This document shows positions 1-64,000 of a stretch of DNA of 64,000 nt, piece by piece. Both the position numbers and the translations under genes were made by a program. The first letter of the stretch is position 1. The number at the start of each line of letters is the position of its first letter. The notes beneath the pieces are model-generated. The model was not told the origin of the DNA. It worked only from the letters and a program-made list of their open reading frames with translations, and did not search any database. Origin of the DNA: Curtobacterium flaccumfaciens (GTDB lineage Bacteria; Actinomycetota; Actinomycetes; Actinomycetales; Microbacteriaceae). The stretch covers positions 310,001 to 374,000 of the forward strand of contig NZ_SNVW01000003.1 in assembly GCF_004361695.1 (NCBI RefSeq), given 5' to 3'.

Positions 1-39
1 TCCGCGCCGCTACCCGACACGGCAGGGTCCCCGTCCGTT

Positions 40-65
40 CGGGTGGCCCCACCCGGTCGGGTGGG
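40..65. promoter_or_regulatory. Two competing hairpins before the LuxR-type gene
   Basis: CGGGTGG (40-46) can pair with CCACCCG (49-55), and CCCACCCG (48-55) can instead pair with CGGGTGGG (58-65). The two hairpins share one arm, so only one can form at a time. The element ends 9 nt before the GTG start at 75 and its last bases overlap the likely ribosome binding site (GGGAG). It could act as an attenuator or a protein operator; only the pairing is seen. Confidence 0.4.
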
Positions 66-74
66 AGCCGTACG

Positions 75-947
75 GTGGGTCGCGTGACCGAGGCAGCGAG
101 CGACCCGCAGGACGTCGACGACCTGGAGGCGCGGCTCGACCCAGCAGGTCGGCTCGCGCTGGCGGAGACCACCCGGACCGTCGCCGAGCAGGCGGACCGG
201 CACGCCCTCACCCTGGAGTCCGTGCTCGCCGTCCTCCGGTCGCCCCGGGTGGGCGACGCCGCGGCGCGTGCCGAGGCCGTCGAGATCGCCTCGGCCGCAC
301 TCGTCGACCTGCGGACGGTGACGGACCGGCAGCGCGGGGCGCTCCTCGAACCGGTCACGGGTGCGTTCTCGCGGCTGCGCGCCGACCTGCGCCCCCTGGT
401 CCGCTTCGGGGACCTCGACGTGCAGTTCGTCGAGCCGCCGGCGACCGGGCGGGCGCTCCCGGGGGACGTCGCGCACAGTGCCCGCGCCATCGTCCGGACG
501 GCGGTGCTCGCCCTCGTCGACGAGGGTGCCGCGCGACGCGTGCGCATCCAGTGGGACTGCGACGGACGCAACCTGCTCATGCAGCTGCGCGACGACGGTG
601 CCGGCACGCTCGACGCCCACGACGACGCCATGCGACCGATCGCCGAACGGGTCGTCGCGCTCGACGGGGCACTGCGGGTCGACTCGACGGCCGGGTGGGG
701 GTCGGTGCTCGACATCACGATCCCGCTCGACCCGCCGGCCGGGCAGCTCGCGGCGCCGGACGCGTCCGGGCTGACCCCGCGCGAGCAGGACGTGCTCCGG
801 CTCGTCGCCACCGGGGTGGGCAACCGCGAGATCGCCGACGGGCTCGGCATCAGCCTCAACACGGTGAAGTACCACGTGGCGAACCTGCTCCGGAAGCACG
901 GCGCCCGGACCCGGGCCGAGCTCGCCGCCGTCAGCTCTCGAGGCTGA
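75..947 (+). CDS. LuxR-type regulator with a histidine-kinase-like ATPase domain
   Basis: A 290-residue protein, presumably a transcription regulator. The last 65 residues form a LuxR/NarL helix-turn-helix (LTPREQDVLRLVATG, then NREIADGLGISLNTVKYHV). Residues about 135-218 resemble a HATPase domain of a NarX/LiaS-type kinase (LRDDGAG, then WGSVLDITIPL), without a visible phospho-acceptor His or a complete set of N/G boxes. It has no receiver domain, so this is a one-piece sensor-output hybrid. The GTG at 75 has GGGAG about 7 nt upstream; a second GTG at 84 is possible. It converges on kdpE with only 7 nt between the stops. A link to potassium signalling is suggested only by position. Domain calls are by motif; the ligand is unknown. 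Confidence 0.75.
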   Translation: MGRVTEAASDPQDVDDLEARLDPAGRLALAETTRTVAEQADRHALTLESVLAVLRSPRVGDAAARAEAVEIASAALVDLRTVTDRQRGALLEPVTGAFSRLRADLRPLVRFGDLDVQFVEPPATGRALPGDVAHSARAIVRTAVLALVDEGAARRVRIQWDCDGRNLLMQLRDDGAGTLDAHDDAMRPIAERVVALDGALRVDSTAGWGSVLDITIPLDPPAGQLAAPDASGLTPREQDVLRLVATGVGNREIADGLGISLNTVKYHVANLLRKHGARTRAELAAVSSRG

Positions 948-954
948 TCGAGGG

Positions 955-1638
955 TCAGCCGGCGGGCGTGAAGCGGTACCCCATGCCCGACTCGGTGACG
1001 AGGTAGCGCGGGTGCGACGGGTCCGGCTCGAGCTTCCGTCGCAGCTGCGCCATGTAGAGCCGGAGGTACCCCGAGTCGCTGCCGTGGGTCGGGCCCCAGA
1101 CCTCAGTGAGGAGCATCTCGCGGGTCATCAGCCGGTCGGGGTTCGTGACGAGCACCTCGAGCAGCCGCCACTCCGTCGGGGTGAGGCGGATCGCAGGACC
1201 GTCCTCGGGGGTGACCTGCTTCGCGACGAGGTCGACGACGAGCGAGCCGATCGTGATCGTCGGGGTCTCCTCGGACGCCACGACCCGGCGTCGCCCGAGC
1301 GCCCGGAGCCGGGCGAGCAGCTCGTCCATCTGGAACGGCTTCGTCACGTAGTCGTCCGCGCCGGCGTCGAGCGCGTCGACCTTGTCCGACGAGTCCGTCC
1401 GGCCGGAGAGCACGAGCACCGGCACCTGCGACCATGCCCGGACCCCCTCGAGCACCTCGATGCCGTCGAGCCGGGGCATCCCGAGGTCGAGGAGCACCAG
1501 GTCGGGCCGCTCGGTGATGACCGAGTCGATGGCGGCCCGGCCGTCCCGCGCGGTGACCACGTCGTAGCCCCGGGCGGCGAGCGTCACGGCGAGCGCCCGG
1601 ACCAGCTGGGCGTCGTCGTCGGCGATCAGGACCTTCAT
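955..1638 (-). CDS. kdpE: KdpE response regulator
   Basis: OmpR/PhoB-type response regulator of 227 residues (E. coli KdpE is 225). The receiver domain at residues 1-115 has the acidic pair in VLIADDDA, the phospho-acceptor Asp in DLVLLDLGMPRLDG and the conserved Lys in YVTKPF. The C-terminal winged helix (about 125-225) carries LTPTEWRLLEVL and SGYLRLYMAQLRRKLEP. It accepts phosphate from KdpD and activates kdpFABC when potassium is low. Its ATG overlaps the kdpD stop in an ATGA junction, so the two are translationally coupled. Confidence 0.97.
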   Translation of the reverse strand: MKVLIADDDAQLVRALAVTLAARGYDVVTARDGRAAIDSVITERPDLVLLDLGMPRLDGIEVLEGVRAWSQVPVLVLSGRTDSSDKVDALDAGADDYVTKPFQMDELLARLRALGRRRVVASEETPTITIGSLVVDLVAKQVTPEDGPAIRLTPTEWRLLEVLVTNPDRLMTREMLLTEVWGPTHGSDSGYLRLYMAQLRRKLEPDPSHPRYLVTESGMGYRFTPAG

Positions 1639-4133
1639 GCGCTCCGCGCCTCCACTCCCACGTGCCCGGCGATCGGCAGGCGCACCACCACGGTGAGTCC
1701 GCCGCCCGGGGTGTCGTCGACCTCGATCGTGCCGCCCATGCCCTCGGTGAAACCGCGGGCGAGCGCCAGCCCCAGCCCGAGGCCGGTGTCGTTGTCCGTG
1801 TCCCCGAGGCGCTGGAACGGCTGGAACACCTCGCCACGGCGGTCCTCGGGGATGCCGGGGCCGTGGTCGGTGACGCGCAGTTCGACACCGCCGCCGAACG
1901 CGCTCGCGGCGATGCGGACCCGGGTGCCCTCGGGGGCGTACCGGGCGGCGTTGGCGAGCAGGTTCACGACGACCCGCTGCAGCAGCACGGCGTCTGCGAG
2001 GACCGGCGGTAGCTCCGCGGGCAGGTCGAGGTCGACGTCGTCGGGGCCGAGCTCGAGTTCGTCGAGGGCGGGTGCGACCACCGTCTCGAGCGCGAGCGGG
2101 ACCGGGGTCACGGCGAGCACCCCGGCCTGCACGCGGCTGACGTCCAGCAGGTCGGCCAACAGCACCGCCAGCTGACGCAGGCTCTCGTCGGCGGTCGCGA
2201 GCAGCGCCTCCCGGTCGGCCTGCGACAGTTCGATGTCGGACGCACGGAGGGTCTGCACGGCCGCGGAAGCGGCCGCGATCGGTCGTCGCACGTCGTGGCC
2301 GACGGCCGCGAGGATGGCGCTGCGGACGCGGTCCGCCGCCGCGATCCGTTCCGCGTCGACCGCGGTGCGGGTCAGCTCGCGGTGCTCGACGGCTGCGTCG
2401 AGCTGCTGCTCGACGACGCGCAGCAACCGTCGCTGGGTCGGGTCGTCGGGGGCGCCTGCGAACTCGAGGACGGCACCGGACGGGAGGCGCGTGGACGCGT
2501 CCGGCGTCTCGCCGAACGTCCCCGACGCGGCCGGGACCTCGTCGCCCTGGCGGATCCGGACGCCCGCGAAGCCGAAGGCCTCACGGGTCCGGTCGAGGAG
2601 TGCCTGCAGGGCGTCGTCGCCGCGGAGGACGCTGCCGGCGATCCCGACGAGGAGTCCGGACTCCGCTGCGGCCCGTCGTGCCGCGCGGGACCGGCGGGCG
2701 GACCGGTCGACCACGAAGCTGACGAGCACCGCGCTGATGACGTACATGACGAGGGCGACCAGGTGCCAGGGCTGCTGCACCGTCACCCGGTGCAGGGGTT
2801 GCACGAAGAAGAAGTCGAGGCTCAGCCCGGACAGCACGGCCGTGAACACCGCCGGCCACATCCCGCCGACGAGCGCCACGACGAGCACGAGGAGCTGGTA
2901 CGCGAGCACGTCGACGGTGATGGAGTCCTCGTCGGTGCTGAACGACAGCAGCCAGGTGAGCAGCGGACCGGCCACCAGGGACAGCACGAACGCGGCGACG
3001 ACCCGGCTGCGGGACAGGCTGCCGCCGAGCTTCGGCAGGGCGAAGCCGCCGCCGGCGCGCTCGTGCGTGACGACGTGCACGTCGATGTCGCCGGACTCCC
3101 GGATGACCGTGTTGCCGATGCCCGGGCCGGTCAGCGCTGCGGCGACACGGGTGCGGCGGCTCACCCCGATGACGATCTGCGTCGCGTCGATCGACTTCGC
3201 GAACCGCACGAGGGTCGTCGGCACGTCGTCGCCGACCACCTGGTGGTAGGTCCCGCCGAGCTGTTCGAGCAGGGCCCGCTGCGTGCCGAGGGCACCGGGG
3301 TGCCGTTCGCGGAGCCCGTCGTTCGTGGTGACGTGCACCGCGGCGAGTTCCCCACCGGCGCTCCGGGCGGCGATGCGTGCACCGCGCCGGAGGAGCGTCT
3401 CGCCCTCCGGACCGCCGGTCAGGGCGACGAGCACCCGTTCGCGGGTCTCCCAGCGGTGGTCGATGCCGTGCTCGGCGCGGTAGGCCTTCAGGGCGTCGTC
3501 GACCTCGTCGGCGAGCCAGAGCAGGGCGATCTCGCGCAGAGCGGTGAGGTTGCCGAGCCGGAAGTAGTTCGACAGGGCCGCGTCGATGCGGGCGGCCGGG
3601 TACACGAGCCCGTCCGACAGCCGCTCGCGCAGTGCGGCCGGGGCGAGGTCCACGACCTCGATCTGGTCGGCCGCACGCACCACCGCGTCGGGCACGGTCT
3701 CGCGCTGCACGGTCCCCGTGATCTCGCGGACGACGTCGCCGAGGGACTGCATGTGCTGCACGTTGACCGTCGAGATGACGTCGATGCCGGCGGCGAGCAG
3801 TGCCTCGACGTCCTGCCAGCGCTTCTCGTGCGGGCCGTCGGGGGCGTTCGTGTGGGCGAGCTCGTCGACCAGTGCGACGTCCGGGTCCCGCGCCACCACG
3901 GCCGCGAGGTCCATGTCGTCGAGCGTCACGCCGCGGTGTTCGACGACGCGGCGGGGAACCACCTCGAGCCCGTCGACCAGCGCGGCGGTGGCGGCGCGGC
4001 CGTGGGTCTCGACGACGGCGACGACCACGTCGCGACCCTCGTCGAGCAGGCGACGCCCCTCTTCGAGCATCGTGAACGTCTTGCCGACACCGGGCGCCGC
4101 ACCGAGCAGGACCCGCAGCTTCCCGCGCTTCAC
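1635..4133 (-). CDS. kdpD: KdpD potassium sensor histidine kinase
   Basis: Membrane sensor kinase of 832 residues. Order of parts: N-terminal KdpD domain with Walker A GAAPGVGKT (11-19); a universal-stress-protein-like domain (about 232-357); four closely spaced membrane segments (about 377-474, DUF4118); a GAF-like linker; a HisKA helix with phospho-acceptor His at about 613 (VGHDVRRPIAA); and a HATPase domain ending TGLGLGLALARGF. I chose the GTG at 4133 because AGAGGA lies about 7 nt upstream and homology begins there (VKRGKLRVLLG); the longer open frame upstream is low-complexity Arg-rich sequence. It phosphorylates KdpE. About 250 bp of repeat-rich DNA separates it from kdpC. Confidence 0.96.
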   Translation of the reverse strand: MKRGKLRVLLGAAPGVGKTFTMLEEGRRLLDEGRDVVVAVVETHGRAATAALVDGLEVVPRRVVEHRGVTLDDMDLAAVVARDPDVALVDELAHTNAPDGPHEKRWQDVEALLAAGIDVISTVNVQHMQSLGDVVREITGTVQRETVPDAVVRAADQIEVVDLAPAALRERLSDGLVYPAARIDAALSNYFRLGNLTALREIALLWLADEVDDALKAYRAEHGIDHRWETRERVLVALTGGPEGETLLRRGARIAARSAGGELAAVHVTTNDGLRERHPGALGTQRALLEQLGGTYHQVVGDDVPTTLVRFAKSIDATQIVIGVSRRTRVAAALTGPGIGNTVIRESGDIDVHVVTHERAGGGFALPKLGGSLSRSRVVAAFVLSLVAGPLLTWLLSFSTDEDSITVDVLAYQLLVLVVALVGGMWPAVFTAVLSGLSLDFFFVQPLHRVTVQQPWHLVALVMYVISAVLVSFVVDRSARRSRAARRAAAESGLLVGIAGSVLRGDDALQALLDRTREAFGFAGVRIRQGDEVPAASGTFGETPDASTRLPSGAVLEFAGAPDDPTQRRLLRVVEQQLDAAVEHRELTRTAVDAERIAAADRVRSAILAAVGHDVRRPIAAASAAVQTLRASDIELSQADREALLATADESLRQLAVLLADLLDVSRVQAGVLAVTPVPLALETVVAPALDELELGPDDVDLDLPAELPPVLADAVLLQRVVVNLLANAARYAPEGTRVRIAASAFGGGVELRVTDHGPGIPEDRRGEVFQPFQRLGDTDNDTGLGLGLALARGFTEGMGGTIEVDDTPGGGLTVVVRLPIAGHVGVEARSA

Positions 4134-4383
4134 GCGCTCATCCTCTCGCGTTCCGGGTGGCGGCGGGGTGTGGCGCCGGTGGTGGCGGGCGCTCCGCAGG
4201 TGGCGGCGGGCGCTCCGCCGGCGGCGGCGGGCGCTTCGCACAACCGAAGTGCCGCCGAACCGCGCGATTCCACGGCTCCGCGTGACTTCGGTTGTGCGCC
4301 GCGCGCCCGCGCGCCCACGCCCGCGCCGCGGGCCCGCGCGCCCGCGCCCGCACGCGCGCCCGCGCCGCGCGCCACCCGCCCGG
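4134..4383. repeat. GC simple-sequence gap with inverted repeat, kdpC-kdpD junction
   Basis: No gene is seen here. The core is a 62-nt element at 4237-4298 with perfect 14-bp arms, CGCACAACCGAAGT (4237-4250) and its complement (4285-4298), around a GAACCGCGC-containing centre. It is flanked on both sides by simple GC runs built of GGCGGGCGC/GCGCCCGCG units. A second 62-nt copy with the same ends lies at 14988-15049. Inside the kdp operon the hairpin could terminate or attenuate transcription between the pump genes and the two-component genes. Confidence 0.75.
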
Positions 4384-4989
4384 TCACGACGACAGCTTCG
4401 CCAGCGCCAGGTTGAGCTCGAGCACGTTCACCACGGGCTCCCCGAGGAACCCGAGCTGCCGCGACTCGGTGTGCTGCTCGACGAGCGTGCGCACGGCCGA
4501 CTCGGACAGCCCCCGCGCCGACGCCACCCGGGCGACCTGCTGCCGCGCGTACTCCGGGCTGATGTCCGGGTCGAGACCGGAGCCCGAGGCCGTGACCGCG
4601 TCCGCCGGCACGTCCGAGGGAGCGACGCCGTCGGCCTTCGCCACGGCCGCGCGACGCTCCTGGACGGCCTGCAGCAGGTCGGGGTTCGACGGGCCGAGGT
4701 TCGAGCCGGACGACGCGCCGGCGTCGTAGCCCTTCTCGCCCGCGGCGCTCGGCCGCGACTGGAACCAGCGGTCGGCGTCACGGCCGGCGAAGGACTGCCC
4801 GATGAGCGACGACCCGACCTCGGTGCCGTCCGACGACCGGACGACGGAGCCGTTCGCCTGCGCGGGGAACGCGGCCTGGCCGACTCCCCACACGGCGAGC
4901 GGGTAGGCGATGCCGAGCACCACCGTGGACAGCAGGGTGAGGCGGACGGCCACACCGAGCGAACGGAACGAACTGCGTGCAGATGCCAT
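4384..4989 (-). CDS. kdpC: KdpC, potassium-transporting ATPase subunit C
   Basis: A 201-residue membrane-anchored subunit (E. coli 190) with one N-terminal membrane helix (LTLLSTVVLGIAYPLAVWGV) and an exported domain. Family motifs are visible: PAQANGSVV, GSSLIGQSF, WFQSRPSAA, SGSNLGPSNP, DISPEYARQQVARVA. KdpC stabilises the KdpA-KdpB complex and helps ATP binding. It starts 2 nt after kdpB stops. Confidence 0.97.
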   Translation of the reverse strand: MASARSSFRSLGVAVRLTLLSTVVLGIAYPLAVWGVGQAAFPAQANGSVVRSSDGTEVGSSLIGQSFAGRDADRWFQSRPSAAGEKGYDAGASSGSNLGPSNPDLLQAVQERRAAVAKADGVAPSDVPADAVTASGSGLDPDISPEYARQQVARVASARGLSESAVRTLVEQHTESRQLGFLGEPVVNVLELNLALAKLSS

Positions 4990-4991
4990 GA

Positions 4992-7115
4992 TCAGAATCC
5001 CGGGATGAGACCGACGACGAGGTCGATGAGCTTGATGCCGATGAAGGGGACGATCACGCCGCCCAGCCCGTAGACGAGCAGGTTGCGGCCGAGGATCGAC
5101 GACGCCGAGGCAGCGCGGTACGTGACGCCACGCAGCGACAGCGGGATGAGCGCCACGATGACGAGCGCGTTGAAGACGACCGCCGACAGGATCGCGGACG
5201 ACGGACTGTGCAGGCCCATGACGTTGAGCGCAGCGAGGCCGGGGAACGCCACCTGGAACATGGCGGGGATGATCGCGAAGTACTTCGCGATGTCGTTCGC
5301 GATCGAGAAGGTGGTGAGCGCCCCGCGGGTGATGAGCAGCTGCTTGCCGATCCGGACGACGTCGATGAGCTTCGTCGGGTCGGAGTCGAGGTCGACCATG
5401 TTGCCGGCCTCCTTCGCGGCGGTCGTCCCCGTGTTCATCGCGACGCCGACGTCCGCCTGTGCCAGGGCCGGGGCGTCGTTCGTGCCGTCGCCGGTCATCG
5501 CGACGAGGTTCCCGCCCTCCTGCTCCCGCTTGATGTACGCGAGCTTGTCCTCCGGCGTGGCCTCGGCGAGGAAGTCGTCGACGCCGGCTTCCGCGGCGAT
5601 GGCGGCCGCGGTCCTGGGGTTGTCGCCGGTGATCATCACCGTGCGGATGCCCATCGACCGGAGTTCGGCGAACCGAGCCGCCATCCCGTCCTTGACGACG
5701 TCCTTGAGGTGCACGACGCCGAGCAGGGTCACGACACCGGACGTCGATCGTCGCGCGACCACGAGCGGGGTCCCGCCCTGGTCAGACACCTCGACGACCG
5801 TGGCCTCGATGGCGTCCCGGACCGATGCGTCGACACCAGCTGAACCGGTTGCAGCCCAGTTGAGCACTGCGGCCGCGGCCCCCTTGCGGATCTCGGAGCC
5901 GTCCGGCAGGTCGAGCCCGGACATCCGCGTCTGCGCTGTGAAGGGCACCTCGACGGCGCCGACGGGCATGGACGGATCGACGTCGGACGCCGCCGCCAGG
6001 TCGACGATGGACCGTCCCTCGGGTGTGCTGTCCGCCGCCGACGACAGCGCCGACGCCTCGAGCAGTTCGGCGACCGAGACCCCCGGCACCGGCACCACGC
6101 GGGACGCCCGGCGGTTGCCGTAGGTGATCGTCCCGGTCTTGTCGAGCAGCAGGGTCGTGATGTCGCCGGCCGCCTCGACCGCACGGCCGGACATCGCCAG
6201 GACGTTGTGCTGCACGAGCCGGTCCATGCCGGCGATGCCGATCGCGGACAGGAGCGCCCCGATGGTGGTCGGGATGAGGCAGACGAGCAGGGCGATGAGG
6301 ACGGGCACGCTCACGGTCGCCCCGACGAGCCCGGCGATCGGCTGCATCGTGAGGCAGACGATGACGAAGACGATCGACAGCGACGCGAGCAGGATGTTCA
6401 GCGCGATCTCGTTCGGCGTCTTCTGGCGTGCGGCACCTTCGACGAGCCGGATCATCCGGTCGATGAAGGTCTCGCCGGGGGTCGAGGTGATCCGGACGAC
6501 GATCCGGTCCGACAGGACCCGGGTGCCGCCGGTGACGGCGCTCCGGTCGCCGCCGGACTCGCGGATCACGGGGGCGGACTCGCCGGTCACCGCGGACTCG
6601 TCGACGGACGCGATGCCGTCGATCACGTCGCCGTCGCCCGGGACGACCTCGCCGGCCACCACCACGACGACGTCGCCCTTGGCCAGGTCGACGGACGCGA
6701 TGTCCTCGGTCGCCGCCGACAGTGCAGCCGCGTCCGTGGCGTCGTACCCGACGACCCGGCGTGCGCTGGTCGTCGAGCGGGTCTTCCGCAGGGTCTCGGC
6801 CTGCGCCTTGCCGCGGCCTTCGGCCACCGCTTCGGCCAGGTTCGCGAAGACGACGGTGAGCCACAGCCAGACGGCGATCGCGGTCGTGAAGACGGACGGC
6901 TCGACGAACGCGGTCGCGGTCGTGAGCGCGGCACCGATCTCCACGATGAACATCACCGGGTTCCGCCACATGAGTCGCGGATCGAGTTTGCGGAAGGCAC
7001 CCGGGAGGCCCGCCACCAGTTGACGGGGTCCGAACGCGGACGAGCGGGTGGCCGGCCTGGAGGCGGTGGTCGCCTCGTGCGCGGAGGTCGCGGTGGTCAT
7101 GGTGTCGGCTTTCAT
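4992..7115 (-). CDS. kdpB: KdpB, P-type ATPase catalytic subunit
   Basis: A 707-residue P-type ATPase (E. coli 682). It carries the phosphorylation motif DKTGTIT, the hinge [21 protein letters not shown], and the actuator motif as TGES. It forms the energising subunit of the high-affinity potassium pump. I place the start at the ATG at 7115, overlapping the kdpA stop in an ATGA junction; a second ATG at 7100 is possible. The open frame continues upstream to 8204, but that part is antisense-like Arg/His-rich sequence over kdpA and is not coding. Confidence 0.97.
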
Positions 7116-8797
7116 CGGGCGAGGGCTTCTGCGAGCGGACCCAGTGCGAGCACCGGGAAGTAGGTCAGTGCGGTGACCACGATCGCGACGCCGCCGAGCA
7201 GCACCACGAAGAGCGGTCGGTGGGTGGGCAGCGTGCCGACGGTCTCCGGCACGCGGTCCTGTGCGGCGAGCGACCCGGCGAGCGCCAGGACGAGCACCAT
7301 CGGCACGAAGCGACCGAGGAGCATCACGACGCCGAGCGAGGAGTTCATCCACGTCGTGTTCGCGGTCAGGCCGCCGAACGCCGAGCCGTTGTTGTTCGCA
7401 CCGGAGGTGAAGGCGTACAGCAGCTCGGACAGCCCGTGGTTGCCGGGGTTGAAGATCGACGTGCCGAGCACCTGTTCGCGGACCCCGGGGATGAGGAGCG
7501 ACATGCCGGTGCCGAGCAGCGCGAGCGTCGGGGTGACGAGGACGTACAGCGAGGCGAAGGTCATCTCGCGGGCCCGGATCTTCTTGCCGAGGTACTCGGG
7601 CGTGCGGCCGACGAGGAGCCCGCCGATGAAGACGGTGATCACGGCGAGCACGAGCATCCCGTAGAGGCCGGAGCCGACACCGCCGGGCGAGATCTCGCCG
7701 AGCATCATGTTGACGAGCGCCATCATGCCGCCGATCGGGGTGAAGCTGTCGAACATCCCGTTGACGGCGCCGGTCGAGGTCGCGGTCGAGGTCGTGCCGA
7801 AGAGCGTCGTGCCGAGGATCCCGAAGCGGACCTCCTTGCCCTCCATCGCGGCCCCGGCGACCTGGGTCGCGGTGCCGCCCGCGCCGAGCTCGGCGATGGA
7901 CATCACCGAGAGCGACACGAGGAAGATCGCGCCCATCACGGCGAGGATCGCGTAGCCCTGGCGGTCGTCGTCCACGAGCCGGCCGAAGGTGCGCGGCAGC
8001 GAGAACGGGATGACGAGCATGAGGAAGACCTCGACGAGGTTCGTCCACGCCTGCGGGTTCTCGAACGGGTGCGCCGAGTTGGCGTTGAAGTACCCGCCGC
8101 CGTTCGTGCCGAGTTCCTTGATCGCCTCCTGCGAGGCGACGAACCCGTCCGGGATGTGCTGCGCCCCGCCGGCGAGCGTGGCGACGTCGGTGCCGGCGCC
8201 CCACGACTGGATGACACCGCCGGCGACGAGGACGATCGCGAAGAGGAACGCCCCGGGCAGCAGGAGTCGACCGGTGACGCGCACGACGTCCACCCAGACG
8301 TTGCCGAGCGTGCCGGTGCGTCGACGGGCGAACCCGCGGACGAGTGCCACGGCGACGGCGAGCCCGACGGCGGCGGACAGGAAGTTCTGCACCGCGAGGC
8401 CGGCCATCTGCACCGTGTACCCGACGGTGACCTCCGGCGAATAGGACTGCCAGTTCGTGTTGGCGACGAACGACGCCGCGGTGTTGAACGCCAGCGACGG
8501 ACCGACCGCGGGGAGCCCGAGGTCACCCGGAAGCACGACCTGGATGCGCTGCAGCAGGTAGACGAGCAGGAGCCCGACGACGCTGAACAGCAGGACCCCG
8601 CGGAGGTACGCGGGCCACGACTGCTCGGCGTCCGGGTCGACCCCGATGATCCGGTACACACCGCGCTCGATCCGGGAGTGCCGGACCGGGGTGAAGATGC
8701 GGGCCATCCAGTCGCCGAGCGGCCGGTACGCCACGACCAGCAGCAGGACGACGGTGGCGACCTGGACGATGCCCGCCCAGACGTCTGCGGCGCCCAT
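7112..8797 (-). CDS. kdpA: KdpA, potassium-binding channel subunit
   Basis: A 561-residue, ten-helix-type membrane protein (E. coli 557) that selects and conducts K+. Filter-loop motifs can be seen: [49 protein letters not shown] and [14 protein letters not shown]. The start ATG overlaps the kdpF stop as TGATG. Pump genes run F-A-B-C with overlaps or 2-nt gaps, so they are one transcript. Confidence 0.98.
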
Positions 8798-8886
8798 CAG
8801 AACCGCTCCGGGCGCACGAGCGCCCAGACGAGGTAGACGACTGCGGCGATGCCGAGGACGGCGGCCGCGATGGTGATGCCGATCAC
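8797..8886 (-). CDS. kdpF: KdpF small membrane peptide
   Basis: A 29-residue peptide starting GTG and ending VRPERF, essentially one hydrophobic helix (AAAVLGIAAVVYLVWAL) followed by Arg-Pro-Glu-Arg-Phe. Length (29 residues, as in E. coli), the Y-L-V-x-A-L pattern and the position directly before kdpA identify KdpF, which stabilises the Kdp complex. Its GTG overlaps the stop of a further small peptide (GTGA) and its stop overlaps the kdpA ATG (TGATG). Confidence 0.9.
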   Translation of the reverse strand: MIGITIAAAVLGIAAVVYLVWALVRPERF

Positions 8887-8966
8887 AGCCGTTCCACCCC
8901 CTTGGCGATCAGTGCCACCACACCGAACACGGCGAGGACACCGGCGACGACGAACACGTCGAACAC
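8883..8966 (-). CDS. Extra small membrane peptide leading the kdp operon
   Basis: A 27-residue frame (GTG start) encoding one hydrophobic helix (VFVVAGVLAVFGVVALIA) ending KGVERL. CTGGAG lies 6-7 nt upstream as a ribosome binding site, and its TGA overlaps the kdpF GTG. From memory, actinobacterial kdp operons often carry such a second peptide before kdpF, usually unannotated. Function is unknown; it may be a second accessory helix or a coupling device for translation of kdpF. Confidence 0.65.
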   Translation of the reverse strand: MFDVFVVAGVLAVFGVVALIAKGVERL

Positions 8967-9123
8967 GAGGGACTCCAGAAGGATCTGCGGTGTCCGCGCC
9001 GGGTGACGCGGACCGGCACCACGTGTGGTGCCGACACCGATGCTGCGTCCTGCGCCGCGCCTCCAGTCCGGTCCTGACGGTTCCCTAACGCGCTCCTGAC
9101 GGACGCATGCGTCTCACTAACGC
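8967..9123 (-). promoter_or_regulatory. kdp operon control region: palindrome and direct repeats
   Basis: Upstream of the kdp genes lie three things. A near-perfect 20-bp palindrome CGGCACCACGTGTGGTGCCG at 9014-9033 fails only at its two central bases. TCCTGACGG occurs twice (9072-9080 and 9094-9102), 22 bp or two helical turns apart. CTAACGC occurs twice (9085-9091 and 9117-9123). OmpR-family regulators such as KdpE bind direct repeats on one DNA face, so the 22-bp pair is my candidate KdpE site. No clear -35/-10 pair was found. Confidence 0.45.
9055..9070. repeat. Half copy of the CCGCGCCTCCAGTCCG palindromic repeat
   Basis: CCGCGCCTCCAGTCCG here is identical to one arm of the long palindromes at 37391-37434 and 55592-55639. 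The partner arm is missing, so it cannot form the terminator hairpin seen there. It looks like a decayed copy of that repeat. Confidence 0.55.
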
Positions 9124-9163
9124 CCGCTCGCCCCGCGATCGCGGTGGCCCACCTGACGCCGTG

Positions 9164-9219
9164 TGATATGTTGGCTCCATCACGATCGGCCCGCTCGCCT
9201 CACGGCTCGGGCCGATTTT
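9164..9219 (+). ncRNA. Promoter and small terminator-like RNA before abi_2 gene (abiF-RNA-like)
   Basis: An extended -10 element, TG-A-TATGTT, sits at 9164-9172. Transcription should begin near 9179. The predicted RNA of about 41 nt starts AUCACG and is dominated by a hairpin: ATCGGCCCG (9185-9193) pairs with CGGGCCGAT (9208-9216) around a 14-nt loop CTCGCCTCACGGCT, followed by TTTTC. This is a self-contained promoter-hairpin-terminator unit. It ends about 20 nt before the start codon at 9241, and the Shine-Dalgarno (GGGGAAGG) lies in between. The abiF RNA motif known upstream of abiF/abiD genes has the same placement and a terminator-like last stem. Assignment to that motif is from memory and needs a covariance-model search. 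Confidence 0.6.
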
Positions 9220-9240
9220 CTCGTCCGGGGGAAGGCGGCG

Positions 9241-10266
9241 ATGGAGTACTCGAAGCCATGGCTGTCCATCGCGGACCAGATCGCGCAGCTGCGATCTCGT
9301 GGGCTGGCAGTGCCCGACCAGGACCGGGCGACCGGTCTGCTCCAGGAGGTCGGCTACTACCGCTTGACCGGGTACCTCCACCCGTTCCGGAGCACGATCG
9401 CTGACCGGCGAGCCGATCCGGAGGGACGGCGGCTCCTGAGCGACGACTACCGACAGGGGACCACGCTCGACCACGCGGACGCGCTCCTGTCCTTCGACCG
9501 GGAACTCCGGTTGCTCGTGATCGAGGGTGTCGAACGGATCGAAGTCGCGGTGCGGACCCGACTCGCCCACACCCTCGGTCGCAGCTCGGCCTTCGCCCAC
9601 GAAGAGGCCACCACGTTCACCGCCGCGTTCACGGAACCCCGAGAGGATCGTGACGGGGCCGTCTCGAGCGCACATGCCGAGTGGCTCGAGCGCGTGCAGG
9701 AGCGCCAGGCGAAGTCCGACGAGGCGTTCGTCGCACACTTCCGAGCGCGGTACGACGGGCGGATGCCGATCTGGGCGCTGACGGAGATCCTCGAGTTGGG
9801 GCATGTCTCGCGCCTCTACGCAGGCCTGCGGAACGACATCGCGACCGAGATCGCGGCCGAGTTCGGCGTCCCGACGAAGCGGCTCATGCAGAGCTGGCTT
9901 GCGTCCGTGAACTACGTCCGCAACGTGGCGGCGCACCACGCTCGCCTCTTCAACCGGAAGCTCGTCGTCGCACCGAAGCGTCCCAAGCGCTCCGAACTCG
10001 CGCTGCTCGACCACCTCGCCGGTCCGGAGACGCCGAAACAGTTCGGCGTCTACAACGCGTTGGCCGTCATGGCCTTCTTCCTGCGGGCAGTGCCGTCGGA
10101 CCGCGACTGGGCTGTCCGGATGGCGGCGCTCATGCGGGCCTTCCCGGACGCCCCGTCGATCGACGTCCGGTCGATGGGCGTCGCGCCGCGATGGTTGGAC
10201 GAGCCCCTGTGGCGACCGGAGCGATCCCCGGAGACGCTGGCGGGTACGAGTACGGAAACGTCCTAG
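9241..10266 (+). CDS. Abi_2 family (AbiD/AbiF-type) HEPN abortive-infection protein
   Basis: A 341-residue protein with the Abi_2 layout: SKPWLSIADQIAQLRSRG near the N-terminus, LLQEVGYYRLTGYLHPFR (33-50), LLSFDRELRLLVIEGVERIEVAVR (82-105), and the HEPN RNase motif NYVRNVAAHH with R227, N228 and H232. HEPN proteins of this type are RNases used in phage defence or toxin-antitoxin pairs. The ATG at 9241 is chosen over earlier in-frame starts because GGGGAAGG lies about 6 nt upstream and homology begins at MEYSKPW. The short tail after residue 300 is not conserved to my eye. Its stop TAG and the stop of the convergent WYL gene share the same four bases CTAG (10263-10266). The upstream small RNA is the likely partner. 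Confidence 0.88.
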   Translation: MEYSKPWLSIADQIAQLRSRGLAVPDQDRATGLLQEVGYYRLTGYLHPFRSTIADRRADPEGRRLLSDDYRQGTTLDHADALLSFDRELRLLVIEGVERIEVAVRTRLAHTLGRSSAFAHEEATTFTAAFTEPREDRDGAVSSAHAEWLERVQERQAKSDEAFVAHFRARYDGRMPIWALTEILELGHVSRLYAGLRNDIATEIAAEFGVPTKRLMQSWLASVNYVRNVAAHHARLFNRKLVVAPKRPKRSELALLDHLAGPETPKQFGVYNALAVMAFFLRAVPSDRDWAVRMAALMRAFPDAPSIDVRSMGVAPRWLDEPLWRPERSPETLAGTSTETS

Positions 10267-11207
10267 TCGCCGATGGCCCCGCGCAGTCGATCGGCCAGTG
10301 CGGCGGCGGCCGCGCGGAGCTCGTCCGGTCCCTCGACCGTGAAGTCGACCGCGGCAGCAGCGAAGGCCGCGGCGAGCGCCTCCCACGACCACGAGCCCCG
10401 CGTGAGACGGCACCGGTCGGGGCCGAGGGCCTCGAGCTCGGCGTCGTCGGGCAGGTAGGGCGCGACGGTCCGCGCCGACGTCTCGAGCACCGCTGTCCCG
10501 ACGCAGGGCCAGACGTCGTGGAGGTCGGACCCCTTGAAGCGTGCGGACACGAACGCCGACGGATCGCCGCCGGGGACCGGGCGCGGCACGAAGGGGACGC
10601 GTGTGCGGAGCCGCGGCACGATCCGGTCGATCCGGTGCGTGCGCCAGTCCTGCCGGTCGAGGTCCCAGTCGAGCAGGTACCAGCGGCCGTTCCGGGCGAC
10701 CACCGCGTGCGGTTCCACGTGCCGGGGCGTCTCGTCGTCGCCGTAGCCGAAGCGCATGACCTCGCGGAGGTGCACGGCCTCGGTGACCGCGACGAGGACC
10801 TCCGGGTCGGTGCGGGTGCGCCCGGTCGTCGTGACGGCCCGCACGGCGTCCATCCGGGTCCGGAGCCGCGCGGGCATGACCTGCCGGACCGTCGCGAGCG
10901 CCCGCGCGGCAGACTCGGCGATGTCCGCACCGGAAGCGGGTGCGACGGCGAGTGCCAGCGCGATGGCGACCGCCTGGTCGTCGTCGAACAGCAGCGGCGG
11001 CAGGTCCGATCCCGCTCCGAGCCGGTACCCGCCGGCGGGGCCGCGCAGGGACTCCACCCGGTACCCGAGCTCGCGGAGCCGCTCCACGTCGCGGCGGACC
11101 GTTCGCGGACTGACGTCGAGCCGTCCGGCGAGCTCGTCGCCCGGCCAGTCGCGGTGCACCTGCAGCAGCGAGAGCAGGGCGAGCATGCGCGACGAGGGTC
11201 CGGCCAT
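10263..11207 (-). CDS. WYL-domain transcriptional regulator (YafY/DeoR-like HTH)
   Basis: A 314-residue protein with an N-terminal winged helix (SRMLALLSLLQVHRDW, then LAGRLDVSPRTVRRDVERL) and a WYL domain around EPHAVVARNGRWYLLDWD with downstream DRIVPRLRTRVPF. WYL proteins sense small ligands or nucleic acid and often control the neighbouring gene. The start at ATG 11207 fits the family N-terminus; a GTG at 11237 would add ten residues. It diverges from a VOC-family gene across about 60 bp, so it probably controls that gene and itself. Confidence 0.88.
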   Translation of the reverse strand: MAGPSSRMLALLSLLQVHRDWPGDELAGRLDVSPRTVRRDVERLRELGYRVESLRGPAGGYRLGAGSDLPPLLFDDDQAVAIALALAVAPASGADIAESAARALATVRQVMPARLRTRMDAVRAVTTTGRTRTDPEVLVAVTEAVHLREVMRFGYGDDETPRHVEPHAVVARNGRWYLLDWDLDRQDWRTHRIDRIVPRLRTRVPFVPRPVPGGDPSAFVSARFKGSDLHDVWPCVGTAVLETSARTVAPYLPDDAELEALGPDRCRLTRGSWSWEALAAAFAAAAVDFTVEGPDELRAAAAALADRLRGAIGD

Positions 11208-11269
11208 GTCGATCAGTATCGTCCGAGAAGCAGACACGATCTGACCGCATCGCTCGACACACTCGTCCC

Positions 11270-11689
11270 ATGAGCATCGAGACCACGACCCACCTCAACT
11301 TCGACGGCGACGCCCGCGCGGCGCTCGACTTCTACGCATCGGTCTTCGGCGGCGAGGTCGCCGCGATGACGTACGGCGCGATGGGCGCCTCCGACGACCC
11401 GGACTGGGCGGAGCGGATCGTCTGGGGCCAGGTCGCCACCGACGCCGGCCTGCGGGTGATGGCGTTCGACGTCTGGCCCGGACAGCCGTACGACCAGGGC
11501 ACGAACGCCTTCTACGTGTACGTCCACGGGGACGACGCCGCCGAGGTGGAACGGTTCTGGGCCGCACTGGCCGAGGGCGCCGAGGTCCGGCAGCCGCTCG
11601 GGCCGTCGGCGTGGGCACCGCTCGCCGGCCAGCTGCGCGACCGCTTCGGCGTCGTGTGGCAGCTCGACGTCGCAGCGCCGCAGGAGTAG
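11270..11689 (+). CDS. VOC-superfamily (PhnB/glyoxalase-like) protein
   Basis: A 139-residue protein with the PhnB-like fold: THLNFDGDARAALDFYASVFGGEV at the N-terminus and FWAALAEGAEVRQPLGPSAWAPLAGQLRDRFGVVWQLD at the C-terminus (about 95-135). The paired beta-alpha-beta-beta-beta units usually bind a metal or a small ligand, for instance in drug-resistance or dioxygenase proteins. The substrate cannot be read from sequence. Divergent from the WYL regulator, a common pairing. Confidence 0.82.
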   Translation: MSIETTTHLNFDGDARAALDFYASVFGGEVAAMTYGAMGASDDPDWAERIVWGQVATDAGLRVMAFDVWPGQPYDQGTNAFYVYVHGDDAAEVERFWAALAEGAEVRQPLGPSAWAPLAGQLRDRFGVVWQLDVAAPQE

Positions 11690-11690
11690 G

Positions 11691-12251
11691 TCAGCGCGGG
11701 CGGGGATCGGTGTCGAGCATCGCCATGCACACGGCATCGGTCCACGCGCCGTCCCAGCGCAGGGCGTCGCGCGCCCGGCCCTCGACGACGAAGCCGATCT
11801 TCTCGTACGAGCGCTGCGCCGCCGGGTTGAACGCGTAGACCTCGAGCGAGACCCGGTGGAGCCCCACCACGTCGAACGCCCAGTCGACCACCGCACGACC
11901 GGCCTCCGTGCCGAACCCCCGCCCGCGCAGCGCCGGCCGGGCCAGGGCGATCCGGTAGTTCACCGCGAGGTCGTCCTCCTCGAGCTCGTTGAGGACGACC
12001 TCGCCGAGGTACGAGCCCTGGGCGTCGGTGATCGCGAAGTCCGCCCGGTCGTCCGCACCGGGCAGCCGTTCGAGGTGCGCGCGGACCCGGTCACGGGTGA
12101 ACGTTCCACGGGTGCCGGTCAGTCGCATCGCGTCCTGGTCCTCGAGTGCCGCGAGCGATGCGTCGAGGTGCTCCGGCCCGAGCTGCACGAGGGTGAGGCG
12201 TTCGGTGGTCAGGGTCGGCTGCGCGGCGAGCCGGTCGGTGATCACGCTCAT
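11691..12251 (-). CDS. GNAT N-acetyltransferase, RimJ/RimL type
   Basis: A 186-residue protein. LTTERLTLVQL at the N-terminus, AVNYRIALARPALRGRGFGTEAGRAVVDWAFDVVGLHRVSLEVYAFNPAAQRSYEKIGFVVEGRAR give the RimJ/RimL fold; the acetyl-CoA loop is RGRGFG. It acetylates an amino group on an unknown target (ribosomal protein N-terminus, antibiotic or metabolite). ATG 12251 is used; a GTG two codons upstream (12257) is also possible. It ends 1 nt from the convergent VOC gene stop. Confidence 0.85.
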   Translation of the reverse strand: MSVITDRLAAQPTLTTERLTLVQLGPEHLDASLAALEDQDAMRLTGTRGTFTRDRVRAHLERLPGADDRADFAITDAQGSYLGEVVLNELEEDDLAVNYRIALARPALRGRGFGTEAGRAVVDWAFDVVGLHRVSLEVYAFNPAAQRSYEKIGFVVEGRARDALRWDGAWTDAVCMAMLDTDPRPR

Positions 12252-12263
12252 GGGCACCAGAGC

Positions 12264-13154
12264 CTAGGGCGTCACCGTCGGCGCAGGTCGGCGCACGGGG
12301 GTCCACGTGCTGATCGTCACGGCGGCGGTGACCGTCGCGGGCGCGAACACCGTGCCGGGCGCGACGTGGTGGTGGCTCGGCCCCATGTGCACGACGTCGT
12401 GGACGTCCTCGGCGGTGAGGTCCATCGTCCAGGTCAGGTCCTCGGTGGACCGCAGCACGAACGCCGGCGTCAGGGAGTCGTGCAGGCGCCGTTCCTTCTC
12501 GGGGTCCACCGTGATCGTCGCCTCCGCCAGCTCCGCCAGGTGCCCGGTCCGCGGCGTCACCACGACGAGCACACCGTCGGGGTGCAGTACGCGGGCGTAC
12601 TCGGTCTGGTTGCGCGGCGCGAAGACGTCGAGCACGACTGCGGCCGCACCGTCGACGACCGGGAGGCGCTCCGTCACGTCCCCGACGACGGCCCCCGCTC
12701 GCTCGTGGGCCCGAGCCGCCCGCCGGATCGCGACGGCCGACAGGTCCAACGCGACCCCGAGTCGTGGACCCGGCTGACGGCCGACAGGTACAGGCACATC
12801 CTGCGCCACCCCGCGCCTCCCGTCCGCCGCGCGCAGCGCATGCGCGAGGTAGGTCCCCGGACCGGAACCGACGTCGAGGACGATCCCCGGGGCGGTCGCG
12901 TCGGCGACCTCCGCGGCGAGCGCCCGCTCGACCCGTGCGTAGTGACCGCGACCGAGGAAGCGGAGGCGGGCGTCGACCATCTCGGGAGTGTCCGCCGTCA
13001 GCGCTCGCCGCTTCGCCGGGAGGAGCGTCAGGTGCCCCTGCTTCGCCTCGTCGAACCGGTGCCCGTTCGCGCAGCCGACCTGCCCGGAGTCGACGCGGGC
13101 GAGGGGCTCGGCGCAGACGGGGCAGGCGAGCATCGGCAGCAGGTCGTCTCGCAC
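12264..13154 (-). CDS. rlmA: RlmA-type 23S rRNA guanine-N1 methyltransferase
   Basis: A 296-residue SAM methyltransferase. The N-terminal zinc finger is built from CPVC, then CANGH (residues about 11-31), followed by FDEAKQGHLTLLP. Motif I is VLDVGSGPGTYL. The family methylates G745 or G748 of 23S rRNA (RlmA-I or TlrB/RlmA-II); which one cannot be told here. The GTG at 13154 follows a TACGCT hexamer by exactly 6 nt and no Shine-Dalgarno is present, so the mRNA is probably leaderless. An alternative ATG at 13133 would remove seven residues. Confidence 0.85.
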   Translation of the reverse strand: MRDDLLPMLACPVCAEPLARVDSGQVGCANGHRFDEAKQGHLTLLPAKRRALTADTPEMVDARLRFLGRGHYARVERALAAEVADATAPGIVLDVGSGPGTYLAHALRAADGRRGVAQDVPVPVGRQPGPRLGVALDLSAVAIRRAARAHERAGAVVGDVTERLPVVDGAAAVVLDVFAPRNQTEYARVLHPDGVLVVVTPRTGHLAELAEATITVDPEKERRLHDSLTPAFVLRSTEDLTWTMDLTAEDVHDVVHMGPSHHHVAPGTVFAPATVTAAVTISTWTPVRRPAPTVTP

Positions 13155-13160
13155 CAGGCA

Positions 13161-13182
13161 AGCGTACGGGCGTCGGTAGCCT
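13161..13182. promoter_or_regulatory. Back-to-back -10 elements for rlmA and the SDR gene
   Basis: TACGCT on the minus strand (13166-13161) ends 6 nt before the rlmA GTG. TAGCCT on the plus strand (13177-13182) ends 6 nt before the SDR ATG at 13189. The two start codons are only 34 bp apart, so the divergent promoters overlap and both messages should begin at their start codons. Confidence 0.55.
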
Positions 13183-13188
13183 GACCGG

Positions 13189-13944
13189 ATGTCGCTGCAG
13201 CAGCTCTTCGGACTCGACGGACGCACCGCCCTCGTCACGGGCGGCAGCTCGGGGATCGGACGGGCCATCGCCGGCGCGCTCGCCGACGCCGGGGCCCACG
13301 TCCTCGTCGCCGCGAGGACCCGGGCGACCATCGACGAGACGGTGCTCGCGATCCGGCGGTCCGGCGGATCCGCCGACGGCATCGTCGCCGACCTGTCCTC
13401 ACGAGCGGGTGCGCACGGCCTCGCCGACGCGGCGGGCGAGGTCGACGTGCTCGTCAACTCGGCAGGGATCAACCTGCGGCCACCGATGCCGGAACTCGAC
13501 GAGGCCACGTGGGACGCCACCATGGCGGTGAACCTCGACGCCCCGTTCGTGCTCGGGCAGCGGCTCGCGCCCGGCATGGCGGCGCGCGGCCACGGCCGCA
13601 TCGTCTCGATCAGCTCCCAGCAGGCCCACCGTCCCTTCGCCGCCAGCGGCGCGTACGGGGTCTCCAAAGCCGGCCTGGAGGCGCTGGCCCGGTCCCAGGC
13701 GGAGGCCTGGTCCGGGCAGGGGGTCACCTCCAACGTCCTCGTCCCCGGCTTCGTGCAGACGCCGCTGAACCAGCGGCTCAGCGCCGACCCCGCGACGGTG
13801 TCGGCGCTCGCCGCGCGGACCCTCGTGGGACGGAACGGCCTGGCGTCGGACTTCGCGGCGGCGGCCGTGTTCCTCGCCGGGGACGGCTCCGCCTACGTCA
13901 CCGGCCAGTCCATCGCCGTCGACGGCGGGTTCTCCGTCCACTGA
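13189..13944 (+). CDS. Short-chain dehydrogenase/reductase (gluconate 5-dehydrogenase-like)
   Basis: A 251-residue classical SDR. NAD(P) motif TGGSSGIG (residues about 17-24), NSAG motif VNSAGI, catalytic Ser in VSISSQQ and Tyr-Lys in AYGVSKAG, and the C-terminal QSIAVDGGFS. It oxidises or reduces a hydroxyl/keto group; the closest recognised pattern is gluconate 5-dehydrogenase or FabG-like enzymes. Probable leaderless start (TAGCCT 6 nt upstream). Confidence 0.88.
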   Translation: MSLQQLFGLDGRTALVTGGSSGIGRAIAGALADAGAHVLVAARTRATIDETVLAIRRSGGSADGIVADLSSRAGAHGLADAAGEVDVLVNSAGINLRPPMPELDEATWDATMAVNLDAPFVLGQRLAPGMAARGHGRIVSISSQQAHRPFAASGAYGVSKAGLEALARSQAEAWSGQGVTSNVLVPGFVQTPLNQRLSADPATVSALAARTLVGRNGLASDFAAAAVFLAGDGSAYVTGQSIAVDGGFSVH

Positions 13945-13958
13945 ACGACGCCGTCCGC

Positions 13959-13994
13959 CAGGCAGGTGCCTGGGGTACTGCCAGGGCCTGCCTG
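13959..13994 (+). terminator. Hairpin after the SDR gene
   Basis: CAGGCAGGTGCCTGG (13959-13973) pairs imperfectly with CCAGGGCCTGCCTG (13981-13994) around GGTACTG. The left arm is itself a small palindrome. It lies 14 nt after the SDR stop; there is no U run, as usual for high-GC terminators. Confidence 0.5.
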
Positions 13995-14024
13995 TCGGGG
14001 GTCGCCGGTGGCAGGATCGTGGGC

Positions 14025-14963
14025 GTGAAGACACTGGAGTTGCCACAGACGGACCTCACCGCCTCCGACGTCATCGTCGGCCTGATGCGGATCAACGACA
14101 TGAGCGACGAGGACATCCGCTCGCTGTACAGCGCCTCGCGTGATGCGGGCGTGACGATGTTCGACCACGCCGCGGTGTACGGCGAATGGCACGGCTGCGA
14201 GGAGCGGTTCGGCGCTGCCCTCGCCCTGTCACCCGCCGAGCGCGCCGAGATCGTGCTGCAGACGAAGGTCGGGATCCGACCGACGCCGCACGGTGCCTAC
14301 TTCGACTTCTCGTACGAGCACATCCTCGAGTCGGTCGAGGAGTCGCTGACCGCGCTGCGCACCGACTACATCGACGTCCTGCTCCTCCACCGCCCCGACG
14401 CACTCGTCGAGCCGGAAGAGGTCGCCAAGGCGTTCGACGAACTGCACGCCGCCGGCAAGGTGCACCACTTCGGCGTCTCGAACCACACCCCGGGCCAGGT
14501 CGAGCTGCTCAAGAAGCACGTGCAGCAGCCGCTCGCGTTCAACCAGGTGCAGCTGAGCATCACGCACGCGAACGTCATCGCGCAGGGGGTGTCCGCGAAC
14601 ATGGGCGGCCTCGACCAGTCGATCGACCGCGACAACGACATCCTCAACTACTCGCGGCGCACCGACGTCACGCTGCAGGCCTGGTCGCCGTTCCAGAAGG
14701 GCTTCTTCGACGGCGTCTTCCTGGGCGACCGCGAGCAGTACGCCGAACTCAACGACCTGCTCGACGAGGTCGCGGCGGCGCACGGCGTCACCCCGACCGG
14801 GATCGCGGTCGCGTGGATCACCCGGCACCCCGCGCACTTCCAGGTCGTCCTCGGCACGACGAACCCGCAGCGAGTCCGCGACTCGGCCGCTGGCTCGGAC
14901 GTCGAGCTCTCCCGCGAGGAGTGGTACCGCATCTTCACCGCCGCGGGACACGTCGTTCCCTGA
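14025..14963 (+). CDS. Aldo/keto reductase (YdhF/oxidoreductase-like)
   Basis: A 312-residue AKR-type TIM barrel. Catalytic Asp-Tyr in MFDHAAVYG, Lys in VLQTKVGI, and His in DVLLLHRPD form the tetrad. GVSNHTP and VLGTTNPQRVRDS at the C-terminus fit the YdhF/COG4989 branch. It reduces carbonyls with NADPH; the substrate is unknown. GTG 14025 is preceded by AGGA at good distance. Confidence 0.88.
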   Translation: MKTLELPQTDLTASDVIVGLMRINDMSDEDIRSLYSASRDAGVTMFDHAAVYGEWHGCEERFGAALALSPAERAEIVLQTKVGIRPTPHGAYFDFSYEHILESVEESLTALRTDYIDVLLLHRPDALVEPEEVAKAFDELHAAGKVHHFGVSNHTPGQVELLKKHVQQPLAFNQVQLSITHANVIAQGVSANMGGLDQSIDRDNDILNYSRRTDVTLQAWSPFQKGFFDGVFLGDREQYAELNDLLDEVAAAHGVTPTGIAVAWITRHPAHFQVVLGTTNPQRVRDSAAGSDVELSREEWYRIFTAAGHVVP

Positions 14964-15127
14964 CCAGGAGCGGCGCCCGGCACCACTCGCACAACCAAAG
15001 GCACCCCGAACCGCGCACGAGCGTGGCGCGGGGTGCCTTTGGTTGTGCGAACGACCAGTAGCGCGCGGGCGGCGGCGCGCGGCGGCGGGCGCGGGCGGCG
15101 GGCGGCCGGCGGCGGGCGCGGACGGCG
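14964..15127. repeat. 62-nt inverted repeat (copy B) with GC simple tail; likely bidirectional terminator
   Basis: No gene. The element at 14988-15049 has ends CGCACAACC and GGTTGTGCG, exactly as copy A inside the kdp operon, and the same 62-nt length. Here the stem is longer: 22-bp perfect arms (14987-15008 and 15029-15050) around a 20-nt centre beginning AACCGCGC. It is followed at 15060-15127 by a simple GC run of GGCGG/GCGGGC units, again like copy A. Convergent genes on both sides make a two-way terminator likely. Confidence 0.75.
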
Positions 15128-15337
15128 TCAGTCGGAGGAGTCCGCGGACGTCGGCGCGCTCGGCACCGCGATGTCCACGGGCGACACCGCCGCGGGGTCG
15201 GCGGACGCGCCGCCCACCACGTCGAACGAGATCCCGAGCATCGCCGGGTCCTCGTCGAGCTCGAGCCCGCTCTCGGTCAGCTGGTCCTCGGGGATCGCGC
15301 GGCCCTGGGAGGGATCGAACGAGTTCGCAATCGACAT
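15128..15337 (-). CDS. Small acidic hypothetical protein, paralogue 1
   Basis: A 69-residue acidic protein with Ala/Pro/Ser-rich end. N-terminus MSIANSFDPSQGRAIPED resembles the next gene (MSMSAPFDPEQPGRSVPVD), giving a shared M-S-x(3-4)-F-D-P-x-Q-x-G-R-x-x-P signature. No known domain, membrane helix or signal. ATG 15337 is the start at which the shared motif begins. Function unknown. Confidence 0.55.
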   Translation of the reverse strand: MSIANSFDPSQGRAIPEDQLTESGLELDEDPAMLGISFDVVGGASADPAAVSPVDIAVPSAPTSADSSD

Positions 15338-15401
15338 GCGGACGAGCATGCCGGGCGCGCTTGGCAATCCGCCAAGAACGGGCTCGGCGTGGGCGATGGG
15401 G

Positions 15402-15632
15402 TCAGAGGTCGTCCGGGTGCAGGCGGTCGCCGACGTGCGGGCGTCGGAAGACCGGTCCGCCGCCGGCCTCGTCCTCGTCGTGGTGGCTGACGGGCGAGAC
15501 GCTCGGGTCACCGGAGTCGTCGCCGACGTCGGCGCCGCGGCTTTCCTCCACCTCGAGTTCGTCCTCGTCGGAGCCGTCCACGGGGACCGACCGGCCGGGC
15601 TGTTCGGGATCGAAGGGTGCGCTCATCGACAT
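15402..15632 (-). CDS. Small acidic hypothetical protein, paralogue 2
   Basis: A 76-residue, strongly acidic protein (stretch DGSDEDELEVEESRGADVGDD cut short here: residues about 20-40 are mostly Asp/Glu). The FDPEQPGR motif near the start matches the neighbour at 15128-15337. Start at ATG 15632 or 15626. Composition suggests an unstructured protein. No function recognised. Confidence 0.55.
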   Translation of the reverse strand: MSMSAPFDPEQPGRSVPVDGSDEDELEVEESRGADVGDDSGDPSVSPVSHHDEDEAGGGPVFRRPHVGDRLHPDDL

Positions 15633-15666
15633 GCGCCGAGCATGCTCCGGCCGGGTGAACGGCGGG

Positions 15667-18600
15667 TCAACGCCGTCCGTCGGCCGCGATCAGTTCGAGC
15701 TGGGTGAGCTCCAGGTCGGACACCGCGGTGAACGTGAACGTCGAGCCGCTGCCCTGCAGCCGGAACACCCGGGTCTGGCCGGCCCAGTCGAAGACGGCGT
15801 CCTGCACGGTGACGCGGACGTCGCCGAGGGACGCCTCCCACGAGTACGTGCCGGGGGCCGCCACGGTCACCGTGTAGAGCGAGCTGTCGACGGGTGCGAC
15901 GGCGAAGTCGATCGTGGCCCCGGCGGCGAGCGGCGTGACCGTCCGCCCGACGTCGTCCGACAGGGCAGCCGTGCACGGCAGCACGTCGACCGGGGTGTCC
16001 CGGTAGCCGTGCACCTCGGACGCCGAGACGGGGCGCGTGTCCGACGCCCACCCCTGCGGCGTCTCCGACAGGGTGAACTCGATGCACGAAGCCGACACGA
16101 CGACCGCGTGCGGGATGCTGACCGACGTCCAGGGTGAGCCGTCGACCGTCACCGACGCCACGTACGCGCCTGCGGAACCGGCGGCGACCTCGATGACGGT
16201 CTCCGCGCCTCCCGGCTGTCGCAGCACCGTCCGGCGGACCGACGGCGGCACGAGGACGTAGGAACCGGTCGACGGCGCCAGCGGGTAGAGGCCGATCGTG
16301 GCGAAGACGTACCAGGCGCTCATCTCGCCGTTGTCCTCGTCGCCCGGGTAGCCCTGTCCGAGGTCGGAGCCGACGAACAGGCGCTCGAGGCACTCCCGGA
16401 CGATCCGGTGCGCGTCGTCGTGCCGGCCCGTGAACATCGGGAAGAACGGGATGTGGTGCGCGGGCTGGTTCGACAGGCCGAGCATGCCCATCCGCACGTC
16501 GCGGGCCTCGGTCATCTCGTGGATCGGGAACACGTACGAGCCGGCGTGCTCGGTGGCCCCGGTCTCCGGCGTCGCGAAGAACGCGTCGAGTGCGGCGTCG
16601 AACCGCTCCGGTCCGCCGTGCAGGTCGACGACCCCGGCTCCGTCGTGCGGTGCGGTGAAGGCGGTCCCCCACGCGTTCGTCTCGGTGTAGTCGTCGCCCC
16701 AGTCGCGCGGGTCGAACTCGGTGCCGATCCGCCACGAACCGTCCGGGTCCCGCCCGACGAAGAAGCCGCGCTCGGAGTCGAAGACGTTCCGGTACTGCAG
16801 CGAGCGCCGTGAGAACCACTCCGCCTCGGCCTCGTAGCGGGCGAGGTCGGCTGGTGTCCGGGCGCCCGCCGCGAGACGGCTCGCCATCACCGCGAGACCC
16901 CAGTCGTTGATGGCCGCGTCCAGGGTCCAGGACATCCCCTCGCTGGTCCCGGTGTCGACGTGGCCGCAGAAGGCGCCCGGGAGGCTCCCCTTCCGTCCCA
17001 CACGCTCGTCCCGCGGCGGGACGGTCGCGTTCCGCAGTGCGCTCCGGTACGCCTCCGCCAGGTCGAAGCCGGTGACGCCCTTCGCCGCGAGGTCCGCGAA
17101 GACGGTGTCACTCGTGGTGCCGGTCATGCAGTCCTCGGCACCGGGGGCGCTCCACCGCGGGGTCCAGCCGCCGTCGTGGTGGTGCTCGACGAAGCCCTGC
17201 GCGAGTTCGCCCGCCGTGTCCGGGGTGAGGAGCGCGAGCAGCGGCCACGCGGTCCGGTAGGTGTCCCAGAAGCCGTTCGTCGTGGTGAACGGCCCCGCGA
17301 CGATCTCGGGGCCGGGCTCGTCGCGGATCGGCTCCGCCTGCACGGAGCCGTACGGGGAGCGGTGCCGGGGCGTCCCCGTCAGCGCTGTCTCGCCGGCACG
17401 GTTCGGGTAGAGGAAGAGCCGGTACAGCCCCGAGTACAGGCTCGTGCGCTGGTCGGCGGTCGCGCCATCGAACGAGAGCGTCGCGAGCTCGGCGGTCCAG
17501 GTCTCCTCGGCGCGGGCGCGCATGGTGTCGAACGACCCGGCGGCGTCGAGGTTCGCGCGGGCGTCCTCGACGGAGACCGTGGAGATGCCGAGCAGCACGT
17601 CGGTGCTCGATCCCCCGACGCGCAGCCACCCGCGCAGCTCGTGCTCGCCGACGGCCGTGTGGTCCGCGGTCACGCCCGGGATCCGGACGTGCACGTGGTG
17701 GGGCGGGGTGCCCGGACGGTCGTCGAGCATGGCCTCGACCACGGCGGTGCCGTCGGTGACCGTCACCGAGACGTCGGACACCCGGCCGTGGTGGTCGAGC
17801 ACGATGCTGTGCGCACCGGTGAAGCGGAAGCCGAGCGCGAACTCCCCCGCGGTCATCTCCGCGGTGACGCCGTGCTCGAGGTCGACGCGGTAGCGGTGCG
17901 GCCCGTCGATTTCGTGGTCGTGGTCGAACCCGAGCGCGCGCGCCGTCCGGTCGACGTCGGGGGTGTCGAGCGGGGACGGCATCACCTGGAAGACCCCGCG
18001 GTCCCCCATCCACGGCGACGGGATGTGGCTCGTGGCGAACGCCTGGATCGCCGGCCGCAGTCGTCCCTCGGCGTCGACCCGGTCGTGCTCCTGGTAGGCG
18101 TACGGCCAGCGGTTGCTCGACGCGTCGGTCATCGGCAGTCCGAAGACCCCGCCGTGCGGGAGGCCGACCAGGGGTGCGTTGTTCCCCCGTGAGAACCGGG
18201 AGGACGCCTGGGTGCCGCGGGTCGTGCGGACGTGGTCGAGCGGCGTGACCGGGGTCGGGCGTGCGGCCGCGATCCGGACGTCGTCGAGCCAGCCGCGGAG
18301 TGCCGGGCGTCCGCCGTCGTCGGAGGCGGGCTGCGTGGCGGAGCCGAGCCGCGCCTCCAGGCGGTCGACGACCCGACCCGCGCACGACGTGAGGTCCACC
18401 GCACGACGGTTCCACTGGTCGACCCACTGCTTGCGGGCGGTGTCCTGTGCCTGGGGCGTCAGCGCGTCGCCGTACTGGTCGCGGACGCCCGAGGTCTCGC
18501 TGAGCCGCGTGCCGTCGGTGCAGACGACGTCGAGGGCGAAGGCCGTGGCGTCCCAGAAGTGCGGCAGGTCCGTCTCGGACGGTTCGGTCGCCCCGTCCGG

Positions 18601-18801
18601 CAGGGTGCGCTCCGGGAACCACACCCAGGAGAGCTCGTCACCGGGCTGGATCGTCCGCCCGGCGAAGCCGGGGACGACGGCGACCTCGGTCCCCGCCCCC
18701 GCGGGTCGTTCGACGAGGAACCCCTCCGCCGACCCGAACCCGACACCGTTCCGCGCGGCGACGGCCGTCGTCGGGCCACCGCTCCGTTGCAGTTCTCGCA
18801 C
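15667..18801 (-). CDS. GH92 family alpha-1,2-mannosidase, no signal peptide
   Basis: A 1044-residue glycoside hydrolase 92. Signatures: GFWDTYRTAWPLLALL, CMTGTTSDTVFADLA, AFCGHVDTGTSEGMSWTLD and, near residue 800, GYPGDEDNGEMSAWYVFA followed by GLYPLAPS. These calcium-dependent enzymes trim alpha-mannosides of N-glycans or yeast mannan by inversion. Most are secreted; this one starts MRELQRSGGPTTAVAARNG with no signal peptide, so it should act on imported oligosaccharides. A galactose-binding-like domain seems to close the protein (about 930-1044). The GTG at 18801 follows TAGGGT by 6 nt (leaderless). Its promoter carries a palindrome. Confidence 0.9.
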   Translation of the reverse strand: MRELQRSGGPTTAVAARNGVGFGSAEGFLVERPAGAGTEVAVVPGFAGRTIQPGDELSWVWFPERTLPDGATEPSETDLPHFWDATAFALDVVCTDGTRLSETSGVRDQYGDALTPQAQDTARKQWVDQWNRRAVDLTSCAGRVVDRLEARLGSATQPASDDGGRPALRGWLDDVRIAAARPTPVTPLDHVRTTRGTQASSRFSRGNNAPLVGLPHGGVFGLPMTDASSNRWPYAYQEHDRVDAEGRLRPAIQAFATSHIPSPWMGDRGVFQVMPSPLDTPDVDRTARALGFDHDHEIDGPHRYRVDLEHGVTAEMTAGEFALGFRFTGAHSIVLDHHGRVSDVSVTVTDGTAVVEAMLDDRPGTPPHHVHVRIPGVTADHTAVGEHELRGWLRVGGSSTDVLLGISTVSVEDARANLDAAGSFDTMRARAEETWTAELATLSFDGATADQRTSLYSGLYRLFLYPNRAGETALTGTPRHRSPYGSVQAEPIRDEPGPEIVAGPFTTTNGFWDTYRTAWPLLALLTPDTAGELAQGFVEHHHDGGWTPRWSAPGAEDCMTGTTSDTVFADLAAKGVTGFDLAEAYRSALRNATVPPRDERVGRKGSLPGAFCGHVDTGTSEGMSWTLDAAINDWGLAVMASRLAAGARTPADLARYEAEAEWFSRRSLQYRNVFDSERGFFVGRDPDGSWRIGTEFDPRDWGDDYTETNAWGTAFTAPHDGAGVVDLHGGPERFDAALDAFFATPETGATEHAGSYVFPIHEMTEARDVRMGMLGLSNQPAHHIPFFPMFTGRHDDAHRIVRECLERLFVGSDLGQGYPGDEDNGEMSAWYVFATIGLYPLAPSTGSYVLVPPSVRRTVLRQPGGAETVIEVAAGSAGAYVASVTVDGSPWTSVSIPHAVVVSASCIEFTLSETPQGWASDTRPVSASEVHGYRDTPVDVLPCTAALSDDVGRTVTPLAAGATIDFAVAPVDSSLYTVTVAAPGTYSWEASLGDVRVTVQDAVFDWAGQTRVFRLQGSGSTFTFTAVSDLELTQLELIAADGRR

Positions 18802-18807
18802 GCTGTC

Positions 18808-18837
18808 ACCCTATTTGGTCCAGCGTCTGGATGAAAA
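18808..18837 (-). promoter_or_regulatory. Promoter with palindromic operator for the GH92 gene
   Basis: On the minus strand, TTTTCA (18837-18832) and TAGGGT (18813-18808) are spaced by 18 nt. The spacer contains TCCAGACGCTGGA (18831-18819), an inverted repeat with five-base arms. A repressor bound there would block RNA polymerase, as expected for a sugar-induced gene. No regulator gene adjoins it. Confidence 0.5.
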
Positions 18838-18852
18838 CCCGTGGCGTGTCCG

Positions 18853-20415
18853 TCAGGGCTTGTTCTGCCCCGGCGCGTTCGCGGAGTTGCCCGGTCCGCT
18901 CTTCCCCGCGCCGCTGTCCGCCGCGGAGCCCGTGCCGGACTGCGGGTTCTCGACCGGGTTCGTGACCGGTGTGCTCGGCTCCGGCCCGACCGACGGTTCG
19001 CTCGGCTGCTGCTCGGGTTCGCTGGGCTGCTGCTCCGGCTCACTCGGCTGCTGCTCCGGCTCGCTGGGCTGCTGCTCCGGTTCGCTCGGCTGCTGCTCGG
19101 GCTCGCTCGGTTGCTGCTCGTCGCTCGGGCTGGACTGGGTGTCGGACGGCGAGCTGGAGTCCGTCGGCGCAGGCGTGGGGTCGTCGCCGCCCAGTGCGAA
19201 GACGGCGACACCGATGCCGATGAGAACGAGAACGACGACGATCACGGCGGCGATGACGGGTCCGCGCTTCCGTCGCTTCGGGTCGTCGGCGGGTGCAGGT
19301 GCCGCGGCGACCGGGCCGCGCGGTCCGCCCGGCTGGCTCGGCCCGCTCGGCCCGCTCGGGCCGCGCTGCGCCCCGAGGACGGTGGTCGCGACGTCGTCGG
19401 AGGCGTTCGGCGCCGGGACGCCCAGCACGCGGGTCGCGTCGTCCGCGCCGTCGGGCCTGGAGGCGCTGCTCACGGGCATCGCGCGCGTCGCCTCGTCCGC
19501 GTGGGCGGCTCCCGCAGCGCCGGCTGCGGCTGCGGCACCGGCCACACCCGCCGCACCCGCCCGCTTCACCGTGCCGGGTCCGCCGGGCAGGAGCTGCGTC
19601 GCCGTCGAGACCTCGTCGTGCCCGAGGGCTCGGAGGCGCTGGGCAGCCTCCGCAGCGGTCGGACGCTCCGCCGGGTCCTGCGCCGTCATCACGTGCAGCA
19701 GCGTGCGCCAGGCCGTCGGCAGGTGCTGGTCGATCTCCGGGCCCCGGGTGAGCCGTGCGGTCGCCGACTCCACCGCGTTGCCCGGGAACGGGCGCCGCCC
19801 GGTCAGGCACTCGAGGAGCACCAGGCCGAGCGAGTAGACATCGGCCTTGCCGCTGATGTCCTGCGCCGTCACCTGTTCGGGTGCGAGGTACGCGGCCGTC
19901 CCCATCACCGTGCCGGTCCCGGTGACGCGGGCGGCGTCGCGGAGCAGCGCGATGCCGAAGTCCGCGAGCTTCACGTGGGTGCCGTCGCTCTCCAGGAGCA
20001 CGTTCGCCGGCTTCACGTCGCGGTGGACGATGCCCTGCGCGTGCACCGCGGCGAGGCCGTCGGCCACCTGCGCTCCGACGCGCGCCGTGGTCGACGGGTC
20101 GAGCGGGCCCTCGCGCAGCCGCGTCGCCAGGTCGCTGCCGGGGACGAGTTCCATGACCAGGTACGAGTCACCGTCGGCGTCGTCGAGTGCGGCGTCGTAG
20201 AGGGTGACGAGCGCCGGGCTCCGCAGGCCGGCGAGGGTCTGGATCTCCGCCTCGGCCCGTGCCCGTTCGCCGTGGTCGACCGGTCCGATGCGGAACACCT
20301 TGACGGCGACCTCTCGTCCGAGCTGCTCGTCGACCGCGCGGTACACGGAGGCCATGCCGCCGTGTCCGAGCGTGCCCGTGACGCGGTACCGACCGCCGAA
20401 GACCCGTTCTTCCAT
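18853..20415 (-). CDS. Membrane-anchored Ser/Thr protein kinase (Hanks type)
   Basis: A 520-residue kinase. Gly loop LGHGGMASVY (16-25), ATP Lys in VAVKV (39), catalytic loop HRDVKPANVL (131-140), DFG at 152-154, activation loop ending GTAAYLAPEQ, one membrane helix (386-408). The outer part has no PASTA domain; it is six EQQPSEP heptads (433-474) and a Ser/Gly/Ala tail. Between kinase and helix are four T-rich motifs (STATQLL, DEATRAM, DDATRVL, VATTVL) that look like phospho-Thr docking sites for FHA proteins. ATG 20415 is chosen because the kinase domain begins there. It follows a PAP2 gene by 10 nt, so they are probably cotranscribed. Confidence 0.93.
   Translation of the reverse strand: MEERVFGGRYRVTGTLGHGGMASVYRAVDEQLGREVAVKVFRIGPVDHGERARAEAEIQTLAGLRSPALVTLYDAALDDADGDSYLVMELVPGSDLATRLREGPLDPSTTARVGAQVADGLAAVHAQGIVHRDVKPANVLLESDGTHVKLADFGIALLRDAARVTGTGTVMGTAAYLAPEQVTAQDISGKADVYSLGLVLLECLTGRRPFPGNAVESATARLTRGPEIDQHLPTAWRTLLHVMTAQDPAERPTAAEAAQRLRALGHDEVSTATQLLPGGPGTVKRAGAAGVAGAAAAAGAAGAAHADEATRAMPVSSASRPDGADDATRVLGVPAPNASDDVATTVLGAQRGPSGPSGPSQPGGPRGPVAAAPAPADDPKRRKRGPVIAAVIVVVLVLIGIGVAVFALGGDDPTPAPTDSSSPSDTQSSPSDEQQPSEPEQQPSEPEQQPSEPEQQPSEPEQQPSEPEQQPSEPSVGPEPSTPVTNPVENPQSGTGSAADSGAGKSGPGNSANAPGQNKP
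18994..19119 (-). repeat. Coding 21-bp tandem repeat (six EQQPSEP units)
   Basis: Six in-frame 21-bp units encode EQQPSEP in the extracellular tail of the Ser/Thr kinase. Unit sequences differ at synonymous sites, so the repeat is kept at protein level and is not a recent slippage product. Copy number may vary among strains. Confidence 0.9.
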
Positions 20416-20425
20416 GCCGGGAAAC

Positions 20426-21250
20426 CTACCGGGAGGACCTGACGGGGCGCGCACCCCGGCGGAGCGCGGTCAGGTACAGCCGGTGCGCCGTGATCACGAG
20501 GGCCAGCCACGCCAGCCCGAGCGCCCACGCCGCCAGGACGTCCGTCAGCCAGTGGTGACCGAGGAACACCCGCGAGATCCCGACCGACACGACGAACGCG
20601 GTGCCCGCGACGACCGTCCACACCCGGGTGACCGTGCGGGACTGCCGGAGGATCAGCAGGTACACGATCGTCCCGACGATCACCGTCGCGTTGAGGGTGT
20701 GCCCCGACGGGAACGACGGCGAGTGCTCGTACGGCGGCACAGCGTCCGACAGCGGCGGCCGGGCGCGTCCGATGAGGTCCTTGCCGGCGACGGTCATGAG
20801 CAGCGACCCGCCGCTCGCCGCGACCAGGAGCACGAGCGGCGTCCACGCGCGCCGTTGGATCGTGAAGCCGACGAGGAAGCCGAGCGCGACGATGGGCATC
20901 CCGATCGTGCCGGCGATGTCCGTCCACCACGTCACGAGCGTGTCGGCGGTGGGCGACCGGAGCGTCAGCATCCAGTCGAGGACGGGGCGGTCGAGCACGG
21001 CGACGTCGTCACCCTCACGGACGGCGTCGTACACCTCGGACGCGGCCCAGGTCCCGACGACGGCGACCCCCATGCCGATCACGAGCGTCACGACGAGGAG
21101 CGGCAGCGCACCCCAGCGGTGCCCGAGCGCGGTCCACCGGTCCGCACCGGCACGCCCGGCCTTCGTCCGCCAGGTCGTGAGGTCGACGGCGCCGAGGCGC
21201 TGGTCGGGTGCCTCGCGCTGGTCGGGGCGGTCGGCGTGCTCGGTGTCCAT
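20426..21250 (-). CDS. PAP2-family membrane phosphatase
   Basis: A 274-residue membrane protein with the full PAP2 signature: KDLIGRARPP, PSFPSGHT and SRVFLGHHWLTD. These enzymes remove phosphate from undecaprenyl pyrophosphate or lipid phosphates at the outer membrane face. About five or six membrane helices follow a charged N-terminus of roughly 45 residues. ATG 21250 has AGGGTGGGG upstream. The Ser/Thr kinase follows 10 nt downstream. Confidence 0.92.
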   Translation of the reverse strand: MDTEHADRPDQREAPDQRLGAVDLTTWRTKAGRAGADRWTALGHRWGALPLLVVTLVIGMGVAVVGTWAASEVYDAVREGDDVAVLDRPVLDWMLTLRSPTADTLVTWWTDIAGTIGMPIVALGFLVGFTIQRRAWTPLVLLVAASGGSLLMTVAGKDLIGRARPPLSDAVPPYEHSPSFPSGHTLNATVIVGTIVYLLILRQSRTVTRVWTVVAGTAFVVSVGISRVFLGHHWLTDVLAAWALGLAWLALVITAHRLYLTALRRGARPVRSSR

Positions 21251-21315
21251 CGCCCCACCCTGCCCGAACACCCCGGGGAACCGCCCCGGCAGCCGGTGCC
21301 GCAGGAGCGCGTCGG

Positions 21316-23001
21316 TCAGTCCTTCGCGGCGCCGTAGTCGTCGACGACCGCCACGGACAGCGGGAACACCACGGGGAAGTCCCGGAACAGCAGCCGCCCG
21401 GCGTCGGCGGCCGCGGCTCGGACCTGCTCGGCGACCCACTCGGCGTGCTCCGCCGGGCTGTGCACCACGATCTCGTCGTGCACGAAGAACACCAGGTGCG
21501 GGCCGTCGGTCACCCGTCCGGGGAAGCGTTCGGCGAGCCGGGACCGCAACGACCCCATCCAGGCCAGCGCCCACTCGGCCGCCGTGCCCTGCACGACGAA
21601 GTTCCGGGTGAACCGCCCCCAGCTCCGGGCGCGGGACTCGACCGCGCGCTGCATCGCCGGGGTCCCGTCGACCGTGTACGCCTGGTTGCGGGACTCGAAC
21701 CACGACGCATCGGGGACCGGCGACGTCCGTCCGAGCAGCGTCGTCACGGGCTCGCCGCGCTCCCCCGCACGAGCGGCCCGTTCGACGAGCCGGATCGCGT
21801 CCGGGAACGCCCGGGCGAGCCGGGGCACGAGTCGGCCGCCCTCGCCCTGGGTCGCGCCGTACATCGCCCCGAGCATCGCGACCTTCGCCTGTTGCCGCGA
21901 CTCGACCGCACCGGAGGCCACGACGCCGTCGTACAGGTCCCGCCCGTCGCCGGCGGAGGCCATCGCGCGGTCGCCTGCCATCGCCGCGAGCACACGCGGT
22001 TCCAGCTGTGCGGCGTCCGCCACGACGAGCTTCCAGCCCGGGTCGGCGACGACGGCGCCGCGGATGCCCTTCGGCAGCTGCATCGCTCCCCCGCCGTCGG
22101 CCGCCCAGCGCCCGGTGACGACCCCGCCGACGACGTACTTCGGGTGGAACCGCCCGTCGTGCACCCACTCGTCGAGCCAGGTCCAGCCGTTCGCGGTCAG
22201 CAGGCGGGCGAGTCGCTTGTACTCCAGCAGCGGTTCGATGACCGGGTGCTCGATCTCCTGCAGCTCCCACTTCCGCGTGCTGGTGACCATCAGCCCGGCA
22301 CGCCGCAACGACTTCAGGACGTCCGCCGGTGAGTCCGGGTTGAGCGACGGGTCCCCCAGCCGCTCGCGGACCACGGCGGCGATCTCCTCGAGCCGCCGAG
22401 GCCGCACCCCGTAGGGCACCCGCGGGCCGAGGGCGTCCTCGAGGAGCCGCTCGTGGACGTCGGACCGCCACGGCAGGCCCGCGTGCAGCATCTCCGCGGC
22501 GACGAGCGCCCCGGCCGACTCGGCCGTGGTCAGCAGGCGCAGCGCGCCCGGCGTGCTCGATCCGGCGATCGCGTCGAGTTGGGAGCGGAGTTCCGCGACC
22601 GGGTCCAGCGCGTCGTCCGGTGGGGCGACCTGGAACAGGGCGTCGTCGAAGAGCTGGGCCTGCGTCGGGCGGGTGATCCGTGCCTCCTGGGCGGCGACGT
22701 CCCACCCGTCGAGGGGAGCCGCAGCGAGTGCCGAGCCACGCGCGGACAGGGCGGACCGCAGGATCCGGCGGCACAGTCGCAGGTCGGTGCAGCGACCGAC
22801 CCGCCCACCGGCTGCGAGCACGGCCGGGTACCAGCGTGCGGTGTCGTCCCACACCCAGCGCACGTCGGGTGCGTCACGAGACGCGACGAAGGCCGGGAGG
22901 CGCGGCTCGTCCACCCGGATCGGCTCGCCGTCGGCGGTCCCCGCGTCCGTCAGGGGCGTCGCGAGGACGCCGCCGTCGACGCGGCGGAGGACGAGGTGCA
23001 C
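21316..23001 (-). CDS. Bifunctional 3'-5' exonuclease/DNA polymerase (family A, no 5' nuclease)
   Basis: A 561-residue family A polymerase. Motif A is VVADAAQLEPRVLA, motif B is RQQAKVAMLGAMYG, and motif C is FFVHDEIVVHSP, so the polymerase active site looks intact. The N-terminal 190 residues correspond to a degenerate exonuclease-like domain without clear DEDD acids. No 5'-3' nuclease domain is present. This stand-alone form is common in actinobacteria beside full-length PolA; its role in repair is not settled. The GTG start follows CATGAT by 6 nt, a likely leaderless start. Confidence 0.9.
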   Translation of the reverse strand: MHLVLRRVDGGVLATPLTDAGTADGEPIRVDEPRLPAFVASRDAPDVRWVWDDTARWYPAVLAAGGRVGRCTDLRLCRRILRSALSARGSALAAAPLDGWDVAAQEARITRPTQAQLFDDALFQVAPPDDALDPVAELRSQLDAIAGSSTPGALRLLTTAESAGALVAAEMLHAGLPWRSDVHERLLEDALGPRVPYGVRPRRLEEIAAVVRERLGDPSLNPDSPADVLKSLRRAGLMVTSTRKWELQEIEHPVIEPLLEYKRLARLLTANGWTWLDEWVHDGRFHPKYVVGGVVTGRWAADGGGAMQLPKGIRGAVVADPGWKLVVADAAQLEPRVLAAMAGDRAMASAGDGRDLYDGVVASGAVESRQQAKVAMLGAMYGATQGEGGRLVPRLARAFPDAIRLVERAARAGERGEPVTTLLGRTSPVPDASWFESRNQAYTVDGTPAMQRAVESRARSWGRFTRNFVVQGTAAEWALAWMGSLRSRLAERFPGRVTDGPHLVFFVHDEIVVHSPAEHAEWVAEQVRAAAADAGRLLFRDFPVVFPLSVAVVDDYGAAKD

Positions 23002-23046
23002 GGAACGATCATGCCGTGCTCCACCGTCACCGGCGGACGCCGGCGT

Positions 23047-23229
23047 TCAGGAGTCGAGTTCGACGATCTCGGCTGTCGGCGCGTTGGCCTGCACCGAGGC
23101 GATGCCGCTCTTCGCGCTCGCCTTCGTCGTGTACCCCTCGGACGTGGCGATGACCTCGCCGTTCCCCGCCTTCAGGTGGAAGCGGTACTCGCCCTGGGCG
23201 TCGGTCCAGATCTCGAACTTGCCGGCCAT
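23047..23229 (-). CDS. DUF1508 (YegP-like) small protein
   Basis: A 60-residue protein with the DUF1508 pattern: FEIWTDAQGEYRFHLKAGNGEVIATSEGYTTKASA (residues 5-39, quoted here as one fold unit: EYRFHLKAGNGEVI plus SEGYTTKASAKSGI). Family members form a small beta-alpha unit, often doubled in E. coli YegP; this is a single unit. Function unknown. GAGGAG sits 5 nt before ATG 23229. Confidence 0.88.
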   Translation of the reverse strand: MAGKFEIWTDAQGEYRFHLKAGNGEVIATSEGYTTKASAKSGIASVQANAPTAEIVELDS

Positions 23230-23345
23230 GTCGACTCCTCGCGTCGATGCGATGGTGCTCGATGTCCGCGGAACGCGGATCACTCGCACGCTACCGGTCG
23301 CCGATCCCGAGCGGAAGAGCCGATCCGGGCCGTGTGCAGCCGCGT

Positions 23346-24389
23346 TCAGTCGCGCTTCGGGCCGCCGGGTCGGACGGCAGCGGTGTCGGCGACGTCGATG
23401 CGGACGTCGCCGTCCTCGGCGCGGGAGACCTCGACACGGGGGTCGGCGTCGTGTGCGTCGGACCCGGACATCCGCCGGAAGGTGTCCTGGCGGCGTTCCT
23501 CGAACGTCATGTCCACGCCGTCGTCGAGGTGGTCGTGGTCGGGCTTCGTCATGCGCTGCACGGTACGCCGCGGCGGCTGCACGCGATCGGCGACGGGCAC
23601 GGTGCCGGTCCGTTCGGTCCAGTGGCCGCCGGTGGCCCACCGGTCGAGCACGGCCCGGGGCAGCCGACCGGTCGCCGCCGAGGCACGCGCCGTGGCGAGT
23701 GGGACCCCGAAGACGAACTTCGCCACGCTCTCGTCACCCTCGGCTGCGTCGTGCGGACCGAGCGGCGTGAGCCGGAACCGTCGGGCGAACCGCACCAGGT
23801 TCGCGTCCGGACCGAGCACCGCGGCCAGTCCGGGGTCGAGGATCCACGAGCGGCACTGCCAGTGGTCCGCGGCGAGCGCCGGGGCGAGGGCGCGCAGGAC
23901 CTCGGGTGCGCGGGCGAAGGCCCGGTCGCAGGCGTCCGGGTCGAGCGGCCCGGTCTCCGGCACGTGCACACCCCAGGCCGGCGATCCGTCCGGCAGGTGG
24001 TCGCCGAGTTCGAACTGGAGGCGCCCGACGGCCACCACACGTCCGGTCGCCACCGCGACGAGCCACTCCACCCCCGTGCCCCGCAGGCCGTACCGGTCCA
24101 GTTTGCGGTCGACGTCCGCCACGGATGCCTCGGCCAGGGTGCGCGGGAGCCCCCGCGCCTGCAGCGCGGCGGCGTTGCCGGGCACGGCCGCGCGGAGCGC
24201 GGCGACCAGCAGGGCGTCCCGCTGGGCGGGTTCGGCGTCGGCGACGGTGGCGGCCAGTGCGGCCGCCACCGTGGCGGAGTCGTCCGGCGACCCCACGGCG
24301 GCGGCGAGGACCGCGACGGACGTGGGACGGGCCTCCAGGCCGGGGGTGTCATCGCCCGGGGTGTCGTGGCCGGGGGTGTCGCTGGTCAC
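23346..24389 (-). CDS. GNAT-like acyltransferase-domain protein at the end of the sugar ABC operon
   Basis: A 347-residue protein. It resembles the two-part GNAT-like proteins with a helical N-terminus (about 20-110) and a GNAT_C-type fold (about 110-270: GTGVEWLVAVATGRVVAVGRLQFEL, then WGVHVPETGPLDPDAC). Such genes often close sugar ABC operons; the reaction is unknown. The last 68 residues (from MTKPDHDHLDD) are acidic, of different composition, and could also be made as a separate peptide from an internal ATG at 23552. The GTG start at 24389 overlaps the permease stop (GTGA). Confidence 0.65.
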   Translation of the reverse strand: MTSDTPGHDTPGDDTPGLEARPTSVAVLAAAVGSPDDSATVAAALAATVADAEPAQRDALLVAALRAAVPGNAAALQARGLPRTLAEASVADVDRKLDRYGLRGTGVEWLVAVATGRVVAVGRLQFELGDHLPDGSPAWGVHVPETGPLDPDACDRAFARAPEVLRALAPALAADHWQCRSWILDPGLAAVLGPDANLVRFARRFRLTPLGPHDAAEGDESVAKFVFGVPLATARASAATGRLPRAVLDRWATGGHWTERTGTVPVADRVQPPRRTVQRMTKPDHDHLDDGVDMTFEERRQDTFRRMSGSDAHDADPRVEVSRAEDGDVRIDVADTAAVRPGGPKRD

Positions 24390-25246
24390 TTCAGTCCGGA
24401 GGAGGCCAGCCCGTCGATCACACGCCGCTGCAGCACGACGAACATGATCAGGACGGGAGCCATCGCCATCAGGCTCGCCGCCATCAGCACGGGGTAGTCG
24501 ATCGTCCGGTCGCTCGAGAGCGTCGCGAGGCCGGCCGCGAGCGGCATGTCCTCTGCGCGGGTCGAGACGACGAGCGGCCAGAGCAGCTCGTTCCACGACC
24601 AGAGCACCGTCGTGATCGCGAGCACGCTGATCGACGGCCGAGCGAGCGGCAGCATGATCCGCCAGAACGTCTGGAACGGGTTCGCACCGTCCATTCGCGC
24701 AGCCTCTTCGAGTTCCGGCGGCAGGTTGAGGAACGCGGTCCGCATGAGGAAGGTCCCGAAGGCACTGAATAGGCCGGGCGCGACGATGCCCATGAGGGTG
24801 TCGAGCCACCCGAGCCCCTGCACGATCTGGTACTGCGAGATGAGGTACACCTGCGACGGCACGAGCAGGATCGAGAGCACGAGCGCCAGCAGGATCGCTC
24901 GACCACGGAAGCGCATCCGGGCGAAGGCGTACCCGGCGAGCGTGCAGAGGACGATCTGCGCGAGCGTCCGGATGATCGTGACCATCACGGAGGTGCCGAG
25001 CTGGCTGAGGAACGGCAGGCGCTCGAACACCTGCACGTAGTTCTGCCACTGCAGCTCCCCCGGCCAGAACGTCGGGGTGACGGACTGGACCTGCGCGTTG
25101 GTGGACAGCGACATGATGATCTGCCACAGGAACGGGAACGCCATCACGAACCCGCCCACGCCCAGCACGACGTGGATCCACCAGTGGCTGCCGCCGCGTC
25201 GTCCGGACCGGCGCCGGGCCCTGCTCGGGGTGATCGTCGCGGTCAT
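24386..25246 (-). CDS. Sugar ABC transporter permease, MalG type
   Basis: A 286-residue permease with six predicted helices and the EAA loop EEAARMDGANPFQTFWRIMLPLARP (cytoplasmic contact with the ATPase). It pairs with the MalF-type permease, overlapping it by ATGA. It moves sugar across the membrane together with the lipoprotein binder at 26240-27565. Confidence 0.95.
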   Translation of the reverse strand: MTATITPSRARRRSGRRGGSHWWIHVVLGVGGFVMAFPFLWQIIMSLSTNAQVQSVTPTFWPGELQWQNYVQVFERLPFLSQLGTSVMVTIIRTLAQIVLCTLAGYAFARMRFRGRAILLALVLSILLVPSQVYLISQYQIVQGLGWLDTLMGIVAPGLFSAFGTFLMRTAFLNLPPELEEAARMDGANPFQTFWRIMLPLARPSISVLAITTVLWSWNELLWPLVVSTRAEDMPLAAGLATLSSDRTIDYPVLMAASLMAMAPVLIMFVVLQRRVIDGLASSGLK

Positions 25247-26229
25247 GCCTGCACCCACTTCTTCTGGACCCGGAACTGCACGAGGGTGACGATGCCGATG
25301 AGGAGGAAGATCACCATCGCGATCGCCGCTGCGAAGCCCTTGTCGTTGTCGATGAACCCGGCGCTGTAGAAGTAGAAGACGAGGGACATCGTCTTCGGGA
25401 TCACCGGGTTGGTGCTGCCGAGGATCGCGTACAGCAGGTCGAACAGCTGAAAGCTCGAGATGGTCGTGACGATCACCACGAAGAAGATGCTCGGGCTGAG
25501 GAGCGGCACCGTCACCGAGCGGAACTGCCGCCACCGGGAGGCCCCGTCGAGCTCGGCCGCCTCGTACAGCTCCGGCGGGATGTCCTTGAGCCCGGCGCCG
25601 AGGATGATCATGGAGAAGCCGAGCGACGACCACAGTCCGACGAGCGACACCGCCACCAGGGCGAAGCCGGGCGTCGAGATCCAGTACGGGCCGTCGATGC
25701 CGAACCGGCCGAGGAACCAGTTGACGATGCCGTAGTCGCCGTTGAACATGATCCGCCAGACCAGCGCGATCGCGGCCGGCATGGCGACGTACGGCAGGAA
25801 GAACAGCACGCGGTAGAACTGCGCGAACCGCAGGCCCGGCGTGTTGAGCAGGCTGGCGAGCCACACCGCGATCGGGATGCCCGCGAGCACGATCACCGTG
25901 TAGATCACGGTGTTGAGCAGGGATTGGTAGAGCTGCGGGTCGGAGATGAGCCGGACGTAGTTGGCCACGCCGCTGAACGTCGCTCCGCCGAAGACGCCCC
26001 AGCTCGTGAACGAGTACCAGAACGTCTGGATGATCGGCCAGATGTAGAACGTGCCGACGCCGACGAGCAGCGGGAGGACGAACAGCCACGGCCAGAAGCC
26101 GTCGGTCCGTCGCAGCCGGCCGGCGGTCCGGCGGTCGGGGCGCTCGGCCCCCGGGTCCCCCGACCCGGGCGCGCGCGGCGCCCGGGTCGGGGTGTTCGCG
26201 GTGGGGTGCCGCTCGGTGTGGATGGTCAC
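25243..26229 (-). CDS. Sugar ABC transporter permease, MalF type
   Basis: A 328-residue permease: a disordered Pro/Arg-rich N-terminus (about 1-42), six helices, and the EAA loop YEAAELDGASRWRQFRSVTVPLLSP. GTG 26229 lies 10 nt after the binding-protein stop; no strong ribosome site is visible, so coupling is likely. The operon has no ATPase; actinobacterial CUT1 importers commonly share a distant MsiK-type ATPase. Confidence 0.94.
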   Translation of the reverse strand: MTIHTERHPTANTPTRAPRAPGSGDPGAERPDRRTAGRLRRTDGFWPWLFVLPLLVGVGTFYIWPIIQTFWYSFTSWGVFGGATFSGVANYVRLISDPQLYQSLLNTVIYTVIVLAGIPIAVWLASLLNTPGLRFAQFYRVLFFLPYVAMPAAIALVWRIMFNGDYGIVNWFLGRFGIDGPYWISTPGFALVAVSLVGLWSSLGFSMIILGAGLKDIPPELYEAAELDGASRWRQFRSVTVPLLSPSIFFVVIVTTISSFQLFDLLYAILGSTNPVIPKTMSLVFYFYSAGFIDNDKGFAAAIAMVIFLLIGIVTLVQFRVQKKWVQA

Positions 26230-26239
26230 GGGTTCCGGC

Positions 26240-27565
26240 TCACTGTTCCTTGGCGAGGGCGGCGTCCATCTTCTGGGCGAGCTGCTTCGCGACGTCGTCG
26301 ACCGGGGTCGATCCGTCGAAGGCGCTCGGCAGGAGGTTCGTCTCGAGCGTGTTCCACGCGGCCGTGTTCTTCGAGACGGGCAGCGGCTTCGCGTAGTCGA
26401 CGGCGTCGAGGAAGACCTGCAGGTCCGCGTTCGGCATCGTCTTCGTGAAGGCGGCCTGCGTGCCCTCGTACGCCGGGATGACCGCACCCATGTCGCCCTG
26501 CTGCTGCTGGGCCTGCTTGCTCGCGAGGTAGACCTGGAGCGCCTGCGCCGCGGCCTTGTGGTCGCTCTTCGCCGACACCACGTTCGAGACGCCGTGGATG
26601 ACGGTCGCCTGCTCCTTGCCCTTCGGCAGCGGGTAGACCACGACGTCCTTCTCGAGGTCGGTGCCGGTCAGTGCCGAGCGGAACCAGCTGCCGCCCTGGT
26701 ACATGGCGACCTTGCCCGAGGTGAACCACTGGTCGGCCGTGGTGTCGGTGAGCTGCTGGATGGACGGCGACGCTCCCGACTTGATGAGGTCGGTCCAGAA
26801 CTGGATGCCCTGCTCGGCTGCCTTCGAGGCGTACTCGGACTTCGTGCCGTCGGCGTTGATCACGTTGCCGCCGGCCTGCATGATCGTGTCGTAGTAGGTG
26901 GTCTGTCCGTCCATGCCACCGGCGGCGCCGTACGCGCCGTCTGCCTTGAGCTTCTCGGACAGCTCCGCGCCGGTCTTCTGGAAGTCGTCCCAGGTCCAGT
27001 CCTTCGACGGCATCGCGACGCCGGCCTTCGCGAACAGCGCCTTGTTCATCCAGACGCCGATGGTGTCGAAGTCCTTCGGGACGCCGTACTGGGTCCCGTC
27101 GTAGGTGTAGAGGTCGTTGAGCGCGGACGAGTACTTCGCGGGGTCGATCGCGCCGGCCTTGACCTCGCCGGTGATCGGCGCGAGCTTGCCGTTGGCCGCG
27201 TAGAGCTGGAAGTTCGGCCCGTTCATCCAGAACAGGTCGGGCAGCGTGTCGCTCGACCCCTGCGTCTGGAGCTTAGTCCAGTAGCTGGCGAACGGCGTCA
27301 CGTCGACGTTCACCTTGATGTCGGGGTACTCCTCGTTGAACCCGGCGAGGTTCGCCTTGATCGCCTTGACCTGGTTCTCGTCCCAGACGGCGTACGTCAG
27401 GGTCGCCTTGGTGTCCTTGGCGGCCTTCTCGTAGTCACCACCGGAGCCGGTGGCCCCGGAGGACGTGCTGCAGCCGGCGAGGAGCGCGGCGGCCCCGATC
27501 GCGGCGACGACGCCGAGGAGTGCGCGGCGTCGGCCACGACCCTTCGCGGAGGTGAGTGCGGGCAT
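26240..27565 (-). CDS. Sugar-binding lipoprotein of a CUT1 ABC importer
   Basis: A 441-residue extracytoplasmic solute-binding protein (family 1). Lipoprotein signal with lipobox LLAGC (Cys about 32), then ATLTYAVWDENQVKAIKANLAGF and FTSGKVAMYQGGSW. It captures the oligosaccharide or amino sugar for the two permeases. Neighbouring genes for hexosamine catabolism suggest GalNAc/GlcNAc-containing sugars, an inference from context. Confidence 0.94.
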   Translation of the reverse strand: MPALTSAKGRGRRRALLGVVAAIGAAALLAGCSTSSGATGSGGDYEKAAKDTKATLTYAVWDENQVKAIKANLAGFNEEYPDIKVNVDVTPFASYWTKLQTQGSSDTLPDLFWMNGPNFQLYAANGKLAPITGEVKAGAIDPAKYSSALNDLYTYDGTQYGVPKDFDTIGVWMNKALFAKAGVAMPSKDWTWDDFQKTGAELSEKLKADGAYGAAGGMDGQTTYYDTIMQAGGNVINADGTKSEYASKAAEQGIQFWTDLIKSGASPSIQQLTDTTADQWFTSGKVAMYQGGSWFRSALTGTDLEKDVVVYPLPKGKEQATVIHGVSNVVSAKSDHKAAAQALQVYLASKQAQQQQGDMGAVIPAYEGTQAAFTKTMPNADLQVFLDAVDYAKPLPVSKNTAAWNTLETNLLPSAFDGSTPVDDVAKQLAQKMDAALAKEQ

Positions 27566-27587
27566 CAGGTGTCCTTTCGCGAGTCCG

Positions 27588-28793
27588 TCAGCGGGTGACG
27601 GCCGGGGTGGGGGTGGTGAAGTGGGCGATCGTCGACGCCGGGAGCGGCGGGACGTCGAACGGCACGGAACCGTTGCGGAGGGAGCGCGTGGCGAGGGCCC
27701 CGGCGGCGACGGCAGCGCGGGCGGCGATCGGCGAGAGGGTCGTCGGCTCCCCCAGTGCGACGTGGCGGAGGAACTCCGTCATGGTCACCAGGTCGGCGTC
27801 GGCGTGGCCGGACTCGACACCGTCGATCGGGTACTCGCGGTCGCCGGCGACGTCCCAGCCGCGTCGGTGCGACCAGACCTTCACGACCCCGCCCCCGGTG
27901 TCGCCGATGTTCTCGAGCCGTCCCTCGGTGCCGATGACCGTGTAGTTCCGCCAGTAGTCCGGGGTGAAGTGGCACTGCTCGTAGCTGGCCTGGACCCCGT
28001 TGTCGAGCGTCATCATCACCATCGACACGTCTTCGACGTCGACGACGGGGTGGAGTCCGGTCTGGGCGAGCGGCGGCCAGTTGTCGAGGGAGAACCAGTC
28101 CCCCATGAGCTCGCCGCTGCGGTCACGGCGGTCCGTGACGTCGCCGTACACCGACAGCGATCCCATCCCGACGACCCGCGCCGTGTCCCCGCCACCGAGG
28201 GCGTGGATGACGTCGAGGTCGTGGCTCGCCTTCTGCAGCAGCAGGGAGTTCACCTTGGTGCGGTCGGCGTGCCAGTCCTTGAAGTAGTAGTCGCCGCCGT
28301 TGCCGACGAAGTGCCGGCACCAGACCGCCTTCACCTGGCCGATCTCGCCGCGCTCCACGATCTCGCGCATGAGCCGGACGACGGCCGCGTGGCGGAAGTT
28401 GTGCCCGACGTACAGGGGCGTGCCCGTCTCGGCGGCGGTGTTGAGCACGGCGTCGGCGTCCTCGACCGTGATGGCGAGGGGCTTCTCGAGGTAGACCGCG
28501 ATGCCAGCGCGGAGCAGGTCGATCGCGATCTCGGCGTGGGTCCAGTCCGGGGTGGTGACGATCGCGGCGTCGACCGCCCCGACGAGTTCACGGTGCGACT
28601 CGACGACGATCGCGTCCGGGTACTCGGCGTGCCCGCGTGCCCGTCCGTCGGCGGTGACGTCCGCGACGGCGATGACCCGTGCCTCCAGGTCGGGGCTGGT
28701 GGCGACCGCCTCGGCGACGTGCCGGGCGATGGCGGACCGCTGGCCCATCCCGACCACCGCGACGCGGAGGGGGTTGTTCGTGTCGAGGCTCAT
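27588..28793 (-). CDS. Gfo/Idh/MocA-family NAD-dependent protein (oxidoreductase or glycosidase)
   Basis: A 401-residue protein. Rossmann motif VAVVGMGQRSAIARH near residue 12, the family EKP motif in VYLEKPLA, and NSLLLQKASHDLDVIHALGG in the substrate domain. Members oxidise sugars at C3 or, in the GH4/GH109-like mechanism, hydrolyse glycosides through transient oxidation. Standing first in an amino-sugar ABC operon, a GH109-type alpha-N-acetylgalactosaminidase role is possible but not shown. ATG 28793 has AAGGGAG upstream. Confidence 0.82.
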   Translation of the reverse strand: MSLDTNNPLRVAVVGMGQRSAIARHVAEAVATSPDLEARVIAVADVTADGRARGHAEYPDAIVVESHRELVGAVDAAIVTTPDWTHAEIAIDLLRAGIAVYLEKPLAITVEDADAVLNTAAETGTPLYVGHNFRHAAVVRLMREIVERGEIGQVKAVWCRHFVGNGGDYYFKDWHADRTKVNSLLLQKASHDLDVIHALGGGDTARVVGMGSLSVYGDVTDRRDRSGELMGDWFSLDNWPPLAQTGLHPVVDVEDVSMVMMTLDNGVQASYEQCHFTPDYWRNYTVIGTEGRLENIGDTGGGVVKVWSHRRGWDVAGDREYPIDGVESGHADADLVTMTEFLRHVALGEPTTLSPIAARAAVAAGALATRSLRNGSVPFDVPPLPASTIAHFTTPTPAVTR

Positions 28794-28833
28794 CTCGCTC
28801 CCTTGCGTGATTGTGACGCCCATGATGCCGAAT

Positions 28834-28872
28834 CGATCATGAATGCACAATAGGCGCTCACAGATCGCTCAC
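28834..28872 (-). promoter_or_regulatory. Promoter of the sugar ABC operon with 11-bp direct repeats
   Basis: A -10-like TATTGT lies at 28852-28847 on the minus strand. Directly upstream, CGCTCAC occurs twice (28855-28861 and 28866-28872; GTGAGCG on the transcribed strand), 11 bp apart. The decamer GATCGCTCAC (28863-28872) recurs as GATCGCTCGC just upstream of the -10 of the divergent catabolic operon (29797-29806). The adjacent DeoR-type regulator is the likely binder. Confidence 0.45.
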
Positions 28873-28897
28873 GGAAGCGAGATGCAAGGGTTTTACA

Positions 28898-28915
28898 CGC
28901 CGGTAACGTCCGGCG
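28898..28915 (-). terminator. Hairpin terminator after the DeoR-type gene
   Basis: CGCCGG (28898-28903) pairs with CCGGCG (28910-28915) around six bases. Read on the minus strand the stem is followed by TGTAAAA rather than a U run. It lies about 20 nt beyond the stop of the deoR-type gene and should keep its transcript out of the ABC operon. Confidence 0.45.
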
Positions 28916-28936
28916 GGACGGGTGGAGCCGGGCTGC

Positions 28937-29725
28937 TCAGTCGGCGACGACGAGCTGGACGCCCGCGCTGGCGAGCTCGGCGCTGAACGCCGGCGGGACC
29001 GGTTGGTCGGTCACGAGGGCGTCGATCCGGTCGAGGGGGCAGATCCGCGCGAAGGTCGCGCGTTCGATCTTGGTCGAGTCGGCCACCACGATGACGCGAC
29101 GACCGACGGACGCGAAGTGCCGGCTGACCTCGGCTTCTCCCTCGTGCACCGTCGTCGCGCCGTACTGCCCGCTCAGTCCGTCGACGCCGAGGACCACGAC
29201 GTCCAGGGCGAACTCGTCGAGGGTGTCGCGGACCAGCGGCCCGACGAGCTCGTACGACTGTCGGCGCGCGACCCCGCCGGTCACGACGATCTTGACGTTC
29301 GAGCGGACGGAGAGCTCGTACCCGATGTTGAGGGCGTTCGTGACGATGGTGACCCCGTACTCGCCGTCGGCCCGGGTGAAGCGCTCGCTCTTGCCGAGCT
29401 CCCGCGCGACCTCGGTGGTGGTCGTCCCGCCGTTGAGGCCCACCGTGTCGCCCGGGTGCACGAGCCGGGCGGCGGCACGGGCGATCGCCGTCTTCGCCTC
29501 GGCCTGCCGCGCGATCTTGTACTGCAGCGGGAGCTCGTACCCGGCGCCGAGCGCGGCGGCTCCCCCGTGCGTGCGCGTCACGAGCCGCTGCTCGGCGAGC
29601 GTCGCGAGGTCGCGCCGAGCGGTCGCCGGCGAGATCCCGAGCATCTCCCCGATCTCGGCGATGGACACGTTGCCGCGTTCGCTCACGAGTTCGAGCAGGG
29701 CGTTGAGCCGCTGTTGCGGAGTCAT
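28937..29725 (-). CDS. DeoR-family repressor of the amino-sugar island
   Basis: A 262-residue DeoR/AgaR-type regulator. HTH at residues about 20-45 (SIAEIGEMLGISPATARRDL) followed by RTHGGA; sugar-phosphate domain with GLNGGTTTTEVAREL, VTGGVARRQSYELVGP and GVDGLSGQYGATTVHEGEAEV. It should release DNA on binding a phosphorylated intermediate. ATG 29725 is preferred because AGGATGG lies 5 nt before it; ATG 29734 has no spaced ribosome site. It sits between the ABC operon and the divergent catabolic operon. Confidence 0.92.
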   Translation of the reverse strand: MTPQQRLNALLELVSERGNVSIAEIGEMLGISPATARRDLATLAEQRLVTRTHGGAAALGAGYELPLQYKIARQAEAKTAIARAAARLVHPGDTVGLNGGTTTTEVARELGKSERFTRADGEYGVTIVTNALNIGYELSVRSNVKIVVTGGVARRQSYELVGPLVRDTLDEFALDVVVLGVDGLSGQYGATTVHEGEAEVSRHFASVGRRVIVVADSTKIERATFARICPLDRIDALVTDQPVPPAFSAELASAGVQLVVAD

Positions 29726-29796
29726 GACGGCCATCCTATGGCGTCGCTGTGCGCGGCTGGTGATCGGAAATGACGTTTTGCCCTTCCGTTGCGCAC

Positions 29797-29812
29797 GATC
29801 GCTCGCTACGCT
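29797..29812 (+). promoter_or_regulatory. Promoter element of the amino-sugar catabolic operon
   Basis: GATCGCTCGC (29797-29806) is followed at once by a -10-like TACGCT (29807-29812). The decamer matches GATCGCTCAC at the ABC operon promoter, so both may answer to the same DeoR-type regulator. A second nearby palindromic stretch, TGATCATCGATCA, lies at about 29816-29828. Confidence 0.4.
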
Positions 29813-29856
29813 TCCTGATCATCGATCACCGAGATCGACCCGGACGGAAGGCACCC

Positions 29857-30735
29857 ATGACCGACACCTTCGTGAGCGCCGAACTGGCCTCGCAACCCGA
29901 GACCTGGCGTGCGGCAGCGGCGCTCCTGCCGGACTTCGCGGCCGCACTCCCCCAGCCCGGTGAGCGCGTGGCGGTCGTCGGCTGCGGCACGAGCTGGTTC
30001 ATCGCGATGAGCTACGCGGTCGCCCGCGAGCAGGCCGGACTCGGCGTGACCGACGCCTTCGCCGGCTCGGAGTACCCGATCGGCCGCGAGTACGACCGCG
30101 TGGTCACCATCAGCCGCTCGGGCACCACCACCGAGATCGTCGACCTGCTGCAGGCCCTGCCCGGGCAGCGGACGGTGCTCGTCACCGCCGTCGCCGACAG
30201 CCCGGCCGCGGCGGTCGCCGACGACGTCGTCGCGCTGCCCTTCGCCGACGAGCGCTCCGTCGTGCAGACGCGGTTCGCCACCACGACGCTCGCACTGCTG
30301 CGGGCGTCGATCGGCGACGACGTCGACGCACTCGCCACGCAGGCCGAGGTGGCCCTCGCGCTGCCGATCGACGACCTGCTCGACGCCGAACAGGTGAGCT
30401 TCGTCGGACGGGGTCCGGCCGTGGGCCTGACCTTCGAGGCGGCGCTCAAGACCCGCGAGGCAGCACAGTTCTGGGCCGAGTCGTACCCGGCGATGGACTA
30501 CCGGCACGGTCCGATCGCGATCGCCCAGCCCGGTCGACTCGTCTGGTCGCTCGGTGCCGCACCGGAGGGGCTCGCCGACGAGGTCGCCGCGACGGGGGCC
30601 CGGTTCGTCCAGCACGACCTCGACCCGATCGCCGGGCTCGTCGTCGTGCACCGGTTCGCCGTCGCCCTGGCCGAGGGGCGCGGGCTCGACCCCGACAACC
30701 CCCGCTCGCTGACGCGTTCGGTGATCCTCACCTGA
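29857..30735 (+). CDS. SIS-domain sugar isomerase/deaminase, AgaS-like
   Basis: A 292-residue protein with two SIS domains. VAVVGCGTSWFIAMSYAVAREQAG and VVTISRSGTTTEIVDLL mark the first, FEAALKTREAAQFWAESYPAMDYRHGP the second. In GalNAc operons AgaS deaminates and isomerises galactosamine 6-phosphate to tagatose 6-phosphate. The glutaminase half of GlmS is absent. GGAAGG precedes ATG 29857. It is the first gene of a five-gene operon with TGATG, GTGA, GTGA and ATGA overlaps. Confidence 0.85.
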   Translation: MTDTFVSAELASQPETWRAAAALLPDFAAALPQPGERVAVVGCGTSWFIAMSYAVAREQAGLGVTDAFAGSEYPIGREYDRVVTISRSGTTTEIVDLLQALPGQRTVLVTAVADSPAAAVADDVVALPFADERSVVQTRFATTTLALLRASIGDDVDALATQAEVALALPIDDLLDAEQVSFVGRGPAVGLTFEAALKTREAAQFWAESYPAMDYRHGPIAIAQPGRLVWSLGAAPEGLADEVAATGARFVQHDLDPIAGLVVVHRFAVALAEGRGLDPDNPRSLTRSVILT

Positions 30736-31733
30736 TGTCCGCCGCAGGCGCGGCGCCCGTGCGTGCCGCGGGCCCGGCCCCGGTGTCGGCCACCGGCGCG
30801 GCGCCGCTGCGTGCCGCCGGCGCGGTGCTCGGCGTCGACGTCGGCGGCACGGGCATCAAGGCCCGACGGACCGACGCCGACGGCACCGTCCTCGGCGAGA
30901 CCCGGGTCCCGACGCCGCGCGACGACCACGACGCGGTGCGCCTCGCCGGCGTCGTGGCGGACCTCGTCGAGACGGCACTCGCGCACGGCCCGCTCGACGC
31001 CGTCGGCCTGGTGACACCGGGCGTCGTCGACGAGTCGACCGGACGGGTGGTGCTGGCCGTCAACCTCGGGTGGCGCGACGTGCCGGTCCGCGACGCCGTC
31101 CGCGACGAGCTCGCCCGGCGCGGGGTGGACCTGCCCGTCGCGTTCGGACACGACGTCCGGGCAGGCGCCCTGGCCGAGACCGGCGTCGGTGCTGGTTCCG
31201 CCCTGCGCCGGGGATCCGTCGCGTTCGTCCCGGTGGGGACCGGGCTCGCCAGTGCACTCGTCGTCGACGGTGCCGTCGTGCCCGGTGACGGCTGGGCGGG
31301 GGAGATCGGCCAGGTCCGGATCACGTCCGGTCCGCACGCCGGACTCCGGGTCGAGGAGATCGCGTCGGCCGGGGGAGTCGCACGCCGCTCCGGGTCCCCG
31401 ACCGCCCACGACGCGATGCTCCGGGTGCAGTCCGGCGACCCGCTCGCGACGCGCGTCTGGGACGAGTGCGTCAGCGTGCTCGCCGACGCACTCGTGTGGA
31501 CCACGGCGGTCGCCGGCTGCCACACCGTCATCGTCGGCGGCGGACTGGCGGAGTCCGGGGCGCTCCTGTTCGACCCGCTCACGTCCGCCGTCGCCGACCG
31601 CACGGCCGGCCTCCGGACGCCGGCGGTCATCCCGGCCCGCCACGGCGACGCGGCGGGTGCGATCGGCGCCGCCCTGCTCGCACGACGGGCCCAACTCGGG
31701 CCGGACGCCTCGCAACACCAGGTGATCGTGTGA
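30735..31733 (+). CDS. ROK-family sugar kinase
   Basis: A 332-residue ROK kinase after an Ala/Pro-rich leader of about 30 residues. ATP motif GVDVGGTGIKARR, catalytic Asp in AFGHDVRAGALAE, and GEIGQVRI. The zinc-binding CxCGxxGC loop of typical ROK proteins is replaced by a Cys-free segment, as in some hexosamine kinases. Expected role: phosphorylation of the imported amino sugar at C6. Start and stop overlap its neighbours. Confidence 0.87.
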   Translation: MSAAGAAPVRAAGPAPVSATGAAPLRAAGAVLGVDVGGTGIKARRTDADGTVLGETRVPTPRDDHDAVRLAGVVADLVETALAHGPLDAVGLVTPGVVDESTGRVVLAVNLGWRDVPVRDAVRDELARRGVDLPVAFGHDVRAGALAETGVGAGSALRRGSVAFVPVGTGLASALVVDGAVVPGDGWAGEIGQVRITSGPHAGLRVEEIASAGGVARRSGSPTAHDAMLRVQSGDPLATRVWDECVSVLADALVWTTAVAGCHTVIVGGGLAESGALLFDPLTSAVADRTAGLRTPAVIPARHGDAAGAIGAALLARRAQLGPDASQHQVIV

Positions 31734-32890
31734 CCGCCCTCGTCCGCGCGCAGCGCATCGTCACCGCCGACGACGACCTGCACGACGGCTGGCTGGTCGT
31801 CGACGACGACGGCCTCGTCCGCGCGAGCGGCACCGGCACGCCGCCGTCGACCGAGACCGCGACGACCGTCGAGGCCACGATCGTGCCGGGCCTGGTCGAC
31901 CTCCACGCCCACGGAGCCCTCGGTCACGACTTCGCCGGATGCGCGGCGGACGATGCCCGCGTCGCCGCCGCACACCACCGCTCGCGGGGCACCACGGCGC
32001 TCACCGCCTCCGTCGCCACCGGCCCGGTCGGGGACACCGCCGACGCCCTCGAACGCCTGCGGCCCCTGGTCGCCGACGGCACGCTCGCCGGACTCCACCT
32101 CGAGGGTCCGTGGCTCGCACCGGCACGCCGCGGCGCACACCGCGCCGACCTGCTGCACCCGCCGACCCCGGCCGAGGTCGACGCCTACCTGGCCGCCGCG
32201 GACGGCGCCCTCCGGATCGTCACCCTCGCGCCGGAGCTCCCCGGGGCCCTCGACACCACCGCTCGGCTCGTGGCCGCGGGCGTCGTCGTGGCGATCGGAC
32301 ACACCGATGCGACCGCCGACCAGGCGCGGCGCGCGGTGGACGCCGGGGCCACGCTCGTCACCCACCTCTTCAACGGGATGCCGCCGCTGCACCACCGTGC
32401 GCCCGGCCCCGTGGGCATCGCCCTCACCGACGAGCGGCTCCTGCTGGAGTGCATCGTCGACGGGCACCACCTGGATCCGACGGCGGTCGACGTCGTCCGT
32501 GCCGCCGCTCCCGGACGCCTCGTGCTCGTCTCCGACGCCATGTCCGCCACCGGGTGCGCCGACGGGGACCACACGATCGCCGGGTCCGCCGTCTCGGTCC
32601 GCGGCGGTGTCGCCCGGCTGGCGGACGGATCGTCCCTCGCCGGCAGCACGATCACGGTCGCCGACGCCGTCCACCGGCTGCTGGCCACCGGGTTCCCCGT
32701 CACCGAGGTCGTCGCGGCCGCCGCGACCCGCCCCGCACGGCTGCTGGGTCGGTCGGCGCCGCTCAGCGTGGGTGCCCCGGCCGACTTCGTGGTGCTCGAC
32801 CGCGACGGTCGCGTGACCGTCCCGACGGCCGCCGTCCGGGCCGTGCTCCCGTCCACGTCCCGATCCGAACCACCGGAGGCATCGTCGTGA
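31730..32890 (+). CDS. nagA: N-acetylhexosamine-6-phosphate deacetylase (NagA/AgaA)
   Basis: A 386-residue amidohydrolase. Metal motif DLHAHGALGHDF, LHLEGPWLAPARRGAH, AIGHTDATADQ, THLFNGMPPLHHR and catalytic Asp in LVSDAMSATG. It removes acetate from GlcNAc-6-P or GalNAc-6-P. The two cannot be separated by eye, but the downstream kinase and aldolase favour GalNAc-6-P. GTG 31730 overlaps the upstream stop. Confidence 0.93.
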   Translation: MTALVRAQRIVTADDDLHDGWLVVDDDGLVRASGTGTPPSTETATTVEATIVPGLVDLHAHGALGHDFAGCAADDARVAAAHHRSRGTTALTASVATGPVGDTADALERLRPLVADGTLAGLHLEGPWLAPARRGAHRADLLHPPTPAEVDAYLAAADGALRIVTLAPELPGALDTTARLVAAGVVVAIGHTDATADQARRAVDAGATLVTHLFNGMPPLHHRAPGPVGIALTDERLLLECIVDGHHLDPTAVDVVRAAAPGRLVLVSDAMSATGCADGDHTIAGSAVSVRGGVARLADGSSLAGSTITVADAVHRLLATGFPVTEVVAAAATRPARLLGRSAPLSVGAPADFVVLDRDGRVTVPTAAVRAVLPSTSRSEPPEASS

Positions 32891-33849
32891 TCCTCGTCGT
32901 GACCCCGAACCCGGCCGTCGACGTCACCTACCGCGTCGCCGAGCAGCGCATCGGCGAGACGCAACGCGTGCTCGAGGTCACCCGCCGCCCCGGCGGCAAG
33001 GGCCTCAACGTCGGCCGAGTGCTGGCCGGTGCCGGCCTCGCGACGCACGCCGTCCTGCCCCTCGGCGGAACGGCCGGCCGCTGGGTCGCCGGCGCGCTCG
33101 ACGAGCTCGGTCTCGAGCACACCGACGTCGCGGTGACGGGGGAGACGCGCACCACCGTCACCGTGGTCGACGACGTCGCACACCCGACGATGTACGGCGA
33201 GCCAGGGCCGGTCGTCACCGCCGACGAGTGGGACGCCGTGACGGCCGTGGTCGACCGGCTCCTCAGCGAGTCGGCGTGCGACGCCCTCGTCGTGTCGGGC
33301 TCCCTGCCGCGCGGGACCGACCCCGCCGTGGTCGCCGCCTGGGTGGCCGCCGCTCGGCGCCGCGGCGTGCCGAGCGTCGTCGACTGCTCGGGCGCGGCAC
33401 TCCTCGTCGCCGCCGACGCCGGAGCGACGGTCTGCAAGCCGAACCGGTCGGAGCTGCTCGAGGCGACCGGCGCCGTCGACGAGCGGGTCGGTGCCCTCCG
33501 GCTCCTCGACCGCGGCGCCGGTGTCGTGGTGGTCTCGCGCGGGTCCGACGGGATCGCCGCCCACACCCGCGCGGGTGTCGTCGAGGTTCCCGCCGTCGCC
33601 GGTGTGACCGGGAACCCGACCGGTGCCGGTGACGCTGCGACGGCCGGACTCGTGGTCGCGATGCTCCGGGCGGCAGCGACCCGATCGGCACCGGACGTCG
33701 ACGAAGCAGTCCTCCGTTCCGCCGCCGCGTACGGCGCAGCGGCCGTCCTCCGTCCCGTCGCGGGCGAAGTCGACGCCGACGATGTCCAGCGCTTCCTCCA
33801 GCTCGACGAACCCGCGTCCCCGGACGCCCGAACCAGGAGCACCGCATGA
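32887..33849 (+). CDS. PfkB-family sugar-phosphate kinase (1-PFK/tagatose-6-P kinase)
   Basis: A 320-residue PfkB kinase: TPNPAVDVTYRV at the N-terminus, RRPGGKGLNVGRVL, KPNRSELLEATG, and the C-terminal anion-hole/catalytic motif GNPTGAGDAATAG with the general base Asp. Standing between NagA and a class II aldolase, it should phosphorylate tagatose 6-phosphate (LacC/AgaZ role); 1-phosphofructokinase has the same signatures. Confidence 0.9.
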   Translation: MILVVTPNPAVDVTYRVAEQRIGETQRVLEVTRRPGGKGLNVGRVLAGAGLATHAVLPLGGTAGRWVAGALDELGLEHTDVAVTGETRTTVTVVDDVAHPTMYGEPGPVVTADEWDAVTAVVDRLLSESACDALVVSGSLPRGTDPAVVAAWVAAARRRGVPSVVDCSGAALLVAADAGATVCKPNRSELLEATGAVDERVGALRLLDRGAGVVVVSRGSDGIAAHTRAGVVEVPAVAGVTGNPTGAGDAATAGLVVAMLRAAATRSAPDVDEAVLRSAAAYGAAAVLRPVAGEVDADDVQRFLQLDEPASPDARTRSTA

Positions 33850-34682
33850 TCACCGACCTCGCCCTCACCGGACTGCTCGACGCCGCCCGCACCGACCACC
33901 GCGGCGTCGGGGCGTTCAACGTCGTCCTGCTCGAGCACGCCGAGGCGATCGTCGCCGGCGCCGAGCTCGCCGGACTGCCGGTCATCCTGCAGATCAGCGA
34001 GAACTGCGTCCGCTACCACGGTGGTCTCGCGCCGATCACGACCGCGACGCAGGCCATCGCGCGGTCGGCGGACGTCGAGGTCCTGGTGCACCTCGACCAC
34101 GTCGAGGACCGCTCCCTCGTGCTCGCGGGCATCGACCTCGGCGTCGACTCGATCATGTACGACGGCTCGCACCTCGACTTCGCGGCGAACGTCGCGGCCA
34201 CGCGCGAGCTGGCCGCGGCCTGTCACGCTGCGGGCATCGCGGTCGAGGCCGAACTCGGCGAGGTCGGGGGCAAGGACGGCGTGCACGCTCCCGGGGTGCG
34301 GACCGACCCCGTCGATGCCGCGGCGTTCGTCGCCGACACCGGCGTCGACGCCCTCGCCGTCGCGGTGGGGACCTCGCACGCCATGCAGACACGCGAGGCC
34401 GCGGTCGACCGGTCGCTCGTGGAGCAGCTGCGGGCCGCGGTGCCGGTGCCCCTGGTCCTGCACGGCTCGTCGGGGCTCTCCGACGAGGAACTCCGCGGTG
34501 CGGTCCGGGCCGGCATGACGAAGATCAACATCTCGACGCACCTCAACGGCCTGTTCACCAGGGCCCTGCGCGAGGTGCTCGACGAGCGACCCGACGTCGT
34601 CGACCCGCGGAAGTACGTGGCGGCCGGCCGGGACGCGATCGCGACCGAGACGGCACGTCTGCTCACGCTCCTGCACGGCTGA
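33846..34682 (+). CDS. Class II aldolase (GatY/KbaY/fructose-bisphosphate type)
   Basis: A 278-residue zinc aldolase. Motifs: GVGAFNVVLLEHAEAIV, VHLDHVEDRS with the catalytic Asp and zinc His, YDGSHLDFAANV, EAELGEVGGKDG, AVGTSHAM, LHGSSGLSDEE and KINISTHLN. It should split tagatose 1,6-bisphosphate to glyceraldehyde 3-phosphate and dihydroxyacetone phosphate, closing the pathway. ATGA overlap with the kinase. Confidence 0.92.
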   Translation: MITDLALTGLLDAARTDHRGVGAFNVVLLEHAEAIVAGAELAGLPVILQISENCVRYHGGLAPITTATQAIARSADVEVLVHLDHVEDRSLVLAGIDLGVDSIMYDGSHLDFAANVAATRELAAACHAAGIAVEAELGEVGGKDGVHAPGVRTDPVDAAAFVADTGVDALAVAVGTSHAMQTREAAVDRSLVEQLRAAVPVPLVLHGSSGLSDEELRGAVRAGMTKINISTHLNGLFTRALREVLDERPDVVDPRKYVAAGRDAIATETARLLTLLHG

Positions 34683-34695
34683 CGCAGAGCGGCCG

Positions 34696-36093
34696 TCAGC
34701 AGAGCGGGACGTTCACCGCCAGGCCGCCCATCGCGGTCTCCTTGTACTTCGTCGACATGTCGGCCCCGGTCTGGCGCATCGTCTCGACGACCTGGTCGAG
34801 CGAGACGTGGTGGACGCCGTCGCCCCGCAGCGCCATCCGTGCGGCGTTGATCGCCTTGTTCGCCGCGATCGCGTTCCGCTCGATGCACGGGATCTGCACG
34901 AGGCCGCCGATCGGGTCGCAGGTCAGCCCGAGGTTGTGCTCCATGGCGATCTCGGCGGCGTTCTCCACCTGCTCGGGCGTTCCGCCGAGGATCTCGGCGA
35001 GCCCGGCGGCCGCCATCGACGCCGCGGACCCGACCTCGCCCTGGCAGCCGACCTCGGCGCCGGAGATCGACGCCCGCTCCTTGTAGATGGAGCCGATCGC
35101 GCCGGCGGTGAGCAGGAACCGCACGACGGTGTCGTCGCGGTCGGCGGCGGTCTCGGTGGGTACGTAGGTGAGCGCGTAGTACAGGACGGCGGGGATGATG
35201 CCCGCGGCACCGTTCGTCGGTGCGGTGACGACCCGGCCGCCCGTGGCGTTCTCCTCGTTGACGGCCATCGCGATCAGGTTCACCCACTCCATCGCGAAGA
35301 GCGGGTCGTGGTCGGGGTCGTCGCGGGTGAGCTGGTCGTGCCAGTTCCCGGCGCGGCGGCGGACGGTCAGCCCACCGGGCAGCGTGCCGGAGCGTTCGAC
35401 GCTCCGCTCGACGCACGACTCCATGACGTCGTGGATGCGCAGCAGGCCGTCACGGACGGCGTCGGCGCCGCGCGTGGCGGTCTCGTTCGCCAGGGCCACG
35501 CCGCTCGGGGGCAGCCCGGACGCCGAGCACGCGGCCAGGAGTTCGGCGCCGCTCGAGAACGGGTACGGCACGGCGTCGTCGACGGGGATCGCGGCCTCGG
35601 CCACGTCGCCCGCGCGGTGCTCGGCCACGTCGCCCTCACGGTCGCTCGTGATGAACCCGCCGCCGATCGAGTAGTAGGTCTCCTCGGCCAGGGGCGCCCC
35701 GGAGGCGTCGTCGGCACGCAGCCGCATCGCGTTCGGGTGCCGCGGCAGCATCGTGAGGGGGTGGAGGACGATGTCGGCTGACCGGAACGGCACCGTGGCG
35801 CCGCCGGCGAGCCGGAGCACCCCGGTCGCCTCGAGTTCGGCGAGCGCGGCGGCCATGGCGTCGGGGTCGACCGTCTCCGGGTCGGAGCCCATCAGCCCCG
35901 CGACGACGGCCCCGAGTGTCCCGTGGCCCTGCCCGGTCGACGCCAGGGAGCCGTAGAGGTGGACGGCGATCGTCGCCACCGGGGCGTCGACCAGCTGCGC
36001 GGCGAAGGCGGCCCCGGCGCGCATCGGCCCGACGGTGTGGGAACTCGACGGGCCGATCCCGATGCTGAACAGATCGAATACGGAGACCGGCAC
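34696..36093 (-). CDS. sdaA: L-serine ammonia-lyase, iron-sulfur type
   Basis: A 465-residue single-chain enzyme. [22 protein letters not shown] at the N-terminus, and cysteine motifs [23 protein letters not shown] and [15 protein letters not shown] for a 4Fe-4S centre. It converts L-serine to pyruvate and ammonia. GTG 36093 follows TAGTGT by exactly 6 nt, so it is the preferred leaderless start; GTG 36096 is adjacent. Confidence 0.95.
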
Positions 36094-36147
36094 CACGCCA
36101 CACTAACCCGTCCGGACGGGCGAGCGGTCAGCGACCGCGGTGCGGGA

Positions 36148-36339
36148 TCAGCGTCGCGATCCCTGGTTCGGCATGAGGATCCAGAGGACGACGTAGGCGA
36201 TCCAGAGCGGGCCGGGGAAGAAGCTCAGGATGACCCAGGCGATGCGGACGAAGGTGCGGGACCAACCGAAGCGATCGGCGATGCCGGCACAGACCCCGGC
36301 GAGGAGTCGACCGGAACGGGGGCGGGTGAGTGTGCTCAT
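36148..36339 (-). CDS. PspC-domain small membrane protein
   Basis: A 63-residue peptide with RPRSGRLLAGVCAGIADRFGWS, the PspC signature, and one to two membrane segments (FVRIAWVILSFFPGPLWIAYVVLWILMP). PspC-type proteins take part in envelope stress. It diverges from the shikimate-dehydrogenase-like gene. Confidence 0.85.
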   Translation of the reverse strand: MSTLTRPRSGRLLAGVCAGIADRFGWSRTFVRIAWVILSFFPGPLWIAYVVLWILMPNQGSRR

Positions 36340-36396
36340 GACGTCGACGCTACGGACCCGGCGGGCAGGATCACATCCGGGGGACACCCCGGACCA

Positions 36397-36416
36397 GGGT
36401 GGGGAGAACCCCACCC
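36397..36416. promoter_or_regulatory. Tight 8-bp hairpin between pspC-like and shikimate-dehydrogenase-like genes
   Basis: GGGTGGGG (36397-36404), AGAA loop, CCCCACCC (36409-36416). It lies in a 136-bp divergent spacer, 60 nt before the plus-strand start. A protein site or 5' leader hairpin are both possible; nothing else is visible in the spacer. Confidence 0.35.
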
Positions 36417-36475
36417 CCGTCCACAGAAGTGTTTGGTGGACCGCTCCATCGGCACGGTGGTGGGAGACTGGTGCC

Positions 36476-37294
36476 ATGCCCATCCTCAACAAGGACATGC
36501 AGGTCTGCATCTCACTCGCCGCTCGCCCGAGCAACATCGGGACCCGGTTCCACAACTTCCTCTACGACGAGCTCGGCCTGAACTTCGCCTACAAGGCGTT
36601 CACGACGACCGACCTGCCGGGCGCGGTGACCGGCATCCGTGCCCTCGGCATCCGCGGCTGCTCGGTGTCGATGCCCTTCAAGGAGGCGATCATCCCGCTC
36701 GTCGACGTGGTCGAGGAGTCAGCGGCGGCGATCGAGTCGATCAACACCGTGGTGAACGACGACGGCGTCCTGACGGCGTCGAACACCGACTACGAAGCCG
36801 TCGCGTCGCTGCTCGCCTCGCACGCGGTCGACCCGTCGGCGAGCGTCCTGCTCCGCGGGTCCGGCGGGATGGCCAAGGCCGTCACGGCGGCGTTCCGGGG
36901 CGCGGGCTTCGAGCGGCTGACCGTCGTCGCCCGCAACGACCAGACCGGCCCGGCACTCGCGAACCAGTACGGCTACGAGTGGGTGGCCGACGAGCGCGAC
37001 GCCTCCGCGGCCGACGTCGTCGTGAACGTGACGCCGCTCGGCATGCGGGGCGACCAGCAGGACACGCTCGCCTTCGAGCAGGAGCGCATCGAGTCCGCGG
37101 ACACCGTGTTCGACGTCGTCGCGTTCCCGTCCGAGACACCACTGGTCCGCGCCGGACGGGCAGCGGGCAAGCGGGTCATCACCGGTGCCGAGGTCATCGC
37201 GCTGCAGGCAGCGCGCCAGTTCGAGCGCTACACGGGCGTCGCCCTGACCGACGACCAGGTCCGACGGGCGAGCGAGTTCAGCCGGGCGGAGTGA
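36476..37294 (+). CDS. Shikimate 5-dehydrogenase-like protein
   Basis: A 272-residue enzyme with the AroE/YdiB fold: RGCSVSMPFKEAIIPLVD (substrate domain with Lys), INTVVNDDG, SNTDYEAV (catalytic Asp) and the nucleotide motif VLLRGSGGMAKAV. AroE itself usually has GAGGAA at that place, so this is a divergent, shikimate-like member whose natural substrate is uncertain. GGGAG about 10 nt before ATG 36476. Confidence 0.85.
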   Translation: MPILNKDMQVCISLAARPSNIGTRFHNFLYDELGLNFAYKAFTTTDLPGAVTGIRALGIRGCSVSMPFKEAIIPLVDVVEESAAAIESINTVVNDDGVLTASNTDYEAVASLLASHAVDPSASVLLRGSGGMAKAVTAAFRGAGFERLTVVARNDQTGPALANQYGYEWVADERDASAADVVVNVTPLGMRGDQQDTLAFEQERIESADTVFDVVAFPSETPLVRAGRAAGKRVITGAEVIALQAARQFERYTGVALTDDQVRRASEFSRAE

Positions 37295-37390
37295 CCGGTT
37301 CGCGGACGTGACGGGATGACGCGGTCGCCGACGTGGCCGGGGTGCCGGGGACCTGACCGCGGTGCCGGGGCCACGGACGTGACCGGGTGT

Positions 37391-37434
37391 CGGACTGGAG
37401 GCGCGGTGCGGGCCCGCCCCGCGCCTCCAGTCCG
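37391..37434. terminator. Convergent terminator, GACTGGAGGCGCGG palindrome copy 1
   Basis: CGGACTGGAGGCGCGG (37391-37406) pairs with CCGCGCCTCCAGTCCG (37419-37434). The 12-nt centre contains GCGGGCCCGC, so the whole 44 bp is a palindrome with one mismatch. It stands between convergent genes, 5 nt from the stop at 37440. The same sequence is at 55592-55639. Just before it (37320-37390) are degenerate direct repeats of GGTGCCGGGG and GACGTGACCGGG. Confidence 0.8.
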
Positions 37435-37439
37435 TCTCG

Positions 37440-37883
37440 TCACCCGTTCTCGGCGCGACCCGCCGCGACCCAGCCGAGTCGCCGGAGCGTCTCGCGGTTC
37501 CTGATCCAGATCAGCGGCTGGATGACCACGTTCGGCACGTACGTGGCGGGGCCCTTCACCGGGTTCTCAATGATCGTGACCTTGCAGCCGCGCGCATGCG
37601 GCTCGACCGTCAGCGTGACGCGGGCCTCACCGATCGGCCAGCCCTTCGGCTGGATCACCATGCGGTGCGGCGGATCCCACACCAGCGAGGTGGTGACGTC
37701 GTTGATCACGAACGGCCACGACCCGAACGAGTGGTGCAGGTGGGTGCCGACCTGCGGCCAGCCGGCCTCTTCCCTCCGCATGCGGGAGGCCCCGACGACC
37801 CAGGTCGTGTAGAGCCAGCCGTCGCCGAGCACGTCGAAGACGGCCTCGGGCGTGGTGTGCAGGATGCGGACGTTCTTCGCCAT
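37440..37883 (-). CDS. SRPBCC (polyketide cyclase/START-like) protein
   Basis: A 147-residue protein of the SRPBCC fold: HTTPEAVFDVLGDGWLYTTWVVGASRMR and DPPHRMVIQPKGWPIGEARVTLTVEPHARG. The fold binds hydrophobic ligands in a deep cavity. It starts 3 nt after the phytoene-desaturase-like gene, so the two proteins are probably made together and may share a lipid or polyene substrate. Confidence 0.88.
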   Translation of the reverse strand: MAKNVRILHTTPEAVFDVLGDGWLYTTWVVGASRMRREEAGWPQVGTHLHHSFGSWPFVINDVTTSLVWDPPHRMVIQPKGWPIGEARVTLTVEPHARGCKVTIIENPVKGPATYVPNVVIQPLIWIRNRETLRRLGWVAAGRAENG

Positions 37884-37886
37884 GGG

Positions 37887-39332
37887 TCATTCCTCCGGTG
37901 CGAGTTCGACGTCTTCGGACAGCCCGAACGTGTGACGGAGTGCACTCCGCGCGGCGTGCCACCCGGCCATCCCGTGCACGCCCGGGCCGGGGGCAGACGA
38001 CTCGGAGCACAGGTACATGCCACCGCCCATCCGCCACGGATCGGACGACAGCAGGGGTCGCTTCACGAGCTGCCAGAAACTCGCGGCACCCGCGGCGATG
38101 TCCCCGCCGACGTAGTTCGGGTTGTACTCGGCCATCTGCACGGCGGTCCGGCTGCTGGACTGCAGGACCGTGTCGCGGAACCCCGGCGCGAAGCGCTCGA
38201 TCTGCCGCGTGATGACCTCGGTCTGGTCGACGTCCGACCCCGCGGGGACATGCGCGTACGCCCAGAAGACGTGCTTGCCCGCCGGCGCGCGGCTCGGGTC
38301 GACCACGGTGGGCTCGGAACCGAGCACGTACGGCCGCTCGGCGTGCTGCCCACGGGCGACCGCCCCCTCGGCGGCGGCGATCTCCGCGCGGGTCCCGCCG
38401 ATGTGCACGGTGCCGGCCTTCCGGAGCGCCTCGTTCGTCCACGGCACCGGGTCCGACAGGGCGAAGTCGACCTTCGACGCCGCGTTGCCGAACCGGAAGC
38501 GGCGGAGGGCGCCACGTCGGGGCGTGGGGATCTGCTTGCCGGCGATCCGGAGCATCCCCGGGACGCTCGTGTCGAACAGCACGGCCTTCGCCGGGGTGAG
38601 GTCGGCCAGGGAGCGGACCTCGTGCCCGGTCTCGATCCGGCCGCCGTGCGCGACGAGGTCCGCGGCGAGCGCGTCGACGATCGCCTGGCTCCCGCCGATC
38701 GGCACCGGCCAGCCCCGCGCGTGGGCGTAGGCGCCGAGCGAGAGGGCTGCGGCCGCGGTCGCCAGCGAGGGCAGGTGCTGGATCGAGTGCGCGGCGACAC
38801 CGGACACCATCGCCGGTGCGACCTCGTCGCGGAAGCGCAGGTTCCAGGCGCTCGTGCCCTGCTCGAGCGCCCGCAGGCCGAAGCGCACGACGCTCACCGG
38901 GTGCCGCGGCACGGTGAGGAGCGCGTCGGTGGCGAAGTCGGCGACCTGGTCGGCATTGCCCGACAGGGGCCGCATGAGCTGACGGAAGGCGCGCCCGTCG
39001 ACACCGAGCTCGTCGGCGGTGCGGTCGAGGTCCTGGTACGCGATGCCGGCACGTCCACCGTCGAGCGGGTGGCCGTACTGCACCTCGGGGAGTCGGAGGT
39101 CGATCCGGTCCTCCAGGCGGAACAGCCGGAAGAACTCGGACTGCAACGCCATCGGGTGCACGGCGGAGCAGACGTCGTGCAGGAAGCCGGGCAGGGTCAG
39201 CGGGGACGTCCGTGCACCGCCGCCGATCGTGTCGTTCCGCTCGACGACCTCGACGGACAGTCCAGCGCGCGCGAGGGTCACCGCGGCCGCCAGCCCGTTC
39301 GGTCCGGCTCCGACGACCACCGCATCCACCAT
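37887..39332 (-). CDS. Phytoene desaturase-like FAD-dependent oxidoreductase
   Basis: A 481-residue FAD protein. Dinucleotide motif VVVGAGPNGLAAAVTLARAG, then VERNDTIGGGARTS, and C-terminal MYLCSESSAPGPGVHGMAGW typical of the CrtI/retinol-saturase family. It desaturates or isomerises isoprenoid chains, but no carotenoid gene adjoins, so the substrate is open. ATG 39332 follows TAGGCT by 7 nt (likely leaderless). Confidence 0.9.
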   Translation of the reverse strand: MVDAVVVGAGPNGLAAAVTLARAGLSVEVVERNDTIGGGARTSPLTLPGFLHDVCSAVHPMALQSEFFRLFRLEDRIDLRLPEVQYGHPLDGGRAGIAYQDLDRTADELGVDGRAFRQLMRPLSGNADQVADFATDALLTVPRHPVSVVRFGLRALEQGTSAWNLRFRDEVAPAMVSGVAAHSIQHLPSLATAAAALSLGAYAHARGWPVPIGGSQAIVDALAADLVAHGGRIETGHEVRSLADLTPAKAVLFDTSVPGMLRIAGKQIPTPRRGALRRFRFGNAASKVDFALSDPVPWTNEALRKAGTVHIGGTRAEIAAAEGAVARGQHAERPYVLGSEPTVVDPSRAPAGKHVFWAYAHVPAGSDVDQTEVITRQIERFAPGFRDTVLQSSSRTAVQMAEYNPNYVGGDIAAGAASFWQLVKRPLLSSDPWRMGGGMYLCSESSAPGPGVHGMAGWHAARSALRHTFGLSEDVELAPEE

Positions 39333-39372
39333 GCCACCGAGCCTAGGGTTCCCCGACTGCGCGTGGTCTCGG

Positions 39373-40065
39373 TCAGATGACGGATGCACCGGTCGCGACT
39401 GCCTCCTGCTTCCTGTCGAGCACGACGTCGATCCGGTGCGCCCCCTCGATCAGCGCCGCGGCGTCCGGTGCGACGAACCCGGCGATCGCGATGATGTCGT
39501 CACGGATCTGCGCGAGCGGCGCGGTGTGGATCGGTTCGTGGTGCGCGAGCCGGTTGCGGAACCGCCGGACGTCGTCCAACCGCCGGTGGAGTTGCTTGCG
39601 GCGGACCCCGCCGAGGCCGGGGAAGGCGTGGACGATCCGTGGCTGCCACAGGGTGGTCTCGTAGCTCCACAGCGGATCTCGGGGTCGCCCAGCGTCAGTC
39701 AGTCCGACCCAGAGTCCGAAGCTCGTGGCCGCGACGACCTGGTCCGGCGCCGGATCGGCCTCACCTCGGCGCTGCAGCGTCCGGATCGTGTCGTCGAGTG
39801 CGCGGCGCTCACGGTCGAGGAGTCGGACGCCCGGGTCGTTCCACCAGTCATCCCGGCGTTCGCGGCGGAGGGCATCGTGGACGGCGTTGCGAACGAAGAC
39901 CTCGAGGCAGCCGACCGGGCCCCAGAACGCCGTCGTCAGCTCGATGTTCCACGCGTACAGCCGTGCGGCCAGGTCCGATCGGCCTCCGTAACGACGCCGG
40001 TAGCGGTCGAAACGGGGCGCACTGACGAGCGTCGGGAGCGCGAGCAGGGTGGCCGGATCGATCAC
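39373..40065 (-). CDS. Abi-like HEPN protein, second locus
   Basis: A 230-residue protein with an Abi-type architecture: RLYAWNIELTTAFWGPVGCLEVFVRNAVHDAL (residues about 35-66) and the HEPN motif RRFRNRLAHHEPI with R170, N171 and H175. It belongs to the actinobacterial Abi-like proteins related to Abi_2, shorter than the 341-residue one at 9241. I prefer GTG 40065 because AGGGGG stands 5-6 nt upstream; the longest frame starts at TTG 40086, inside the terminator-like RNA. Probable RNA-cleaving toxin or abortive-infection effector. Confidence 0.8.
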   Translation of the reverse strand: MIDPATLLALPTLVSAPRFDRYRRRYGGRSDLAARLYAWNIELTTAFWGPVGCLEVFVRNAVHDALRRERRDDWWNDPGVRLLDRERRALDDTIRTLQRRGEADPAPDQVVAATSFGLWVGLTDAGRPRDPLWSYETTLWQPRIVHAFPGLGGVRRKQLHRRLDDVRRFRNRLAHHEPIHTAPLAQIRDDIIAIAGFVAPDAAALIEGAHRIDVVLDRKQEAVATGASVI

Positions 40066-40079
40066 GAGCACCCCCTGGG

Positions 40080-40165
40080 AAAACAATTGCCCCAGGAGTC
40101 CGGCGGTGCCGAATGGTCCTGGGGCGTTACCCGACCAGGGTATCGAAACGAGGGTGAAGTATCAA
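40080..40165 (-). ncRNA. Promoter and small terminator-like RNA before the second Abi gene
   Basis: On the minus strand, TTGATA (40165-40160), a 17-nt spacer and TACCCT (40142-40137) make a good promoter; RNA should start near 40130. The transcript forms a 9-bp stem GCCCCAGGA (40125-40117) with TCCTGGGGC (40097-40089) and a nested CGGC-ACC-GCCG stem, then AATTGTTTT (40088-40080). CCCTGG (40140-40135) could also pair with CCCAGGG (40078-40072). The unit ends where the Abi ribosome site begins, as at the first locus. The sequence differs from that RNA, so the likeness is in layout. Confidence 0.55.
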
Positions 40166-40179
40166 GTACCACGGCCGGA

Positions 40180-41233
<1,054 letters not shown>

Positions 41234-41258
41234 CGTCGGGGCCGGACGTGCGTCGCGC

Positions 41259-41786
41259 TCAGAACACGAGCCCGTACACGGCAACGTCGACCCGCTCGGA
41301 CCCCAGGGGCAGCGCGCTCCGCAGCGTTCCCTCCTCGGTGAAGCCGAGCCGCTCGGCCAGGCGGCGACTCCGCTGGTTGTCCACCGCCGTCCGGATCTCG
41401 ACCCGCGCGGAACCGCGTGCCCGGGCGACCCCGACGAGGACGGTGGCGGCGCGGCGGACGGCACCCCGTCCCTCCAGGCCCGCATCCACCCAGTAGCCGA
41501 GCGATGCCTGCCCGAGGTAGGGGTCGAAGGCAAGCGAGGCGGCCCCGACGATGCGGTCGTCCAACCGGATGACGCAGGGGAGTGCGCGGTCCATCGCGTA
41601 CTGGCCGAGCAGGTGCTCGGTGTGCAGGACGGCGGTCTCGAGGGTCTGCGGCCGCCAGGCCCACGGTTCGGCGGCGCGGAGGCGGTCGAGGTTCGCGAGC
41701 ACGAGTTCGTGCAGCTGTCCGACGGTCGACAGGTCCCGCAGCGTCAGCGTGTACCCGTCCCCGAGGTCCCGCCCGAATGCCGCCAC
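41259..41786 (-). CDS. GNAT acetyltransferase, RimJ/RimL type
   Basis: A 175-residue protein: ALPCVIRLDDRIVGAASLAFDP, GYWVDAGLEGRGAVRRAATVLVGVA (acetyl-CoA loop EGRGAVRR) and NQRSRRLAERLGFTEEGTLRSALPLG. The fold matches protein N-terminal acetylases; the target is unknown. GTG 41786 follows TAGGGT by 6 nt. Confidence 0.87.
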   Translation of the reverse strand: MAAFGRDLGDGYTLTLRDLSTVGQLHELVLANLDRLRAAEPWAWRPQTLETAVLHTEHLLGQYAMDRALPCVIRLDDRIVGAASLAFDPYLGQASLGYWVDAGLEGRGAVRRAATVLVGVARARGSARVEIRTAVDNQRSRRLAERLGFTEEGTLRSALPLGSERVDVAVYGLVF

Positions 41787-41809
41787 GCTCCGACCCTAGG
41801 CACACGCGG

Positions 41810-41838
41810 ACGCCCCCGTCCGGAGTGGACGGGGGCGT
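41810..41838 (-). terminator. Terminator of the ABC exporter operon
   Basis: ACGCCCCCGTCC (41810-41821) pairs with GGACGGGGGCGT (41827-41838), loop GGAGT. It lies beyond the permease stop at 41878 on the minus strand, just before the -10 of the GNAT gene. Confidence 0.8.
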
Positions 41839-41877
41839 TCGCGTGATCGGGATCAGCGGCCCGGCGGGAGCGCGGCG

Positions 41878-43155
41878 CTACTCGTAGCGGAGTGCCTCGA
41901 TCGGGTTCTGCCGGGCGGCCCGTCGTGCCGGGAGCGTGCCGGCGAGGAACGCGATGAACATCACGACGAGGATGATCGTGATCACCGACGACGGGGCGAA
42001 CTGCATGATCTGCAGGCCCGGCAGGTCCTTGAGGACGCTGCCCGCGAGGACGTTCGAGATCCCGGTGCCGAGCAGGATCGCCACCCCGGCCCCGATCGCG
42101 CTGCCGAGGAACCCGATGAACACGGCCTCGAGCGAGAACAGCGTGTAGACCTTGCCGCCGCCCATGCCCATCGCCTTCATCAGGCCGATCTCGCGGGTGC
42201 GCTCCTGCACGCTCATCAGCAGGGTGTTGATGATGCCGAACCCGGCGGCGACGAGCGCGATGACGGCGAAGGCGTTGAGGACACCGACGATGCCGCTGAT
42301 CACGGTCTGGAACTGCCCGAGCTGGTCCTGGATGGTCTGCCCCGTGTAGCCGTCCTTCGACAGGGCGCTCTTCACGTCGGACGCGTCCGCGCCGGAGTCG
42401 AGCGTCGCGGTGGCGCTGGCGTACGAGGTCGCGATCGACGCGGGCTTGCCGGTCTCCTGCGCCGCCCGCATCGCGTCGGTGAGCGCGGCGTTCGCCCCGG
42501 CACCGCCGCCGAACAGCGACTCGTTCTGCACGCCGACGACGGTCGCCGTCAGGGTGTGCTCCTTGCCCTGGTAGTCGTCGACGGCCAGGGTGAGCTCCTG
42601 CCCCACCGCGGCCTTCGCGCTGCCGAGCCCGAGGTTCTTCAGGTAGTTCGTCGGCAGGAGCACCTGGTTGCCGGCGGACGACGAGTCGTCGAGCTGCTTG
42701 CCGGCGGCGAGGTCCGCGTCGAGCTCACCGGCGTTCGCGGCGAAGTCGACGACGTACTTGCCGTCGCTGCCGTGCTCGACCCACTTGGTGCTGAGCGCCA
42801 CGGCCGGACGGACGTCCTCGATCCCGGAGACGCCCTTGATCGTGTCGACGTCGGACTGCGACAGGTACGCGAACGACGCCGGACCGCGGTTGACGCTCTG
42901 GCTCGACTCGTCCGGGTCGTACTTCGCGGGTCCGCTGTCGGTGGAGGCCTCGACGGTCTTCGTGATCGTCAGGGAGCCGGTGTCGCCGATGGACGCGACT
43001 TGGGTGTCGATGTAGTTGCTGACGCCCGTGCCGATCGCCGAGGTCAGCGTGATCGTGAACGCGCCGATGAAGATGGCGATGACGGTGAGCGTGGTGCGGA
43101 GCTTGGACCGGAAGGTGTTCGACACCGCGGTCTTCAGGAGGTCGAGGAAGTTCAT
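41878..43155 (-). CDS. MacB/FtsX-type ABC exporter permease
   Basis: A 425-residue permease: N-terminal helix TLTVIAIFIGAFTITLTSAI, a large extracytoplasmic MacB-type core (about 45-290), and three C-terminal helices with the FtsX segment SVQERTREIGLMKAMGMGGGK and closing RRAARQNPIEALRYE. ATG 43155 overlaps the ATPase stop. Works with the ATPase in export of a peptide or drug, or in envelope signalling. Confidence 0.93.
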   Translation of the reverse strand: MNFLDLLKTAVSNTFRSKLRTTLTVIAIFIGAFTITLTSAIGTGVSNYIDTQVASIGDTGSLTITKTVEASTDSGPAKYDPDESSQSVNRGPASFAYLSQSDVDTIKGVSGIEDVRPAVALSTKWVEHGSDGKYVVDFAANAGELDADLAAGKQLDDSSSAGNQVLLPTNYLKNLGLGSAKAAVGQELTLAVDDYQGKEHTLTATVVGVQNESLFGGGAGANAALTDAMRAAQETGKPASIATSYASATATLDSGADASDVKSALSKDGYTGQTIQDQLGQFQTVISGIVGVLNAFAVIALVAAGFGIINTLLMSVQERTREIGLMKAMGMGGGKVYTLFSLEAVFIGFLGSAIGAGVAILLGTGISNVLAGSVLKDLPGLQIMQFAPSSVITIILVVMFIAFLAGTLPARRAARQNPIEALRYE

Positions 43156-43922
43156 GCGGAGTGCCTTCCGTGGGTGCCGGACGGCGCCGGGCCGGATGCT
43201 GCTGCTGGGCCGGACGGCGCCTCGCCGGCCGCTGCCGGGCCGGACGACTCGACGATGAGCCCGTCGCGCACGTTCACGCGTCGGTCGCACCGCTCGGCGA
43301 GCTCTTCGTCGTGGGTGACGACGACGAGGGTGATGCCGCGCTCCCGCTGCAGCCCGAACAGCATGTCCTCGACCACCTGACCGGTGTTCGTGTCGAGGTT
43401 GCCGGTCGGCTCGTCGGCGAAGATGACGCTCGGCTCGCCCACGAGCGCGCGGGCGATGACCACGCGCTGCTTCTGGCCGCCGGACAGGTCGTTCGCGTCG
43501 TTCTTCGCCTTGTCGGCCAGGCCGAGGGCGTCGAGCGCCGCCATGCCCCGGCGCTTCCGCTCGGCCCCGGTGACGCCCGCGATCTTCAGCGGCAGCACGA
43601 CGTTGTCGAGCACCGAGGTCTTCGGCGTGAGGAAGAACTGCTGGAACACGAAGCCGAAGGTGCTGTTCCGCGTGCGGTTCACCTGCCGGGCGCTGAGGGT
43701 CGCGGCATCGGTCCCGTCGAGCAGGATCTGCCCGGCCGAGGGCTTGTCGAGCAGCGCGAGCAGGTGCATGAGGGTCGACTTGCCGGAGCCGGACTTGCCG
43801 ACGATGGCGAGGCTCTCGCCCTGGTGCACCTGCAGGGACACCCCCTTGAGGGCGTCGAACCGCGTGGAGCCGCGGCCGTAGGTCCTGGCGAGGCCTCGGG
43901 CCTCGAGCACGGGAGTGGTCAT
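43152..43922 (-). CDS. MacB/LolD-type ABC exporter ATPase
   Basis: A 256-residue ATPase: Walker [10 protein letters not shown], signature LSGGQKQRV, Walker [14 protein letters not shown]-loop VVTHD. The family Q-loop FVFQQFFL is present. The last 25 residues are Ser/Gly/Pro-rich. Starts 81 bp from the divergent TetR regulator. Confidence 0.94.
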
Positions 43923-43966
43923 GCGCCCACCGTACTGTCCGGTGCACGACTGCAAGTTTGCATCTG

Positions 43967-43996
43967 CTGTAAGCGCTGTGATGTTCGGGTTACAGT
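43967..43996. promoter_or_regulatory. TetR-type operator and promoter between exporter and regulator
   Basis: CTGTAA (43967-43972) and TTACAG (43990-43995) form an inverted repeat spaced by 17 bp. The right arm overlaps TACAGT (43991-43996), a -10-like hexamer ending 7 nt before the TetR ATG. A bound TetR dimer would shut its own promoter. A near-palindrome TGCAAGTTTGCA lies at 43951-43962 on the exporter side. Confidence 0.45.
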
Positions 43997-44003
43997 CAGC
44001 CTC

Positions 44004-44633
44004 ATGCCCGACACCGTGCCCGCCTCCGAGCTGGGCCTCCGCGACCGCAAGCGCATCGAGACCCGCCAGCGCATCGCCGAGTCCGCACGTTCCCTCGCAC
44101 TCGAGCAGGACATCGACCACACCACGATCGAGCAGATCGCCGCGCGGGCCGACGTCTCGCCGCGGACGTTCTTCAACTACTTCGAGAGCAAGGAGGACGC
44201 GGTCCTCGGGCACACCGAGCTCGACCTCCGACCGGAGACGCTCGACGCCCACCTCGAGGCGGTCGCGGGGGAGCCGGCGGCGCAGGCGGTCGTGGACCTG
44301 GCGTTCCTGGTGTTCGGCGCGTCCTTCGGCGACGAGCACGAGCGGCTCGCCCGGAAGGAGGTGATCGTGCGCTTCCCGCAGCTGATGCGGCGGCAGGTCT
44401 CCCGGATGACGACCGTGGCCGAGGCCATGACCGGTGCCGTCCGCACGATCCTCGAGCGGGACCCGGCGTGGGGGCCGGAGGCGGCGACCCCGCAGGCGGC
44501 CGAGATGCTGCTGGGGATGTGCATGACCGGCCTGCGGAGTTCGGCGCGGCACGAGGGCTCCGACCCCGAGACGGTGCGGGAGCGGGTGGTCGCGACGATC
44601 CGCGACACCGCCGACCGCATCAGCCGCGGGTGA
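44004..44633 (+). CDS. TetR-family regulator, divergent from the exporter
   Basis: A 209-residue TetR protein. HTH: RIETRQRIAESARSLALEQDIDHTTIEQIAARADVSPRTFFNYFESKEDAVLG. It likely represses the MacB-type exporter and itself. Its 3' end overlaps the convergent osmoprotectant-binding gene by 14 bp (44620-44633), so both stop codons lie inside the other gene. Confidence 0.93.
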   Translation: MPDTVPASELGLRDRKRIETRQRIAESARSLALEQDIDHTTIEQIAARADVSPRTFFNYFESKEDAVLGHTELDLRPETLDAHLEAVAGEPAAQAVVDLAFLVFGASFGDEHERLARKEVIVRFPQLMRRQVSRMTTVAEAMTGAVRTILERDPAWGPEAATPQAAEMLLGMCMTGLRSSARHEGSDPETVRERVVATIRDTADRISRG

Positions 44634-45705
44634 TGAAGCCCTCCTTGACCATCCAGTCGAACGCCACGTCGGCCGGCTCGCGCCCCTCGACGTCGACCTG
44701 CCGGTTCAGCTCCTGAAGCACGGCGTCGGTGAGCTTCGGCGAGATCTGGTCGTAGATCCCTCGCAGCTGCGGGTACTCCTTCAGGGTCGCCGAGTCGAGC
44801 ACGGGCGCGACGTTGTAGGCGGGGAAGAAGCCCTTGTCGTCCTCGAGCACGGTCAGCCCGAGCGACTTGATGCGGCCGTCGGTGGTGAACACCTCGCCGA
44901 AGTTGCACTTGCCCCGGTCCGTCGCGGTGTACACGGTGCCGGTGTCGAGGATGCTGACGTTGCTCGTCGGGATCCCGTTGTCGCCGGAGCCGCCGAGTTC
45001 CAGCCCGTACTTCTCGAGCATCGGCTTGAACCCGTCGGCGCGGGAGTTGAACTCCGACTCGACGCAGAACGTCCGCTCGCTGACGGGCAGCTTGGTGATG
45101 TCGGACAGGGTCTTGACGTCCCCGAGCTCGGACACGGCCTCGTTGCGGACGGCGAACGCGTACGTGTTGTTCATCGGGGCGGGCTGCAGCCAGGTGAGGC
45201 CGTTGCCGGCGTCCTCCTTCTTGACCGCTTCCCACTGCTCGGTCTTGTCCGGGATGCCCTCGGCGTGCCCCATGAAGGTCAGCCACGCGGTCCCCGTGTA
45301 CTCGTACGTGAAGTCCGCACCGTGCGAGGTCATGAGCTCACGGACGGCGACACTGCCCGGCACGTTCGTCTCGTCGGTGACGTCGAACCCGGCGGCCTTC
45401 GCGGCGAGCACCGCGATCTTGCCGAGGACGAGCTGCTCGGTGAAGTTCTTCGACGTGACGGTGATGTGGGCGCCGTCCGGCAGGTCGTCGATGTGCTCGA
45501 TCGAACCGGGGCCGGCGGCCGGCACGAACGAGGTCGCGGGCTGCAGCCCGCAGCCGGTCAGCACGAGGGCGCTCGCCCCCGCCACGGCTGCTGCGGTCGC
45601 CAGGCGGCGGCGGACGGACGGACGGGAGGCGCGGCTCACGTCGCGCGGGTCGTCGCGCGTCACGCGCGGGTCGTCACGTGTCACGCGCGGGTCGTCGTGC
45701 GTCAT
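44620..45705 (-). CDS. Osmoprotectant (betaine/choline) ABC substrate-binding lipoprotein
   Basis: A 361-residue lipoprotein: signal with lipobox LVLTGC, then ITVTSKNFTEQLVLGKIAVLAA and FTYEYTGTAWLTFMGH, typical of OpuC/ProX-type quaternary-ammonium binders. Before the signal, the N-terminus is three DDPR(V/D)TR-like heptads (residues 4-21) from a near-perfect 21-bp direct repeat; the GTG codons inside could serve as shorter starts. ATG 45705 overlaps the permease stop. Confidence 0.92.
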   Translation of the reverse strand: MTHDDPRVTRDDPRVTRDDPRDVSRASRPSVRRRLATAAAVAGASALVLTGCGLQPATSFVPAAGPGSIEHIDDLPDGAHITVTSKNFTEQLVLGKIAVLAAKAAGFDVTDETNVPGSVAVRELMTSHGADFTYEYTGTAWLTFMGHAEGIPDKTEQWEAVKKEDAGNGLTWLQPAPMNNTYAFAVRNEAVSELGDVKTLSDITKLPVSERTFCVESEFNSRADGFKPMLEKYGLELGGSGDNGIPTSNVSILDTGTVYTATDRGKCNFGEVFTTDGRIKSLGLTVLEDDKGFFPAYNVAPVLDSATLKEYPQLRGIYDQISPKLTDAVLQELNRQVDVEGREPADVAFDWMVKEGFITRG

Positions 45706-46463
45706 CGGAGTCCCTTCGGTCGTGCGACCGTCTCGACCACGCGGCCGAGCCAGTCGATGGACAGGGCGAGCAGGGCCACCAGGAGTGCCCCGGAGACCAG
45801 GACCTTCGGCAGGAAGAGGTTCACGCCCGTCGTGATGAGGAGGCCGAGCCCGCCGGCGCCCACGAACGTCGCCAGGCTGGCGGTGCCGACGAGCAGGACG
45901 AGGGCGGTCCGGATGCCCGAGAGCATCACCGGGACGGCCAGCGGCAGCTCGACCCGCATGAGCACGCTGAACGCGCTCATGCCCATGCCCCGGCCGGCCT
46001 CGACGAGCCGTGCGTCGACGCTCTGCACGCCGATCATGGTGTTCCGGAGCACCGGCAGGATCGCGTAGAGCACGAGCGCGACGACCGCTGACCACGAGTT
46101 GAGGCCGAGCCACGCGGCGAGGAGCACGATGAGCCCGACCGCCGGGGCCGCCTGCCCGAAGTTGGCGACGGCGAGGACGTACACGCTCGCCCGGCGGAGC
46201 GGACCGCGGGTCAGCAGCACCCCGAGCGGGATGCCGATGACGAGCACGAGCACGGTCGACTCGAGCGTGAGCACGAGGTGCTGCCCGGTGAGCGCGAGGA
46301 TGTCCGCCGGGTTGAGCGTGGTCCGCTCGGTCGGGGTGAGGTCGGCCGTCGCGAGCCAGACCACGAACCCGGCGAGCACCACGACGATGGCGATCGGCTG
46401 GAACAGCAGCCCCTTCCACGAGGTGCTGGCACCGGTGGCGGGTCCGGCGGCGACTGCGCTCAC
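45702..46463 (-). CDS. Osmoprotectant ABC permease (OpuCB/ProW-like), second
   Basis: A 253-residue permease with the ProW-type loop RNTMIGVQSVDARLVEAGRGMGMSAFSVLMRVELPLAVPVMLSG. GTG start overlaps the ATPase stop. Forms the channel with the permease at 47715-48362. Confidence 0.93.
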   Translation of the reverse strand: MSAVAAGPATGASTSWKGLLFQPIAIVVVLAGFVVWLATADLTPTERTTLNPADILALTGQHLVLTLESTVLVLVIGIPLGVLLTRGPLRRASVYVLAVANFGQAAPAVGLIVLLAAWLGLNSWSAVVALVLYAILPVLRNTMIGVQSVDARLVEAGRGMGMSAFSVLMRVELPLAVPVMLSGIRTALVLLVGTASLATFVGAGGLGLLITTGVNLFLPKVLVSGALLVALLALSIDWLGRVVETVARPKGLR

Positions 46464-47728
46464 AGTTCCTCCCCGGTGGGCATGGACGCGGGCGAGGACG
46501 GCATCGTCTCGATCGGGCTCGTGTTCGTCCCGACCGGCGTGTACGCCTGGTCGTCCGCCGCGGCCGCACGGGACCGGGTGATGGCCTCCATCACCGTCTC
46601 GACGGTGATGACCCCGCGGAACGCGTCGCGACGACCCGTGACGAGTGCCGCACCGGCGCTCGAGACGAGCATGGTGTCGAGCGCGTCGTTGAGCGTCGCA
46701 GCCTCGCCGACCACGGGCAGGTCGGGGTCGGTGCCGTCCGGGATGCGGTCGAGGCGCTCGATCTGCCGGCGCGACGGCCAGCCGATCGGCCGCTGCCGGT
46801 GGTCCACGACGACGGCGTGCTGGTGGCCGCCGGCCTCGTTCATGCGCTGCAGGACGGCCTTCGCCTCCTCGCCGGGGGAGCAGGTCACGGCGGAGACGAC
46901 CTCGACGTCGCGGACCCGGTTCAGGGTGAGCTGCTTGAGGCCGGCGCCGGAGCCGATGAAGTTCTCGACGAACTCGTTGGCCGGCTCGGCCAGGATCCGC
47001 TCCGGGGTGTCGTACTGCACGATGTGCGCACCCTCGGTGAAGATGACGATCCAGTCGCCGAGCTTCACGGCCTCGTCGAAGTCGTGCGTGACGATGACGA
47101 TGGTCTTGTGCAGTTCCTCCTGGATCCGGAGGAGTTCGTCCTGCAGGCGCTGCCGGGTGATCGGGTCGACGGCACCGAACGGCTCGTCCATGAGCAGCAC
47201 GGGCGGGTCGGCGGCGAGCGCCCGGGCCACGCCGACGCGCTGCTGCTGCCCGCCGGAGAGCTCGCGGGGGAACCGGTCGCGGTACGTGTCGGGGTCGAGG
47301 GACACCAGGTCGAGCAGTTCGTCGACGCGCGCCGCGATCCGCTCCTTCGACCAGCCGAGCATCTTCGGCACGATCGCGATGTTCGCCGCGACGGTCATGT
47401 GCGGGAACAGCCCGCCGGCCTGGATGACGTAGCCCATCCGGCGGCGCAGCTCGTCGCCGTCGATCTTCGTGACGTCGTCGTCGCCGACGACGATGCGGCC
47501 CTCGGTCGGTTCGATCAGGCGGTTGATCATCTTGAGGGTCGTCGTCTTGCCGCAACCGGACGGGCCGACGAGCATGACGACCTTGCCGGCCGGGATCTCG
47601 AGCGTGATGCCGTCGACCGCGGGCTTCGTCTGGCCGGGGTACCGCTTGGTGACCTCGTCGAGCAGGATGCTGCGACCGGTGACGTCCCCGTCGGGGGCGG
47701 TGGTGGTGGCGGAGTCAGTGCTGGACAC
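46460..47728 (-). CDS. Osmoprotectant ABC ATPase with CBS domains (OpuCA/ProV-like)
   Basis: A 422-residue ATPase. Walker A GPSGCGKTTT, signature LSGGQQQRV, Walker B VLLMDEPFGAVD; C-terminal tandem CBS domains (about 265-400), which in OpuA-type importers sense ionic strength. An acidic/Pro-Ser tail follows. It powers both permeases. Confidence 0.95.
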   Translation of the reverse strand: MSSTDSATTTAPDGDVTGRSILLDEVTKRYPGQTKPAVDGITLEIPAGKVVMLVGPSGCGKTTTLKMINRLIEPTEGRIVVGDDDVTKIDGDELRRRMGYVIQAGGLFPHMTVAANIAIVPKMLGWSKERIAARVDELLDLVSLDPDTYRDRFPRELSGGQQQRVGVARALAADPPVLLMDEPFGAVDPITRQRLQDELLRIQEELHKTIVIVTHDFDEAVKLGDWIVIFTEGAHIVQYDTPERILAEPANEFVENFIGSGAGLKQLTLNRVRDVEVVSAVTCSPGEEAKAVLQRMNEAGGHQHAVVVDHRQRPIGWPSRRQIERLDRIPDGTDPDLPVVGEAATLNDALDTMLVSSAGAALVTGRRDAFRGVITVETVMEAITRSRAAAADDQAYTPVGTNTSPIETMPSSPASMPTGEEL

Positions 47729-48362
47729 GGATACCTCTCGAGATGGTCAGGCGGCCGAGGCCGATGAGGAGCAGGTCGAGGACGAGGGCGAGCAGGACGA
47801 CGCCGACCACCCCGACCACGACGGAGGAGAGGGCATTGGCGCCGCCGAGGCGCGACAGCCCGGAGAAGATGAAGCCGCCGAGCCCGGGGCCGAGGGCGTA
47901 CGCGGCGATGGCGGCGATGCCCATCACCATCTGGGCCGACACCCGGACGCCGCTGAGGATGATCGGCCACGCCATCGGCAGCTCGATCTGCAGCAGGGTC
48001 CGGAACCGGCTCATGCCGATGCCGCGGGCCGACTCGACCACCGTCGGCGGGATCTCGGCGAGGCCGACGACCGCGTTCCGGAGGATCGGCAGGGTGGCGA
48101 AGAAGACGACCGTCACGACGGACGGCAGCACGCCGAAGCCGAGCGGGACGATGAGCAGACCGATCACCGCGAACGACGGCAGTGTCAGGCCGATGGCGGA
48201 CACCCCGTTCGCCACGGAGGTCAGCCGTGGACTGCGGTAGACGAGTGTGGCGAGCACCACGGCGATGACCGTCGCGAGCACCGTGCACTGGACCACCAGT
48301 GAGAAGTGCTGCCACGACGCGAACCAGATCTGGTCCCACCGCTCCCCGATGTACTGGAACAC
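47715..48362 (-). CDS. Osmoprotectant ABC permease (OpuCB/ProW-like), first
   Basis: A 215-residue permease: RNAVVGLAEIPPTVVESARGIGMSRFRTLLQIELPMAWPIILSG is the transporter loop. GTG 48362 has AGGAG 9-10 nt upstream, and the family N-terminus begins there. Its 3' end overlaps the ATPase start by 14 bp. First gene of a four-gene importer operon. Confidence 0.92.
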   Translation of the reverse strand: MFQYIGERWDQIWFASWQHFSLVVQCTVLATVIAVVLATLVYRSPRLTSVANGVSAIGLTLPSFAVIGLLIVPLGFGVLPSVVTVVFFATLPILRNAVVGLAEIPPTVVESARGIGMSRFRTLLQIELPMAWPIILSGVRVSAQMVMGIAAIAAYALGPGLGGFIFSGLSRLGGANALSSVVVGVVGVVLLALVLDLLLIGLGRLTISRGIRVQH

Positions 48363-48568
48363 GCGGAAGCGCTCCTCTCCGGTCGGCCGAAGTGCCCACG
48401 ATCCGGGGCACACGTGCCTTCGAACCTACGCAGGTCCCGCCGGTCCGCTGCGACATCGGTGCTCGGACGACGACGCGCAGCACTGTCCGGAGAACGAGGA
48501 ACCCCAGTTCAGGGCCGCGTTCAGCAGGGGCTCCTGGGAGAACGGTAACGATCCCGAGGAGTGTTCGG
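48363..48568. other. 206-bp spacer upstream of the osmoprotectant operon
   Basis: No gene, hairpin or repeat was recognised. It should hold the osmoprotectant operon promoter (minus strand). A downstream boundary of the DinB-like gene (stop TAG at 48569) also falls here. No confident -10/-35 pair. Confidence 0.4.
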
Positions 48569-49282
48569 CTATGCGCCCAGGCCGCGGAGGCCCGACTGCT
48601 CCGCGATCTCGACGAGGTGCTCACGCCACTCGACCCACTGTTCGGGCGACCGCTCTGCGAGGTTGCCGTCCCCGTCACCGGCGAGGCCGTCGAGCATCTC
48701 GCGCACGATGTCGGCGTGCCCGGCGTGCCGTGCCGTCTCGTACGCCATGTGCACGAGGATCCGGTGCAGCGTCACGTCGCGGTGCCCCTCCGGCCACCAG
48801 GACACGACTCCGCGTGCGTCGAGGTCGAGCGCCTCGATCGTGGCGTCGGCGTGCGCGGCGCTGCGGTGGTGGAACGCGATGACGTCGTCCAGGGTCTCGT
48901 CCGCCGTCACGTACATGTCCTCGTCGCCGTCGGAGTCGAGCCACGCGGGCGCGTCCGGCAGCGGGCGGCCGAACACCTCGCCGAAGTACCCCGCCTGCAC
49001 GCCGGCGACGTGCTTCACGAGCCCCGCGACGTTCGTGCCGGTGGGCGTCACCGGCCACCGGGCCTGCCGTTCCGCGAGTCCGTCGAGCTTGCCGAGCAGC
49101 GCTGCCCGGGTCTTCTGCAGGTACCGGTGCAGCGTCTGCTTGACGAGCGCCTCGTCGGTCCGCGGCACCGACCCCTCGTCGGACAGCAGCGAGCCGCCGA
49201 CCGCGGCGATCGACGTGGTGGCGCTCGACGGCGCGGGGGCGGGTGCTGGGTGGACCTCGGGGACCGGGTCGGCGCTGCTCAT
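48569..49282 (-). CDS. DinB-like (DUF664) metalloenzyme-fold protein
   Basis: A 237-residue protein with the four-helix DinB/DUF664 pattern: RYLQKTRAALLGKLDGLAERQARW, LVKHVAGVQAGYFGEVFGRP and RILVHMAYETARHAGHADIVREMLDG, including His residues that may ligand a metal. A Pro/Ala-rich head of 25 residues precedes. Role unknown, possibly thiol-dependent transfer. Its ATG overlaps the stop of the upstream gene. Confidence 0.85.
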   Translation of the reverse strand: MSSADPVPEVHPAPAPAPSSATTSIAAVGGSLLSDEGSVPRTDEALVKQTLHRYLQKTRAALLGKLDGLAERQARWPVTPTGTNVAGLVKHVAGVQAGYFGEVFGRPLPDAPAWLDSDGDEDMYVTADETLDDVIAFHHRSAAHADATIEALDLDARGVVSWWPEGHRDVTLHRILVHMAYETARHAGHADIVREMLDGLAGDGDGNLAERSPEQWVEWREHLVEIAEQSGLRGLGA

Positions 49283-49890
49283 GCCCTCGATCGTGCCACC
49301 GCTCGCTCCCGGACGCGCTCCGCCTCGTGCACGGCGACGCGTTCGGCGGTGAGGAGCAGCCCGGCGACCTCGCCCGAGTTGCGCGCGGGGGAGTCGTTCC
49401 AGCTCGTCAGGTCGCGGACACGGCCCATCCGGATGTCCGGCGCGGGGCACCAGAGCACGGGCTGCCCCTCCTCGACCGCGAGGGCGTGCCACACGAGGTC
49501 GAGCGCGCGCTGGACCTCCTGCGAGTGCACGGCGTGCGGTCCGCCGGCGGCGGAGACGACCGAGCCGACCAGGCACGCCGCGACGAGGGGTCGGCCCTGC
49601 ACGTCCATCGCGGCGGCGCTCGAGGCCTTCCGCATCCGTCCGTGTTCGTCGACGTACGCGAACCACGCGTGCTGGATCCACCCCCGCTCGATGACGCTGC
49701 GGGCACCGGAGAGCAGGCGTTCGAGGTCGCTGAGCTCCTGCAGACGGGCCTCGACGCGACGGACCCGCGCGGCCTCGCGTCGGGCGGTCAGCCGGTCGAG
49801 GAGCCCTCGGAAGCCGGTGCGGGTGGGAACGGACGGGAGTGGAGCGGCGTCGGTGGCGACGTCGTGCTGGACGCGGAACTCGAGGGTCAT
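49279..49890 (-). CDS. DUF6197-like protein with N-terminal coil
   Basis: A 203-residue protein. The second half has the pattern of DUF6197 proteins: an ALDLVWHAL helix, then WNDSPARNSGEVAGLLLTAERVA. The first 60 residues are Arg-rich and helical. No catalytic residues recognised. ATG 49890 has GGAGGGG 5 nt upstream; ATGA overlap with the DinB-like gene makes them a pair. Confidence 0.6.
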   Translation of the reverse strand: MTLEFRVQHDVATDAAPLPSVPTRTGFRGLLDRLTARREAARVRRVEARLQELSDLERLLSGARSVIERGWIQHAWFAYVDEHGRMRKASSAAAMDVQGRPLVAACLVGSVVSAAGGPHAVHSQEVQRALDLVWHALAVEEGQPVLWCPAPDIRMGRVRDLTSWNDSPARNSGEVAGLLLTAERVAVHEAERVRERAVARSRA

Positions 49891-49950
49891 GACGGCCCCT
49901 CCGATCTTCACGTGCACGGATTGGTGCGGTCACGATAGCCCCGCCCGGAC

Positions 49951-50829
49951 TCAGCCGTCCAGCACTGCGTCGATCGCTCGGCGTGCAACCGCACGGAACG
50001 TGCGGTCGTCGGACAGGGACAGGGACGACGCGATGGAGACGGCCCAGCCCCGCGCCCGCTCCCAGGTGTCGTCGTCGGCGGTGACGCGTGCGCGGAAGGT
50101 GCGCCGCGCCTCCCGGTCGAGCGTCAGCCAGGCGGTCGCGAGGTCGACGGCCGGGTCCCCGGCCGTCACGTCGCCGAAGTCGAGCACCGCCGCCAGGCGG
50201 GTCCCGCCGGACGCCGACTCCTCGAGGAGCACGTTGAACGGGTGCAGGTCGCCGTGCACCCATACGGGAGGCCCGGCGTACGCGGGCAGGGCGACCGCCG
50301 CCCGCCAGACTGCCGCCAGTTCTCGGGCCCGGGGCACGTCCTCGGTGTCGAGTCGCGTCAGGACGGCGTCGCTGCGCGTCGCGAGCGGGACCGCGCGGAA
50401 CGGGTTGACCGGAGCGTCCTCGGGAGCGGGGACGTGCAGCAGGTCGACGAACGCGGCGAGCGCCTCCGCGACCTGCACGCCACCCGTCCGCGTGCCGGCC
50501 GGCGTGCCGGGCAGCCAGCGGACGACGCTCCAGGACCACGGGTACCCCAGGGCCGGTCGTCCGGTCCGCACCGGATCCGGGACGGGGACGATCGCCGCGA
50601 CCCGCTGCGCGATCTCCGGGAGCCAGCGCTGCTCGTGCTCGATGAGCGCCGCGGCGGCCGCGCGCCGGGGGAGCCGGACCGCGAGCAGGTCGCCGAGGCG
50701 AACGATGACGTTGTCCCAGCCGTCGGCGACGACCTCGAGCGGCAGGTCGGCGAGGTCCGGGTGCTGGTCGCGGAGCAGCGCACGGACGAGTGCGACGTCG
50801 ACGTCGACCTCGGCAGCGGGGGTGGCCAT
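49951..50829 (-). CDS. Aminoglycoside phosphotransferase-family protein
   Basis: A 292-residue APH/choline-kinase-like protein: catalytic loop VWVHGDLHPFNVLL, metal-binding LDFGDVTAGDPAVDLATAW. It phosphorylates a small molecule; APH folds include resistance enzymes and metabolic kinases, which cannot be distinguished here. ATG 50829; GTG 50835 would add two residues. Confidence 0.9.
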   Translation of the reverse strand: MATPAAEVDVDVALVRALLRDQHPDLADLPLEVVADGWDNVIVRLGDLLAVRLPRRAAAAALIEHEQRWLPEIAQRVAAIVPVPDPVRTGRPALGYPWSWSVVRWLPGTPAGTRTGGVQVAEALAAFVDLLHVPAPEDAPVNPFRAVPLATRSDAVLTRLDTEDVPRARELAAVWRAAVALPAYAGPPVWVHGDLHPFNVLLEESASGGTRLAAVLDFGDVTAGDPAVDLATAWLTLDREARRTFRARVTADDDTWERARGWAVSIASSLSLSDDRTFRAVARRAIDAVLDG

Positions 50830-50959
50830 CGGCACAGGCTAGTCCCCGCCGGCGGGGCAGACCGGAGCACCCGTGAACGGGGGCGGGAGTGCTCGCGACG
50901 CTCTTGGTATCCTCACAGGGAACGGTGACGTGGGTGTCCCTGGGGGGACCCGCGTCGCG

Positions 50960-51655
50960 TCAGTTCCCTGTCGGTCCGTCGTCGGCCGGCAGCAGGGAAC
51001 CGGTCGGCAGCGGTGCGATGACGGCGACGAGTCGGGGGATCTCCGGCCGCATCCGCTCCGTGACGATCGCGGCGAGCAGGACCGTCCACAGCTCGCGCAG
51101 CCGGTCGTACAGGTCGGCACGGTCGGCGAGCACGTCCGACACCGTCTGCACGCCCGTGTACGCCGGGATCACGACGCGCCCGACGAGGTCCGGCTCCCAC
51201 GTGGGATCGACCTCGCCGGCGTCGACGGCCCGACGCACGAGGTCGGTGACGACGGCGATCCAGTCCGTGTAGGGGTCCTGCCGGGCGACGTCGGTCGTGG
51301 CCGCCTCGGTCGAGAGCCGGATGCCGGCGCTGACCACCACCTCGTGGACCATCTGGGACGCGAGGCCCTGCGACATCCACATGAGCACCTCGAGCGGGGT
51401 CCGGCCCCGTGCGGCCGCTGCCTCGCCGTACTGCCGGGAGACCTCGTGCTGCCGGGCGATGACGGCCCCCGCGAGGTCGGCCTTCGACGTGAAGTGGAAG
51501 TAGAGCGCCCCCTTGGTCAGTCCCGCGCGCTCGGCGACGGCGTCCATCGAGGCCCCGGTGTACCCGCGTTCGTCGAACTCGCCCGCGGCCGCCTCGATGA
51601 TCGCGGCGCGCGTGGCGACCGCCCGCTGCTGCCGCGTCCGACCGTCCTGCGCCAT
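50960..51655 (-). CDS. TetR/ScbR-like (gamma-butyrolactone receptor-type) regulator
   Basis: A 231-residue TetR protein with GLTKGALYFHFTSKADLAGAVI in the HTH and a ligand domain patterned like ArpA/ScbR receptors (QGLASQMVHEVVVSAGIRLSTEA). These answer to butyrolactone autoregulators in Streptomyces; no synthase gene is present here, so the ligand is unknown. ATG 51655. It diverges from a small membrane gene, and the spacer holds palindromes. Confidence 0.85.
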   Translation of the reverse strand: MAQDGRTRQQRAVATRAAIIEAAAGEFDERGYTGASMDAVAERAGLTKGALYFHFTSKADLAGAVIARQHEVSRQYGEAAAARGRTPLEVLMWMSQGLASQMVHEVVVSAGIRLSTEAATTDVARQDPYTDWIAVVTDLVRRAVDAGEVDPTWEPDLVGRVVIPAYTGVQTVSDVLADRADLYDRLRELWTVLLAAIVTERMRPEIPRLVAVIAPLPTGSLLPADDGPTGN

Positions 51656-51674
51656 GATCTGACAAGCGTACCGG

Positions 51675-51722
51675 CGGTGCATCACCGGTTCTTCACCGGC
51701 AGCCTGTCGTACGGTTCCGGGC
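51675..51722. promoter_or_regulatory. Operator/promoter between TetR-like and membrane genes
   Basis: CGGTGCATCACCG (51675-51687) is a 13-bp palindrome, and CACCGG recurs at 51683-51688 and 51694-51699. TACGGT (51710-51715) ends 7 nt before the plus-strand ATG 51723, a likely leaderless promoter. The regulator is the obvious binder. Confidence 0.45.
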
Positions 51723-52148
51723 ATGGACGGATGGCGGAACCCCGCGCGCTGGGCCCGGACGGGGCGGTGGCTGCTGCTGCCGATCGCCGTCCTCGACTGG
51801 GTGGCGCTGGCACCGCAGACGATCGTCGTGCTGGCGTTCCTCGTCGCCGTCGTCGGGCTCGCCGGCATCGCCGCGGCCCTGGTCGTCCACATGCTCGGTC
51901 GCTCCCGCGGGGCGATGGCTGGCCTCGGTGTGGTGCTGCTCCTCGGCGGACTCGCGGTGTTCGGCCTCGACCCGTTCCCGGGCTCGTTCCCGCTCATCGA
52001 CCCGTGGTGGCCGGAGTCGATCACCCAGCCGCAGATCGTCGGCAGCGCCTACTGGCAGCTCCTCGGTCTCGGCGTCGAGCTCGCCGGCGTCGGCATGCTC
52101 GCCACCCTGCTCGTGGTCTCCCTCACCACGAAGCCCACCCGCCGCTAG
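51723..52148 (+). CDS. Four-helix membrane protein of unknown function
   Basis: A 141-residue integral membrane protein with about four helices (WLLLPIAVLDWVAL, TIVVLAFLVAVVGLAGIAAALVV, GLGVVLLLGGLAVFGL, LLGLGVELAGVGMLATLLVV). No known motif. Likely controlled by the divergent TetR-type regulator. Confidence 0.7.
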   Translation: MDGWRNPARWARTGRWLLLPIAVLDWVALAPQTIVVLAFLVAVVGLAGIAAALVVHMLGRSRGAMAGLGVVLLLGGLAVFGLDPFPGSFPLIDPWWPESITQPQIVGSAYWQLLGLGVELAGVGMLATLLVVSLTTKPTRR

Positions 52149-52158
52149 CAGACCGACG

Positions 52159-53097
52159 TCACGTTTCCGGGATGTCGGATCCGGACCGCCAATACCGGGT
52201 TTCGTGGTCCGGATCCGACATTCGCGCGAACGGATCCGCCCTCGCGACGCGCTCGAGCGACCGACGCATCGCACGGACCGAGCTGTACCCGGACGCGCGG
52301 GCAACGGCGTACTCGTCCTCACCGTCGAGCAACGCGCGGCGGACCGGCAGCGACCGCCACCACCGCTGGAACCCGTCGGGCGTCCGACCGGTGGCCGCCC
52401 GGAAGCGCCGCAAGAGCGTGCGGTCCGTCACGTTCGTGATCCGGGCCAGTTCCCCGACCGGCACCGGCTTCTCGGCGTGGACGATCCGCTCGAGCGCACG
52501 ACTCAGGCTCCCGTCACGGAGGGCGGGTGGTGTCCACCCGTCGACGAGTGCCGTGACGACCACCCGGGCGAGAGCGTCTCGCTGGGGACCCGCTCGGTGC
52601 CCCGCAGCGAGGTCGTCGAGGAGCCGGTGCGCTTCGCGGACGACCATCGTCGTCGGTGTCCACTGGCTCGAGTTGAGCGCCGAGGGCAGCGCCAGCACCT
52701 CGGGTTCGAGGGCTCCGAACGCAGCGGTTCCGTAGAACACCCCGGAGTCCGCGAAGGAGTCGGGGTCGTCGGACGCCCCGAGGAGCCCCGTCTCCCGCAG
52801 GAGTTCCACGAACGACTCGTCGACCCTCGGTGGTCCCGAGCCGTCGGGGCCCGCCTGGATGGTGACCCCGCCGTCGGACCTGATGAGCGCGGCGTCACCC
52901 GGCTCCAGGTACTCGACGACGGATCCGGACCAGAGGCGGAGCGGTCGGGCCTTCGTCGAGACCCAGACGAACCGATCCGCCTCGCACGGCATCGCGAGGG
53001 TCCAGTCGGAGTGCGCGTCGGCCGGGACCGCGCCGTCGAACCGTACCGCGAGCCCGACGAGGTCGACCATCGTCCGGTACACATCGTGTGCTTGCAC
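52159..53097 (-). CDS. AraC-family regulator with cupin-like sensor domain
   Basis: A 312-residue regulator: cupin_6-like N-terminus (about 1-170, VWVSTKARPLRLWSG, then LEPGDAALIRSDGG) and a double HTH (VGELARITNVTDRTLLRRFRAATGRTPDGF, YAVARASGYSSVRAMRRSL). Its last 20 codons fall inside an inverted repeat, so the tail (about DHETRYWRSGSDIPET) looks acquired with the repeat. GTG 53097 follows CATGAT by 6 nt. Confidence 0.88.
   Translation of the reverse strand: MQAHDVYRTMVDLVGLAVRFDGAVPADAHSDWTLAMPCEADRFVWVSTKARPLRLWSGSVVEYLEPGDAALIRSDGGVTIQAGPDGSGPPRVDESFVELLRETGLLGASDDPDSFADSGVFYGTAAFGALEPEVLALPSALNSSQWTPTTMVVREAHRLLDDLAAGHRAGPQRDALARVVVTALVDGWTPPALRDGSLSRALERIVHAEKPVPVGELARITNVTDRTLLRRFRAATGRTPDGFQRWWRSLPVRRALLDGEDEYAVARASGYSSVRAMRRSLERVARADPFARMSDPDHETRYWRSGSDIPET
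52172..52221. repeat. 16-bp inverted repeat within the 3' end of the AraC gene
   Basis: ATGTCGGATCCGGACC (52172-52187) and GGTCCGGATCCGACAT (52206-52221) are perfect complements separated by 18 nt. Each arm contains the 10-bp palindrome TCCGGATCCG shifted. It lies 24 bp past the stop of the convergent membrane gene, so it can terminate that message, while remaining in frame for AraC. Confidence 0.75.
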
Positions 53098-53162
53098 GCC
53101 AGGATCATGCCGGACCGGGAGGACTCCCGCGGGTCAGGCTCCCACCGCTGTGGACAAGCCGG

Positions 53163-54293
53163 TCAGCGGCGGGTGAGGACCAGGAGCGTGCCGTGGGTGG
53201 CGGACCCGCGGACGCGTTCGACGAGCTCGGCGCCGTCGGTGGTCGTCCGGGCGAGCTCCACGAGTGCGTCGAGGTCGCCGAGACCCGAGAGCACGCCGTC
53301 GGTGCACAGCACGATGCGGTCGCCGGAGGCGAGCTCGAGGGAGCCCGGGGTCCGCGGGGTGGTGGACGGCTGGAGCCCGACCGGCAGGTCGAGCGAGCGC
53401 AGCGGCACCGCGCTGCCGTCCGCCCGCACGAGCACCGCGAGACCGTGGCCCGCATCCCCGTACTCGACGTGCCCGCTCGTCGGGTCGAGGCGCAGGTGGA
53501 AGAGCGACCCCACGGTGTCCGCAACCGACAGGTCGGCGGCGACCTGCGCCTCCAGGCCCGGGAAGGCGCCCTCCATCGGGACGTCGGTGCGGGCGATGAC
53601 CGCGGCCCGGACCGACGCGGCGAGGAGCGCGGACGCGCTCCCGGCGGACGGGACGGCGCCGACGGTGAGGTGGAGTCGGCCGTCCTGGGCGAGCCGCCAG
53701 TCGGCGACGTCCCCGACGTCGGCACTCGGCAACGACAGCACGTGGAGGTCGTGGCCCGGCACCGTGACCGGCTCGGGGACGAGACCGTCGACGACGCGGC
53801 GGACGCGGTCGTCCTCGATCGAGTGGCCGAGCTCGCGCTCCGCCCAGCGGGCGAGGTCACGGAGCAGGTCGAGGTCCTCCGCCGTCAGGTTCCGCGGCTG
53901 CGCGTCCATGATGCAGAGCGTCCCGACGCGGGTGCCGTCGAGCATCGACAGCGGGGCTCCCGCGTAGAACCGGATGCCCTGCTCGGTGACCGCGGCGAGG
54001 TTCGCGAAGCGGGGGTCGAGCGTCGCGTCGGGCACCACCATCGGTTCGTCCGTGAGCACCGTCGTCGAGCAGAAGACCTGCTCGGCCGGGGCGCTCCCGC
54101 CCTGCCGCCAGCCCTGCGTCGACTGCGCCGTCACCAGGCCGTCGTGCACGAGGTTGAGGAAGGTCAGCGGGACGCCGAAGGCCTCCTGGGTCATCCGGGT
54201 GATGCGGTCGAAGCGCTCCTCGGGTCCGCTGCCGAGGACGCCGAGCGCCTCGACGACGGCCGAGCGGTGCGCTGCGGGGTCGAGCTCTGTCAC
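53163..54293 (-). CDS. GAF domain/PP2C-type (SpoIIE) phosphatase, probably inactive
   Basis: A 376-residue protein. GAF domain (about 30-155: RITRMTQEAFGVPLTFLNLV, then FYAGAPLSMLDGTRVGTLCIMD), then a SpoIIE-like PP2C fold. The third metal motif LCTDGVLSG and the DAGHG turn are kept, but the second, usually GDVxGHG, is VGAVPSAG, so the metal Asp is Ala. This suggests a sensor without, or with weak, phosphatase activity. The GTG start overlaps the ThuA gene stop. Confidence 0.82.
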   Translation of the reverse strand: MTELDPAAHRSAVVEALGVLGSGPEERFDRITRMTQEAFGVPLTFLNLVHDGLVTAQSTQGWRQGGSAPAEQVFCSTTVLTDEPMVVPDATLDPRFANLAAVTEQGIRFYAGAPLSMLDGTRVGTLCIMDAQPRNLTAEDLDLLRDLARWAERELGHSIEDDRVRRVVDGLVPEPVTVPGHDLHVLSLPSADVGDVADWRLAQDGRLHLTVGAVPSAGSASALLAASVRAAVIARTDVPMEGAFPGLEAQVAADLSVADTVGSLFHLRLDPTSGHVEYGDAGHGLAVLVRADGSAVPLRSLDLPVGLQPSTTPRTPGSLELASGDRIVLCTDGVLSGLGDLDALVELARTTTDGAELVERVRGSATHGTLLVLTRR

Positions 54294-55066
54294 CGGTCCT
54301 GTCTACCCGCCGCATCGCCGAGGAACCAGTCCCGCGGGTGGGGGTCGGCCGTCAGCTCGCGTCGTTCGGACACCGGGGCCGCCCACTGCGCCGCGTTCGA
54401 CAGCACCCGCTGGATGTCCGGGTGGTGGTACACGGGGTACTCCTGGTCGCCGGGCGAGAAGTAGAAGACCCGGCCGAGCCCGCGTCGGTAGGCGACGCCG
54501 GAGCGGAACACCTCGCCGCCGGCGAACGTCGACAGGAAGACCTCTTCGTCGGGGCGCGGGATGTCGAAGTACTCGCCGTACATCTCCTGGCGCTCGATGA
54601 CGATCGGGTGCGGCACACCGGCGGCGATCGGGTGCTCGGGGGCGACCGTCCAGACGAGTTCGCGCTCGCCGTCGTTCCGCCACTTCAGCGAGCACGTGGT
54701 GCCCATCAGGCGCGTGAACGGCTTCGAGTAGTGCCCCGAGTGGAGCACCACGAGGCCCATGCCGGCGTGCACGGCGTCCACCACGCGGGTGACGACCTCG
54801 TCGGAGACCTCGTCGTGGGCGGCGTGCCCCCACCAGAACAGGACGTCGGTGGCGGCGAGGCGCTCGGCGGTGAGGCCGTGCTCGGGCTCCTGCAGCGTGG
54901 CGGTGGAGACCTCGGCGGTCGGCTGGAGCTCGCGGAGCGCGGCGGCGATCACGGTGTGCATGCCGTCGGGGTAGTGCTCGACGACGGTCGCGTCACCGCG
55001 GGTCTCGTGCACGTTCTCGTTCCAGACGACGATGTTCAGGGGACGGTTCTCGGTCGGCGTCGACAT
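54290..55066 (-). CDS. ThuA-like protein (trehalose utilisation/glutamine amidotransferase fold)
   Basis: A 258-residue ThuA family protein: VVWNENVHETRGDATVVEHYPDGMH at the N-terminus, then LVVLHSGHYSKPFTRLMGTT and FYFSPGDQEYPVYHHPDIQRVL. ThuA proteins accompany disaccharide use; activity is unproven. Coupled by GTGA to the GAF/PP2C gene. Confidence 0.9.
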   Translation of the reverse strand: MSTPTENRPLNIVVWNENVHETRGDATVVEHYPDGMHTVIAAALRELQPTAEVSTATLQEPEHGLTAERLAATDVLFWWGHAAHDEVSDEVVTRVVDAVHAGMGLVVLHSGHYSKPFTRLMGTTCSLKWRNDGERELVWTVAPEHPIAAGVPHPIVIERQEMYGEYFDIPRPDEEVFLSTFAGGEVFRSGVAYRRGLGRVFYFSPGDQEYPVYHHPDIQRVLSNAAQWAAPVSERRELTADPHPRDWFLGDAAGRQDR

Positions 55067-55117
55067 GCCCTCGACGCTACCGGGTGTTTCCCCGGAGCGG
55101 TCCGCCACCATGTCGAC

Positions 55118-55579
55118 ATGACGCCACGCTCCCTGTTCCGCGCCGCCGCGATCGCCGAACTCGTGACCTGGACCCTGCTCATCGCGGGGATGGTCCTGAA
55201 GTACGGCGTCGGCGCCGGGGACTGGGGCGTCCGGATCGGCGGCGGCGTGCACGGGTTCGTGTTCCTCGCGTACCTGGTGGTGACGACCGTCGTCGCGGTG
55301 AACCAGCGGTGGTCGTTCGGTGCGCTCGCGCTCGGCTGGGCGAGTGCTGTGGTGCCCTACGCGACGGTGCCGTTCGAGGTCGCGGTCGCTCGACGCGGCA
55401 TGCTCGACGGGCTCTGGCGCCGCTCGCCCGACATCGGCGCCCGGACGGGCTTGTGGGACGGCCTGCTCTTCTTCGTGGTGCGCCGGCCGGCGGTGTCCGC
55501 CGGCATCGGCGTCGTGGCCGTCGCCCTCGTCTTCGGCGCGTTGCTCGTGATCGGTCCGCCCGTCCCGTCCCGCTCCTGA
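55118..55579 (+). CDS. DUF3817 membrane protein
   Basis: A 153-residue protein: FRAAAIAELVTWTLLIAGMVLKY, then VHGFVFLAYLVVTT, typical of the DUF3817 family, and a third and fourth helix near the end. Function unknown. ATG 55118. Followed by a convergent terminator. Confidence 0.85.
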   Translation: MTPRSLFRAAAIAELVTWTLLIAGMVLKYGVGAGDWGVRIGGGVHGFVFLAYLVVTTVVAVNQRWSFGALALGWASAVVPYATVPFEVAVARRGMLDGLWRRSPDIGARTGLWDGLLFFVVRRPAVSAGIGVVAVALVFGALLVIGPPVPSRS

Positions 55580-55591
55580 GACGGACGCGGA

Positions 55592-55639
55592 GACGGACTG
55601 GAGGCGCGGTGCCAGCTGGCACCGCGCCTCCAGTCCGTC
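55592..55639. terminator. Convergent terminator, perfect 48-bp palindrome copy 2
   Basis: The arms 55592-55615 and 55616-55639 are exactly complementary with no loop; the arm begins GACGGACTGGAGGCGCGG. It shares the GGACTGGAGGCGCGG core with 37391-37434. It sits 13 nt after the DUF3817 stop and 15 nt before the icd stop, so it ends both transcripts. Confidence 0.85.
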
Positions 55640-55653
55640 ACTGGTCCGGCTGG

Positions 55654-57864
<2,211 letters not shown>

Positions 57865-57920
57865 GCTGGCGGGTACTCCCTTGTTCGACCGTCGGTACGT
57901 CCACGGTACTCGTGGCGCAG

Positions 57921-57944
57921 GATGTCTCGACATCAAGATACATC
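57921..57944. promoter_or_regulatory. Palindrome between icd and the Na+/H+ antiporter gene
   Basis: GATGTCTCGACATC (57921-57934) is an inverted repeat of GATGTC around TC. It overlaps a second copy GATGT...ACATC. The region separates two divergent genes, 57 bp from icd and 45 bp from the antiporter, so one regulator could serve both. The regulator is unknown. Confidence 0.4.
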
Positions 57945-57978
57945 GCCCGGGTGAGCGCCCAGGTGCCACCCTGGACCC

Positions 57979-59670
57979 GTGACCGAACTCCTCGTCGTCG
58001 GCGTCGTCGCCGTCATCGCCATCGCGGGTGCCGCCGTGCTCGGCCCACGCATCGGCGTCGCGGCCCCGCTCGTGCTCGTCGTCCTCGGGATCGTCGCGAG
58101 CCTGCTGCCGTTCATCCCGGACGCCGAGATCGATCCGGAGTGGATCCTCGCCGGGGTGCTCCCGCCGCTGCTCTACTCGTCGGCGGTGTCGATGCCGTCG
58201 ATGAACTTCCGGCGGGAGTTCGGCGCGATCAGCGGCCTGTCGGTGCTGCTCGTCATCGCGTCGAGCCTGGTCCTCGGGCTGTTCTTCGCGTGGGTCATCC
58301 CCGGCCTCGGGTTCTGGTGGGGGATCGCGCTCGGAGCGATCGTCAGCCCGACCGACGCCGTCGCGACCTCGATCGTGAAGCAGACCTCGGTGTCCCGCCG
58401 TGCGATCTCGATCCTCGACGGGGAGTCCCTGCTCAACGACGCCACCGCGCTCGTGCTGCTGCGGACCGCGATCGTCGCCGCCGCCGCGTCGTTCTCGTTC
58501 TGGGGCGCCCTCGGCGACTTCGCGAAGGCCGTGGCCATCGCCGTGGTGATCGGCTGGTTCGTCGGCTGGGTGAACGTGCTCGTCCGCGCCCGGGTGCCGA
58601 GTGCGGCGGTGAACACGGCACTCTCGTTCGCGGTGCCGTTCATCGCGGCCGTCCCCACCGAGCACCTCGGCGGGTCGGGGCTGGTCGCGGCCGTCGTCGC
58701 CGGGCTGTTCACGGGCATCGTCGGCCCGCGGAAGCTGCCGCCCGGACACCGGCTGTCGGACGCGCAGAACTGGCAGACGATCGAGCTCGTGCTCGAGGGC
58801 GCCGTCTTCCTGACGATGGGGCTGGAGCTGTCGGCGATCCTCAGCGACGTGCAGGAGGACCACACGGGCATCGGCCCCGCACTCCTCATCGCGGTCGTCG
58901 CCCTCGTGCTCACGGTGCTCGTGCGCGCGGCATACGTCGTGCCGCTCCTCCTCGCCCTGTCCGCGAGCGCCAAGCGCGGCGAACGGATGCAGGCGCGGTT
59001 CGAGGAGATGCACGCGAGCGACCGCGACGCCATGAGCGACGTCATCCGCGAACACCGCCCGGGCAACCGCGAACCGTCCGAACGGGAACTCGACCGGTTC
59101 GCCGTGCGGGTGCGACGGACCCTGGCCGACATCGCGTACTACACGAAGGCCCCGCTCGGCTGGCGCGAGGGCACCACCGTGATCTGGGCGGGGATGCGGG
59201 GCGCGGTCACCGTCGCCGCCGCGCAGACCCTGCCGGACGACACCCCGCAGAAGTCGCTCCTGGTGTTCATCGCGTTCGCGGTCGCCCTGCTGTCGCTCGT
59301 CGTCCAGGGCAGCACGATCGGGCCGCTCGTCCGGCGGATCGCCGCGCCGGCGCCGGACACCGCGGCGAAGGACGTCGAGGAACGGCGGCGACTGCTCGAA
59401 CTCATGCGGAGCGCAGCCGAGCAGGTGCCGGGGACGGGCGAGGAGGGTCCCCGGACGCAGGAGGAGCTGCAGGCCGCCGACCCCGCCGAGCTGCGGGCGT
59501 GGATGGGGCGCGAGAAGGCCAGACGGACGGCGGTGCTCGAGGCGCAGCGCTCCGCGATCCTCGACGCCCGCGACGACGGGTCGTTCGACGCCGAGGTGCT
59601 CGAGTCGATGCTGCGGAACCTCGACGCCGAGCAGATCGCGCTCGAGCTCCGGGGTGCGCCCGTCCGCTGA
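57979..59670 (+). CDS. CPA1-type Na+/H+ antiporter (NhaP-like)
   Basis: A 563-residue antiporter: about 12 helices over residues 1-440, the [13 protein letters not shown] motif ([13 protein letters not shown]) and [13 protein letters not shown], plus [18 protein letters not shown] long cytoplasmic tail of about 115 residues is acidic/helical. It exchanges protons for Na+ or K+. GTG start. Confidence 0.93.
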
Positions 59671-59697
59671 CCGAGGTCAGTGCCGGTCGAAATCCCT

Positions 59698-60192
59698 TCA
59701 GTGCCCGATCGACACCCGGAACACCCGCACACCAGCGGCCCGCAGCCCGGTGACGCCGAGCCGCATCCGGAAGTTCCGGAACGGTCGCCCGAAGCCCGAC
59801 GTGTGCGAGGCGACGCCGATCTGGTGCAGCACCTCGGAGGTCAGCGTCCGCTCGACCTTCGGCGCGAGCCGGGTCAGTCCGGACACCGTCACCACGATCT
59901 GCACGGCGTTCGGGGCGAGCAGCGGCTCGATCGTCTCCGCGGTCTCCTGCGCCCGGTGGAAGGCCGGGTCGTCCCCGGGTCGGCGGATCGCGATCACGGC
60001 GAGTTCGGCGTGGCCGGTCTCGCCGGGTTCCGGCAGGTCGTCGTCGCCCACCACCCGCATCCGCGAGGCGTCCACACCCGCCCGCACGGCCGCTGCGCGG
60101 AGCACCGGCAGGAGGTCACGGGTGCCCGCGAGCACCACGTCGGCGACCCGCAGGTCGATGGGTTCGTGCCGGTCACGCGGCGCTCGGGCCAT
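59698..60192 (-). CDS. Hypothetical protein under a TetR-type palindrome
   Basis: A 164-residue soluble protein. VADVVLAGTRDLLPVLRAAAV, EPLLAPNAVQIVVTVSGLTRLAP and GFGRPFRNFRMRLGVTGLRAAGVRVFRVSIGH suggest an alpha/beta fold; no catalytic motif recognised. AAAGGACC precedes ATG 60192. A 17-bp palindrome is 35-51 bp upstream. Confidence 0.6.
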   Translation of the reverse strand: MARAPRDRHEPIDLRVADVVLAGTRDLLPVLRAAAVRAGVDASRMRVVGDDDLPEPGETGHAELAVIAIRRPGDDPAFHRAQETAETIEPLLAPNAVQIVVTVSGLTRLAPKVERTLTSEVLHQIGVASHTSGFGRPFRNFRMRLGVTGLRAAGVRVFRVSIGH

Positions 60193-60226
60193 GCTCAGGG
60201 TCCTTTCGGCTCGCTCATCGCGGACA

Positions 60227-60243
60227 CTACCGACGGTCGGTAG
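60227..60243 (-). promoter_or_regulatory. TetR-type operator CTACCGACGGTCGGTAG
   Basis: CTACCGAC, one central G, GTCGGTAG: a perfect 17-bp palindrome placed 35-51 bp before the start at 60192. The ACCGAC/GTCGGT core is typical of TetR-family sites. No TetR gene adjoins. The nearest candidates are at 44004 and 50960, far away. Confidence 0.6.
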
Positions 60244-60291
60244 CGGACGGGCGGGACCGGCCGGACCGGTCAGGACCCTCCCAGCGGTTCG

Positions 60292-60308
60292 GTAACGAGA
60301 AGATCACG
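60292..60308 (+). promoter_or_regulatory. MtrA-like box upstream of the M23 peptidase
   Basis: GTAACG (60292-60297), five bases, ATCACG (60303-60308): two hexamers 11 bp apart, resembling the GTAAC-type direct repeat recognised by MtrA in actinobacteria. It lies 48 bp before ATG 60356. MtrA controls cell-wall hydrolases, matching the gene. The second half is imperfect. Confidence 0.45.
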
Positions 60309-60355
60309 AAAGGACCTGTACAAAGCGACAGAGTCGTGCAGAATGGTGGGCGGCC

Positions 60356-61372
60356 ATGACGACACCACGCGAAATCGACCAGCACCCGGGGACCCCGGTG
60401 GTGCACCTGTCCCGTCGCGCGGCCCTCGAGGCCGAGCGTGCCGCCGCCCGCAAGCCGGAGCGTTCGGCGCGAAAGGCGGAGCGTTCGGCGACCAAGGCGG
60501 AACGCCCGAAGCCGACGCCGACGCCGACGCCGGAGCGCACCGGGCGCCGAGCGACCATCGCCCGGGCGACCACCGAGCACGGCCTGCGGAACACCCCCGA
60601 CGCACGCATCCAGCGAGTCGTCCGTCGCCCCGCGGCCACCGTGACCAGCCTGCCGGCCGCACCACGCGCCTCCAGGCAGCAGCGCGCGTCGCGACCGCAG
60701 CGCGCCACCCGGATCACGCTGACGAGCGCCCTCGCCGCCCTCGCCATGTTCGCCGCCTCCGCGATGCCCGCGCACGCCAGCGCCGGCACCTCGATGGCCA
60801 CCTCGACCCTCGCCCCCACCGTCCGCACGCAGGACTACGCCGTCACGCAGGCCATCTCGGCCAGCGCGCTCGACCGTGACGAGTTCACCGTCGGCGGCGG
60901 CACGGCCGGTGCCCCGGGCACGTCGGTCTCCTACGGCGGCGAGATCCGGTCGCCGTTCCCCGGACCGGTCCGGATGAGCTCGGGCTTCGGCTACCGCTCC
61001 GCTCCGTGCGGCGCCTGCTCGTCGCTGCACCAGGGCCTCGACTTCAACCCCGGCATGGGCGCCCCGATCGGCGCCGTCGCCGCGGGCACCGTCCGCGTCT
61101 CGGGCACGTACTTCTCGTACGGCAACGCGGTGATCATCGACCACGTGGTCGACGGCCGCGAGGTCTCGACGCTCTACGGCCACATGATCCCGGGTTCGTC
61201 GCCGCTCAAGGTCGGCGACACCGTCGAGGCCGGCGAGTTCATCGGCAAGGTCGGGTCCTCCGGGGTCTCGACGGGAGCGCACCTGCACCTCGAGGTCCTG
61301 ATGGACGGCGTCACCCCGATCGACCCCCAGGCCTGGCTCGAAGCGCGCATCGGGCGTTCGCTCACCGCCTGA
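60356..61372 (+). CDS. M23-family (LytM) zinc endopeptidase, exported
   Basis: A 338-residue peptidase. The first 100 residues are basic and disordered, followed by a hydrophobic segment (ITLTSALAALAMFAASAMPAHASA) with an AHA-type signal-peptidase site. The LytM domain spans about 195-330 with zinc motifs HQGLDF and GAHLHLEV. It cuts peptidoglycan cross-bridges at the cell surface. ATG 60356. Confidence 0.92.
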   Translation: MTTPREIDQHPGTPVVHLSRRAALEAERAAARKPERSARKAERSATKAERPKPTPTPTPERTGRRATIARATTEHGLRNTPDARIQRVVRRPAATVTSLPAAPRASRQQRASRPQRATRITLTSALAALAMFAASAMPAHASAGTSMATSTLAPTVRTQDYAVTQAISASALDRDEFTVGGGTAGAPGTSVSYGGEIRSPFPGPVRMSSGFGYRSAPCGACSSLHQGLDFNPGMGAPIGAVAAGTVRVSGTYFSYGNAVIIDHVVDGREVSTLYGHMIPGSSPLKVGDTVEAGEFIGKVGSSGVSTGAHLHLEVLMDGVTPIDPQAWLEARIGRSLTA

Positions 61373-61379
61373 TCAGCTT

Positions 61380-61399
61380 GCCTGTGCACACTCACAGGC
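61380..61399 (+). terminator. Hairpin after the M23 peptidase
   Basis: GCCTGTG (61380-61386) pairs with CACAGGC (61393-61399) around CACACT, 7 nt after the stop. No U run. A modest terminator. Confidence 0.5.
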
Positions 61400-61455
61400 A
61401 TGGACGACTGTCACAGACCGCCCGCCCGTCGACGATCTGACCGGACCGCCCGCTG

Positions 61456-62730
61456 ATGGGCGCCGACACCTGGATCGCCTTCGGGCTCGTCATCCTCTTC
61501 GTGCTCGTCGGCGGGGTGTTCGCCGCCGCCGAGATCGCCCTCGTCTCCCTGCGTGAGTCGCAGCTGCAGCAGCTCGAGCGCCGCGGGTCCCGGGGCATGC
61601 GCGTCGCCGAGCTCGGCCGCGACCCGAACCGGTTCCTGTCCGCCGTGCAGATCGGCGTGACCGTCGCGGGGTTCTTCTCGGCCGCCTACGGTGCGTCGTC
61701 GATCGCGCCCGACGTCGCGCCGCTGCTCGGTGGACTCGGGCTCGACCAGGGGACGGCCGAGGTCGTCGCCCTCGTGCTGATGACCCTCGTGATCGCCTAC
61801 CTGTCGCTCGTGTTCGGCGAGCTCGTGCCGAAGCGACTCGCGCTGCAGCGGGCCGAGGGCTTCTCGATGGCCGTCGCCCCGACGCTCGACCGCTTCGCGA
61901 CCGCGATGCGTCCGGTCATCTGGCTGCTGTCGAAGTCCACCGACGCGGTCGTCCGGCTGCTCGGCGGGGACCCGAACGCCCGCAGCGAGTCGATGAGCAC
62001 CGAGGAGCTCCGCGGCCTCGTCGACGAGCACGACGCGATCGACCCGCAGGGCCGACGCATCGCCCGGAGCGCACTCGACGCCGGCGACCGCATCCTCCGC
62101 GAGTCGATGCGCCCCTGGTACGACGTGTCGACGATCGACGCCTCGGTCTCCATCGCCGAGGCCACCGACCACGCCATCGCGGCCGGGCACTCCCGCTACC
62201 TCGTCACCGACGGGTCGCGGGACCACGTCGACGGGTTCGTGCACCTCCGCGACCTGCTCCGGCCGGTCGACCCATCGGCGCGGGTCGCGACCCTCGTCCG
62301 ACCGGTGCTGGCGCTGCCCGAGACGAAGTCGCTGTCGAGCGCCATCGCGGACATGCGCACCGACGGCCACCAGATCGCCCTCGTCGTGGACGAGTACGGC
62401 GGCAGCGCCGGCATGGTCACGCTCGAGGCGCTGCTCGAGGACCTCGTCGGCCGCATCCGCGACGAGTGGGACACCGCCGAGTACGACGAGTCGACCGCGG
62501 CGCAGGACGGCGTCGACGGGGCGACCGTCCTCGAGGACCTCGCGGCCGACGGCGGCCCGGTCCTGCCCGACGGCGACTACGAGACCGTCGGCGGCCTGGT
62601 GCAGGTGTTCCTCGATCGGATCCCCGCGGTGGGCGACGTCGTCGAGGCGGGCGACCACCGGCTCGAGGTGACCGCCATGGACGGTCACCGCGTCGCGCGG
62701 GTCCGCATCTCGCCCGTCGTGACCGCCTGA
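61456..62730 (+). CDS. CNNM/CBS-domain (HlyC/CorC-type) transporter
   Basis: A 424-residue protein: CNNM/DUF21 membrane part (about 1-180, with RESQLQQLERRG), two CBS domains, and a CorC_HlyC C-terminal domain (about 345-424, DGDYETVGGLVQVFLDRIPAVGD). Such proteins export Mg2+ or another divalent cation. Starts at ATG 61456. Confidence 0.92.
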   Translation: MGADTWIAFGLVILFVLVGGVFAAAEIALVSLRESQLQQLERRGSRGMRVAELGRDPNRFLSAVQIGVTVAGFFSAAYGASSIAPDVAPLLGGLGLDQGTAEVVALVLMTLVIAYLSLVFGELVPKRLALQRAEGFSMAVAPTLDRFATAMRPVIWLLSKSTDAVVRLLGGDPNARSESMSTEELRGLVDEHDAIDPQGRRIARSALDAGDRILRESMRPWYDVSTIDASVSIAEATDHAIAAGHSRYLVTDGSRDHVDGFVHLRDLLRPVDPSARVATLVRPVLALPETKSLSSAIADMRTDGHQIALVVDEYGGSAGMVTLEALLEDLVGRIRDEWDTAEYDESTAAQDGVDGATVLEDLAADGGPVLPDGDYETVGGLVQVFLDRIPAVGDVVEAGDHRLEVTAMDGHRVARVRISPVVTA

Positions 62731-62789
62731 CGAGTGCCGGGTACCGCCAGTGCCCCCGACCTCCCGGCCGCGCGACGTACGCTCGACCC

Positions 62790-63707
62790 ATGGGTATCGA
62801 CGTGCGCAACGAGATCCGCGACTTCCTGTCCTCCCGACGGGCGCGGCTCACCCCCGAGCAGGTCGGCATGCCGTCGTTCGGCGGTGGGATCCGGCGGGTG
62901 CCGGGGCTCCGTCGCCACGAGGTCGCCATGCTCGCCGGCGTCAGCGTCGACTACTACACGCGGCTCGAACGCGGCTCGCTCAAGGGTGTCTCGGACAGCG
63001 TGCTCGACGGCCTCGCGAGCGCGTTGCAGCTCGACGAGGACGAGCGCGTGCACCTCTGGGACCTCGCCCGCCTGGCGAACGCCGGCGTGAAGGTCATGCA
63101 CCGCAACGTCCCGACCCGGGTCCGACCCGGCGTGCAGCGACTGCTCGACGCGATCACCGGGGCGCCCGCGTGGGTCCGCAACGAGCGCGGCGACGTCGTC
63201 GCGACGAACGAGCTCGGGCACGCGCTGTACTCGCCGATGTTCGCCGGGCCCGGGCGTCCCGTGAACACCGCACGCTTCACGTTCCTCGACCCCGCGGCGA
63301 AGGAGTTCTTCCCGGACTGGGCGCAGACCGCTCGCGACGCCGTGGCGATCCTCCGTGCGGCCGCGGTGTCGAACCCGTGCGAGCCCGGCCTCGTCACCCT
63401 CGTCGGCGAGCTGTCCACCCGCAGCGAGGAGTTCCGCACGTGGTGGGCGGCGCACGACGTCCGGATGCACCGCACCGGCAAGAAGCGGATCATGCACCCG
63501 ATCGTCGGCGAGCTGCGGCTCGACTACGAGGCGCTCGACCTCGTCGCGGACCCGGGCCTCGTCATGTTCTCGTACTCGGCCGAGCCGGGCAGCGAGTCGG
63601 AACGGTCCCTGTCGCTCCTCGGGTCGTGGGCGGCCACCGAGCGGGCCGAGCACGACGCCGAACGCACCCGCTCGGACGCGGAGCGCCAGTCCGAGTCCGT
63701 CGACTGA
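62790..63707 (+). CDS. MmyB-type XRE regulator with C-terminal ligand domain
   Basis: A 305-residue protein. HTH_31-type helix-turn-helix (RRHEVAMLAGVSVDYYTRLERG) and an MmyB-like C-terminal domain (about 105-275: APAWVRNERGDVVATNELGHAL, LSTRSEEFRTWWAAHDVR). These regulators sense fatty-acid-like or other ligands and often sit beside the gene they control. TACGCT ends 6 nt before ATG 62790 (leaderless). A gene starts 3 nt after its stop. Confidence 0.92.
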   Translation: MGIDVRNEIRDFLSSRRARLTPEQVGMPSFGGGIRRVPGLRRHEVAMLAGVSVDYYTRLERGSLKGVSDSVLDGLASALQLDEDERVHLWDLARLANAGVKVMHRNVPTRVRPGVQRLLDAITGAPAWVRNERGDVVATNELGHALYSPMFAGPGRPVNTARFTFLDPAAKEFFPDWAQTARDAVAILRAAAVSNPCEPGLVTLVGELSTRSEEFRTWWAAHDVRMHRTGKKRIMHPIVGELRLDYEALDLVADPGLVMFSYSAEPGSESERSLSLLGSWAATERAEHDAERTRSDAERQSESVD

Positions 63708-63710
63708 CCC

Positions 63711-64000
63711 GTGTCCGGTCAGGGCGACCGCGCGTACCGGCGACCGGAGCCGTCCTTCGCGCGGGCGATCGCGAGGGCCCTCGGCGGCGCACGATCGGTG
63801 CTCGAGATCCGGTCCGACGACGACGGTGACGGAGGCGGCAGCAGCAGCGGCAGCAGCGCGGGCTCGTACGCCCCGGCCGACGCCGACGTGACGACCATCG
63901 CCCCGTCCGCGATCGCGCCGTCCGCGATCGCACCGTCCGCGGCCGCGCCCGCGACCGCCCCGTCCGCGCCCGCCGCTCGACTCCCCGCCGCCGACGACAC
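63711..64000 (+). CDS. Methyltransferase-like gene, partial at window edge, with a low-complexity insert
   Basis: An open frame from GTG 63711 to the window end, 96 complete codons. YRRPEPSFARAIARALGGARSVLEI resembles the start of a small class I SAM methyltransferase (arrangement DRYARHRRPDPRIAAAI..., ARSVLNVGAG). Where the SAM loop should follow, there is an insert of about 17 mostly Asp/Gly/Ser residues, then SAGSYAPADADVTTIAPS, where Ala stands at the usual acidic site. A run of AIAPS-like units follows. A decayed or repeat-expanded enzyme is plausible. The reverse strand is also open here, Ala/Asp/Gly-rich, but has no homology to my eye. The stop lies outside the window. Confidence 0.45.
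   Translation, partial: MSGQGDRAYRRPEPSFARAIARALGGARSVLEIRSDDDGDGGGSSSGSSAGSYAPADADVTTIAPSAIAPSAIAPSAAAPATAPSAPAARLPAADD

Follow-up and report, generated by a model that had tools for sequence, protein, structure and literature searches.

The cassette and its surroundings

The DNA analysed here, 64,000 nucleotides of Curtobacterium flaccumfaciens that we call the window, contains a compact cassette that runs from an extended -10 element through a hairpin RNA of 44 nt and a ribosome site to an Abi_2 gene (Table 1). A KdpA gene lies on one side of the cassette and a WYL regulator gene on the other, both on the minus strand. The protein matches Abi_2 (PF07751, E 6.9e-49) and the PADLOC model AbiD (E 4e-59), and its predicted structure (pLDDT 93.3) has a fold that matches 8vz6 PbAbiF. 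The HEPN motif that a sequence-only reading of this DNA had described is present as R227-N-V-A-A-H232; R227, N228, A231 and H232 do not vary across alignment A4 (44 sequences, the window's among them), and R[NDH]xxxH occurs in 100 of 102 homologous proteins, being missing from L051 and L107. The same reading had called the locus the first of two. This was not borne out, as PF07751 has a single match genome-wide and the RNA model R1 finds no second type A RNA in the window, its next score being 16.4 bits once the antisense of the same hairpin is set aside. The open frames of the Abi_2 genes in genomes G955, G968 and G1082 have 329, 330 and 328 codons.

Table 1. Features of the cassette, in window coordinates
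Feature	Position	Strand	Basis
Stretch missing from sister genome G033 (L175): promoter, RNA, gene, last bases of WYL gene	9138..10275	.	BLAST
Extended -10 element TG-A-TATGTT, hexamer 9167-9172	9164..9172	+	direct reading and homologue spacing
Type A hairpin RNA, 44 nt, U-rich 3' end	9179..9222	+	fold, conservation, pair counts, model R1
RNA parts: leader AUCAC; outer stem; inner stem	outer 9184-9193/9208-9217; inner 9197-9199/9204-9206	+	
Shine-Dalgarno-like GGGGGAAGG	9227..9235	+	direct reading
Abi_2 (AbiD/AbiF-like) HEPN protein, 341 aa	9241..10266	+	PF07751, PADLOC, predicted structure
HEPN motif codons R227-N-x3-H232	9919..9936	+	invariant residues in A4

Read directly, the RNA (9179-9222) is ATCACGATCGGCCCG-CTC-GCC-TCAC-GGC-T-CGGGCCGATT-TTCTC. 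The 9-bp hairpin proposed earlier is there, the outer stem consisting of nine Watson-Crick pairs and one G.U at its base, but what had been taken for a 14-nt loop contains a 3-bp helix (GCC/GGC) with a 4-nt loop. The fold of 9175-9222 has an energy of -23.2 kcal/mol (z -5.4), which 0 of 200 shuffles equalled; the longer stretch 9175-9260 folds less unusually (z -1.88). A scan for a fold below -18 kcal followed by TTTTC passes within the window at the RNA site alone, and model R1 gives the window RNA 69.8 bits, the sole match in its genome at E <= 0.01. Folding sets the hairpin apart from chance, and conservation does so far more.

The extended -10 element noticed in the sequence-only reading is confirmed by direct reading and lies six bases ahead of the RNA. 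Among 44 homologous loci, TGnTAnnnT stands exactly six bases 5' of the RNA in 34 and TAnnnT five to eight bases 5' of it in all 44, with no conserved letters at -35, and this fixed spacing suggests the position of the RNA 5' end. A sigma-70 consensus scan called no promoter at the cassette; the promoter/terminator scan omitted the type A hairpin, its rules requiring a perfect stem and a loop of 3-8. A purine-rich site is found at most 20 bases from the start codon in 43 of the 44 loci. In the window the start codon is an ATG at 9241, and the RNA ends 18 nt ahead of it, in agreement with the earlier estimate of about 20 nt (the mode across homologues, from RNA end to start codon, is 17 nt). With RNA and gene so close together, a single transcript over both is possible.

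Conservation and subfamilies of the upstream RNA

A tblastn search with the window protein matched 118 loci, 106 of them distinct. A check for a stem upstream of homologues had been suggested from the sequence alone, and it revealed a conserved hairpin with slight covariation: the type A RNA is present in 43 of the 44 homologues with more than 45% identity, the lone miss (L021) having a match that starts only at residue 143, and L067, at 40% identity, has a type A RNA with a longer inner stem. There are 28 distinct type A RNAs among 44 loci, most of which start with AUCA(C/U)G and end with UUUUCU; they vary mostly in the 4-nt loop and its inner-stem neighbours, and the letters of the leader and internal loop are nearly constant. 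Pairs were counted on 28 rows, comprising 27 of the 28 distinct RNAs (L119 was omitted, as it was from alignment A1) and the orphan L094. In these rows 99.5% of cells are paired, and three pairs change on both sides, as against at most one with the partner slid. Seven of the ten outer pairs are invariant, and thus the main evidence is conservation and not covariation.

A hairpin with a T-run at <= -18 kcal was found in 82 of 96 Abi_2 upstreams, compared with 8 of 288 places picked at random in these loci and with 5 of 96 shuffles; six D2 loci were excluded because their gene start is misplaced. At -12 kcal, six of the 96 upstreams fail (L043, L061, L087, L089, L100 and L104), and 16 of the 288 random places and 14 of the 96 shuffles pass. 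Part of these failures is the scan's fault, since L061 has an Rfam abiF match and the RNAs of L100 and L104 belong to types B and C.

The upstream RNAs of 102 distinct proteins were assigned to types, 85 of them by patterns written post hoc and 10 by hand, with 7 left as 'O'. On the protein tree, a quick build with SH-aLRT support only, types A (44), B (13), C (8) and E (5) each occupy one side of one branch (support for clade A is 93, on an unstarred branch), and the eight RNA labels require 12 changes versus 54.6 when shuffled; types D1, D2, F and O do not form single clades (3, 3, 3 and 4 changes). RNAs also precede four Abi_2 genes met later, namely L161 (type C), L163 and L164 (type B, by eye) and L162 (abiF), and D2-type RNAs (AAGGCT..GAGC...GGCTTCCTCAAAT) precede those of L046-L050, L052, L041, L043 and L051. 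In type B, judged by eye, the internal-loop letters are constant and the inner stem varies on both sides. Run over 87 loci, the type A model also reaches ten RNAs of other types before Abi_2 genes (E 0.0026 to 0.73), and its 43 distinct rows contain further paired changes in the outer stem, in an alignment that is fitted to the model and in which the inner helix often misfits.

The window has no Rfam match at the gathering cut-off. The abiF model (RF03085), which the sequence-only reading had named as a check, likewise has no match up to E 10 in 9050-9300, nor does it match the type A loci L002, L014, L018 and L067. Of 40 further loci, scanned in batches of 20, seven reach the abiF cut-off (L061, L044, L058, L108, L162, L105 and L110), and all seven have an Abi_2 gene of another clade than the window's. 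None of the D2 loci scanned (L041, L043, L046, L048 and L049) reaches it, L023 (type D1 by pattern) is below it, and types A, B, C and E have no Rfam match where scanned. Thus abiF proper is found among the relatives, and the window RNA is another subfamily in the same place, one that by these scans is absent from Rfam release 15. Like the window RNA, abiF is a hairpin (of 37 positions) directly ahead of Abi_2 genes; its larger internal loop is on the 3' side, whereas that of the window RNA is on the 5' side, as read from the alignments. By sequence comparison, then, AbiF-like HEPN proteins have RNA partners well beyond one Rfam family, and these change with the protein clade.

We also considered a kinship with sX5 (RF02224), which has CCUCACGGCU in common with the loop of the window RNA. 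The match has 14 bits (E 1.5) against a gathering cut-off of 50, and around the four sX5-like loci from 274 genomes, one of them above the family cut-off, no Abi_2 was seen among the ORFs, judged by eye. We therefore dropped this kinship and take the resemblance as chance.

Spread of the pair and RNAs without the gene

In the genus, 30 of 66 genomes have an Abi_2 match, and in the family 76 of 398; relatives are also found in 370 plasmid and 31 phage records. This distribution fits a mobile or often lost gene. At the WYL-gene site in the genus, 30 of 61 matching loci were compared: five, including the window, have both RNA and gene, and 25 have neither within the stretch compared. BLAST of window positions 8601-11300 against L175 found flanks that are 96% and 92% identical around the missing stretch, and genome G033 has no Abi_2 match and no RNA match. 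The stretch is bordered at both ends by GCCCCGCG (window 9130-9137 and 10276-10283), at which the two L175 flank blocks overlap by 8 bases; this pair may have arisen by duplication of a target or may be a microhomology used in recombination. A different Abi_2 gene, preceded by a D2-type RNA, is found about 5 kb away from the same WYL gene in several relatives (L046, L047, L049 and L052 versus L176, L178, L187 and others; G018 C17:357282 and 362723 is one example). The kdp-WYL region may thus be a favoured site.

The RNA model has matches at E <= 0.01 in 40 of 398 family genomes. Among the best 30 RNA loci, 15 are followed by a long Abi_2 match, two by a cut match (L145 and L147) and 10 by none by tblastn; at L154-L156 the family-wide search listed no Abi_2. 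The RNA is well formed without Abi_2 in L127, L128, L129, L138, L144 and L146, and altered in L148, L150, L151 and L152. Apparent gene remnants are visible by eye in L129 and L144. An intact RNA next to a dead gene is in itself weak evidence, given how small a target the RNA presents.

In genus g82, which belongs to the family of the window, six of 27 genomes have an RNA match, four of which (G146, G1110, G1113 and G1123) are without an Abi_2 match; G450 and G1112 have two each. Five of the copies (L127, L128, L157, L158 and L159) lie in the same gap after purC and before a GNAT gene of convergent orientation, which was recognised by Pfam in L127 and by alignment in the other four, and the sixth (L160) is imperfect and lies elsewhere. 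The flanks of L127, L128 and L157 are alike (0-1 of 20 bases differ upstream, and 1-7 of 68-77 downstream), so that the contrast rests on those three versus L158 and L159. Between them the RNA differs at 0 and 2 of 44 positions, the upstream flank at 7-10 of 20 and the downstream flank at 12-20 of 59-68; in purC, 49-79 of 228 third positions differ over all ten pairs of the five loci. Furthermore, all five loci retain a -10-like TAnnnT at a distance of six or seven bases ahead of the RNA (by eye). A purC terminator could explain part of this conservation, the purC stop being 20 bases upstream, although it explains the constant leader and loop less well. The gene-less RNA of g82 is a stronger case than the RNAs beside dead genes.

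One further type A RNA, that of L094, lies on a viral contig 26 bases from the contig end; by eye it has the same sequence as L138, and tblastn with the window protein finds nothing in the locus. In exact-pattern scans of viral contigs the type A core matched once (L094), the TTGCC form never and the type B stretch nine times, none of these nine continuing as an RNA or having an Abi_2 match. As these scans, which covered few forms only, gave no further RNA, the idea of viral decoy RNAs was dropped.

The RNA as probable partner of the HEPN protein

Judged by its sequence, the cassette is genuine: a conserved AbiF-type pair of RNA and HEPN protein, in which the RNA is probably the antidote. We give a probability of about 75% to an AbiF-type toxin/RNA pair in which the RNA binds the HEPN protein and holds it inactive. 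This is supported by the conserved RNA and promoter, the HEPN motif and the fold of an RNA-bound relative, and also by the clade-specific pairing of RNA and protein, their joint presence or absence at one site and the gene-less RNA copies. Against it stand the slight covariation, the lack of an Rfam abiF match and the scatter of types D1, D2, F and O over the tree. The relative in question, 8vz6, is entitled 'PbAbiF dimer bound to ncRNA' and is 27-30% identical to the window protein, in a comparison that covers the proteins only. AbiF is reportedly a toxin with an RNA antitoxin, and the window pair has the attributes of that type: an Abi_2 domain, the motif R-N-x3-H, the PbAbiF fold and a short, conserved, structured upstream RNA. 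In type III toxin-antitoxins such as ToxIN, the order is promoter, small RNA, terminator-like hairpin and toxin gene. The window cassette has the same order of elements, but its toxin family and RNA are different (similarity to ToxN was judged by family scans, Pfam and PADLOC, only), and it has one RNA copy, with no repeats seen.

Under the antidote reading, the extended -10 promoter would give rise to the 44-nt RNA ending at the U-tract, and occasional read-through would yield a message for the HEPN protein. That protein, probably dimeric like PbAbiF, would be an RNase-type toxin that binds the type A RNA and is inactive while bound. If the RNA supply were disturbed, as in phage infection, the protein would be freed and growth would stop. 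Binding in Curtobacterium, toxicity, neutralisation, read-through and the phage trigger are the steps that we infer here.

The hairpin could instead act in cis, as an attenuator or terminator within the toxin mRNA leader that only limits expression and is no partner RNA, and its place between promoter and ribosome site, its U-tract end and the short, regular distance to the start codon would suit such a role. We nevertheless regard this as unlikely: a terminator has no need of nearly constant leader and internal-loop letters, RNA type tracks protein clade, a relative of the protein has been solved with its ncRNA, and RNA copies persist in genomes without Abi_2. A partner RNA might also be needed for activity or phage sensing, as an activator or scaffold, since the bound RNA in the title of 8vz6 would by itself fit either direction of action; AbiF being reportedly a toxin with an RNA antitoxin, inhibition is the better expectation and this option distinctly improbable. 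The sequence-only reading had proposed that the short RNA is itself the product, as antitoxin or guide. A conserved partner RNA stands, with antidote as the best inference, but a guide as in Cas13 is very improbable, given only 28 distinct RNAs in 44 loci and no spacer-like variable stretch. Cas13 would also have two conserved R-x4-H motifs per chain; here R227..H232 is conserved, and R105..H110 of the window protein also fits R-x4-H, with position 110 being H or Y in the A4 rows shown. Least probable of all is an ordinary terminator of a neighbouring gene, which a hairpin with a U-tract might suggest and which we rejected, as KdpA, the gene upstream, is encoded on the opposite strand and a conserved -10 stands directly ahead of the hairpin.

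A more tentative proposal, which we think doubtful, is that the type A RNA acts in trans, as an antidote that chromosomes also retain by itself, and that Abi_2 RNA subfamilies diversified with their toxins. If so, the lone g82 RNA would protect against plasmid- or phage-borne HEPN toxins, as an RNA anti-addiction module. The gene-less copies offer a direct test for RNA action in trans, and specificity can be tested by RNA swaps between clades. Natural RNA/protein pairs such as these also bear on how an RNA-inhibited HEPN toxin could become RNA-guided.

Finally, copies of the pair are found on Rhodococcus plasmids, where L113 and L114 lie beside a Fic family gene and L119, whose Abi_2 match is in two pieces, beside a PemK/MazF toxin gene.
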